A DNA stretch of 35,960 nt from Syntrophorhabdales bacterium (lineage in GTDB: Bacteria; Desulfobacterota; Syntrophorhabdia; Syntrophorhabdales; WCHB1-27). The stretch lies in assembly GCA_035541455.1 (NCBI GenBank), contig DATKNH010000101.1, forward strand, positions 1-35,960. The letters run 5' to 3'. The notes under the pieces were generated by a model. It was not told the origin of the DNA. It searched no databases and saw nothing but the letters and a program-made list of their open reading frames with translations. Shown in pieces: positions 1 through 35,960 of the stretch (within the stretch, counting starts at the first letter, position 1; every line of letters begins with the position of its first letter). Both the position numbers and the translations under genes were made by a program.

Positions 1-12
1 GGGAACAAACGG

Positions 13-1074
13 ATGTCCGTGCCAAGGGTTCCATGGACCATGACCGCCAAGATCCTGTCCAGTGTCATACCCAGGGTGCGTCGGCATCTCGATCATTGGA
101 AAAGAAGAGCCGCTGCCATCCCTGACCCTGAATTGCGCAGGCAGGCTCTTGCGAGCATAGAGACAAAGACCTTTCACTGCGAAGGGGGCGCGCTGTACGC
201 GCTTCTTGCGGGCGACCACCGTGACGAGGCCGTCAGGTTTATCGTTGCTTACCAGACCATTTCTGATTACCTTGATAACCTGTGCGATCGCAGCACAAGC
301 CTGGACCCCGGGGATTTCACTGCCCTCCACGAGTCGATGCTTCACGCTCTGACACCCGGAAAAGCTCCTGTCAACTATTATCGATTGAGGCCTGAGCAGG
401 ACGACGCACACTATCTTTCTGATCTCGTCGGGACCTGTCAGGAAGTGCTTTCCAGGGTTCCGCGTTATGACGTCGTCGCACAGTGGCTATGGGAATTGGA
501 GGGCTATTATGCGGACCTGCAGGTGCACAAGCACGTGCGATTGGAAGAGCGTGTACCCAGGCTTCAGGCATGGTTTGATGAATATAGGGGAAGCCTTCCG
601 GAGATGAGGTGGTACGAATTCGCGGCTTCTGCAGGTTCGACTCTTGGTATTTTCTGTCTCGTCTCATCCGCCTTTCTTCCATCTTTATCGGCAAAGCATG
701 CACAGGCTTTACGCGATGCCTATTTCCCATGGGTGCAGGGGCTGCATATTCTTTTAGACTACTTTGTTGACCAGGAAGAAGACCGGCTGGCGGGCGATCT
801 CAATTTCTGTTCTTTTTACGAGAACAGCGACACCATGGTGCAACGGCTCGTGGCCGTGTTCAAGGAAGCGGACAGGGCGGTTGCGCAATTGCCTCACGAA
901 AGGTTCCACCGCATGGTGTGTCACGGTCTCCTCGCCATCTATCTCTCCGATAGAAAGGTCGACCGCCAGGAAAGAATGCGGGAGATGGCGCTACGCATTA
1001 TGAAAGAGGGCAGGGGGGCTACATTGCTCTTTTTTCTTACGTGCTGGGTACGGCGGAGGCTGCGCAAAGTGTAG
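13..1074 (+). CDS. Terpene synthase of the DUF2600 / YtpB (tetraprenyl-beta-curcumene synthase) family
   Basis: The 353-residue product matches the DUF2600 family, whose studied member, Bacillus YtpB, cyclises long-chain prenyl diphosphates to sesquarterpenes. Two Asp-rich helices typical of the family are visible: QTISDYLDNLCDR (residues 81-93) and DYFVDQEEDR (249-258), which should hold the Mg-diphosphate cluster. A hydrophobic stretch follows at about 210-225, and the C-terminus is basic (WVRRRLRKV). There is no signal peptide. The start is uncertain because the window begins 12 bases upstream; ATG at 13 and ATG at 40 are both possible, and no clear ribosome site can be judged. It converges on murJ. 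Family membership is fairly sure; substrate and product are not known from sequence. A squalene/phytoene-synthase-like head-to-head enzyme is less likely. Confidence 0.8.
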   Translation: MSVPRVPWTMTAKILSSVIPRVRRHLDHWKRRAAAIPDPELRRQALASIETKTFHCEGGALYALLAGDHRDEAVRFIVAYQTISDYLDNLCDRSTSLDPGDFTALHESMLHALTPGKAPVNYYRLRPEQDDAHYLSDLVGTCQEVLSRVPRYDVVAQWLWELEGYYADLQVHKHVRLEERVPRLQAWFDEYRGSLPEMRWYEFAASAGSTLGIFCLVSSAFLPSLSAKHAQALRDAYFPWVQGLHILLDYFVDQEEDRLAGDLNFCSFYENSDTMVQRLVAVFKEADRAVAQLPHERFHRMVCHGLLAIYLSDRKVDRQERMREMALRIMKEGRGATLLFFLTCWVRRRLRKV

Positions 1075-1094
1075 CGAGGGGCAAGAGATCAAGC

Positions 1095-1154
1095 AGGTTA
1101 GGGTTAAATAACGTGAAAGACTCCACGGCAATGAGTCTTTCTTAACCTCAACCT
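1095..1154. terminator. Long bidirectional hairpin between convergent genes
   Basis: An outer inverted repeat (AGGTTAGGGTTAA at 1095-1107 and TTAACCTCAACCT at 1142-1154) encloses a perfect 9-bp stem (GAAAGACTC 1115-1123, GAGTCTTTC 1133-1141) with a 9-nt loop. It fills the space between the ends of the terpene synthase gene and murJ and overlaps the murJ stop codon, so it probably ends transcription in both directions. Short T-runs lie inside the outer arms rather than after the stem. Confidence 0.65.
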
Positions 1155-2697
1155 AGCTCTCTATTTGTTTTTCCTGTCTCCTTTTCAAGAACGTGAGATA
1201 GTAATTTTTAAAAAACATTGCATAGATGGCTACTGTGATGAGAAACCCCAGCGTGAAGAATAGATAAGGTCTTCCGGGTATCACGTTGCGAAGACCGAAG
1301 AGCAGAAGCGCGACGATAGCGCCGGCGACAAAAGACAATACAATCTCTTTCCTCGTTCTTCCTGACGGCCGATAACCCGTCCTTTTCTTGTAGAGCACAT
1401 ACAGCACTAAAAAATTGTAGAAAGAGATTATCGACGTTGCAAGCGCTACCCCGAGATTTCCGAGCGGTATCATGAGAAGGTAAACCAGTACCGCGTTCAG
1501 CGCGATAGACGTGAGACCGACCACGGCAGGAGTTTTCATGTCATGGCGTGCATTAAAGATGCGGACGAAGGAAATCGACAATGCATAAAAAACCAGGCCG
1601 ACGCTGTATCCGGAGAGAGCGCGATAGGTCATCAGCGTATCTTTGGTCGAAAAAGCACCCCGTTGGTAGAGCAGCCTGACCAGTACGTCGCCGGCAAAGC
1701 AAAGAAAGATCGTCGAGGGAATGAGCGTTATGCAGACAAGCACCAGGGAACTGTCTACGTGAGACTCTATCCCTTCCCAGTCTTCTTCGTGAAATAACCT
1801 CGAAAGTTTTGAGAAGAGCACCGTGTAAATCGGAACTGCGAAAAGGCTGTATGGGAAAAGAAAAATACGAAAGGCATATGCGAGTGAAGCAACGCCGCCT
1901 TCAGGCAAGTAGGTGGCCATGCTTCTGCCGATGAAGCTGTTGATCGGCACAACAGACGTCGCGATCAACGCGCCGGTGAAGAGCCGCTTTGCCTCCCTGA
2001 GTGAGGGATGACCAAGAGGGATTGTCATATGGTAACGGATGCCAAGCTTCCGCAAATAGGGTATCTGAAGCAGAACCTGAGCGATTGCACCCAGCGAAAC
2101 GCCTACGGCCAGACTGTAGATTCCGATGGTGCCGCTGGCTGTGAGGGCGGCGAGGATAAAGATTATGTTCCAGATGATGCCTGACAGTTCCGGTGCCGCA
2201 AACTGCTCCTTCGCATTTAGAAACGCCTTCATCACCGAAAGTATGGCGTGAAGTGGAATAACAGGCAGCATGATGATGAAAAGCAGACGCGTGACGTCCC
2301 TGCTTTCGGATCTAAACCCCGGGGCGATGAGCCGCACTACCGGCACACTGGCTGCGAGAAGAATTACTGAGACGACAGCGGTGACGATGATAGCTACGTT
2401 CATGAAAAGTGAATATACCCTGGAGAACTCTTCCCGATCTTCGAGGTATTTGGAGCAGACCGGGATGAGAAAGGCACTGGTCGCCCCGGCGAAGAAAAGC
2501 GTCTGTATCAATTCCGGGAAGTTAAAGGCGATGACGAATGCGCCGACAAGGCTCGTTGCCCCGAAAAGGTACGCCTGGACAGCCTCCCTCACAAAACCCA
2601 AGGGCCTGCTCACGAGGGTGATGCCTGTAATGACAGAACCTTTCCGGATGAGGTAATTAGCAGATGTTTGGCTCAGAAGTCTTTCCCCATACTGCAC
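1153..2697 (-). CDS. murJ: Lipid II flippase MurJ (MviN family)
   Basis: The 514-residue polytopic membrane protein has the MurJ/MviN architecture. It flips undecaprenyl-linked lipid II across the inner membrane for peptidoglycan synthesis. The N-terminal segment contains the family hallmark RPLGFVREAVQAYLFGA, and about 14 hydrophobic helices follow to the C-terminus, the usual number for MurJ. Length is normal for the family (about 510). The start is GTG at 2697, chosen because no internal ATG precedes the first conserved helix; no good Shine-Dalgarno is visible, and the upstream bases belong to a heptamer array (2698-2796). It lies 114 bases downstream of the rpoS-like gene on the same strand and may be cotranscribed with it. 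The C-terminus is basic. The identification is firm. Confidence 0.93.
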   Translation of the reverse strand: MQYGERLLSQTSANYLIRKGSVITGITLVSRPLGFVREAVQAYLFGATSLVGAFVIAFNFPELIQTLFFAGATSAFLIPVCSKYLEDREEFSRVYSLFMNVAIIVTAVVSVILLAASVPVVRLIAPGFRSESRDVTRLLFIIMLPVIPLHAILSVMKAFLNAKEQFAAPELSGIIWNIIFILAALTASGTIGIYSLAVGVSLGAIAQVLLQIPYLRKLGIRYHMTIPLGHPSLREAKRLFTGALIATSVVPINSFIGRSMATYLPEGGVASLAYAFRIFLFPYSLFAVPIYTVLFSKLSRLFHEEDWEGIESHVDSSLVLVCITLIPSTIFLCFAGDVLVRLLYQRGAFSTKDTLMTYRALSGYSVGLVFYALSISFVRIFNARHDMKTPAVVGLTSIALNAVLVYLLMIPLGNLGVALATSIISFYNFLVLYVLYKKRTGYRPSGRTRKEIVLSFVAGAIVALLLFGLRNVIPGRPYLFFTLGFLITVAIYAMFFKNYYLTFLKRRQEKQIES

Positions 2698-2796
2698 GTT
2701 ACGAGTTCCGGGTTACGGGTTGCAAGTTCAAGGCAGGAGTTTTTGCAGTTTAGCTCTGAACTCGAAACATGTAACATGTAAATCGTAACATCTAAC
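2698..2796. repeat. Inverted pair of degenerate heptamer arrays (GTTACGA type), site A
   Basis: Five perfectly phased 7-bp units, each beginning GTT (consensus GTTACGA), run from 2698 to 2732. Six phased units of the complementary type, most ending AAC (TCGTAAC, ATGTAAC and so on), run from 2755 to 2796. The two arms can pair in several 7-nt registers. The left arm abuts the GTG start codon of murJ, so on the murJ transcript it lies exactly where the ribosome-binding site should be. No similarity to an insertion sequence is seen. Confidence 0.8.
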
Positions 2797-2811
2797 GGCC
2801 TTGCGGGACCG

Positions 2812-3687
2812 CTAAATGGTTTCTCTCCCTATGTTGTTTCGTCTGACGACTCTCTGGAGCTTGGCGATAGTCTTGTGTTCAATCTGTCGTATGCGCTCTC
2901 TGGTCACGCCGAAAAGTTTACCTATTGATTCGAGCGTTTGTGGTTCCTCTCCATCAAGGCCGTATCTCAGCACAATCACTCTTTTCTCATCCTCGCGCAA
3001 TCTGTCCAACCACGAGGCTATGTACTCGATCCTTTTCGTCTGCTCCAGTGCAGAGAGCGCTTCGTCTACGGAAAGACCCGGCAGGTAACGCTCCGTGCTC
3101 ACATTTTCTTCTTCGTCAAGAAGCGTATCGATCGAATCCGTCTTAGTGACTATAAACATCACATTTCGTATAAAGGCGACGGGCACATCTGTGCTGAGAT
3201 GAATCTCTTCCACAGTCGGCTCTCTTCCCTCTCTTTCGATGTACTCCTGTATAACTTTGGATATCTTTCGCATGCGAGAGGTGACATGCACGGGCAACCT
3301 GACTATCCGTGAGTAGTTGAGTACGGCCCGTTCGATCGATTCTCTGATCCACCACGTCGCGTATGTTGAAAAGCGGCAGTTCTTTGAAAGGTCAAATTTC
3401 TCAACTGCCTTTATTAATCCTATGTTCCCTTCTTCTATAAGATCGAGTATTGAGACTCCCGGGGTTACGTATCTTCTGGCTATCTTGACCACCAATCTGA
3501 GATTTGTCTCGATCATCTTCCTTCGTGCATCTCTGTCACCCCGTGAGATTCTCTCCGCCAGCTCCTTTTCCTCTTCCTCGCTCATCGTGGACAGTTTGCG
3601 CAAGTCCCTCAGGTAGAGCCTTTCGGCTTCAAAATCATCTTCTTCGAAATAGTCAACGGACTCTCTTTCTTCGGTCAATCTTTCCAT
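2812..3687 (-). CDS. rpoS: RNA polymerase sigma factor, RpoS-like (sigma-70 group 2)
   Basis: The 291-residue sigma factor directs core RNA polymerase to promoters, most likely as the general stress or stationary-phase sigma. Region 1.2 lies at about residues 20-55 and region 2 at about 62-135, including [12 protein letters not shown] and the -10-reading helix [17 protein letters not shown]. Region 3 follows, then region 4 at about 230-285 with the helix-turn-helix [20 protein letters not shown]. It lacks the long region 1.1 of RpoD, and SIERAV with RIVRLPVHV resembles RpoS rather than RpoD. The gene overlaps the end of pcm by 13 bases, and pcm is also the neighbour of rpoS in enterobacteria. 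Its start is ATG at 3687. Calling it RpoS rather than another group 2 sigma is an inference from these motifs and the neighbour. Confidence 0.85.
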
Positions 3688-4325
3688 CCGTATGTCCCTA
3701 TCAGCTTGACGAATCTCACCCCTCCGTAGTTCTCCTCGCGATACCTGTCCTCTCCTTCTTTGACGTAGACTACGAGTTCCTGTTGAAATTCATCGCCAAT
3801 AGGCACCACCAGCCGGCCCCCTGTTTCCAGTTGCTGGAGCAAAGGATCTGGAGCTTCAGGCGCGGCCGCCGTTACAATAATACCTTCATAGGGACTGTAT
3901 TCCCGCCATCCCTGCGTCCCGTCACCTATGTTAACTATTACATTACTGTACTTTAATTCGTCGAGCAGCCTGCGGGCCCGCTTCGCCAGCGAGGGGATGC
4001 GTTCTACCGAATAGACGCGCTCTGCGAGTTCCGCGAGTATCGCCGTCTGGTACCCTGAGCCGGTTCCTATTTCCAGCACCTTCTCCTGCCCTGTCAAATG
4101 CAGAGCCTCTGTCATAAGCGCAACGATATACGGTTGCGAGATTGTCTGCTTCTCACCAATGGGCAGCGGATGATCCTCGTACGCTTGGGGCCAGAGGGCT
4201 TCATCGAGGAACAGGTGACGCGGAACCTTTCGGAATGCTTCAAGCACCCGTCTGTCTCTCACGCCGCGGTCCTTAATCTGGTCTTCTACCATCTGAAGAC
4301 GTTGGCTTTCGTAACCGTTGCGCAT
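3675..4325 (-). CDS. pcm: Protein-L-isoaspartate O-methyltransferase
   Basis: The enzyme uses S-adenosylmethionine to methylate L-isoaspartyl residues in aged proteins so that they can be repaired. The 216-residue product has the family N-terminus ([23 protein letters not shown] less its first residues), the segment [19 protein letters not shown] and the SAM-binding motif [19 protein letters not shown], at normal length. The start chosen is ATG at 4325, which overlaps the proC stop by one base (TGATG); a TTG one codon upstream is also in frame. Its 3' end overlaps the sigma factor gene by 13 bases. These junctions point to translational coupling in a proC-pcm-rpoS unit, a sensible pairing of protein repair with a stress sigma factor. 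Confidence 0.93.
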
Positions 4326-5125
4326 CAAGCCGAAAGTTCCTTAGCCCGGTTGCGCGCTTTCTCCAGGGCCTTCATTACAATTCCTTTGAATCCGTTTTCC
4401 TCAAGATGCACGAGTCCCGCGATCGTAGTACCTCCCGGGGAAGTGACCATCTCTTTCATCAGGGAAGGATGGAGCTTTTCCGCTTCCAGCATCGCTATGG
4501 TCCCCTTGATAGTCTGTATGGCAAGCGTAGTCGCCTTGTCTCTGGGGAGCCCTACATTTACGCCACCATCAATCATGGCTTCAAGGAAAGAGAGAAGAAA
4601 CGCGGGGCCGCTGCCACCCAGGGCTGTAACTGCGTCCATCAGGTCCTCCCTGACGTCCACTATCCGGCCAATCGGTGAGAGCAGTTTTTTCATTTCTCCC
4701 AGTTCCTTTTCCGTCACAAGGTCATTAGAGGTAATGCCCAAGGCTCCCTCACCGACTTTAGCAGCGATGTTCGGCATGACTCTGATGACCTTCAACGGTT
4801 TTTGTGCCATTGACAGGATGGTTGACGTGGTCACACCGGCCATTATGGAGATTACCAGTTTCTCTTTTTTCAGGGCAGGGGCGATTGACTCAAGAAGCAC
4901 TCTTGCATCCTGTGGCTTTACTGCGAGAAGAACAGATTGCGCCTTTTCCGCCAGGTCTTTCCCATTCGCGGCGACGCTGACGCGATAGCGTTTAGCAACG
5001 ACTTCAGCGCGTTCTTTCTTGATTTCAAATGCCATGAGATCTTTTCGATTGAACCCCGATCCCACGAGTGCGCCAACGATTGCTTCTCCCATGTTTCCCA
5101 ACCCCAGTATTCCCAGTCGTACCAT
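4325..5125 (-). CDS. proC: Pyrroline-5-carboxylate reductase
   Basis: ProC reduces 1-pyrroline-5-carboxylate to L-proline with NAD(P)H, the last step of proline synthesis. The 266-residue product starts with the Rossmann motif [14 protein letters not shown] and carries the C-terminal ProC signature region ([33 protein letters not shown]) that forms the substrate site and dimer. A longer frame reaches 5260, but its extra 45 residues are unlike ProC; ATG at 5125 is preceded by GGAGGAG at good spacing and puts the Rossmann motif at the N-terminus. It lies 58 bases after the Smr gene and overlaps pcm by one base. Confidence 0.94.
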
Positions 5126-5183
5126 GATCTCCTCCTCTTCTCTTATAACAGATGGGTTTGCAAAAGTAAACGAAGCCCTTGCT

Positions 5184-5849
5184 TCATCCGATGATATGCA
5201 GTTTTTGCTTTTTGGGTTGCTGACGCAGGAGGATATTCGTAGCTCCGGGGCCGCCGCCACGCATGGTGGAGCTCGCGAAGGCGATAACCCATCTCCGATG
5301 CATTGCCCTGAGTACCCACTCTTTGAGCCTGCTCTTCAAGACCGGCTCATGTTTTGATTTCAGCCCGCGTCCGTGAATGATCTTGACACACCTGATGTTC
5401 GAGCGGATGGCCTCTTTGATGAAACTCTGGAACATCTCATAGGCCTCTTCTGCGCCGAGCCCGTGAAGATCGAGCATCCTCTGTGCAGAGTACTCCCCAG
5501 ACCTCAGCTTCTCCATGGTAGCAGGATTGGTACCCTCAACACAGCCCTCCATATATTCGGGCAAATTCGTGACATTGAGCCGGTACTCTTCACTCAGCGC
5601 CTCTGCAAGCTGCCTCTCTCCGTCGGGTTCTCTGCCCGTGATTTTCTGTTCTGATCTAACCCCTCGGATTCTTTTCTTATCGTGCTCCAGTCTTTGTATG
5701 TCCCTCATTGCTTCGTCAAAGGAGACGGGTTCCTCTGCCGACGTCTCTTCGGGGACTTGCTGAAGTTCCTTCTTGAGCGATATACTGCGATCTTTCACAA
5801 AGCTTGAAAGGTCGCCGAACAATTTATAGATGGAATCCTCGTTCTTCAT
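5184..5849 (-). CDS. Smr-domain protein
   Basis: The 221-residue cytoplasmic protein has a charged, probably helical N-terminal half (about 1-115) and a C-terminal Smr domain. The domain motifs are LDLHGLGAEEA (about 127-137), IIHGRGLKSK (about 159-168) and GGGPGATNILLR (about 198-209). Stand-alone Smr proteins act as nucleases or bind nucleic acid, and E. coli SmrB cuts mRNA at collided ribosomes; which activity applies here cannot be read from the sequence. The start is ATG at 5849. A TATAAT hexamer lies only three bases upstream, so it cannot serve this start as a -10 box. The gene leads the proC-pcm-rpoS group on the same strand. Confidence 0.85.
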   Translation of the reverse strand: MKNEDSIYKLFGDLSSFVKDRSISLKKELQQVPEETSAEEPVSFDEAMRDIQRLEHDKKRIRGVRSEQKITGREPDGERQLAEALSEEYRLNVTNLPEYMEGCVEGTNPATMEKLRSGEYSAQRMLDLHGLGAEEAYEMFQSFIKEAIRSNIRCVKIIHGRGLKSKHEPVLKSRLKEWVLRAMHRRWVIAFASSTMRGGGPGATNILLRQQPKKQKLHIIG

Positions 5850-5889
5850 GTGATTATAAGTTTAAACCCAGGAGCGCTGTCTTACAATA

Positions 5890-6001
5890 ACGGGGCTCAC
5901 GTCGCCCCCTCCGGCTGCAAAGCCGCCGGAGCCTCCCCCTCTCGCGAGCCGTGCTCGCTACCCTGCGGGCTGCCAACGGGGCTCACGTCGCCCCCTCCGG
6001 C
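5890..6001. repeat. Cluster of REP-like palindromes with a 26-bp direct repeat
   Basis: A 26-bp sequence is repeated perfectly at 5890-5915 and 5976-6001 (86-bp period), each copy holding GGGGC...GCCCC. Between them are two more palindromes: CTCCGGC/GCCGGAG at 5909-5931 and GCGAGC/GCTCGC at 5944-5958. Read on the minus strand, these begin with GGAG and GTAG respectively, the tetranucleotides that head REP elements mobilised by RAYT (TnpA_REP) transposases. The local GC is much higher than in the flanks. No RAYT gene is in this window. With the promoter and short ORF that follow, this accounts for the 319-base gap between the Smr gene and trmI. Confidence 0.7.
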
Positions 6002-6016
6002 GCAGCGTCCGTCACT

Positions 6017-6045
6017 TTGACAATGCGGTTCACCTATACTAGAGT
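6017..6045 (+). promoter_or_regulatory. Sigma-70 type promoter for the short ORF and trmI
   Basis: A perfect -35 box TTGACA (6017-6022) is followed after a 17-bp spacer by TAGAGT (6040-6045), 4 of 6 to TATAAT. The start point would be near 6052, which is the ATG of the 34-codon ORF, so that ORF could be translated from an almost leaderless message. Confidence 0.5.
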
Positions 6046-6051
6046 AACGCC

Positions 6052-6156
6052 ATGGAGTGGCTTACATACCTGATTGATTATGGCACAAACCCGCTTCGCG
6101 AAAAAATACAGCTCATGCTGCCTATCGATTACAGATTAAAAAAAAGTTTTTGCTGA
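6052..6156 (+). CDS. Possible 34-residue leader or small protein upstream of trmI
   Basis: An ATG at 6052 opens a 34-codon frame ending TGA at 6154-6156, where the stop overlaps the GAGAGG ribosome site of trmI. The peptide begins MEWLTYLIDYGTNPLREK and ends KKSFC. I recognise no family. It follows the promoter at 6017-6045 directly and sits 12 bases before trmI, so translating it could control access to the trmI start. It has no Shine-Dalgarno of its own. It may equally be a chance frame. Confidence 0.35.
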   Translation: MEWLTYLIDYGTNPLREKIQLMLPIDYRLKKSFC

Positions 6157-6168
6157 GAGGCTTCATAG

Positions 6169-6927
6169 ATGGCTCTTATACGGGAAAATGATCTCGTCCT
6201 TATCGTGCACGACGGGAAGAGATACCTCAAGAGGCTGGAGCCGAAGAAGCTTTTTCACAGCAAGAGAGGGACGCTCGATTACTCATCCCTCGTTGGTCTT
6301 CAGTACGGCATCAGGCAGGGGCTCTTTGAGGTGTTCGAACCAACTCTTGAAGACATTATCATGTATGGTCTTCGCAGGGAGACGCAGATTGTCTATCCTA
6401 AAGATGCCTGCTATATTTGCTTCAAGCTCAGTCTCAAGCAGGGAGACCGGGTACTCGAGGTCGGCACTGGAAGCGGTGCCCTGACCATGCTCTTTTCGCA
6501 TGCAGTGGGTTCCTCGGGCATGGTGGTTTCCGTTGAAAAGGAAGAAAAGCACTACAAGAATGCCAGAAAGAATATAGAACGTTTCGCAGGCTCATCCAAC
6601 ATCGATCTCAGGCTTGCCGATATTTCTGATTTTGAGGGCGCCGAATTTGATTCGGTCTTTATTGACGTGCGAGAGCCCTGGTCCGTTGTTGCAAAAGTTC
6701 GCTCCTTTCTTAAGGCGAGCGGGAGCATTGGCATTATTGTTCCGACATCCAACCAGGTGTCGGAAACGCTTCGTGCCATGCAGTCTTTGTTTGGTGATGT
6801 GGAAGTGCTGGAGATACTCCTCAGAAAATACAAGACAGTTGCTGACCGGCTGAGGCCTGATGACCGCATGGTGGCCCATACCGGATATCTTATGTTCGGG
6901 CGCAAAGTGGAGGAGGGTGGTTCATAG
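6169..6927 (+). CDS. trmI: tRNA (adenine-58-N1)-methyltransferase, TrmI family
   Basis: TrmI methylates N1 of A58 in the T-loop of tRNA using S-adenosylmethionine, usually as a homotetramer. The 252-residue product has the small N-terminal beta domain (about 1-70), the conserved segment RRETQIVYPKDACYICF, SAM motif I VLEVGTGSGALTMLF (about 97-111) and the catalytic-loop motif FIDVREPW (about 163-170) in which Asp precedes the Pro-Trp pair. Length is typical of bacterial and archaeal TrmI. GAGAGG lies 8 bases before ATG 6169. The gene runs into the oppositely oriented response regulator with 11 bases between the stops. Confidence 0.87.
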   Translation: MALIRENDLVLIVHDGKRYLKRLEPKKLFHSKRGTLDYSSLVGLQYGIRQGLFEVFEPTLEDIIMYGLRRETQIVYPKDACYICFKLSLKQGDRVLEVGTGSGALTMLFSHAVGSSGMVVSVEKEEKHYKNARKNIERFAGSSNIDLRLADISDFEGAEFDSVFIDVREPWSVVAKVRSFLKASGSIGIIVPTSNQVSETLRAMQSLFGDVEVLEILLRKYKTVADRLRPDDRMVAHTGYLMFGRKVEEGGS

Positions 6928-6938
6928 GGCGGCGGCCT

Positions 6939-7586
6939 TCATTGACGCTTTTTTGCAAGCTCCTTTATCTCATTCTTATATTTCTCAGCGCATTCGGGGC
7001 AGATGCCGTGACTCAGAACCGCGTCGGTATGCTCACTGATGTACGTTTCCAGCCGATTCCAGAAGCCCTGATCGTCGCGAATTTTCTTGCAGGATGCACA
7101 AATCGGGATGAACCCTTTCAGCGTCTTGATCTCCGCAAGCGCTTCCCTCAGTTCAGAGATCAATCGTTCCTGTTCCCGTTCTCTCTCCCTCAATGCGTTC
7201 TCGGCGCGCTTGATGCGCACCATCGACTGAACTCTCGCGACGAGTTCCTTGTTTGAAATCGGTTTGACGATATAGCCGTCGGCGCCCACATCGAGCCCTT
7301 CCGCTTGATATTCAGAAGAGACCTGGACGCCGGACACGAGGATCACAAAGATGCCCTCCAGCCTCTTATCCGCTTTGATCCGTTTGCATACGTCTACTCC
7401 TGACAAATCCGGAAGCACGACATCCAGCAGGACTACGTCAGGACGATGAGATTGCACAAGCTTGAGGCATCCCCCGCCGGTCGACGCTTCCAGCACGTCG
7501 AAACCTGCTTTTCGCAGCACTGTAGCAGTGAGCTCAAGGATTTGGGGATCGTCATCCGTGACCAGTACTTTGGCGTCTCCGCCCAT
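6939..7586 (-). CDS. Response regulator with C-terminal CxxC/CxxC tail domain
   Basis: The 215-residue protein starts with a receiver domain (about 1-125): VLVTDDDP acidic pocket, phospho-acceptor Asp in VVLLDVVLPDLSG and Lys in YIVKPIS. A coiled coil follows (about 130-160, rich in Arg/Glu), then a short domain with two cysteine pairs, ICASCKKIRDD and ICPECAEKY, that probably binds zinc. This tail (FIPICASCKKIRDDQGFW) is common at the end of receiver and histidine kinase proteins in anaerobic Deltaproteobacteria; its function is not established. There is no DNA-binding domain, so it likely acts through protein contacts. No kinase gene is adjacent. ATG 7586 sits right after a strong promoter, so its mRNA may be leaderless. 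Confidence 0.87.
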   Translation of the reverse strand: MGGDAKVLVTDDDPQILELTATVLRKAGFDVLEASTGGGCLKLVQSHRPDVVLLDVVLPDLSGVDVCKRIKADKRLEGIFVILVSGVQVSSEYQAEGLDVGADGYIVKPISNKELVARVQSMVRIKRAENALREREREQERLISELREALAEIKTLKGFIPICASCKKIRDDQGFWNRLETYISEHTDAVLSHGICPECAEKYKNEIKELAKKRQ

Positions 7587-7594
7587 TACATTCC

Positions 7595-7623
7595 ATTATA
7601 ATGGCGCGTAACGACAGAGTCAA
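7595..7623 (-). promoter_or_regulatory. Strong sigma-70 promoter for the response regulator at 6939-7586
   Basis: On the minus strand TTGACT (7623-7618) and a perfect TATAAT (7600-7595) are separated by 17 bp. The -10 lies within a 12-bp palindrome, CCATTATAATGG. Only 8 bases separate the -10 from ATG 7586, so the predicted start falls at or within two bases of the start codon. Confidence 0.65.
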
Positions 7624-7703
7624 TCTACGAGTGTCTCCCATGGTTACGGGGCAGATGCCGCAGGAACGCATCCCTCAGGAGGACACTCGAAGGCCAATAG
7701 ATG

Positions 7704-8999
7704 CTATGTCACGAGGATGATCTGGATGTCCATGACGTTCGTGCCGGTAGGGCCTGTGATCAGAAGATTATTCGTCTTCTGCAGCAGAGTGTAGGAGTCA
7801 TTATTTTTCATGTGTTCCACCGGATCGAGGTTCAGATGCCTGGCCCGGCCGATGGTGTGACCATCCACTATTGCTCCGGCGGCGTCTGTCGGTCCGTCTG
7901 TGCCGTCGGTTCCGGCCGACAGAAGAGTTATCCCATCCAGGCTGTCTATCTCCCGGGCGAACGCGAGGGCAAGCTCCGTATTCCTGCCGCCCAACCCGGT
8001 TCCTTTCACCGTGACCGTGGTTTCTCCGCCCGAGAGTAAACAGAAGGGCCGCTTCAGATTCATGCTCCGTGCTTGTTGCGCGAGCCACCGACCTGCTTCG
8101 CGCGCTTCTCCCTGTAGTTCTGACGTGAGTATAGAGGTTTGAAACCCCATTTCTTGAGCCTTTTCATTCGCAGCTTTCAGCGCCATGCTGTTACTCGCGA
8201 CTATAACGTTCTGTACGTTGTCGAAGATGTCGTTCTCCTCCTTTGGAGTTTCTGCTATCTCGCCCCGCGCGCCTCGTTCAAGAGTTGACACCGCCGCTCG
8301 TGGCGCCAGTTTCATAAGTTTGTATTTTTCGAGCACTGCGAGCGCGTCGCCGTATGTCGAAGTATCCGGTGCCGTCGGGCCCGATGCAATTACGTCAAGA
8401 CTGTCACCGATCACGTCAGATATGATGAGTGACGTGATTGAGGCCGGATGAGCAATTTCCGCCAAACGGCCGCCTTTTACCAGGGAGAGGTGCTTTCGTA
8501 CGGCATTCAGTTCCTGTATTGCTGCCCCTGATTTCAGCAGAAGACCTGTCACGTCTTGCTTTTCGCGCAGAGTAACGCCCTCGGTCGGCGCCACGAGCAA
8601 GGCTGAACCGCCTCCGGATATAAGGCAGAGTACGAGAGTCCTTTCGTCGGCCTCGCGCACGAGGTCAAGAATGCGCCGGGTGGCGGCTACGCTGTTGTCA
8701 TCCGGCACGGGATGAGCTGCTTCCAGGAGCGCTATTCTTTGAAGCCGCCCCGTAGGCTTGCTATGACCATACTTTGTGACGACCATGCCGCTGGTGATCA
8801 AATCCTCAAGGGCCTCCTCCGAAGCCAACGCCATTGGCCAAGCCGCCTTGCCGAAGCCAATCACGAGGAGCCTCGCGAAATCTCCGACCCGGAAGAAGGT
8901 GCGGAACCGCTTCAGTTCATCTTGAACAGCCCTGAAAGGGTCGACCGCTTTCAGTGCTGCGTAAAAAATTTCCTGGGTACAGGATGCAAGATCCATCAT
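7704..8999 (-). CDS. Glycerate 2-kinase (MOFRL family)
   Basis: The 431-residue enzyme belongs to the type II glycerate kinases (GckA/TtuD-like), which phosphorylate D-glycerate with ATP to 2-phosphoglycerate and feed lower glycolysis from serine, glyoxylate or tartrate routes. The N-terminal DUF4147 domain carries LISGGGSALLVAP and LNAVRKHLSLVKGGRLAEIA. The C-terminal MOFRL domain is marked by CLLSGGETTVTVKGTGLGGRNTELALAFA and SAGTDGTDGPTDAAGAIVDG. Length is normal. The start is MMDLASC at 8999. No partner genes of glycerate metabolism flank it; it stands between a response regulator and a divergent lipoprotein gene. The family is certain; the physiological source of glycerate is not visible. 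Confidence 0.93.
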   Translation of the reverse strand: MMDLASCTQEIFYAALKAVDPFRAVQDELKRFRTFFRVGDFARLLVIGFGKAAWPMALASEEALEDLITSGMVVTKYGHSKPTGRLQRIALLEAAHPVPDDNSVAATRRILDLVREADERTLVLCLISGGGSALLVAPTEGVTLREKQDVTGLLLKSGAAIQELNAVRKHLSLVKGGRLAEIAHPASITSLIISDVIGDSLDVIASGPTAPDTSTYGDALAVLEKYKLMKLAPRAAVSTLERGARGEIAETPKEENDIFDNVQNVIVASNSMALKAANEKAQEMGFQTSILTSELQGEAREAGRWLAQQARSMNLKRPFCLLSGGETTVTVKGTGLGGRNTELALAFAREIDSLDGITLLSAGTDGTDGPTDAAGAIVDGHTIGRARHLNLDPVEHMKNNDSYTLLQKTNNLLITGPTGTNVMDIQIILVT

Positions 9000-9139
9000 G
9001 TATATCTCGTAGCCCGTCTTCGTGAAATAGTCAAATGCAAAATTCTCTGCGATTAAGATAGCCCGGATTTTATTGATTGCACAGGGCTACTGATGTAATC
9101 TGATACTATACGAAAGTTTTTGAACCTGCATGGAGGCGG

Positions 9140-9730
9140 ATGATGGGGCGTCAAAATTATTTTGTCGGTATTCTCGCACTATTGATGGCAGTTTCTCTTT
9201 TCCTTGTGGCGGGCTGTGCAAAGCCGCCGACAGAGGAAATTGCGAAAGCAGAAAAGGCCTTGGAAAATGCAAGGGCAAAGGAAGCAGACGTTTACCTGGA
9301 GGATGCATACAAGAAAGCTGAAGCAGCCCTCAAGAGGGCGAAAGAACTGCTGACACAGAAAGAGTATAAGGGAGCGAAAGCCGCGGCCGAGGAGGCTTCT
9401 TCCGGGGCGCAGCTACTCTCTTCTCAGGTGGAAGCGGCCAGGATCAAGATGAAGGCTGACGCAGACCAGATGCTCCAGGAACTGAAGGAGCAGACGAACG
9501 AATTGAAAGCCATCGTTGCTGACGCAGTCAAGAGAAAACTTCCGATCAATCGTGAAGAGGTCCAGGCCTTGATTGGTAAGAACGAGATAGATCTCATCAA
9601 CGTGAAAGTCAGGCTAGAGACGGGAAAGATTCGTCAGGGGTATGATGACCTGAAGATAATGAAATCGCTGACCGCGGCCGGAAAAGAGAAAGTGATGGCG
9701 GCGTTGTCGCCCGGCCCGGAGAAACAGTAG
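9140..9730 (+). CDS. DUF4398-type lipoprotein
   Basis: The 196-residue precursor has a type II signal peptide (hydrophobic 8-24, lipobox LVAGC with Cys25). The mature part is almost all helical and rich in Ala, Lys and Glu (AEKALENARAKEAD, DAYKKAEAALKRAKELL), typical of the DUF4398 lipoproteins found next to OmpA-type or channel genes in Deltaproteobacteria. It should be anchored in the envelope as a coiled-coil spacer; the exact role is unknown. The start ATG at 9140 follows GGAGGCGG. An MscS channel gene begins 14 bases after its stop, so the two are probably one operon in an envelope or osmotic-stress setting. Confidence 0.82.
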   Translation: MMGRQNYFVGILALLMAVSLFLVAGCAKPPTEEIAKAEKALENARAKEADVYLEDAYKKAEAALKRAKELLTQKEYKGAKAAAEEASSGAQLLSSQVEAARIKMKADADQMLQELKEQTNELKAIVADAVKRKLPINREEVQALIGKNEIDLINVKVRLETGKIRQGYDDLKIMKSLTAAGKEKVMAALSPGPEKQ

Positions 9731-9744
9731 GATACGGAAGACCT

Positions 9745-10785
9745 ATGGCAGGGCGTCTACAGCCCGTCTTGCTCCCGCTCGCTGTTGCGGTCTTTACTCT
9801 GATAGTGCTCCTTCTTTTTCGAGGGCTCGCGTTCAAAGTCCTGCGAAGGTACGGACGACGTGCTGAACCAAGGATCGGGATAGATGAACTGGTCGTCAGA
9901 TCGCTGAGCTGGCCTTCCTTTTTCTGGTGTATTGCCATCAGTCTTCACGTAGGTGTTGGGGTTTCAGACCTCCCGGGAAAGTATGCTCTTTTCTTCAGCA
10001 GTGCAATAGATGTCATCGTTATCTTCTCGGTTACGCTGGCAGCAGCCAATGTCTGTGGGAGCATGCTCAAGAGTTATATCCAGTCGGCCAATTTTCCTAC
10101 TCCTCCTACAGGACTGATTTACGGCATCTTAAAAGGACTGATTTTTCTTGTGGGCGTGCTCGTCACGCTCCATACGCTTGGCATATCTATTCTGCCGGTT
10201 GTCACCACGCTCGGTATCGGCGGTCTTGCCGTGGCGCTCGCACTGCAGGACACGCTGGCAAATCTTTTTTCAGGAATACAGATTCTTATGGAGAAGTCCT
10301 TGCGCATTGGGGACTATATTAAAGTGGAAACAGGCGAGCAAGGATACGTTGAGGATATAACGTGGAGAAGTACGAAACTGAGGATGGCACCCGATAATGT
10401 AGTCATCATTCCGAACAGCAAAATGGCGAAGAGCGCTATAACCAACTATTCCCAGCCTGGCAAGAAGATGGCCGTCTCGATCGCTGTCCGCGTAGATTAT
10501 GCATCCGACCCGGACCACATTGAAGCTATATTACTCGAGGAGGCAAATAAGGCGGTGGGCCAGGTCCCAGGCCTTGTGAAGGAGCCTGAGCCCATAGTCC
10601 GCTTGGCACCCGGTTTTGGCGATTACGGGCTTGAGTTTACTCTCATATGCCAGGCCGCATCCTACGGTGAACAATTTCTTGTGCAGCATGAATTGAGAAA
10701 GAGAATTCTTAAACGACTGAGACAGGAAGGAGTCACCATACCTGCTGCAGAACGGGCTGCTTCTTCCACTGGAGCAAAGAACTGA
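9745..10785 (+). CDS. Small-conductance mechanosensitive channel (MscS family)
   Basis: The 346-residue inner-membrane protein should open under membrane tension to release solutes on osmotic downshock. Hydrophobic helices lie at about 8-28, 55-70, 78-105, 123-145 and 148-170. The last is the pore helix, with the small-residue pattern TTLGIGGLAVALALQDTLANLFSG. The beta domain follows with IGDYIKVETGEQGYVEDITWRSTKLR and PNSKMAKSAITNYS, then an alpha/beta C-terminal domain to about 335. These match MscS, with one or two extra N-terminal helices compared with the 286-residue E. coli protein. It is 14 bases downstream of the lipoprotein gene; a GGAAG precedes ATG 9745. Confidence 0.93.
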   Translation: MAGRLQPVLLPLAVAVFTLIVLLLFRGLAFKVLRRYGRRAEPRIGIDELVVRSLSWPSFFWCIAISLHVGVGVSDLPGKYALFFSSAIDVIVIFSVTLAAANVCGSMLKSYIQSANFPTPPTGLIYGILKGLIFLVGVLVTLHTLGISILPVVTTLGIGGLAVALALQDTLANLFSGIQILMEKSLRIGDYIKVETGEQGYVEDITWRSTKLRMAPDNVVIIPNSKMAKSAITNYSQPGKKMAVSIAVRVDYASDPDHIEAILLEEANKAVGQVPGLVKEPEPIVRLAPGFGDYGLEFTLICQAASYGEQFLVQHELRKRILKRLRQEGVTIPAAERAASSTGAKN

Positions 10786-10837
10786 CCAGGAAAGGTTTCT
10801 TTGAGGTGTGCGGCAGAAGAGGGCATGAGGCAGGGTA

Positions 10838-11863
10838 ATGACGGAGAATAGGTTTCAGCTGCTCACACTTTCAGCACTTGTGCTGCTTCTCGGCTACGTA
10901 ACCTACCTGATATTCAGACCCTTCTTTGTGCCCATCGGTTGGGCCATCGTATTCGCAATCGTGCTCTACCCGGTACACAATTTTCTGGTGCGATACGTGA
11001 GGGCTGGCAGTCTTTCAGCAGTGCTCATCCTCATTCTCATCCTTGTCATCACGCTCGGTCCTCTTTCGTATGTCTCGTATCAGTTGGCTGTTGAGCTCCA
11101 GAATATCCCTTTCGAACATGCAACAGAAGAGATAACAGGCCTTATCAATCATCCCCGGATAAAGCCGCTGGTGGAACGAATACTTTCTCTGTTCAGCATA
11201 ACAGAGACCGAATTCAGGGCCTCTGTGACGGCAAATCTCACGAGGCTGGGGAAAAATCTGCTTGGACTTGCGGGTGGCAGGATAGGCGATATCATTACCG
11301 GTGCTTTCGATTTTGTCCTCATGGCTTTTACCCTTTTTTTTCTCCTCAAGGACGGACCGAAATTCATCGAGAAGATCCGAGACTACATGCCTTTTCCGGA
11401 GCATGAAAAGAAGCAGCTCACCAAGCAAATAAAGGACGTGGTGGTGTCAACGATTTACGGTGGCGTGGTAGTTGCTCTCGCGCAAGGTCTGATCGGCGTG
11501 GCGGCGTTCGCCATCGTTGGTATTAGAGCCCCGGTGCTCTGGGGAATGGCCATGTCGATTACGTCCTTTATTCCTGTCGTCGGTTGTGCGCTTGTATGGG
11601 TACCTGCCGCACTCTACCTGGTTGTAGAAGGGTTAGTCACCAAGGCGATTATTCTCGCTGCCATTGGTGTCTTCGCGATAAGCACAGTGGATAACGTGTT
11701 GAGACCTATCATCATCCGGGGCAGGGTGAGCATGCCGCTCGTCCTGGTCTTTTTCAGCGTGTTCGGCGGGATCCAGGTGTTCGGCCTGCTGGGTCTTGTC
11801 CTCGGCCCCCTTGTTGTAGCCATCTTTGTTTCGGTAGTGGGTATATACCGCACGCATGCTTAG
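10838..11863 (+). CDS. AI-2E family transporter (PerM/UPF0118)
   Basis: The 341-residue polytopic protein matches the AI-2E/PerM family, with about eight membrane helices. Family markers are the N-terminal YLIFRPFFVPIGWAIVFAIVLYPVHNFL, the central FTLFFLLKDGPKFIEKI and the C-terminal segment PVVGCALVWVPAALYLVVEG followed by GLLGLVLGPLVVAIF. Members have been linked to autoinducer-2 export or to Na+/H+ antiport, so the substrate cannot be assigned. It follows the MscS gene by 52 bases on the same strand, and GAGGCAGGG precedes ATG 10838. Its context is envelope transport. Confidence 0.9.
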   Translation: MTENRFQLLTLSALVLLLGYVTYLIFRPFFVPIGWAIVFAIVLYPVHNFLVRYVRAGSLSAVLILILILVITLGPLSYVSYQLAVELQNIPFEHATEEITGLINHPRIKPLVERILSLFSITETEFRASVTANLTRLGKNLLGLAGGRIGDIITGAFDFVLMAFTLFFLLKDGPKFIEKIRDYMPFPEHEKKQLTKQIKDVVVSTIYGGVVVALAQGLIGVAAFAIVGIRAPVLWGMAMSITSFIPVVGCALVWVPAALYLVVEGLVTKAIILAAIGVFAISTVDNVLRPIIIRGRVSMPLVLVFFSVFGGIQVFGLLGLVLGPLVVAIFVSVVGIYRTHA

Positions 11864-11890
11864 TGCCGATCCTTAACCTCGCTGCGTGCC

Positions 11891-11919
11891 TTGCTTTCTC
11901 AGGCGCCACGACATAGAAT
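11891..11919 (+). promoter_or_regulatory. Probable promoter for the FKBP isomerase gene
   Basis: TTGCTT (11891-11896) and TAGAAT (11914-11919) are spaced by 17 bp. The predicted start is near 11926, giving a leader of about 30 bases that contains AAAGGAG before ATG 11958. Confidence 0.5.
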
Positions 11920-11957
11920 ATACCTGCCAAAAGTCTGTTTATATCAAAGGAGAATTC

Positions 11958-12647
11958 ATGAAACCAGTACCACTTGTGATGGCCATAGTCATGCTGCTCT
12001 TCGCGACAAGTCTGTATGCGGCGGAGGGAGTCGCACTGAAGACGCCGAAGGATAAGCTGAGTTACATCATCGGCGTTCAGATCGGCAACGATCTGAAAAA
12101 CCAGTCCATCGACGTTGATCCCGCAATTGTCAGCAGGGGCCTCAACGATTCAATGTCTGGAAGCAAACTTTTGATTAGCGATCAGGAAGCGAAAGATATC
12201 ATAGCGGTGTATCAGAAGGAGAGGGCCGCAAAAGTTGCTGAAGAGAGAAAGAAGGCGGGAGAAAAGAATAAACAGGAGGGCGCGGCGTTCCTGGCTGCCA
12301 ATAAGAAGAAGGAAGGCGTGAAAATGCTGCCCAGCGGCTTGCAGTACAGAGTGATCAAGGAAGGCACCGGCAAGACGCCGAAGGCAACCGATACAGTTGT
12401 AACGCAATACAAGGGAACCCTGATTAATGGCACCGAGTTCGACAGCTCATATCGGAGAAACGAACCCGCGACCTTTCCGGTAAGCGGTGTCATCAAGGGA
12501 TGGACCGAAGCGCTGCAGTTGATGAAGGAAGGCTCCAAATGGGAGATAGTTGTCCCTCCCGAACTGGCGTACGGCGAACAAGGCGCCGGTCCGATTGGTC
12601 CCAACGCCACGCTGATTTTCGAAATAGAGCTCGTATCAGTAAAATAA
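11958..12647 (+). CDS. Periplasmic FKBP-type peptidyl-prolyl cis-trans isomerase (FkpA/Mip-like)
   Basis: The 229-residue precursor has a signal peptide (VMAIVMLLFATSLYA-AEG, cut near residue 21) and an N-terminal helical dimerisation domain (about 28-115, beginning TPKDKLSYIIGVQIGNDLK). The FKBP domain (about 130-229) carries VTQYKGTLINGTEFDSS, VIKGWTEALQLMKEGSKWEIVVPPELAYGEQG and the C-terminal ATLIFEIELVSVK. It should catalyse prolyl isomerisation and act as a chaperone in the periplasm. The frame extends back to 11886, but ATG 11958 has AAAGGAG at good spacing and begins the signal peptide. A heptamer array starts one base after its stop. Confidence 0.93.
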   Translation: MKPVPLVMAIVMLLFATSLYAAEGVALKTPKDKLSYIIGVQIGNDLKNQSIDVDPAIVSRGLNDSMSGSKLLISDQEAKDIIAVYQKERAAKVAEERKKAGEKNKQEGAAFLAANKKKEGVKMLPSGLQYRVIKEGTGKTPKATDTVVTQYKGTLINGTEFDSSYRRNEPATFPVSGVIKGWTEALQLMKEGSKWEIVVPPELAYGEQGAGPIGPNATLIFEIELVSVK

Positions 12648-12763
12648 GTGTATAGTGACGAGTGGATAGTGAAGAACCACAGAACGGTACGTGAGCCACC
12701 GTGCCGCTGCCCGCCCTAAACTACCCGCTGCTCACAATACACCAATCACTATTCACTAATCAC
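12648..12763. repeat. Inverted pair of degenerate heptamer arrays (GTGAATA type), site B
   Basis: Four phased 7-bp units beginning GTG (for example GTGTATA, GTGACGA) run from 12648, directly after the FKBP stop codon, to 12675. Six phased units of the complementary type, mostly ending CAC (TAATCAC, TATTCAC), run from 12722 to 12763, ending 17 bases before the next gene. The word differs from site A, but the period and the inverted layout are the same. The 46 bases between the arms are GC-rich with no other feature. Confidence 0.78.
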
Positions 12764-12780
12764 TGCAAGGTATAGGGACC

Positions 12781-13998
12781 GTGGCTGACGAGGACCTTTC
12801 CCGGCTCAAAATAGCCAAGACGAAAGCCGCTCCCGTTCCTTCAAGGAAGCGGAGGGCCTGGCGATATGGTATCGCCGGTCTCGTTCTGCTTTCTGCGATT
12901 TTCCTGTATACTGCGGGCGTGCTCAGGCCGGCGACCGAAGTTCAGGTGGCCAGCGTGGTCCAGGTCTATCCATCCCAGGGACTCACCATTCTGAACGCCA
13001 GCGGGTACGTGGTGGCGCAGCGCAAATCGGCACTCGCCTCAAAGGTAACGGGACGTCTTGTCTGGCTCGGCGTGGAGGAGGGGAGCAGGATAAAAAAGGG
13101 CGAGGTGATTGCGCGTCTGGAGAGTAAGGATGTGGAGGCGGCTGAACGGCAGGCCCGGGCGAACCTCAACAACGCGCGGGCCAATCTCGATTCTGCGAGG
13201 GCGGAACTGAACGACGCCACACTCGCGCTGAATCGTAACAAGGAGCTTGTCGGTAAGGGTCTTATCGCACAGGCGGATTACGACACTGTCTTTGCACGGT
13301 ACCAGAAGGCGGTTGCGGGAGCGGCTGCCGCAGAAGCGGCTGTACGGGCTGCCACTGCTGCGCTGGAAGCTGCAAAGGTGGCAATCGAATACACACAGAT
13401 TCGGGCGCCTTTTGACGGGGTAGTGCTGACAAAGAATGCTGATGTCGGCGACATCGTGACCCCGATAGGCGCCGCTGCCAATGCCAAGTCTGCAGTAGTG
13501 ACCATCGCCGATATGGATTCGCTGCGCGTAGAGGCGGATGTTTCCGAGTCTAACCTTGAGAAGGTGAAGGTGGGCCAACCGTGCGAGATTCAGCTCGACG
13601 CACTGCCGGAGACACGCTTTCGCGGTGAAGTGCACATGATTGTGCCTACCGCAGACCGCACCAAGGCAACGGTGCTGGTGAAAGTGAGATTCCTCGACAA
13701 GGACGAGCGGGTCTTGCCGGAGATGAGTGCCAAGGTTGCCTTCCTGTCAAGGCCTGTCACCAGCGGAGAAGAGAAGCCGCGCACGGCCGTGAGCAAGGGC
13801 GCTATCGCCCGAAAAAGCGGTGCAGACGTGCTCTACGTGGTCTCAGGCGGTCGCGTGACGGAAAAGCCGGTGCGGTTGGGAGGGAACATCGGCGACATGG
13901 TGGAAGTCCTCGAAGGCGTGAGCGCCGGCGAGCGTGTCGTGCTCAACCCCTCTCCGGCACTCAGGAGCGGCCTACCCGTAAAGATCGCGGTAAAATAA
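12781..13998 (+). CDS. Periplasmic adaptor (membrane fusion protein) of a MacAB-type exporter
   Basis: The 405-residue HlyD/MacA-family adaptor has an N-terminal membrane anchor at about 29-45 and a lipoyl-like half motif (GYVVAQRKSALASKVTGRLVWLGVEEGSRIKKGEVIARL). A long Ala-rich alpha hairpin covers about 115-200, the second lipoyl half (TQIRAPFDGVVLTKNADVGDIV) follows, and beta-barrel and membrane-proximal domains reach residue 405. It should bridge the inner-membrane ABC transporter to an outer-membrane TolC channel. The start is GTG 12781 (MADEDLSRL). The ATPase gene begins one base after its stop, so the four-gene set 12781-17004 is an operon. No TolC-type gene lies nearby. The substrate is unknown. 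Confidence 0.9.
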   Translation: MADEDLSRLKIAKTKAAPVPSRKRRAWRYGIAGLVLLSAIFLYTAGVLRPATEVQVASVVQVYPSQGLTILNASGYVVAQRKSALASKVTGRLVWLGVEEGSRIKKGEVIARLESKDVEAAERQARANLNNARANLDSARAELNDATLALNRNKELVGKGLIAQADYDTVFARYQKAVAGAAAAEAAVRAATAALEAAKVAIEYTQIRAPFDGVVLTKNADVGDIVTPIGAAANAKSAVVTIADMDSLRVEADVSESNLEKVKVGQPCEIQLDALPETRFRGEVHMIVPTADRTKATVLVKVRFLDKDERVLPEMSAKVAFLSRPVTSGEEKPRTAVSKGAIARKSGADVLYVVSGGRVTEKPVRLGGNIGDMVEVLEGVSAGERVVLNPSPALRSGLPVKIAVK

Positions 13999-13999
13999 A

Positions 14000-14704
14000 T
14001 TGGAACCGAAAGAGCCTATCGTTGACATCAGGCATGTGACGAAGTCGTACGCGAGAGGAACGCGGAGCGTGCAGGTGCTCACCGATATTACGTTCGATAT
14101 CGACGAAGGTGAATTTCTTGCCCTCATGGGCCCTTCCGGCTCGGGCAAGAGTACGCTTCTCAACCTGATCGCGGGAATAGATAAGGCAGACAGCGGAACC
14201 ATAGTCGTAGCGGGCGTTGACATCACCGTGCTTTCAGAAACGGAACTCGCGGCCTGGCGAGCAGCGCACGTGGGCTTTATCTTTCAGTTCTACAATCTTA
14301 TCCCGGTGCTCACCGCGTTCGAGAATGTGGAACTCCCGTTGCTGCTGACGAATCTTTCCCGGAAAGAGCGGCGGGAACACGTAGAGTTGGCGCTCTCGAT
14401 CGTCAATCTGTCTGACCGGACGGATCATCGTCCTTCTCAGCTCTCGGGCGGCGAGCAGCAACGTGTTGCGATAGCGAGGGCAGTCGTAACCGATCCCGAT
14501 ATACTGGTGGCAGACGAGCCCACGGGTGATCTGGACCGTGCCTCGGCAGAAGAGGTGCTTACGCTCATGGACAGGCTCAGTCACGAGTCGGGTAAGACGA
14601 TCATCATGGTTACCCATGATCCGAAGGCTGCAGAGAGGGCGCACAAAGTGAGGCGCCTTGAAAAAGGCTTCTTGAACGATGTTCATTCTCAAACTGCTCC
14701 TTAA
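14000..14704 (+). CDS. ABC transporter ATP-binding protein (MacB/LolD-like)
   Basis: The 234-residue ATPase drives the exporter encoded by this operon. Walker A is GPSGSGKST (44-52), the signature is LSGGEQQR (148-155) and Walker B with catalytic Glu is ILVADEPT; the Q-loop reads [22 protein letters not shown], characteristic of the MacB/LolD group. The start is a TTG at 14000 ([17 protein letters not shown]), needed to include the first beta strand; no ATG is available before Walker A. It overlaps the following permease gene by 26 bases. The adjacent MacA-like adaptor favours a MacB-type efflux role over LolD lipoprotein release. Confidence 0.92.
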
Positions 14705-15836
14705 GAATGCCTTCCGCCACAAGCTGCGCACGGGTCTTACGATTCTCGGCATCACCATAGCCGTGCTCGCCTTCGGGCTCCTGCGTACCGTTATCACCAC
14801 ATGGTACATGGGCGTCGAAGCTTCATCCGCAAACAGGCTCTGGACCAGAAACGCGGTCTCGCTCGTTTTCAGTCTTCCAATTTCGTACAAGGAAAAGATC
14901 CGCCAGGTGGATGGAGTAAAGTTCGTTTCCCACGCCACGTGGTTTGGAGGCGTTTATGTAGATGAGAAGAATTTCTTTGCCAATTTCGCGGTGGACCCGG
15001 AAACTTACATGGATGCCATGTCTGAGTACTACGTCCCTCCTGAGGAACGCAAGTCGCTCCTTCGTGACCGGAAAGGGGCCATTGCGGGGAGGAAACTCGC
15101 GAACCGTTTCGGATGGAAGATCGGCGACACCATTGTTCTGAAAGGCACGATCTACCCGGGCACTTGGGAATTCGTGCTGCGCGGCATATACCGCGGCACA
15201 AGAAAGGACGCTGATGAGACGGTCTTTTTCTTTCAATGGGACTACCTCAATGAGACCCTTAAGAAGACAGCACCCTCCAGGGCGGATCAGGTGGGTGCAT
15301 TCATTGAAGTGGTGAAGGATTCGAATGCGGCTGCAGCCGTAGCTTCGCGTATAGATGCCACGTTCAAGAACTCCCTTGCAGAGACCCTTACAGAGACGGA
15401 GAAGGCGTTCGTGCTTGGCTTCATCTCCATGAGCGAGACGATTATCACGGCCATCCAACTTGTCTCACTGGTAGTGATCGCCATCATCCTCGCTGTCGTG
15501 GGGAATACCATGGCCATGACAGCAAGAGAGCGTATCGGTGAGTATGCTGTTCTAAAGACGCTCGGCTTCGGAGGCTGGCGCATTGCCGGCCTGATCGTAG
15601 GCGAGTCACTGGTGATCACGTGTTCAGGCTGTCTCGTAGGTATCCTGCTCAGCTTTCCGACAGCGAACGCGTTCGGCAAGGCCTTGGAACAGTATTTCCC
15701 TGCCTTCAACGTGACTCTCAAGACAATCTATCTCGACATCGGTGCGTCTCTAATCGTCGCCTTCATCGCTGCGATAATTCCCACCTGGAGGGCGATCAAG
15801 ACGCCAATTGCTGACGGTTTGAGAAGGATCGGCTGA
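14679..15836 (+). CDS. ABC transporter permease, FtsX/MacB type (first)
   Basis: The 385-residue permease has one N-terminal membrane helix (about 18-38, LTILGITIAVLAFGLLRTVI), a periplasmic MacB-like domain (about 45-245) and three C-terminal helices in an FtsX domain (about 255-380, with NTMAMTARERIGEYAVLKTLGFGGWRIAGLIVGE). It is the size of a stand-alone LolC/DevC-like subunit, half the mass of MacB, which fuses the ATPase to the permease. ATG 14679 lies inside the ATPase gene, so translation is probably coupled. The stop at 15836 is followed after one base by the second permease. Confidence 0.9.
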   Translation: MFILKLLLKNAFRHKLRTGLTILGITIAVLAFGLLRTVITTWYMGVEASSANRLWTRNAVSLVFSLPISYKEKIRQVDGVKFVSHATWFGGVYVDEKNFFANFAVDPETYMDAMSEYYVPPEERKSLLRDRKGAIAGRKLANRFGWKIGDTIVLKGTIYPGTWEFVLRGIYRGTRKDADETVFFFQWDYLNETLKKTAPSRADQVGAFIEVVKDSNAAAAVASRIDATFKNSLAETLTETEKAFVLGFISMSETIITAIQLVSLVVIAIILAVVGNTMAMTARERIGEYAVLKTLGFGGWRIAGLIVGESLVITCSGCLVGILLSFPTANAFGKALEQYFPAFNVTLKTIYLDIGASLIVAFIAAIIPTWRAIKTPIADGLRRIG

Positions 15837-15837
15837 C

Positions 15838-17004
15838 GTGAGTGTGCCGTTATCGTACAGTTTTCGCAACCTGTGGACCAGGCGGCTTACGACAGTGCTG
15901 ACAGCCTCGGGCATGGCCCTGGTGGTTTTCGTCTTCACGTCGATACTCATGCTTGCGCAAGGCCTCCAGACAACGCTTGTGGAGACAGGCTCCTTCGACA
16001 ATGTGATCGCCATTCGAAAAGGTTCGGGCACCGAAGTACAGAGCGGCATCGATCGCATGCAGGCCTCAATCCTCGAAACCGAACCCGAGGTGGCTACGGG
16101 CTCTGGCGGACAGAGGCTCGTTGCCAAAGAGGTGGTGGTGCTCATAACGCTTCCCAAGAGGGGAAGCGACAAGCCGTCTAACGTGACGATACGGGGCGTG
16201 AGCGTCACATCTCTGGCTCTGAGGCCCCAGGTGCGGATCGTTGAAGGACGCATGCCGCAACCGGGGTCATCGGAGGTCATGGCAGGGCAGAGTATGACGA
16301 AGCGCTTCAAGGCAGGCAGTATCGGAGAAACGCTCCGCTTTGGCATGCGTGATTGGACCATAGTCGGTATTTTTGATGCGGGAAATACCGGGTTCAGCTC
16401 CGAGGTGTGGGGCGACGTGGACCAGCTCATGCAGGCATTTCGTCGGCCGGTCTACTCATCCGTGCTTTTTAAACTTTACGACGCATCCCTGTTTGATCAG
16501 GTCAAGGCGCGCATTGAGAAAGATCCGCGACTCACGGTCGAGGTCAAGCGCGAGAACGGCTACTATCTCGATCAGTCCGAAATGATGGCCAAGTTCCTGC
16601 GTATTCTCGGCATCTCACTCACCGTCATATTTTCACTTGGGGCCATTATCGGTGCCATGATCACAATGTACGCCGCGGTAGCTACCCGGACAACGGAGAT
16701 TGGCACCCTGCGCGCCTTGGGATTTCGCAGAAGGAACATCCTCGCGGCTTTTCTCTTCGAGGCTCTGCTTCTGGGATTTCTCGGCGGAGGTTTTGGCCTC
16801 GCCCTCGCCTCGCTGATGCAATTCATTACCGTCTCCACGGTGAATTTTCAGACATTCTCCGAACTGGCCTTTCGATTCACGATGACAGCACGTATCGCTC
16901 TGAGCGCGATTGGATTTGCAGCAGTCATGGGGTTCATCGGTGGCTTTTTGCCGGCCCTGCGCGCATCGAGGATGAACATAGTTGAGGCCCTTCGTGCGAG
17001 CTAG
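15838..17004 (+). CDS. ABC transporter permease, FtsX/MacB type (second)
   Basis: The 388-residue permease has the same architecture as its neighbour: an N-terminal helix (about 15-38), a periplasmic domain (about 40-255) and three FtsX helices (about 263-383, with AAVATRTTEIGTLRALGFRRRNILAAFLFEALLLGFLGGGFG). The start is GTG 15838, with AAGGA nine bases upstream and one base after the previous stop. The two permeases differ enough in sequence to be an old pair, so the transporter should be a heterodimer of permeases with a shared ATPase. It ends the operon; a receiver gene on the other strand converges on it across 135 bases. Confidence 0.9.
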   Translation: MSVPLSYSFRNLWTRRLTTVLTASGMALVVFVFTSILMLAQGLQTTLVETGSFDNVIAIRKGSGTEVQSGIDRMQASILETEPEVATGSGGQRLVAKEVVVLITLPKRGSDKPSNVTIRGVSVTSLALRPQVRIVEGRMPQPGSSEVMAGQSMTKRFKAGSIGETLRFGMRDWTIVGIFDAGNTGFSSEVWGDVDQLMQAFRRPVYSSVLFKLYDASLFDQVKARIEKDPRLTVEVKRENGYYLDQSEMMAKFLRILGISLTVIFSLGAIIGAMITMYAAVATRTTEIGTLRALGFRRRNILAAFLFEALLLGFLGGGFGLALASLMQFITVSTVNFQTFSELAFRFTMTARIALSAIGFAAVMGFIGGFLPALRASRMNIVEALRAS

Positions 17005-17139
17005 CGGATTGGATGAGATCTCGGGCCGCTGGACAAAAGCAACCTTATGGAAGGGGCTGCCCTGGGATGCCTGGACGCAGGCAAAGGATCGGGAGCGGGT
17101 GCCGGAGCGCTGGCGGCAATGATTTAAGCGGTGAGCCCG

Positions 17140-17547
17140 TTATATTGGCAGGCCGCTGTACTCCTGGGGCGCCTCTTTGAAGTTGAACGCCTTGTCAACC
17201 ATGTGCAGCAGGTCTTCAATTGCCAGCGACTTAACAGCAATGTCCGTGATACCAGCCGCTTGGGCCACGGCCGTCAGGTCGCTGTCCTGGCAGCCGGTGT
17301 AAAGGAGTATAGGCATACCGGGACGAAGGCTGGTCAGCTTTTCTGCGACCTCTGTGCCCTTCAGGTCCGGCATTTCCTGGTCCAGTATAACGAGGTCAAA
17401 GGCGCAGGGACTTGTGGCAAAAGCCCGCAAGGCTTCCTGGCCGTTCCGAACTGTTCTCACCTCATAGCCGCAGTGCTCCAGAGATAATTTCGTTATGCCT
17501 CCCAAGGTGAGGTCATCATCTGCAAACAGGATCCGCTTCTTCTCCAG
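17140..17547 (-). CDS. Single-domain response regulator with a non-ATG start or a frameshifted N-terminus
   Basis: The product is one receiver domain of about 135 residues: KRILFADDDL acidic pocket, phospho-acceptor Asp in LVILDQEMPD, Thr in LLYTGCQDS and Lys in IAVKSLA. The first in-frame TTG (17505) would cut off the DDD pocket, so the true start must be upstream. In this frame there is no ATG, GTG or TTG before a stop codon; the best candidate is CTG at 17547 with GGAGGAG ten bases ahead. An ATG at 17566 lies in another frame and would need a +1 shift to join. I list the CTG version. The last residues (EAPQEYSGLPI) follow helix 5 directly. It resembles the receiver at the end of the hybrid kinase at 19129-21396. 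Confidence 0.72.
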   Translation of the reverse strand: MEKKRILFADDDLTLGGITKLSLEHCGYEVRTVRNGQEALRAFATSPCAFDLVILDQEMPDLKGTEVAEKLTSLRPGMPILLYTGCQDSDLTAVAQAAGITDIAVKSLAIEDLLHMVDKAFNFKEAPQEYSGLPI

Positions 17548-17642
17548 GTACGTTGGTCTCCTCCATTCTCATGTAGTTCGGGACCGCCGCTCTATCGATC
17601 CTCTGTTTGATTGACCAATGTTGTATGAAAGCTTATCTTCTA

Positions 17643-17672
17643 TTAATGTATATTAACGTATATTATAATGTC
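17643..17672. promoter_or_regulatory. Tandem 10-bp AT-rich repeats, possible operator
   Basis: TTAATGTATA (17643-17652) and TTAACGTATA (17653-17662) are direct neighbours, followed by a weaker third unit (17663-17672). The 10-bp period puts the units on one face of the helix. They lie just upstream of the promoter of the helix-turn-helix gene and are candidates for autoregulation. A related pair occurs at 18082-18101. Confidence 0.4.
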
Positions 17673-17694
17673 AAGAAGTTTTTTAAAACAATAA

Positions 17695-17724
17695 TTGACA
17701 ATAATAGAAACTCTATACTATAAT
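17695..17724 (+). promoter_or_regulatory. Consensus sigma-70 promoter of the helix-turn-helix gene
   Basis: Both hexamers are perfect: TTGACA (17695-17700) and TATAAT (17719-17724), with an 18-bp spacer. Seven bases separate the -10 from ATG 17732, so the transcript should begin at or one base before the start codon. This predicts a leaderless mRNA. Confidence 0.75.
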
Positions 17725-17731
17725 TCAATCT

Positions 17732-17920
17732 ATGGACAAGCTGTACACGGTAAGTGAAACAGCTCAGCTCCTCCATATATCCCGTGGCAATCTCTACCGC
17801 CTCGTTTCAGAAGGCAAGCTGACGCCACTTAAGCTGGGCAAAAGAACTCTTTTCTCAGAACAGGAGTTGGAAGCCTTCATCGAAGATCTTAAGAAGGCCC
17901 GCCGGAGCAACAACCCGTAG
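17732..17920 (+). CDS. Small helix-turn-helix DNA-binding protein (excisionase/MerR-like fold)
   Basis: The 62-residue protein is a single winged helix of the excisionase-family type: YTVSETAQLLHISRGNLYRLVSEGKLTPLKLGKRTLFSEQELEAFIEDL, with a helix-turn-helix at about 6-26 and the wing near GKRTLF. Such proteins read short AT-rich repeats and either bend DNA for recombination or act as small transcription regulators. There is no integrase, phage or conjugation gene nearby, so a regulator is more likely than a true Xis. No Shine-Dalgarno precedes ATG 17732, in line with the leaderless transcript predicted from the promoter. The gene sits in an AT-rich island unlike its surroundings, with phased 10-bp repeats on both sides. 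Confidence 0.85.
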   Translation: MDKLYTVSETAQLLHISRGNLYRLVSEGKLTPLKLGKRTLFSEQELEAFIEDLKKARRSNNP

Positions 17921-18293
17921 ACGTTTCGCGCAAAGTGTCTTTAGATTTAGTCACTTGAGTGTAATCAGTGGGAATTTGTCTGAAGTATCTCGATACCGGA
18001 GAGTCTTGGAGCGGATAGTGACTGCAAGTGCGGGTGCTCCTGAAAATGTTTCCGCTAGATTATAATATGTAATAAAAATATATGATACGTAATGATACTA
18101 TAAGAGGTAAGTAGCAGGTGACGGCGTATCTAGTTGTGAGAACAAAACGCAAGATGCAGTTACCAAAAAGTAAAAACCATAATTATTCATAACATATCCT
18201 ATAATATCATATTATTAATTATGTTGAGTTATGGAATAGGCGGAGGATTTGAGACCTTGCCTTAGGACCGAAAGCTTCCCTCTTTATTCTTTT
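17921..18293. other. AT-rich intergenic island with a second phased 10-bp repeat
   Basis: This stretch holds no convincing gene. From 18058 to 18235 it is strongly AT-rich, and it contains ATGATACGTA (18082-18091) directly followed by ATGATACTAT (18092-18101), again a 10-bp period and similar in composition to the repeats before the helix-turn-helix gene. A 24-codon GTG frame at 18118-18192, preceded by AAGAGG, is too short to support. The region may be a binding array for the protein encoded at 17732-17920. Confidence 0.35.
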
Positions 18294-18482
18294 TTATTCT
18301 TTGTCAGAGACCAGCACGCCAGCGATGGCATACTCGTGCTTGGCCATCTCGTGAATGATGATGCGGACTGTGTCCGGTTTCACGCCGAGGCTCTTGACCA
18401 CCGCCTCCGTGACGTCCGCGACGAACTTTCTTTTCTGATCCACTGTTCTTCCCTCAAGAATATTCACCTGGATGATGGGCAC
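18294..18482 (-). CDS. 4-oxalocrotonate tautomerase family protein
   Basis: The 62-residue product matches the 4-oxalocrotonate tautomerase family, small beta-alpha-beta subunits that form hexamers and use an N-terminal proline as catalytic base. After removal of Met the chain begins PIIQVNILEGR, with Pro1, Arg11 and Arg39 (VRIIIHEM) in the canonical positions; the aromatic residue of the active site is Tyr50 instead of Phe50. Enzymes of this family ketonise 2-hydroxymuconate-type dienols, but many relatives have other or unknown substrates. The start is GTG 18482 with AAAGGAGG four bases upstream. No aromatic meta-cleavage genes are nearby, so the substrate is open. Confidence 0.88.
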   Translation of the reverse strand: MPIIQVNILEGRTVDQKRKFVADVTEAVVKSLGVKPDTVRIIIHEMAKHEYAIAGVLVSDKE

Positions 18483-18592
18483 TGGTCCTCCTTTAAGCGT
18501 TCTAACAAGATGTCAGCTCGACCAGGCACGAAACCGTACTGAGCCTCTTCATTTGCAGCCTGCTCAGCAGGTTCGCCCCGTCTGCTGTTCGT

Positions 18593-18904
18593 TTACTTCT
18601 CTGGTTCCTCCAGCGGTTTAAAATCTCGTATGTAGTATTGGCGATGCCAATCCCAGTCGTAAAGTGCGTTGTCCTTGAGATAGTACCTCTTGACCCACCT
18701 TTTGTCGAAGACCGAATCATCCCTGACGTAGTACTGGATCTGCCAATCCAGGCTGTAGATCACATTATCTTTGAGGTAATACCGCACATGCCAGTTGAGA
18801 TCGTACAAGGCCTTCAGCGGCACGGTCTGAGCAGCCGCGGAGATTACCAGAAGCAGAACAAGAAGGCCTGCTAACCCCATCCGGCTATACCGTAAAGGTG
18901 TCAT
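18593..18904 (-). CDS. Secreted small protein of four 16-residue aromatic repeats
   Basis: The 103-residue precursor has a signal peptide (about 1-25, LLVLLLVISAAA) followed by four tandem 16-residue repeats at 33-48, 49-64, 65-80 and 81-96. The pattern is [LIV]-[YF]-[DS]-x-x-W-x-x-[RQ]-Y-Y-[LVI]-[KR]-D-x-x, and the Trp, Tyr-Tyr and Asp are invariant in all four. The short tail is acidic and ends in Lys. I do not recognise the family. The regular aromatic/charged alternation suggests a beta-hairpin or solenoid stack, perhaps binding a surface polymer. The frame reaches 18958, but ATG 18904 has GGAGG at the right distance. It is divergent from the hybrid kinase gene. Confidence 0.75.
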   Translation of the reverse strand: MTPLRYSRMGLAGLLVLLLVISAAAQTVPLKALYDLNWHVRYYLKDNVIYSLDWQIQYYVRDDSVFDKRWVKRYYLKDNALYDWDWHRQYYIRDFKPLEEPEK

Positions 18905-19051
18905 AGTTAACTTCCTCCTTCCAACTGAGTGATGTGCACCCCCAAGATCAGAGACCACGTGTTACTATCATAAGGCAAGCTGCGCTGATTTACTACATAT
19001 TTAGAATGGACCCGCCCCGGGAGGGGGAATCGTTCGCTTATTCGGTTACTG

Positions 19052-19080
19052 TTTACAGATCAGACAAATTGTCTTATCTT
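19052..19080 (+). promoter_or_regulatory. Probable promoter of the hybrid histidine kinase gene
   Basis: TTTACA (19052-19057) and TATCTT (19075-19080) are spaced by 17 bp. Transcription would begin near 19087, which is downstream of the first in-frame ATG (18934) and argues for the later start at 19129. Confidence 0.45.
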
Positions 19081-19128
19081 TGTAGGGGTGGCGCAGCGTC
19101 CGGATCGGACGCATCTCAGGTGCGACGG

Positions 19129-21396
19129 ATGGGTAGCGGGAAGAACCTGATAGAGCGGAAGCGGAGGATTGGGGCGACAGAGAAGAAGGCTGAATCTTCC
19201 GGCGGACGGCCGCGCAATAAAGTTGGGCTCAGGCAGAAGAGAGACCCGCTGGCGGAACGGGTGCGCAAGCTGCTTTCGGGACCGGCCAAGCTACCAGATG
19301 AGGAAGGATCCAAGGATTTCGATGCTTATCAGATTGAATTGAAATTGCAGCACGAAGCGTTGCGTGTGGCGGATAAGACGATCCGTGAGGCGCAGGCCAG
19401 GTATGCCGATCTTTACGACTTCGCACCTGTAGGTTACTTTACTTTTGACCGTGGCGGTTTTGTTAAAGAGGCGAACCTCACGGCCGCCGCCCTTTTGGGC
19501 TTTGATGTCGATTTCCTGATAGCCAAACCGTTTACAACGTTAATTACACCGTTCTACGTAGATATATTCCGTCTGGACCTTGAGAACGTTTTCCAAAAAG
19601 GCTCAAACCGAGTTTCAGAACTAGAGATCAGGAGAAAGAACGGAACCACCTTTTTTGCCTCCATGGCCAGTGTACCGGTACGGAACGCGACCGGGATAGT
19701 TGAGTGCAGGTCTGCCATAATAGATGTGACCGAGCACAAGGAGATAGAGCGGGCGCTCGCAAAAAGTGAAGAAAGGTTGAAGCTCGCGCTGGAAGCGTCA
19801 GGACAGGCTGTCTGGGATTGGAATCTCGTAACAGGGGTCGTCGAATGGTCGGAGAAAGCAAAGACGCTATTCGGCTTCGAGCCGAATGCCGATGTTGCGT
19901 ACAACCAGTTTCTTGAAAGGGTGCATTCCGACGATCGGGACAGAATGCGCAGCGGTGTATTACGGGCACTCGAAGAAAAGGAAGAATACAATGGCGAGGC
20001 AAGAGTCGTCTGGCCTGACGGGGCCGCTCGCTGGCTGACCGCAAAAGGGCGTTTTTTTTATGATGAGAGCGGCAAACCGCTCCGTATGGTGGGTGTCGCA
20101 AGCGATATTACCGATCGCAAGTTGATGGAGGCTGCACTGCGTGAGGCGCGTGACGGATTGGAGTTGAGGGTTCAGGAACGCACAGCGCAGTTGAGTACGG
20201 CGTATGAGGTTTTACGGGCCGAGATGCAAGAACGTCAGCGAGTCGAGCATCAACTTCGGGAATCCCAGAAAATGGAGGCCATCGGAACGCTCGCGGGCGG
20301 CATAGCTCATGATTTCAACAACATCCTTGCGGCTATTATAGGCTTTACCGAAATGGTGATAGACGACGTCTCGGACAGGACGGACGTGCAACAGAAAATG
20401 GAGCAGGTGCTCAAGGCAGGTTTGAGGGGAAGGGAACTTGTCAGGCAGATACTCACCTTCAGCCGCAAATCCAAGGCGGAGTACAGAGTGTTGACCCTGG
20501 GCCCGCTGATCAGGGAAACCTTCAGGCTGCTCAGGGCATCGCTGCCGACAAGCATCAGCATGAGCCTTAATCTTGAAGCCGACCAGGATTCAGTCTATGC
20601 CGATCCCTCCCAGATTCAGCAGGTACTGATGAATCTCTGCACGAACGCATCCTACGCGATGCGTGAGACCGGAGGGAAACTTGAGATCTCGCTCGGACAT
20701 GTCACGCTGGGCCCCGATGATCCCTCGCCTGAACCAGACACTTCACCGGGAGAGTATGTAGTGCTCTCAGTGAGGGATACGGGGACAGGCATGAGTGAAG
20801 CTGTCAAGGAGCACATATTCGAGCCCTTCTTTACCACCAGGCCCCGCAAACAGGCTTCAGGCCTCGGTCTGTCCGTGGTTTATGGCATAGTCAAGAGTCA
20901 TAAAGGCAGCATTATGGTTCTCAGCCAGCCCGGCAAAGGTTCTGTGTTCAGGGTATTTCTCCCTAAGGCTGACCTGGGTGAATCGACCGAAGAGGAAACG
21001 TCAAGGCAGCCTCTGCGCGAAAAGAGGAGAATTCTTTTTGTCGATGACGAAGAGATAGTCGCGGAGATGGGTCGCTTCATGCTGGGACGGATTGGTTATG
21101 ACGTGGTTGTGCATACCGACAGCGGCGAAGCCCTGCGCTCCTTTACGGAGCGCCCTGGTGAATTTGATCTGGTGATTACAGACCAGACTATGCCCAAGAT
21201 GACTGGTGTGGTGCTTGCCGAAAAACTTCTGCAGATACGTCCGGACATTCCGATCATACTGTGCACCGGATACAGCGATCTCGTCTCCGACGAAACAGCC
21301 AGGGCAAAAGGCATTAAGCAACTGGTGATGAAACCACTTGCGAGAAAAGAGATGGCGGAATTAATACAAAAGGTCCTCCCGGACGCTCACACCTGA
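19129..21396 (+). CDS. Hybrid histidine kinase (PAS-PAS-HisKA-HATPase-receiver)
   Basis: The roughly 755-residue kinase has no membrane helix and should be cytoplasmic. After a basic N-terminus come a PAS domain (about 88-205, with YDFAPVGYFTFDRGG), a second PAS of the PAS_3 type with PAC tail (about 215-330, AVWDWNLVTGVVEWSEKAK) and a coiled coil. The HisKA box is GTLAGGIAHDFNNI with phospho-acceptor His394. The HATPase_c domain follows (N-box MNLCTNASYAM, G-box DTGTGMSEAVKEHIFEPFFTT, GLGLSVVYGIV), then a C-terminal receiver with Asp685 in VITDQTMPK. The frame is open from 18934, but no ribosome site supports that ATG, and the promoter at 19052-19080 would exclude it. The receiver may pass phosphate on through a phosphotransfer protein not found here. 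Confidence 0.9.
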   Translation: MGSGKNLIERKRRIGATEKKAESSGGRPRNKVGLRQKRDPLAERVRKLLSGPAKLPDEEGSKDFDAYQIELKLQHEALRVADKTIREAQARYADLYDFAPVGYFTFDRGGFVKEANLTAAALLGFDVDFLIAKPFTTLITPFYVDIFRLDLENVFQKGSNRVSELEIRRKNGTTFFASMASVPVRNATGIVECRSAIIDVTEHKEIERALAKSEERLKLALEASGQAVWDWNLVTGVVEWSEKAKTLFGFEPNADVAYNQFLERVHSDDRDRMRSGVLRALEEKEEYNGEARVVWPDGAARWLTAKGRFFYDESGKPLRMVGVASDITDRKLMEAALREARDGLELRVQERTAQLSTAYEVLRAEMQERQRVEHQLRESQKMEAIGTLAGGIAHDFNNILAAIIGFTEMVIDDVSDRTDVQQKMEQVLKAGLRGRELVRQILTFSRKSKAEYRVLTLGPLIRETFRLLRASLPTSISMSLNLEADQDSVYADPSQIQQVLMNLCTNASYAMRETGGKLEISLGHVTLGPDDPSPEPDTSPGEYVVLSVRDTGTGMSEAVKEHIFEPFFTTRPRKQASGLGLSVVYGIVKSHKGSIMVLSQPGKGSVFRVFLPKADLGESTEEETSRQPLREKRRILFVDDEEIVAEMGRFMLGRIGYDVVVHTDSGEALRSFTERPGEFDLVITDQTMPKMTGVVLAEKLLQIRPDIPIILCTGYSDLVSDETARAKGIKQLVMKPLARKEMAELIQKVLPDAHT

Positions 21397-21572
21397 ACTT
21401 TGCTTTCCCGTTTGTTTGATTGACCTCACCGACCTTACCCCTTGCCCCATTCTCTTTCTAGCGAAACCAATCATCCCTATGATATATAGTTACCGCACAG
21501 GACATCCGCATGGATTGCGGGTGAGGCGACCCAATCTGTGACGTGATAATGAACACGTAGCACGCTATTGAC

Positions 21573-23285
21573 ATGGTGAATGAAGCGAATCGACTGAATA
21601 GACGGGAACAATCGAAGCAACAGAAGAAACAAGGCGCACGTTCGCTCCGGACGCACTTTTTTCTCCTGATTGCTACGATCCTACCCCTCTTTGCGCTTGG
21701 TCTTTCAAACCACGGACTCTGGACTGCCGACGAACCGCGCGTCGCTGAAATCAGCAGGGAGATGGCTCTATCGGGAGACTGGGCGGTTCCCACCCTCAAT
21801 AAGAAGCCTTTTCTGGAAGAGCCTCCTCTCTACTACGCCTCAGTTGCCTCTGTGTTTAGGGTGTTCGGAGCCGCCTCCGACAGAATAGCGCGCATCCCGT
21901 CAGCCCTCTTTGCCCTGGGAGGAGTTGCCGCTCTTTTCTTTCTGGCCTCGATGCTTTTCGGCCCGAGGGTTGGATTTCTGTCGGGGTTTGTTCTTGCGAC
22001 ATGCGGCGAATATTTCCGGGTGGCGCACTGGCTTTTGGTGGACAGTGCGCTTACCTGTTTTGTGATCACCGCCATGGCCTTTTTTATGGCAGCATACCGG
22101 ACCAGCAACGGACGGAAGAGAATTCTTTTCTATGTGGCCTGCTACATCTCGTGCACGCTCGCCTTTTACTCGAAGGGGTTCATCGGCATTGCCATTCCGG
22201 GGCTTGCAGTGCTTGCCTTTATCATTCTTGACAGGAATTTCAGAGAAGCGCTCAGGATGCAGTTATGGCTCGGTGCGCTCGTATTCGTGCTCATGGCAGC
22301 ACCATGGTTTGCAGCGCTCTGGTACGGGGGCGGTTCGGAACACCTCAGGGTCTATCTCGTGTACAATCACCTCCAGCGATTTCTCCCCGGTGGCTCATCC
22401 GGCCATCATCAGCCGTTCTATTACTACCTCACCCAGTTCCCCGCAGGCTTTCTCCCCTGGAGCATTTTGCTCGTGTCGGTCATCTATTTCTGTGTTGCGA
22501 GAAGGCACAGAGCACCGACCTCACAGCAAAAAGGCCTCCTCTTCGCGGAATGCTGGTTTATTACCGGATTCCTCTTTTTCAGTCTCGCGTCAACCAAAAG
22601 GGTGCTCTATCTCATGCCGATCTTCGCTCCGGCTGCGATGCTGACAGCCTCGTATATCGAGACGACCCTGGGATCGCGGACTCTCAGCCGGATAGAAAGG
22701 GTCTTTCTCTGGATCTTTGGCTGCATTCTTCTCGTGATCGGACTGAGCTGCGTGCCGACCTACCTTTACGCGGCAAGGCTCTATGCCATAGGGACATCCT
22801 TGAAGCTGCTCTTTGCTGTAATCGTGGCAGCGGTTATCACGGTGCTGTTCTCTCTTTTTTCACTCTGCTATCTTGCCAGGCGCAGGACAGGTCACTTCTG
22901 GATCTATTCGAGCGCGGCGATATATACCTACTTGATAGTGGCGCTGGTCATCGCTGTACCGTTGCTGGACCGCTACAAGAGCTTGGTGCCCTTCTGCCAG
23001 CAGGTAAAGAGAGTAGTAGCGACGGATGCGATGCTTTACGCGTACCAACCGGACGAGACGCTGCGGGGAGCCTTGCCGTTCTACACGGGGTATCATCCGA
23101 AAGAGATGGAAGATCTGAAGGATCTCGAAAATCTAGCTTCAAGCAGGAGCCAGGTCTTTGTCGCGATCAGGGACAGCCATGGCCGATTGGAAAAGGAGCT
23201 GCTTTCCACGGGCAGGTTCACGGTCTTGAGCCGCTACGACATGGGGCCCGATCGTTCCCTGGTGCTGCTCGCCAACAAGAAATAG
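21573..23285 (+). CDS. Glycosyltransferase family 39 / ArnT-like integral membrane protein
   Basis: The 570-residue protein has about 11-12 membrane helices and the GT39/ArnT fold. Near the N-terminus LWTADEPRVAEISREMALSG carries the acidic Asp-Glu pair expected of the catalytic periplasmic loop, followed by NKKPFLEEPPLYY. Members transfer a sugar from a polyprenyl-phosphate donor to lipid A, other glycolipids or proteins on the outer face of the inner membrane; the acceptor cannot be told here. A C-terminal soluble domain (about 460-570) follows the helices. ATG 21573 has no clear Shine-Dalgarno. The last base of its TAG stop is the first base of a heptamer array. Confidence 0.88.
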   Translation: MVNEANRLNRREQSKQQKKQGARSLRTHFFLLIATILPLFALGLSNHGLWTADEPRVAEISREMALSGDWAVPTLNKKPFLEEPPLYYASVASVFRVFGAASDRIARIPSALFALGGVAALFFLASMLFGPRVGFLSGFVLATCGEYFRVAHWLLVDSALTCFVITAMAFFMAAYRTSNGRKRILFYVACYISCTLAFYSKGFIGIAIPGLAVLAFIILDRNFREALRMQLWLGALVFVLMAAPWFAALWYGGGSEHLRVYLVYNHLQRFLPGGSSGHHQPFYYYLTQFPAGFLPWSILLVSVIYFCVARRHRAPTSQQKGLLFAECWFITGFLFFSLASTKRVLYLMPIFAPAAMLTASYIETTLGSRTLSRIERVFLWIFGCILLVIGLSCVPTYLYAARLYAIGTSLKLLFAVIVAAVITVLFSLFSLCYLARRRTGHFWIYSSAAIYTYLIVALVIAVPLLDRYKSLVPFCQQVKRVVATDAMLYAYQPDETLRGALPFYTGYHPKEMEDLKDLENLASSRSQVFVAIRDSHGRLEKELLSTGRFTVLSRYDMGPDRSLVLLANKK

Positions 23286-23373
23286 CTAACGGCTAAAGGA
23301 TAACGGCTCGCGGATTCAAACCTTTATCCTTGGGCCTTTTGCCTTTAGCCGGTTTCCCTTTTAGCCGTTAGCC
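23285..23373. repeat. Heptamer arrays (GCTAACG type) spanning two convergent stop codons, site C
   Basis: Five phased units of GCTAACG type run from 23285 (the G of the upstream TAG stop) to 23319. A complementary array of units ending in CC (TTTATCC, TTTTGCC, TTTAGCC and so on) runs from about 23316 to 23373 with two one-base slips. It includes the TAA stop of htpG at 23368-23370. The arms pair to form a long hairpin between the two convergent genes, so it may double as a bidirectional terminator. Confidence 0.78.
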
Positions 23374-25284
23374 CTTTTGCTCGCCTTCGTCGGTTCCCTT
23401 CAGCATCAGCCGGGCAACTGTTCTGGCCAGCGCCACCGGATCCTTGGGCTTGGAACCTTCGAGCAGCAGGGCCTGATCATAAAGGAGGCCGATGTATTCA
23501 TCGAGAAGAGGGCTCTTCTTATCCTTTTCAAAGATACTGTTCATCATTTCGAGGAGCGGGTGGTCCGGATTTACCTCGAGAATCCTCTTCCCTCCGGGAA
23601 CCTCCTGCCCCATGGCCCTGAGTATCTTTTCCGTCTGCGGGTCAAGATCGCCCGTATCGGTCACCAGGCAGCATGGCGAATCCTTGAGCCTTCCGGAAAA
23701 ACGCACGTCTTTCACATCGTCCTTGAGTCTCTCTTTGATGACGTCCAGGAGCTTCGTGTATTTCTTTCTTGAAGTTGCTTTGTCTGTGGAATCGCTTTTC
23801 AGATCGATGTCGCCGCGGCTCACTGATTTCAAATGCTTGCCTTTGTATTCAAGGCCGCCCATCACCACATCATCGATCTCGTCCAGCATGATGAGCACTT
23901 CGTAATCTTTATCCCGGAAAGCTTCCAGATAGGGGCTCCTGAGCGCCTCGTCCAGAGAAGAGCCCGTAATATAATAGATCTCCTTCTGATCTTCCTTCAT
24001 GTTTTCCGCGTACTTCTGGAAGGTCGTATACGAGTCCTTCTCTGTCTTTGTCGATGGCAGAAGGAGAAGGTCGGCAATGGGCTCCCTCTTTGCGAAGTCA
24101 AAATAGACGCCCTCTTTCAGGATCCGCCCGAATTCCTTGTAAAACTTGAGATACGTTTCGTAGTCCTTCTCCTTCATCTCGGCCAGCGTGTCGAGCACCT
24201 TTTTTGTCACATTGGTCTTGATGATTTCCACCTGGCGGTTCTGCTGCAGCAGCTCTCGCGAAACATTGAGGGGCAGATCCGACGAGTCGATGACACCTTT
24301 GACGAACCTCAGGTAAACCGGGATAAGCGCCTCGCAGTTTTCCATAATCTGCACCCGGTTGACGTAGAGCATGGGCCCTATTTTGTAATCGCGGTACAGG
24401 ATATTGAAGGGCGCGTGTGAGGGTATGTAGAGGAGCGCGCTGAACTCTGATGTGCCTTCGGCCCTGTAGTGAATGACGGTGAGCGGGTCCCCGAAATCGT
24501 GAGAGACATGACGAAAGAACTCGTTGTACTCCTCCTTGGTGACTTCTGATTTATCCCGTAGCCACAGCGCCTTCCGGGAATTGAGCGTCTGCTCTTCCTT
24601 CACTTTCACCGTTTTGGTCTTGTCGATAGTGCTCGGTTTGTCCCGCTCGACTTCCATGACGATGGGATGCTCGATGAAGTCGGAATACCTGGAGACTACG
24701 TCCCTGATCTCCCATTCGTTGAGATAGGTCTTGTCTTCATCTCTCAAATAGAGCGTGACGTCGGTTCCCTTTGTCGCTTTATCTACATCTTCCACACTGA
24801 AAGAGCCTTCGCCTTTCGATTCCCATTTCACGCCCGGTGTACCTTTTTGCCCTGCGCGCCGCGATGTCACAACAATCCTGTCGGCTACCATGAAGGACGC
24901 GTAGAAGCCCACGCCAAACTGGCCTATGAGGTCAGGGTTGTCCTTGAGGTTCTTCTCCTTGAGCGCCTTGAGAAACTCTTTTGTGCCAGACCGGGCAATG
25001 GTGCCTAGTGCTTCGACAGCCTCTTTTTTTGTCATGCCTATGCCGTTGTCACTCACGGTGAGCGTGCCCGCGTCTTTATCGGCCGATATTCTGATTTTCC
25101 AGTCCCCGTCATCTTCCTGGACATCTTTGTTGGTAAGGGATTCGTAGCGCGCCCGGTCGATCGCATCCGACGCGTTGGAAATCAGCTCCCTCAAGAAAAC
25201 CTCTTTATGCGAATAGAGGGAGTGAATGACCAGGTTGAGTAGTTCTCTTGCTTCTGCCTTGAATTCCAGTGTCTGCGAACTCAT
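23368..25284 (-). CDS. htpG: Chaperone protein HtpG (bacterial Hsp90)
   Basis: The 638-residue ATP-dependent chaperone remodels client proteins in the cytoplasm as a dimer. The N-terminal GHKL ATPase domain shows LRELISNASDAIDRARYES, VSDNGIGMTKKE and GQFGVGFYASFMVADR. The middle domain contains VIDSSDLPLNVSREL with the catalytic-loop Arg, and the C-terminal dimerisation domain ends at DEGEQKG. Length is normal (624 in E. coli). ATG 25284 is preceded by GGAGGAA. The final codons and stop lie within a heptamer array, so the last few residues may have been replaced by repeat sequence. It is transcribed from a promoter at 25332-25360. Confidence 0.97.
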   Translation of the reverse strand: MSSQTLEFKAEARELLNLVIHSLYSHKEVFLRELISNASDAIDRARYESLTNKDVQEDDGDWKIRISADKDAGTLTVSDNGIGMTKKEAVEALGTIARSGTKEFLKALKEKNLKDNPDLIGQFGVGFYASFMVADRIVVTSRRAGQKGTPGVKWESKGEGSFSVEDVDKATKGTDVTLYLRDEDKTYLNEWEIRDVVSRYSDFIEHPIVMEVERDKPSTIDKTKTVKVKEEQTLNSRKALWLRDKSEVTKEEYNEFFRHVSHDFGDPLTVIHYRAEGTSEFSALLYIPSHAPFNILYRDYKIGPMLYVNRVQIMENCEALIPVYLRFVKGVIDSSDLPLNVSRELLQQNRQVEIIKTNVTKKVLDTLAEMKEKDYETYLKFYKEFGRILKEGVYFDFAKREPIADLLLLPSTKTEKDSYTTFQKYAENMKEDQKEIYYITGSSLDEALRSPYLEAFRDKDYEVLIMLDEIDDVVMGGLEYKGKHLKSVSRGDIDLKSDSTDKATSRKKYTKLLDVIKERLKDDVKDVRFSGRLKDSPCCLVTDTGDLDPQTEKILRAMGQEVPGGKRILEVNPDHPLLEMMNSIFEKDKKSPLLDEYIGLLYDQALLLEGSKPKDPVALARTVARLMLKGTDEGEQKG

Positions 25285-25331
25285 GCTATTTCCTCCGATG
25301 AAATGGTGGTACAGCGAAATGCAACAGTAGT

Positions 25332-25360
25332 AATATAATGCGAATTGCCGCAGCAGGCAA
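25332..25360 (-). promoter_or_regulatory. Promoter of htpG
   Basis: On the minus strand TTGCCT (25360-25355) and TATATT (25337-25332) are spaced by 17 bp, giving a start near 25325 and a leader of about 40 bases. No sigma-32 type -10 (CCCCAT) or CIRCE element is seen. Confidence 0.55.
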
Positions 25361-25459
25361 GAGGCGCAGGAATGGGCAGAGGGCTATACTTTTCCTTGAC
25401 AGGAGAAGGGGTGAGATGATTCCTATGCCAGAGAGAAGCGATCTTCAGGAGGATATCCG

Positions 25460-26248
25460 ATGGATGAACCCCATGTACTCTACAGGGTTGAGCGGAAAGT
25501 CGCAATAATCACCCTTAATCGACCAAAGGCCAGGAACGCCTTCAGTCCCTCTATGATCAGCCTGTGGCTGCACTCACTTGAAAAGGCAAGGGCGAACCAT
25601 GATGTGCGCGTGATCGTCCTGACCGGCAAAGGCGATACCTTTTGCTCCGGCGGCGATATCAGGGATATGGCAGAGGGGAAACTCAAGTCGTGGGATATGA
25701 AGAAATTTCTCTGGGAAGGTGTTCATCGAATTGTTCTGGCCATGGAAGACATGGACAAGCCCGTAATTGCCGCGATTAACGGCGCTGCTATGGGGGCCGG
25801 GTTGGATATGGCGCTCATGTGCGACCTGCGGGTCTGTTCCGAAACGGCAAAGCTCGCCGAATCCTACATAATGATGGGGCTTGTCCCCGGCGATGGAGGT
25901 GCCTATTTTTTGCCCCGGATTGTCGGCCTTCCCAAGGCGATGGAACTTTTGCTTACCGGGAACGCGATAGATGCCGATGAGGCGTTGAAAATGGGCCTTG
26001 TCAACAGGATTGTGCCGCACGATCATGTGATGTCGACGACATTGGAGCTGGCCAGCCAGGTAGCGAGTCGGCCGCCGCTCGCGGTGCGCATGATGAAACG
26101 CGCCGTGTATCAGGGGCTGACTAGCACTCTGCGAGCTCATCTTGACTACGTCTCCTCGCAACTTGCCCTTCTTTCGGAGACGAGAGATCATCAGGAGGCC
26201 GCACGCTCCTTTCTGGAGAAGCGCAAACCGGTGTTCGAGGGAAGGTGA
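25460..26248 (+). CDS. Enoyl-CoA hydratase/isomerase family (crotonase) with altered catalytic positions
   Basis: The 262-residue protein has the crotonase fold: an oxyanion-hole segment NRPKARNAFS, GDTFCSGGDIRDM, the second oxyanion strand INGAAMGAGLDMALMCDLRV and the C-terminal helices. Aligned by eye to rat enoyl-CoA hydratase, Glu144 is replaced by Asp116 and Glu164 by Tyr136. The usual acid-base pair for hydrating enoyl-CoA is therefore missing, although Glu134 lies two residues from the second site. It may be an isomerase, hydrolase or another CoA-ester enzyme. AGGAGG precedes ATG 25460. It is divergent from htpG, and no beta-oxidation genes adjoin it. Family is certain; reaction is not. 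Confidence 0.88.
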   Translation: MDEPHVLYRVERKVAIITLNRPKARNAFSPSMISLWLHSLEKARANHDVRVIVLTGKGDTFCSGGDIRDMAEGKLKSWDMKKFLWEGVHRIVLAMEDMDKPVIAAINGAAMGAGLDMALMCDLRVCSETAKLAESYIMMGLVPGDGGAYFLPRIVGLPKAMELLLTGNAIDADEALKMGLVNRIVPHDHVMSTTLELASQVASRPPLAVRMMKRAVYQGLTSTLRAHLDYVSSQLALLSETRDHQEAARSFLEKRKPVFEGR

Positions 26249-26265
26249 GAAGAGCAGGTCCGGGA

Positions 26266-26300
26266 GGGTCCAGGGGCATGGGTCATGGGTCCTGCGTAAT
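26266..26300. repeat. Heptamer array (GGGTCAT type), site E
   Basis: Five phased 7-bp units of GGGTCAT type (GGGTCCA, GGGGCAT and three more, the last one degenerate) occupy 26266-26300, beginning 17 bases after the crotonase stop. No inverted partner is evident in the following 120 bases. It has the same period as the other sites but a different word. Confidence 0.65.
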
Positions 26301-26424
26301 GCGACTGGCTCAACACAGCGTAGTGCTGGCTTGACTTCGAACCGGCAAACGTCTAATTTTTAGAGGAGTACCAGAAGCGCTAAAAAGCGACAAGAACAAT
26401 CAAACTGATCTGATGAGGCATGTT

Positions 26425-26775
26425 ATGATTCGAGCGAAGTTGTGGTTTCGGTGCGCCGCGATGCATGACCCGGTCACACCCACCTTGCTTCGTCCCGCGT
26501 TGATCGGCTGGGAAGCAAAGAAACGACGCGTGGACCTTGCTATCGAACGCGCCTTTAGCGGCGAAGAGCTCGTGAAGCGCATGAAAGGGTGGGTCACGAC
26601 AGACCCTCTCCAGGTGATCGATATTGTGAAGAGATATGGAAGGCTGAGAGTGCTTGACGAAGCCGAGTTGGTGATAGAGATGGAGCAGCCTGAGGGGTTT
26701 GATGCTTTGCAACAGGCACTCAAGGAGGCCTTTCAGGGTGAGGTTGATATAGAGCAGGTCAAGAAGAAAGGTTGA
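26425..26775 (+). CDS. Conserved-looking hypothetical protein, 116 residues
   Basis: I do not recognise this protein. The predicted product is soluble, with a basic N-terminal third (RAKLWFRCAAMHDP, then RPALIGWEAKKRRVD) and a C-terminal part with alternating helix and strand character (AIERAFSGEELVKRMKGWVTTDPLQVIDIVKRYG, ELVIEMEQPEGFDALQQALKEAF). There is no signal peptide or metal motif. An ATG at 26413 is in frame, but the GAGG at 26415-26418 suits ATG 26425 better. Its stop is 23 bases before the nitroreductase gene on the same strand, so the two are probably cotranscribed. No strong antisense frame competes, and codon use resembles that of the neighbours. Confidence 0.6.
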   Translation: MIRAKLWFRCAAMHDPVTPTLLRPALIGWEAKKRRVDLAIERAFSGEELVKRMKGWVTTDPLQVIDIVKRYGRLRVLDEAELVIEMEQPEGFDALQQALKEAFQGEVDIEQVKKKG

Positions 26776-26798
26776 ACTGAATAGAGAAGGAGTCAGAC

Positions 26799-27452
26799 AT
26801 GGATGTGTCGCAGGCTGTCAGGGAAAGAAGAAGCATACGGGCGTTCAAGCCTGATCCTGTTGCCCAGGAGCAGGTTGAAGAAATCCTGAGAATCGCTACG
26901 TGCGCACCTTCGGCAATCAACCTGCAGCCATGGGAATTCACGGTTGTCCTGGGTGAAGAGCGTGAAAGGCTGAGCCGCAGGCTTATCAAAGCGTACAAGG
27001 AAAAGCAGATAACGTGCGCCCCGGGAAACGTCAAACCGCTTCCTTCGGAAGTGATCGCCCGAGGCGTGGAGGCAGCGGAAGGGATGAAGCCCTTCCTCAG
27101 CGAGAAGGGTATCGAATTCAACCAATTTGTCAACGAGGGGAGCTGCAACTTCTACGGTGCGCCTGTTGCGATAATCATCTGCATCGATAAGGCTTTCTCA
27201 CAGAGCAACTACGTGGATATCGGCATCGTATTGGGGTATCTCCTGCTGATTGCGCACAGTGCAGGCCTTTCTACCTGCCCCATCGGTCTCATTACTGCCT
27301 ACAGCGACGAGATCAAAGACGAACTCGGTATTCCGGAGACCAAAAGTGTGATTATCGGTGTGGCTATGGGTTTTCCTGAGGATGACGATCCCATCAACCG
27401 ATTCAAGTCGTCACGCGACGCTATCGACAAATTCGTGAGATGGATAGATTAA
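26799..27452 (+). CDS. Nitroreductase family FMN oxidoreductase
   Basis: The 217-residue protein is a nitroreductase-fold flavoenzyme. The N-terminal FMN-binding motif is RERRSIRAFKPDPV, followed by ATCAPSAINLQPWEF and the C-terminal GVAMGFPEDDDPINRF. Such enzymes are homodimers that reduce nitro compounds, quinones or enones with NAD(P)H; the segment GLSTCPIGLITAYSDEIKDELGIPE is typical of the subgroup in anaerobes. The natural substrate is unknown. GAAGGAG lies six bases before ATG 26799. It follows the hypothetical gene closely and converges on the S1-repeat gene, with a heptamer array between the two stops. Confidence 0.92.
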   Translation: MDVSQAVRERRSIRAFKPDPVAQEQVEEILRIATCAPSAINLQPWEFTVVLGEERERLSRRLIKAYKEKQITCAPGNVKPLPSEVIARGVEAAEGMKPFLSEKGIEFNQFVNEGSCNFYGAPVAIIICIDKAFSQSNYVDIGIVLGYLLLIAHSAGLSTCPIGLITAYSDEIKDELGIPETKSVIIGVAMGFPEDDDPINRFKSSRDAIDKFVRWID

Positions 27453-27458
27453 GAGAGT

Positions 27459-27493
27459 GTGACGAGTTACAAGTTACGAGTCACGAGTTACAA
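27459..27493. repeat. Heptamer array (GTTACGA type), site D
   Basis: Five perfectly phased units (GTGACGA, GTTACAA and three more of the same type) occupy 27459-27493, starting six bases after the nitroreductase stop and ending 16 bases before the end of the S1-repeat gene. The word is the same as at site A, 24.7 kb away. Unlike site A there is no inverted partner. Confidence 0.78.
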
Positions 27494-27509
27494 TTCAATT
27501 CAAATTCTG

Positions 27510-28997
27510 CTATTTTTTGTCCAGGTTGAACTTTGCTTTGAGCAGATCGCCTAAGCTTCCGAGGCTTCCCGAGGCCTTCTCCTGGCTCCTGACCGAATCC
27601 TGGTACTGTTTGAATTCTTCCTGGGCAACTTTCTCCTCGAGGCCGATACGACTCAGTGAGATTTTGCCTTTCTCTGTGTCGACCGCCTTAACGAGCACCT
27701 GCATTTTCGTGCCCTCAGGGAACATGCGACTGTGGTTGGTCCCCTTCGGTGTCCCTACTTCCGGATTCGGCAAAAGCCCTGAGAGACCGCTGTCCAGCTT
27801 GATGAATATGCCGAATGACATAACCCTGTCCACTGAGCCTTCCAGCACTTCACCCACCTCCGGCAGGGCCACATCTTCCTTGGCCACTCTCGGCTGCAAA
27901 GAGAGCGAGATCCTTTTGTTCGCCGGGTCGACGGCGGTCACATACGCTTCTACCATCTGGCCCACTTCAACAACATCTTTGGGGTGACGTATACGCCTTC
28001 CACCGCCAAGGACAGAAATGTGAATGAGCCCATCGATACCCTGCTCCAGGTTCACGAACGCGCCGAACTGAGTGAGGCGCACGATGACGCCACGCACCTG
28101 GTCATCCACGTGGTAGCGTTCAGCCATGCTCTCCCATGGATCGGACTGCAGAGCCTTTAGACTCAGTGTGACCCGCTGCTTCGCCCAGTCTATCCCTATG
28201 ATCCTGACCCGTACTTCGTCGCCTGTTGAGAGCAGGTCTTCCGGTTTTTCAACCCGGCCCCAGGCCATCTCGCTGACAGGTATAAGCCCATCAACACCGC
28301 CCAGATCAACAAAGGCCCCGAAACTCTGTACAGAGCGCACCTTGCCGGTCAGTTCGGTTCCCACTGTGAGACTTGCCTTGAGCTTTTCGATCTCTGCATC
28401 GCGCTGCTCTTCCAGAAGGGCTCGCCGGGAGAGAATGATATTCTGGCCGTCTTCCTCGTACTCGAGAACCTTAAATGGAAGGGTCTGACCAACGTATGAG
28501 CCGACGTCGCGCGCTCCTTTAAGATCTATCTGCGAAAGGGGGCAGAAACAACGCACGCCTCCGACTGAAACCTCGAAGCCGCCCTTCACTTCCGATCTTA
28601 CCTTCCCGCTGACAGGCAAACCAGCTGCATGAGCATCCCTGATCTCTGCGAGGGTGAGTGTCGAATAGCCGCGAATCTTGGTGGTAAGTTTTCTGACGCC
28701 GTGCTGCACGGAAACGAAAAAGGCCTCGATCTCTTCGCCCTGCTTCACCGTACATGTTCCGTCATCTGTTGTTAATTCGGCAAGGTCGATCACTCCCTCA
28801 CTCTTTCCCCCGAGGTCGACGTAGACTGCGTCGTTGACAACGCTGATGACGCGTGTTTTAACCTTCTGGCCGGGCTCCAGCCGGCCCGGCAAATTGCTTT
28901 GCTTTGTAAATAGTTCTGCGAAGCTCTCTTCCGGTTCGTTCGCGTTTTCGGACGCGGTCATTTCAAGTGCCGTTGGTTCCATAGTATCCTTCTCCAT
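27510..28997 (-). CDS. S1-repeat RNA-binding protein (30S ribosomal protein S1-like)
   Basis: The 495-residue protein carries five S1 domains, at about 40-110, 130-195, 210-285, 295-370 and 380-455. Domains 3 and 4 match best (GKVRSVQSFGAFVDLGGVDGLIPVSEM, GVIVRLTQFGAFVNLEQGIDGLIHIS). An acidic N-terminal tail (EPEESFAELF) precedes them. RpsA of E. coli has six S1 domains in 557 residues and binds mRNA on the small subunit. With five domains and no cmk or ihfB neighbour, this could be the ribosomal S1 or an auxiliary paralogue. ATG 28997 and the ATG five codons on (28982) are both possible; the second has GGAG in better position. Confidence 0.85.
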   Translation of the reverse strand: MEKDTMEPTALEMTASENANEPEESFAELFTKQSNLPGRLEPGQKVKTRVISVVNDAVYVDLGGKSEGVIDLAELTTDDGTCTVKQGEEIEAFFVSVQHGVRKLTTKIRGYSTLTLAEIRDAHAAGLPVSGKVRSEVKGGFEVSVGGVRCFCPLSQIDLKGARDVGSYVGQTLPFKVLEYEEDGQNIILSRRALLEEQRDAEIEKLKASLTVGTELTGKVRSVQSFGAFVDLGGVDGLIPVSEMAWGRVEKPEDLLSTGDEVRVRIIGIDWAKQRVTLSLKALQSDPWESMAERYHVDDQVRGVIVRLTQFGAFVNLEQGIDGLIHISVLGGGRRIRHPKDVVEVGQMVEAYVTAVDPANKRISLSLQPRVAKEDVALPEVGEVLEGSVDRVMSFGIFIKLDSGLSGLLPNPEVGTPKGTNHSRMFPEGTKMQVLVKAVDTEKGKISLSRIGLEEKVAQEEFKQYQDSVRSQEKASGSLGSLGDLLKAKFNLDKK

Positions 28998-29229
28998 ATG
29001 CAGACTGCCTCTCCACTATTCTTGCGCGTGGATTATATCTCAAGGCTTGTTTTGCAGGATTCTACCGAAAGCCACAGGTTGGGTGCGGAACTTTCGACGG
29101 CATAGTTTACTATTTTCTCCTCCTTCTGTCCACAGATAATGTGTTCAGAGCCGAGGGCCGCACAGCCAGATCACTGCACGGCCTTTCCTTCGGGTCGCCC
29201 AGCCTGGTACCCGCCGGCCGAGTTAACGC
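28998..29229. other. Intergenic region upstream of the S1-repeat gene
   Basis: No gene is seen in these 232 bases. On the minus strand a TATAAT (29037-29032) could be the -10 of the S1-repeat gene, though no good -35 lies 17 bp upstream. Short GC-rich arms (GGCCG at 29156, CGGCC at 29179) form an imperfect hairpin that may end rlmE transcription; it has no T-run. Confidence 0.4.
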
Positions 29230-29841
29230 TCAAGTGGCTGCCGGTTGCTCTCTTTTGTTCTGGCAGATGAGATAGATCTCGGAGCTGACACCGCGGGAAG
29301 CAGACGGCTTGAACATCGATACGCGGCCGAAGATAGTTTCAAGTTCTCTGATAGTCGGCTTCAAGTCTTCGCTGAAGAACGATTTGATGATGAAGGTACC
29401 TCCTGGCCTAAGCCCTCTCTGAACCACTGCCAATACAGCGCCAAAGAGTTCGGCGATACGCGCGTTATCAACGTCACGGATACCGGAGAGGTTTGGTGCT
29501 ATGTCGCAGGTAATCACGTCGAAAGATGGGATGGAGAGACTCGCCAACAGTTCGGCGACATTCAGGGTTCTGATATCCGATTTTGCGGCCCTGAGATTCT
29601 TCTGCGGTAAAGGTGCGATGGGCAGCAGGTCGATTCCCTGGACAAAACCCTTCTCGCCTACCAGCCCCGAGATCACCTGCAGCCAGCTCCCAGGCGCGCA
29701 TCCCAGGTCAAGGACCTTGTCGCCCTGGCGCAGTGCACGATACTTCTGTTGTATCTCTTGGAGCTTGTACGCGCTTCTGGCCCTGAAGCCCTCCTGCTTG
29801 GCTTTCTTGTAGAATATATCTTTGACAACAAACCTGCCCAT
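29230..29841 (-). CDS. rlmE: 23S rRNA (uridine-2552-2'-O)-methyltransferase RlmE (FtsJ/RrmJ)
   Basis: RlmE methylates the ribose of U2552 in the A-loop of 23S rRNA and supports late 50S assembly. The 203-residue product has the complete K-D-K-E catalytic set: Lys in RSAYKLQEI, Asp in ITCDIAPNLSG, Lys in TFIIKSFF and Glu in SSEIYLICQN. The SAM motif is VLDLGCAPGSWLQV. Length matches the E. coli enzyme (209). It is divergent from the two-component pair; its start ATG 29841 lies 169 bases from that regulator's start. Confidence 0.95.
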   Translation of the reverse strand: MGRFVVKDIFYKKAKQEGFRARSAYKLQEIQQKYRALRQGDKVLDLGCAPGSWLQVISGLVGEKGFVQGIDLLPIAPLPQKNLRAAKSDIRTLNVAELLASLSIPSFDVITCDIAPNLSGIRDVDNARIAELFGAVLAVVQRGLRPGGTFIIKSFFSEDLKPTIRELETIFGRVSMFKPSASRGVSSEIYLICQNKREQPAAT

Positions 29842-30010
29842 GATTCCTGTGCCTACTTTTAACTTCTTTTATCGCTTTCGATATTGTACACCGATTCCTA
29901 GCCAGATCAATGAGAGCTGCCTGAGCGACAACGAAGGTATCCGCCTGAAGACTAATCGGTATCAGTTGTTGCTTATTACCTTTGCCCGCGCCATAATGTA
30001 TGGGTGTCTT

Positions 30011-30685
30011 ATGCGAATACTTCTCATCGAAGATGACGTCAAGATCGCGTCTTTTATCATCAAGGGATTAAAAGCTGCAGGCTATGCAATCGACCACGCG
30101 ACCGATGGTGAGATGGGTCTCCACCTCGCCCTTACCGAACCCTACGATGCGGCTGTCATTGATATCATGTTGCCAAAGCTGGACGGTTTGTCGGTCATTG
30201 CGGAGATGCGGAAAAAGAAGGTGGCGACTCCGGTCATCATCCTGAGCGCCAGAGGGTCGGTCGATGACCGCGTGAAAGGCCTGCAGACAGGGGGAGACGA
30301 TTATCTTACTAAGCCGTTTGCCTTTTCAGAGTTGCTTGCACGCGTCCAGGCGCTGATACGCAGGGCAGGCGGCATATCCGAACCGACTCGCCTCAGCGTG
30401 GGAGACCTTTCCATCAACCTGCTCACGAGGGAAGTCACGAGGGAAGGCAAGATGCTCGAACTTCAGCCTGCTGAATTCTCCTTGCTTGAATATCTTGTTC
30501 GTAATGCAGGACGCGTCGTATCGAAGACCATGATCATGGAGCACGTGTGGAACTATAATTTTGATCCGCAGACAAATGTCGTCGAGGCGCGAATCTGCAG
30601 GCTCAGAGACAAGGTGGACCGGGATTTTCCGAAAAAGTTGATTCAGACCATACGGGGAGTTGGCTATGTCCTCAGGGACGCCTAG
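30011..30685 (+). CDS. OmpR/PhoB-family response regulator
   Basis: The 224-residue transcription regulator has an N-terminal receiver (1-120: LLIEDDVK, phospho-acceptor Asp51 in AVIDIMLPKLDG, Lys in DYLTKPFAFSELLARV) and a C-terminal winged-helix DNA-binding domain (about 127-222: LQPAEFSLLEYLVRNAGRVVSKTMIMEHVWNYNFDP, then VVEARICRLRDKVD). An open frame extends back to 29822, but the receiver begins at ATG 30011, which is a normal N-terminus for the family. The histidine kinase gene overlaps its end by 20 bases. Its target probably includes degP, since a tandem 11-bp site lies just upstream of that gene. Confidence 0.93.
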   Translation: MRILLIEDDVKIASFIIKGLKAAGYAIDHATDGEMGLHLALTEPYDAAVIDIMLPKLDGLSVIAEMRKKKVATPVIILSARGSVDDRVKGLQTGGDDYLTKPFAFSELLARVQALIRRAGGISEPTRLSVGDLSINLLTREVTREGKMLELQPAEFSLLEYLVRNAGRVVSKTMIMEHVWNYNFDPQTNVVEARICRLRDKVDRDFPKKLIQTIRGVGYVLRDA

Positions 30686-32069
30686 GTTGCGAAACCGACT
30701 CGCCTTCCGTCTCACGCTCTGGTATGCGGGGATCTTCACCCTTTGTTCCTGCATTGCTTTTCTGCTGTTCTATACGCTTATCACGTCCGTCATCCGGGAC
30801 AGGACGAATCAGGAACTCGCAGGGCAAGTGAGGAGATATGCGGCAGCGCTTGCTTCGGAAGGAATCGAGGAAGTCGCAAGAACTGCAGTGATCGAGACAC
30901 AGGCCGCCGGCGTGCGAAAAGTATTTTTTCGCCTGCTCTATGCTAACGGCGTTGCTTTTTCATCGTCCAACATGGAGTACTGGCAGGACATCAGCATAAG
31001 CGCTGCTGCAGTTCAGCAGCTGTTGGGCGGCGCTGGTCCTGTCTTTGAAACCGTGGTCATCCCATCCCGCAGGGACGAGGTGCGTGTGCTCTATGCGATG
31101 CTCAGTCCCACGATCATCGTGCAGGTGGGAGAAGTCATGGAGAACTATTCGCGATTCCTCGATGCTTTCAAGGGGATTTTTGTCACCACCATGGCTTTAG
31201 TGATCGTGCTTGCTGCCGGTGTCGGTTGGTTCATGGCCAGGCGCGCAGTGTCGGGTATAGAGGCTGTGACGCGTACGGCAACGATGATATCAGAGGGCGC
31301 CATCGAAAAACGGGTGCCGGTGAAAGAAAGGGGCGACGAGGTCGATCAGCTCGCCGTGACCTTCAACCAGATGCTCGACCGCGTCCAAACGCTCCTCACC
31401 GAACTGAAGGAGATGACCGACAATATAGCCCACGACCTGAAAAGTCCGATTACCAGGATACGCGGGGCCGCCGAAGTGACGTTGACCACAGGCAAATCGA
31501 TCACCGAATTTGAATCCCTGGCTGCGAGCACGGTTGAGGAATGCGATCGGCTGCTGGAGATGATTAACACCATGCTCCTGATTTCGAAGACTGAGGCGGG
31601 TGTAGATAAGCTCAAGTTCGAAGAGGTCGATGTGGCGCGGGTTGTTCGGGATGCGTGCGAGCTTTTCCAACCCAGCGCAGAGGATAAGAACATAGGTCTG
31701 CACTGTGATACTCCGGAAAGAATCTCATTTTACGGGGATGTGTCGATCCTGCAGCGCATGCTTTCAAACCTTCTGGACAACAGCATCAAATACACTCAGC
31801 CCGGCGGAGAGGTGAAAGTGGTGGTTGCCGAAAACGAGAAACATGGAGTACTGATCTCCGTGTCCGACACCGGCATCGGCGTCACCGCTCCTGAACTGCC
31901 GCGCATCTTCGAGCGGTTTTACAGGGGCGATCGCAGCCGCTCACAGACGGGCACCGGGCTGGGTCTGAGTCTGGCGCGGGCTATTGCGAGGGCTCACGGT
32001 GGAGATATAACGGTCACGAGCGCGCCAGGCCAGGGAAGCACATTTACAGTCAGTCTGCCCGGCCATTGA
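30666..32069 (+). CDS. Membrane sensor histidine kinase, partner of the OmpR-type regulator
   Basis: The 467-residue kinase has two membrane helices (about 13-38 and 165-190) flanking a periplasmic sensor domain of about 125 residues, then a HAMP linker (about 192-245), HisKA with phospho-acceptor His256 in NIAHDLKSPITRI, and HATPase_c (N-box LSNLLDNSIKYTQ, DTGIGV, ERFYRGDRSRSQTGTGLGLSLARAIA). The layout resembles CusS/heavy-metal sensor kinases, but no metal ligands stand out in the sensor domain. ATG 30666 lies within the regulator gene (20-base overlap), giving tight coupling; a TTG two codons upstream is in frame. The context with degP downstream suggests it senses envelope stress. Confidence 0.93.
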   Translation: MSSGTPRLRNRLAFRLTLWYAGIFTLCSCIAFLLFYTLITSVIRDRTNQELAGQVRRYAAALASEGIEEVARTAVIETQAAGVRKVFFRLLYANGVAFSSSNMEYWQDISISAAAVQQLLGGAGPVFETVVIPSRRDEVRVLYAMLSPTIIVQVGEVMENYSRFLDAFKGIFVTTMALVIVLAAGVGWFMARRAVSGIEAVTRTATMISEGAIEKRVPVKERGDEVDQLAVTFNQMLDRVQTLLTELKEMTDNIAHDLKSPITRIRGAAEVTLTTGKSITEFESLAASTVEECDRLLEMINTMLLISKTEAGVDKLKFEEVDVARVVRDACELFQPSAEDKNIGLHCDTPERISFYGDVSILQRMLSNLLDNSIKYTQPGGEVKVVVAENEKHGVLISVSDTGIGVTAPELPRIFERFYRGDRSRSQTGTGLGLSLARAIARAHGGDITVTSAPGQGSTFTVSLPGH

Positions 32070-32095
32070 ACCTGCCTTTTTAACATTACCGTTCT

Positions 32096-32138
32096 GTAAT
32101 CTTCCCGTAATCTTCCCATCAGCTTCAACGGTTAAAAT
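32096..32138 (+). promoter_or_regulatory. Tandem 11-bp operator-like site and -10 element before degP
   Basis: GTAATCTTCCC is present twice head to tail without a gap (32096-32106 and 32107-32117). Direct repeats with an 11-bp step are the usual binding layout of OmpR/PhoB-family regulators. A -10-like TAAAAT lies at 32133-32138 and no good -35 is present, as expected for an activator-dependent promoter. The regulator at 30011-30685 is the obvious candidate to bind it. Confidence 0.6.
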
Positions 32139-32190
32139 GTTTTCAAGATAAGAGGCTGATCGCAGCCAACAACAAAAAAGGAGATTGGAG

Positions 32191-33654
32191 ATGGAGCGGG
32201 TGAACAGGTTTGAAAAGTTCTTAATTACGTTGGTTATAGCTGGGCTTATGACAGGATTCGGGTATGGCGTCTCGAAAGCAGTGAAGACGTCGGATACTGC
32301 GGTCTCGGCGGCAAAAGGGACTGATGCACCGGTCATGGTGCCGGGAAACTTCGCGGAGCTTGCAGAGAAGGTTCGCGACGGCGTGGTGAACATCCAGGCG
32401 TCTAAGACCATCAAAGGCGGCGGTCGCGTCTTCCGCCACTTCTTCGGAGGCCCTTCGGGGAGGCAGAATCCGTTTGAAGATTTCTTCGGCGGCCCCGGGG
32501 ATGAAGGCTCATCTGAAGGAGTTCCGCAGAAGAGCCTCGGGTCAGGCTTCATTATTGACGGTGAGGGTTACATAGTGACTAACAATCACGTGGTCGAGAA
32601 CGCAGATGAGATCAAGGTCAAGCTCGCCAGTGGCAAGGAGTTCGAGGCGAAGGTAGTCGGCAGGGACCCCAAGACAGACCTTGCATTGATCAAGATCAAG
32701 AGTTCCGAGGCTCTGCATCCTCTCGCCATGGGTAATTCGGACGAGTTGAAGGTTGGGAGCTGGGTCGTCGCGGTCGGCAGTCCTTTTGGATTGGAGCAAA
32801 CGGTTACCGCAGGTATTGTCAGCGCGAAAGGCAGGACGATCGGCGCAGGCCCCTATGACAATTTCATCCAGACGGATGCATCGATCAATCCCGGGAACTC
32901 CGGTGGTCCGCTGATCAACACCAAGGGTGAAGTGATAGGCATCAATACGGCAATCATCGCTTCGGGACAGGGCATCGGTTTTGCGATTCCCGTGAACATG
33001 GCTAAGAACGTGGTTCCGCAGTTGAAGGATAAAGGGAAGGTGACAAGGGGATGGCTCGGTGTGAGCATTCAGGAGGTCACGGATGAACTGGCCAAGTCCT
33101 TCAACATCAAGGACAAACAGGGAGCTCTCGTTGCAGAGGTATTCAAGGACAGCCCGGCTGAAAAGGCAGGTATCGAGCAGGGCGACGTCATCGTTGAGTT
33201 CGATGGAAAGCAGATCAAGGAGTCAAAGGACCTACCGCAGGTGGTTGCCTCTACTCCCATCGGAAAGAGCGTTTCCGTGAAGGTCTCGAGAAATGGAAAG
33301 ACGATCTCGAAGGAACTGAAAGTTGCAGAAATGGAGGACAAAACAGTTGAACTCGCCAAGGCGCCTGCCGGCAAGAAACTGGGGATCGGTGTGCAGAACA
33401 TCACCCCTGACATCGCGCAGGCCCTCGGGCTGAAAGAGAGTGCCGGCGTCGTGGTCACGCAGGTTGAACCGGGAAGCCCGGCGGAAAATGCGGGCATACG
33501 GCAGGGTGACGTTATCCGTGAAGTGGACCGGAAGCCGGTGAAGGACGTTCGCAGTCTCATGGATCAGATAGCAAAGGCAAAAGACAACGAGAGCATACTA
33601 CTTCTTGTGCAAAGGGGAGGCAACAAAATGTTTGCGGCGGTCACGCCGAAGTAG
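32191..33654 (+). CDS. degP: Periplasmic serine endoprotease DegP/HtrA with two PDZ domains
   Basis: The 487-residue protease-chaperone degrades misfolded envelope proteins. An N-terminal hydrophobic segment (about 8-26) is a signal peptide or anchor. The trypsin-like domain has the full catalytic triad His133 (IVTNNHVVE), Asp163 ([10 protein letters not shown]) and Ser237 ([11 protein letters not shown]). The LA loop (about 70-110) is Gly/Phe-rich (RHFFGGPSG), as in DegP/MucD. Two PDZ domains follow at about 285-375 ([10 protein letters not shown]) and 395-480 ([18 protein letters not shown]). The start is ATG 32191 with AAGGAG upstream; a TTG two codons earlier is in frame. It lies 121 bases after the sensor kinase gene and is probably under the control of that pair. 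Confidence 0.95.
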
Positions 33655-33673
33655 GCTACAGAACCACCCCGCA

Positions 33674-33739
33674 GCAGGCGCCCGGCTGGCCGGGAATGCA
33701 TCCCCCCTCCCGCGTTTCCCGGTCCGGTTGGGCGCCTGC
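33674..33739. terminator. Large GC-rich hairpin after degP
   Basis: The arms at 33674-33695 and 33717-33739 pair over about 20 bp, with a perfect outer 10 bp (GCAGGCGCCC / GGGCGCCTGC) and a 21-base loop. It starts 19 bases after the degP stop. There is no T-run, so it may stabilise the 3' end or need a factor to terminate. Confidence 0.5.
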
Positions 33740-33744
33740 AATAA

Positions 33745-33877
33745 AGCAAATCCTGAATTCCAAGCGCCAAATCATAAACAATTTCGAATTTCAAATATTC
33801 CAAACGATTTTTTTATTCTATGACCGAACTCGTGGGTTCAGGGATTCTTGACATTAGAACTTGTTTGAAATTTGGAC
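33745..33877. repeat. AT-rich heptamer arrays (CAAATTC type) in inverted orientation, site F
   Basis: About nine phased 7-bp units of (N)CCAAAT / AATTTCA character run from 33745 to 33807. A shorter complementary set (GATTCTT, GACATTA, TTTGAAA, TTTGGAC and one more) runs from 33843 to 33877. The units are more degenerate than at the other sites. This block, the hairpin before it and the terminator after it explain the 346-base gap between degP and the next gene. Confidence 0.5.
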
Positions 33878-33934
33878 AGTAGATTCCCACGGGCAAGCCG
33901 GGTACCCGCGGGATTTTCCACGGGTGTTACTCAC

Positions 33935-33990
33935 ATCACGCGTTCTCGCAAACAGTGAATGTATTCACCCATGCTTGAGAGCGTGATTTT
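33935..33990. terminator. Bidirectional intrinsic terminator between degP and the 34001-35116 gene
   Basis: Nested inverted repeats, ATCACG/CGTGAT (33935-33940, 33982-33987), a near-match TTCTC/GAGAG inside it and GTGAAT/ATTCAC at the tip (33955-33968), form a long stem. On the plus strand it is followed by TTTT (33987-33990). It sits just beyond the end of the minus-strand gene. Confidence 0.55.
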
Positions 33991-34000
33991 GTCGCTCCCG

Positions 34001-35116
34001 TCAGCGCGAGCGAGGGTAGGGTGGGTTAGGCGGGTTCTGTTTGAAGGGATCGACCAGAACGCCCTCTTTTTCTTCTTCCTTCTTCTCAAAAGACTTCTTC
34101 ACAAAGAAGAGCAGGGCGTCACGGACGAACGACTCATCGCGAAGACCATCAACAATACCTTTGAAGGCGTCGAACTCCTGCGCGGCGTGGAACAGGTAGG
34201 CATAGTCTTGCAGTAGTCGCTTGAGCAAGCGAAGGGCCGACCTGAGCTTGTCGGATACAACAAGGTCATTAACGAACGCCTGGCGCCGTTCTTCGACGAC
34301 GTGAGGCGGGAGCACAATGGACGAAGGATTGATGGCGCCATCCAGCTCCTTCTTATCGCTTTCCATGCTGTCCCATGCGAGCATGAATGGTTCCACCAGC
34401 GGGTCCGAAAGGATTGCTTGCAGACTTCTGGACCTGGTCTCGTCCGGTACCGGCAGGTTGGATATGTCATCCGGTTTCTGGACCGGGCCCTTGAGACCGG
34501 CCATGAGGGGCTTGAGACTTCTCAAGTCATCTGCGTGTGAGCCTGAAATGGCGGAAGCCTCCTCCAGCAGAAAACTGGCGTACTTTGGAGCAATGTGCGC
34601 AAGTACCATAGGGCGCGTTGCTCTCTCGCGGTAATCCTGCAGGATCGCATCCAGCTGGTTTCGGGGGAGAGGCATAGCGGCCAACTCGATGAGACCTTTT
34701 GAAAAGTGGGAAACAGCATGGATGAAGAGGAACTGCTTCTTCTTGATCTCGAAAGCGAGGAGCACCACTCTCGTATCTTCGGGGTCGTAGTTGGAGAGAA
34801 AAGCCATCTGTTCCCGCACCGTCTCGACCTTTCTGAGAACAGACTCACCTGAGATCTTCGGCTCTTCCACACGGATCCCCTGAGTCTTGAGCAAGAAGAG
34901 CAGCTTCTTTATCGACTTCTGCAGGTCACGCTCGGGCGTGACATCCAGTATCTTGCTGAGGAATAGCGCGACCCGCTCACTTCTTGTGACGCCAATTTTC
35001 TCCAGGAGAGTGGTTTTCTCCTGCGGAGTGAGGCTGATGTAGGTATCTACGGCGGCGCCGACGTCACCGCCGCTACGGAGGTATTGAAGAATCTCTTCCA
35101 TGCGGCATTGTTCCAT
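34001..35116 (-). CDS. Hypothetical soluble helical protein, about 371 residues
   Basis: I do not recognise this protein. It has no signal peptide or membrane helix and is rich in Leu, Glu, Lys and Arg, with predicted long helices throughout. An N-terminal part (about 1-85) contains [34 protein letters not shown] and resembles helical-repeat proteins. A middle alpha/beta part (about 95-200) includes [48 protein letters not shown]-terminal helical part ends in a Lys/Glu run ([17 protein letters not shown]) and a Pro-rich tail. The frame is open to 35179; ATG 35116 and ATG 35101 are both plausible, neither with a clear ribosome site. It is divergent from clpB, so a role in protein quality control is conceivable but unproven. 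Confidence 0.7.
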
Positions 35117-35225
35117 AGGTACAGGTGGGAAGTCAACAAGGACAAGGCCGAATCTATACGGATGCTGGCGGATACGCACAGCCGGGAATGCGTACGGTGT
35201 AGGTTACGCGCGCGTAGGAGAACAC

Positions 35226-35254
35226 TTGAAAGACTAGCGATCAGTGATTATTTT
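35226..35254 (+). promoter_or_regulatory. Promoter of clpB
   Basis: TTGAAA (35226-35231) and TATTTT (35249-35254) are spaced by 17 bp, with a start near 35261 and AAAGGAG before the ATG. The -35 region reads CTTGAAA, which is also the heat-shock sigma-32 -35 sequence, but the matching CCCCAT -10 is absent. Confidence 0.5.
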
Positions 35255-35299
35255 GTATACAAGGGTCATTTCGGGGACACACTTGTAAAGGAGAATGTT

Positions 35300-35960
35300 A
35301 TGAGGTGGGATAAGTTTACCATTAAGGGGCAGGAAGCAATAGAAGAGGCCAGAAAGAAGGCGGAACAGCTCGGGCATCAGGCCATCGAAGCCGAGCATTT
35401 GCTCTATGCCCTTGTAAGTGATAAAGAGGGGATTGTTGTTTCAGCGCTGGAAAAGCTTGGAGCCAGCCCGGCAGCGATAAAGGGTGAGCTTGAAAAAGAG
35501 TTCACCAGAATGCCGAAGGTGTCGGGTGCTGGCCAGGTCTATCTCGGGCCGGGCCTCAACAAGGCAATTGAGATCGCCTTCTCAGAAGCTGAGAGGCTTA
35601 AAGACGAGTATGTGAGCCTCGAGCATCTGCTTATCGGAATAGCAGACCTTAATCAGGGAGCCGCAGCCGGCATCTTGAAGAGTCAGGGTGTGACGAAAGA
35701 CCGGATATACGCGGTGCTTAAAGACATACGGGGATCGCAGAGAATCACGGACCAGGCGCCGGAGGAGAAGTATCAGGCTCTGCAGAAGTATACTCGCGAC
35801 CTCACGGAAGAGGCGCGGAAAGGAAAACTCGACCCGGTTATCGGACGGGACGAGGAGATCAGGCGGGTGATGCAGGTGCTCTCAAGGAGGACGAAGAATA
35901 ACCCTGTCATCATCGGCGATCCAGGTGTCGGTAAGACTGCTATCGTTGAAGGGCTCGCGC
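35300..35960 (+). CDS. clpB: ATP-dependent disaggregase ClpB, N-terminal part (cut by window end)
   Basis: The 220 residues visible are the start of ClpB, the Hsp100 ring that pulls proteins out of aggregates with DnaK. The Clp N domain occupies about 1-145 with its two repeats ([12 protein letters not shown] and [12 protein letters not shown]). A linker ([49 protein letters not shown]) leads into the first AAA+ domain, where Walker [10 protein letters not shown] lies just before the window ends. The clade-specific [20 protein letters not shown] favours ClpB over ClpA or ClpC; the diagnostic middle coiled coil is beyond the window. ATG 35300 is preceded by AAAGGAG. Confidence 0.93.

Follow-up and report, generated by a model that had tools for sequence, protein, structure and literature searches.

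Rapidly changing inverted heptamer arrays behind stop codons, and a probable transcript-end hairpin between htpG and a glycosyltransferase gene in a Syntrophorhabdales bacterium

The window analysed here is a stretch of 35,960 nt that makes up the whole contig C101 (DATKNH010000101.1) of the 3.9-Mb draft genome of a Syntrophorhabdales bacterium (G000). In it, a glycosyltransferase gene on the forward strand (PMT_2, PF13231; 21573-23285, stop codon TAG at 23283-23285) converges on htpG on the reverse strand (HSP90, PF00183; 23368-25284), both assigned by Pfam, and a genuine heptamer array spans positions 23285-23378 between them. The left arm of the array (23285-23312, forward strand; delimited by sequence and by inverted-repeat detection) consists of the units GCTAACG, GCTAAAG, GATAACG and GCTCGCG. 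Its first unit overlaps the glycosyltransferase TAG by one base, the final G, as a reading of the sequence alone had stated, and the arm reads G.CTAACGG.CTAAAGG.ATAACGG.CTCGCGG. An 8-nt loop placed by the predicted fold, GATTCAAA, follows at 23313-23320, and its TTCAAACC stretch is also present in a dispersed copy of the element at G000:C13:59129-59200. The inner right arm (23321-23351, reverse strand) is complementary to the left arm and reads CCTTTATCC.TTGGGCC.TTTTGCC.TTTAGCCG, as delimited by sequence, inverted repeats and fold. The outer right arm, CCCTTTTAGCCGTTAGCCCTTTT (23356-23378, reverse strand), was recovered by the same three approaches and by TRF, and is complementary to the leftmost part of the left arm.

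The end of htpG, CAA AAG GGC TAA (Gln-Lys-Gly-stop; 23368-23379, reverse strand), runs into this outer arm, which contains the stop codon TAA (23368-23370) and the last two to three codons. The earlier claim that the complementary array covers the TAA and the final codons of htpG is thereby borne out. Its extension to all four residues EQKG holds in part: the TRF array (23344-23378; period 16, 84% matches) takes in the Lys and Gly codons and part of the Gln codon, and the Glu codon lies outside. Inverted arms were detected independently at 23290-23315/23326-23351 (77%) and 23280-23297/23360-23377 (89%). A 12-nt unit pattern matches the window seven times against 1.8 expected, with five of the seven matches at the junction array, and the predicted RNA fold of the junction lies below shuffled sequences on the two strands (z of -3.30 and -4.79), giving a stable predicted hairpin shortly after the stop. 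The excess of the unit pattern and the fold scores argue that the array is not a product of chance. "Heptamer array" is a fair name for it, although the units are degenerate, with a period of 7 that is locally 8, and fall short of a clean tandem repeat.

Only CCTTTTGC follows the outer stem on one strand, and only TATTTCTTGTT on the other. No canonical intrinsic terminator was recognised there, nor a canonical U-tract, and a terminator scan of the junction returned a single weak inner match on the reverse strand that did not exceed shuffled sequences. Relatives of genus g15 carry CCTTTTA or TTTTTTA directly after the stems. A search of the junction element against Rfam gave no match above the gathering score and nothing near the threshold, and identity with an Rfam riboswitch or small RNA was dropped. 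Convergent intergenic regions in general fold well below shuffled sequences and divergent regions do not; convergent regions devoid of heptamers fold nearly as well as those that have them.

The junction is one of many such sites. Genome statistics were drawn from 405 kb of G000, comprising the window and six contigs picked because BLAST matched the array there, which introduces a mild bias; genes were delimited by a crude ORF caller whose starts are approximate and whose stops are exact. This sample contains 22 arrays of period 7, while no other period between 4 and 11 gives more than one, and first-order Markov sequences give no period-7 array. Periods 12, 18, 21 and 14 also score, the first three because coding sequence produces multiples of three and the last because it is twice seven. 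No period-7 array was seen in 100 kb of G059, from another family of the same phylum, and two members of a neighbouring family have fewer than G000. The array words of G000 include GGCTAAA, GTTACGG/ACGAGTT, GGGTCAC, AGTGACT, TTGGATA and CTCAAAA. Three further arrays in the window illustrate their variety: ACGAGTT, a word unlike that of the junction, at 27454-27499 between convergent ORFs, starting directly behind a stop codon; GGGTCAT at 26263-26304, between tandem genes; and ACATGTA/GTTACGG at 2754-2788, likewise between tandem genes. Another intergenic heptamer array, with the words TCACTAT/ACACCAA, was noticed at 12732-12764. The idea that array words are chosen so that both strands contain stop codons was dropped, as words such as TTGGATA and AAATTCC carry none. 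We also noticed three consecutive, apparently paralogous genes (L099:7526, 10500 and 11585; G000:C85) ending in FFKxxG(L/M)VK, each with an AGTGACT-type heptamer array directly behind it; these arrays were either duplicated along with the genes or arose separately.

A position just behind a stop codon recurs across the genome. An array lies within 60 nt after the stop at 38 of 328 sampled gene ends (about 12%), mostly starting 0-17 nt past the stop. The period-7 excess peaks in the 40 nt that follow stops (0.298 and 0.293, against about 0.25), and the 405-kb sample has none before stops or upstream of starts. The signal begins at the stop and not in coding DNA, and a general invasion of coding ends by arrays was rejected; apart from the cases described below, overlap of an array with coding sequence is an exception. 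Intergenic regions with an array number 9 of 30 between convergent genes, 22 of 101 between tandem genes and 3 of 28 between divergent genes, a divergent deficit that is weak by count (3/28 against 31/131). A hairpin so placed might act on translation, limiting read-on or re-initiation by the ribosome in the manner of the "ribosome termination structure" (PMC7518266). The start of the arrays so close behind the stops, tandem pairs included, would suit such a role, but at convergent junctions such as this one the transcript carries no further gene that would need protecting, and we regard it as very improbable.

For 12 of 33 arrays, the same region yielded an inverted partner (p<0.05 each; 1.7 expected). 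A hairpin therefore cannot explain all arrays, since about two thirds have no detectable partner. This observation fits the main rival explanation, neutral drift, by which 7-nt slippage builds arrays just past stops, where neither coding nor promoter function constrains the DNA, and inverted arms are functionless by-products of template switching. In keeping with it, array words turn over fast, some sites gain or lose arrays between sister species, and passages of PMC4679880 and PMC4692102 that cite earlier work report heptamers as the commonest repeats of 5-11 nt in many bacterial genomes, linking them to polymerase slippage. The comparison with relatives bears on this explanation from the other side.

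The related species G001, of the same genus, has the same convergent junction of htpG and the glycosyltransferase gene, the products being 87% and 77% identical, respectively. Its junction array, GGGTCAC GGGTCAT GGGTCAT ... GTGACCC TTGCCCC GTGACCC ATGACCC, is likewise inverted, with a longer centre, and folds with a z of -4.04, but its word GGGTCAC is unrelated to the GGCTAAC of G000. Behind a G001 paralogue of the glycosyltransferase gene stands a third unrelated word, GTCTATC/TAGTCAG, together with its complement. At 64 orthologous gene ends of the two genomes, arrays co-occur five times where 1.0 would be expected (period 7 scored at 14/21; Fisher p 3e-4), and the excess persists when the shared junction of the glycosyltransferase gene and htpG is counted once (hypergeometric p about 0.002). 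Co-occurrence at these 64 ends is not significantly raised for periods 5, 8, 9, 10 or 11; period 6 co-occurs twice against 0.12 expected, at one threshold only. Across the order, 12 of 28 htpG 3' flanks carry a period-7 array, and other periods occur in none or one. Genus g15 has one convergent htpG junction in five species, with HtpG ending in LMVENA(E/N).. and the partner protein in KFMEFFE; arrays of the GGTGATG, GGTTATG, GGTTATA and CAGAACC types are found there, and one species, G025, has no array and almost no intergenic DNA.

Words thus change quickly at conserved sites, and the two arms change together, because the htpG-end arms of eight species pair better with their own partners than with those of other species (permutation p 1.5e-4). 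Neutral drift predicts neither the recurrence of arrays at the same gene ends after a change of word nor the matching of arms within a species, unless old arrays seed new ones in place, and we consider it unlikely as an account of the junction. In the htpG 3' flanks of L032, L033, L034, L038 and L039, arrays often start after (A)GACAG and end at CTGTC(CTTTT); these boundaries may mark the ends of the element or the tail of a terminator. The GACAG...CTGTC motif, noticed by eye in the g15 relatives, is mild in G000 (13 against 6.2).

The two convergent genes probably differ in what the array has done to their ends. The glycosyltransferase ends in LLANKK with TAG in G000, in LLTNKP with TAG in the G001 orthologue and in LLTNR with TGA in the G001 paralogue, three stops whose positions agree within one codon, ahead of three different arrays. 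One of the two alternatives in the sequence-only reading was that the array supplied the gene ends with new stop codons. For the glycosyltransferase we reject the proposal: the orthologue has an identical TAG at the corresponding codon, the paralogue stops ahead of a third array, and a stop kept in two homologues before unrelated arrays was not created by the array. For htpG the same proposal survives in part. HtpG ends in LMLKGTDEGEQKG in G000, in LMLKGAE in G001 and in LMVDGLKKG in G002, of the same family, so that a tail TDEGEQKG in G000 stands against AE in its sister species. In similarity to the array, the final 30 nt of htpG come within the top two of 331 gene tails, and the glycosyltransferase tail is unremarkable. 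Because the tail differs from that of the sister species and resembles the array, the stop and last codons of htpG have probably been overprinted by array sequence, with roughly four to six residues added, judging from these sequences. The absence of conservation in the HtpG tail would explain why such overprinting is tolerated.

Two other genes have probable array-rewritten ends. One is at 29230-29841, where the G001 protein ends in QGKK and the stop TAG belongs to the first unit of TAGTGTC TAGTGTT; the other is at L103:11801, where the G001 protein ends in ..RQISG within GGATAGT GGATAGT. Among ortholog pairs, the C-terminus differs by at least four residues in none of nine where the array spares the stop, in four of seven where the stop scores as lying inside an array and in 12 of 50 with no array, small numbers that are only suggestive of a tie between C-terminal change and an array covering the stop. 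The earlier reading had named one finding that would speak against array-made ends, namely identical C-termini and stops in relatives lacking the array. The sister clade g15 provides such a case, as the C-terminal residues of the arrayless G025 are the same, within about two residues, as those of the four g15 species with an array.

The best relative of the junction element lies in the same genome, at G000:C13:59129-59200, behind another stop codon, and is 85% identical over 72 nt including the loop. Between aligned flanks and after the same stop codon, this site measures 84 nt of intergenic sequence in G000 and 9 nt in G001, a clean presence and absence of the dispersed copy, which shows that elements can appear or vanish cleanly behind a stop. 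A small mobile stem-loop of MITE- or REP-like kind, mobilised in trans and inserting behind stops, would leave such a copy and such an empty site. It should also leave several near-identical dispersed copies, which were not found: the C13 copy is the only clear second one in 3.9 Mb, and the remaining matches are partial and weak. No target-site duplication was seen by eye at the C13 site, and the other arrays have nothing in common beyond their period. One copy is not enough to warrant the label of transposable element, and we hold this origin to be improbable.

Taken with the fold predictions, the comparative evidence points, with moderate confidence, to the junction as one of a genome-wide set of fast-evolving degenerate-heptamer stem-loops behind stop codons, here probably serving as a bidirectional transcript-end hairpin. 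The inverted arms, transcribed from either side, would form a stable 3' hairpin, and at a convergent junction one element could close both transcripts by termination, by protection of the 3' end or by both, and would keep the two genes apart. The sequence-only reading had alternatively seen a hairpin terminator maintained by selection; the predicted fold on both strands, the joint replacement of the two arms and the position at the 3' end agree with it, and the want of a recognisable canonical U-tract does not. Words may change through 7-nt slippage combined with template switching between the arms, or through the copying in of another element. A broader proposition, which we advance only tentatively, is a process that conserves structure while replacing sequence, rewriting both arms at once as the post-stop place and the protein ends stay fixed, and sometimes overwriting the last codons of a neighbour.

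Comparable heptamer repeats have been described from Xanthomonas, Geobacter and Nostoc. The GGGAATC repeats of Xanthomonas and the GGGGA(C/T)T repeats of Nostoc are G-rich and quadruplex-forming, with one word per genome; they are intergenic, near or overlapping stops and rare between divergent genes, often form inverted pairs in Xanthomonas (70-75 pairs), and keep the same gene neighbours in sister species while varying in length and sequence (PMC4692102). The arrays of G000 are similarly intergenic, close to stops and less frequent between divergent genes, although this deficit is weak. They differ in having many unrelated words that are replaced at the same site, and the junction word, GGCTAAC/GGCTAAA, is a different one, with only two GGG runs on the reverse strand of the array. 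In Geobacter metallireducens, the passages of PMC2700814 on multicopy paired repeat sites describe several tandem classes of 7 or 8 nt (such as MTYCTGA x5 and GGGACCG x4), some with sites paired on opposite strands at variable distance; each class has a fixed consensus, and the sites are viewed as possible regulatory elements or binding sites for proteins. The junction shares the tandem repeats of 7 or 8 nt paired on opposite strands, but its words match none of GTTGCTYN, TCTCCGTS, MTYCTGA and GGGACCG, and those passages tie the sites neither to stop codons nor to a change of word at orthologous positions. The TAACTGA repeats of marine Beggiatoaceae are intergenic, mostly direct, of one fixed word, and mostly just upstream of starts, and they overlap stops (PMC4679880). 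The resemblance to G000 lies in intergenic heptamers and in a period of 7, which puts stops in all three frames; G000 departs from them in the word of the junction and in lacking any excess of period 7 ahead of start codons. The closest precedent for a change of word is the P6b stem of the Nostoc tRNA-Leu intron, in which complementary 7-nt repeats have switched word repeatedly, from Class II to Class I, as the stem persists (PMC4476775). P6b is a single site within an intron, whereas the arrays of G000 are dispersed at gene ends.

New here is the replacement of words, in both arms, at a conserved site; its combination with many words in one genome at fixed gene ends was not found described in the open-access literature searched. 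Reports of bacterial intergenic heptamers have so far been scattered, each dealing with a separate word, and none has settled their role. In this lineage, one genome has many words, and the same gene ends are refilled with different words in sister species with matching arms. Two questions become testable as a result: why the period is seven, and whether selection acts on the structure of a gene-end hairpin and leaves its sequence free to vary. The ends of htpG and, probably, of two other genes point besides to repeat growth rewriting the last residues of a protein.

Other repeats were noticed in the same comparisons. Intergenic spaces of G001 carry repeats such as GGTGACGAGTAAAA that are missing at the same place in G000 (L103:12711-12746 compared with L169). 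A dispersed repeat of about 120 nt at L105:10024-10143 (G000:C27), which has a GGAGGCGTAC...GTACGC hairpin, matches several places in G001 at 89-95% identity, a conservation far above that of the heptamer arrays. In the window, a perfect 11-nt direct repeat, GTAATCTTCCC in two copies at 32096-32117, lies upstream of an ORF at 32185 and is largely kept in G001 (GTAATCTTCGC).
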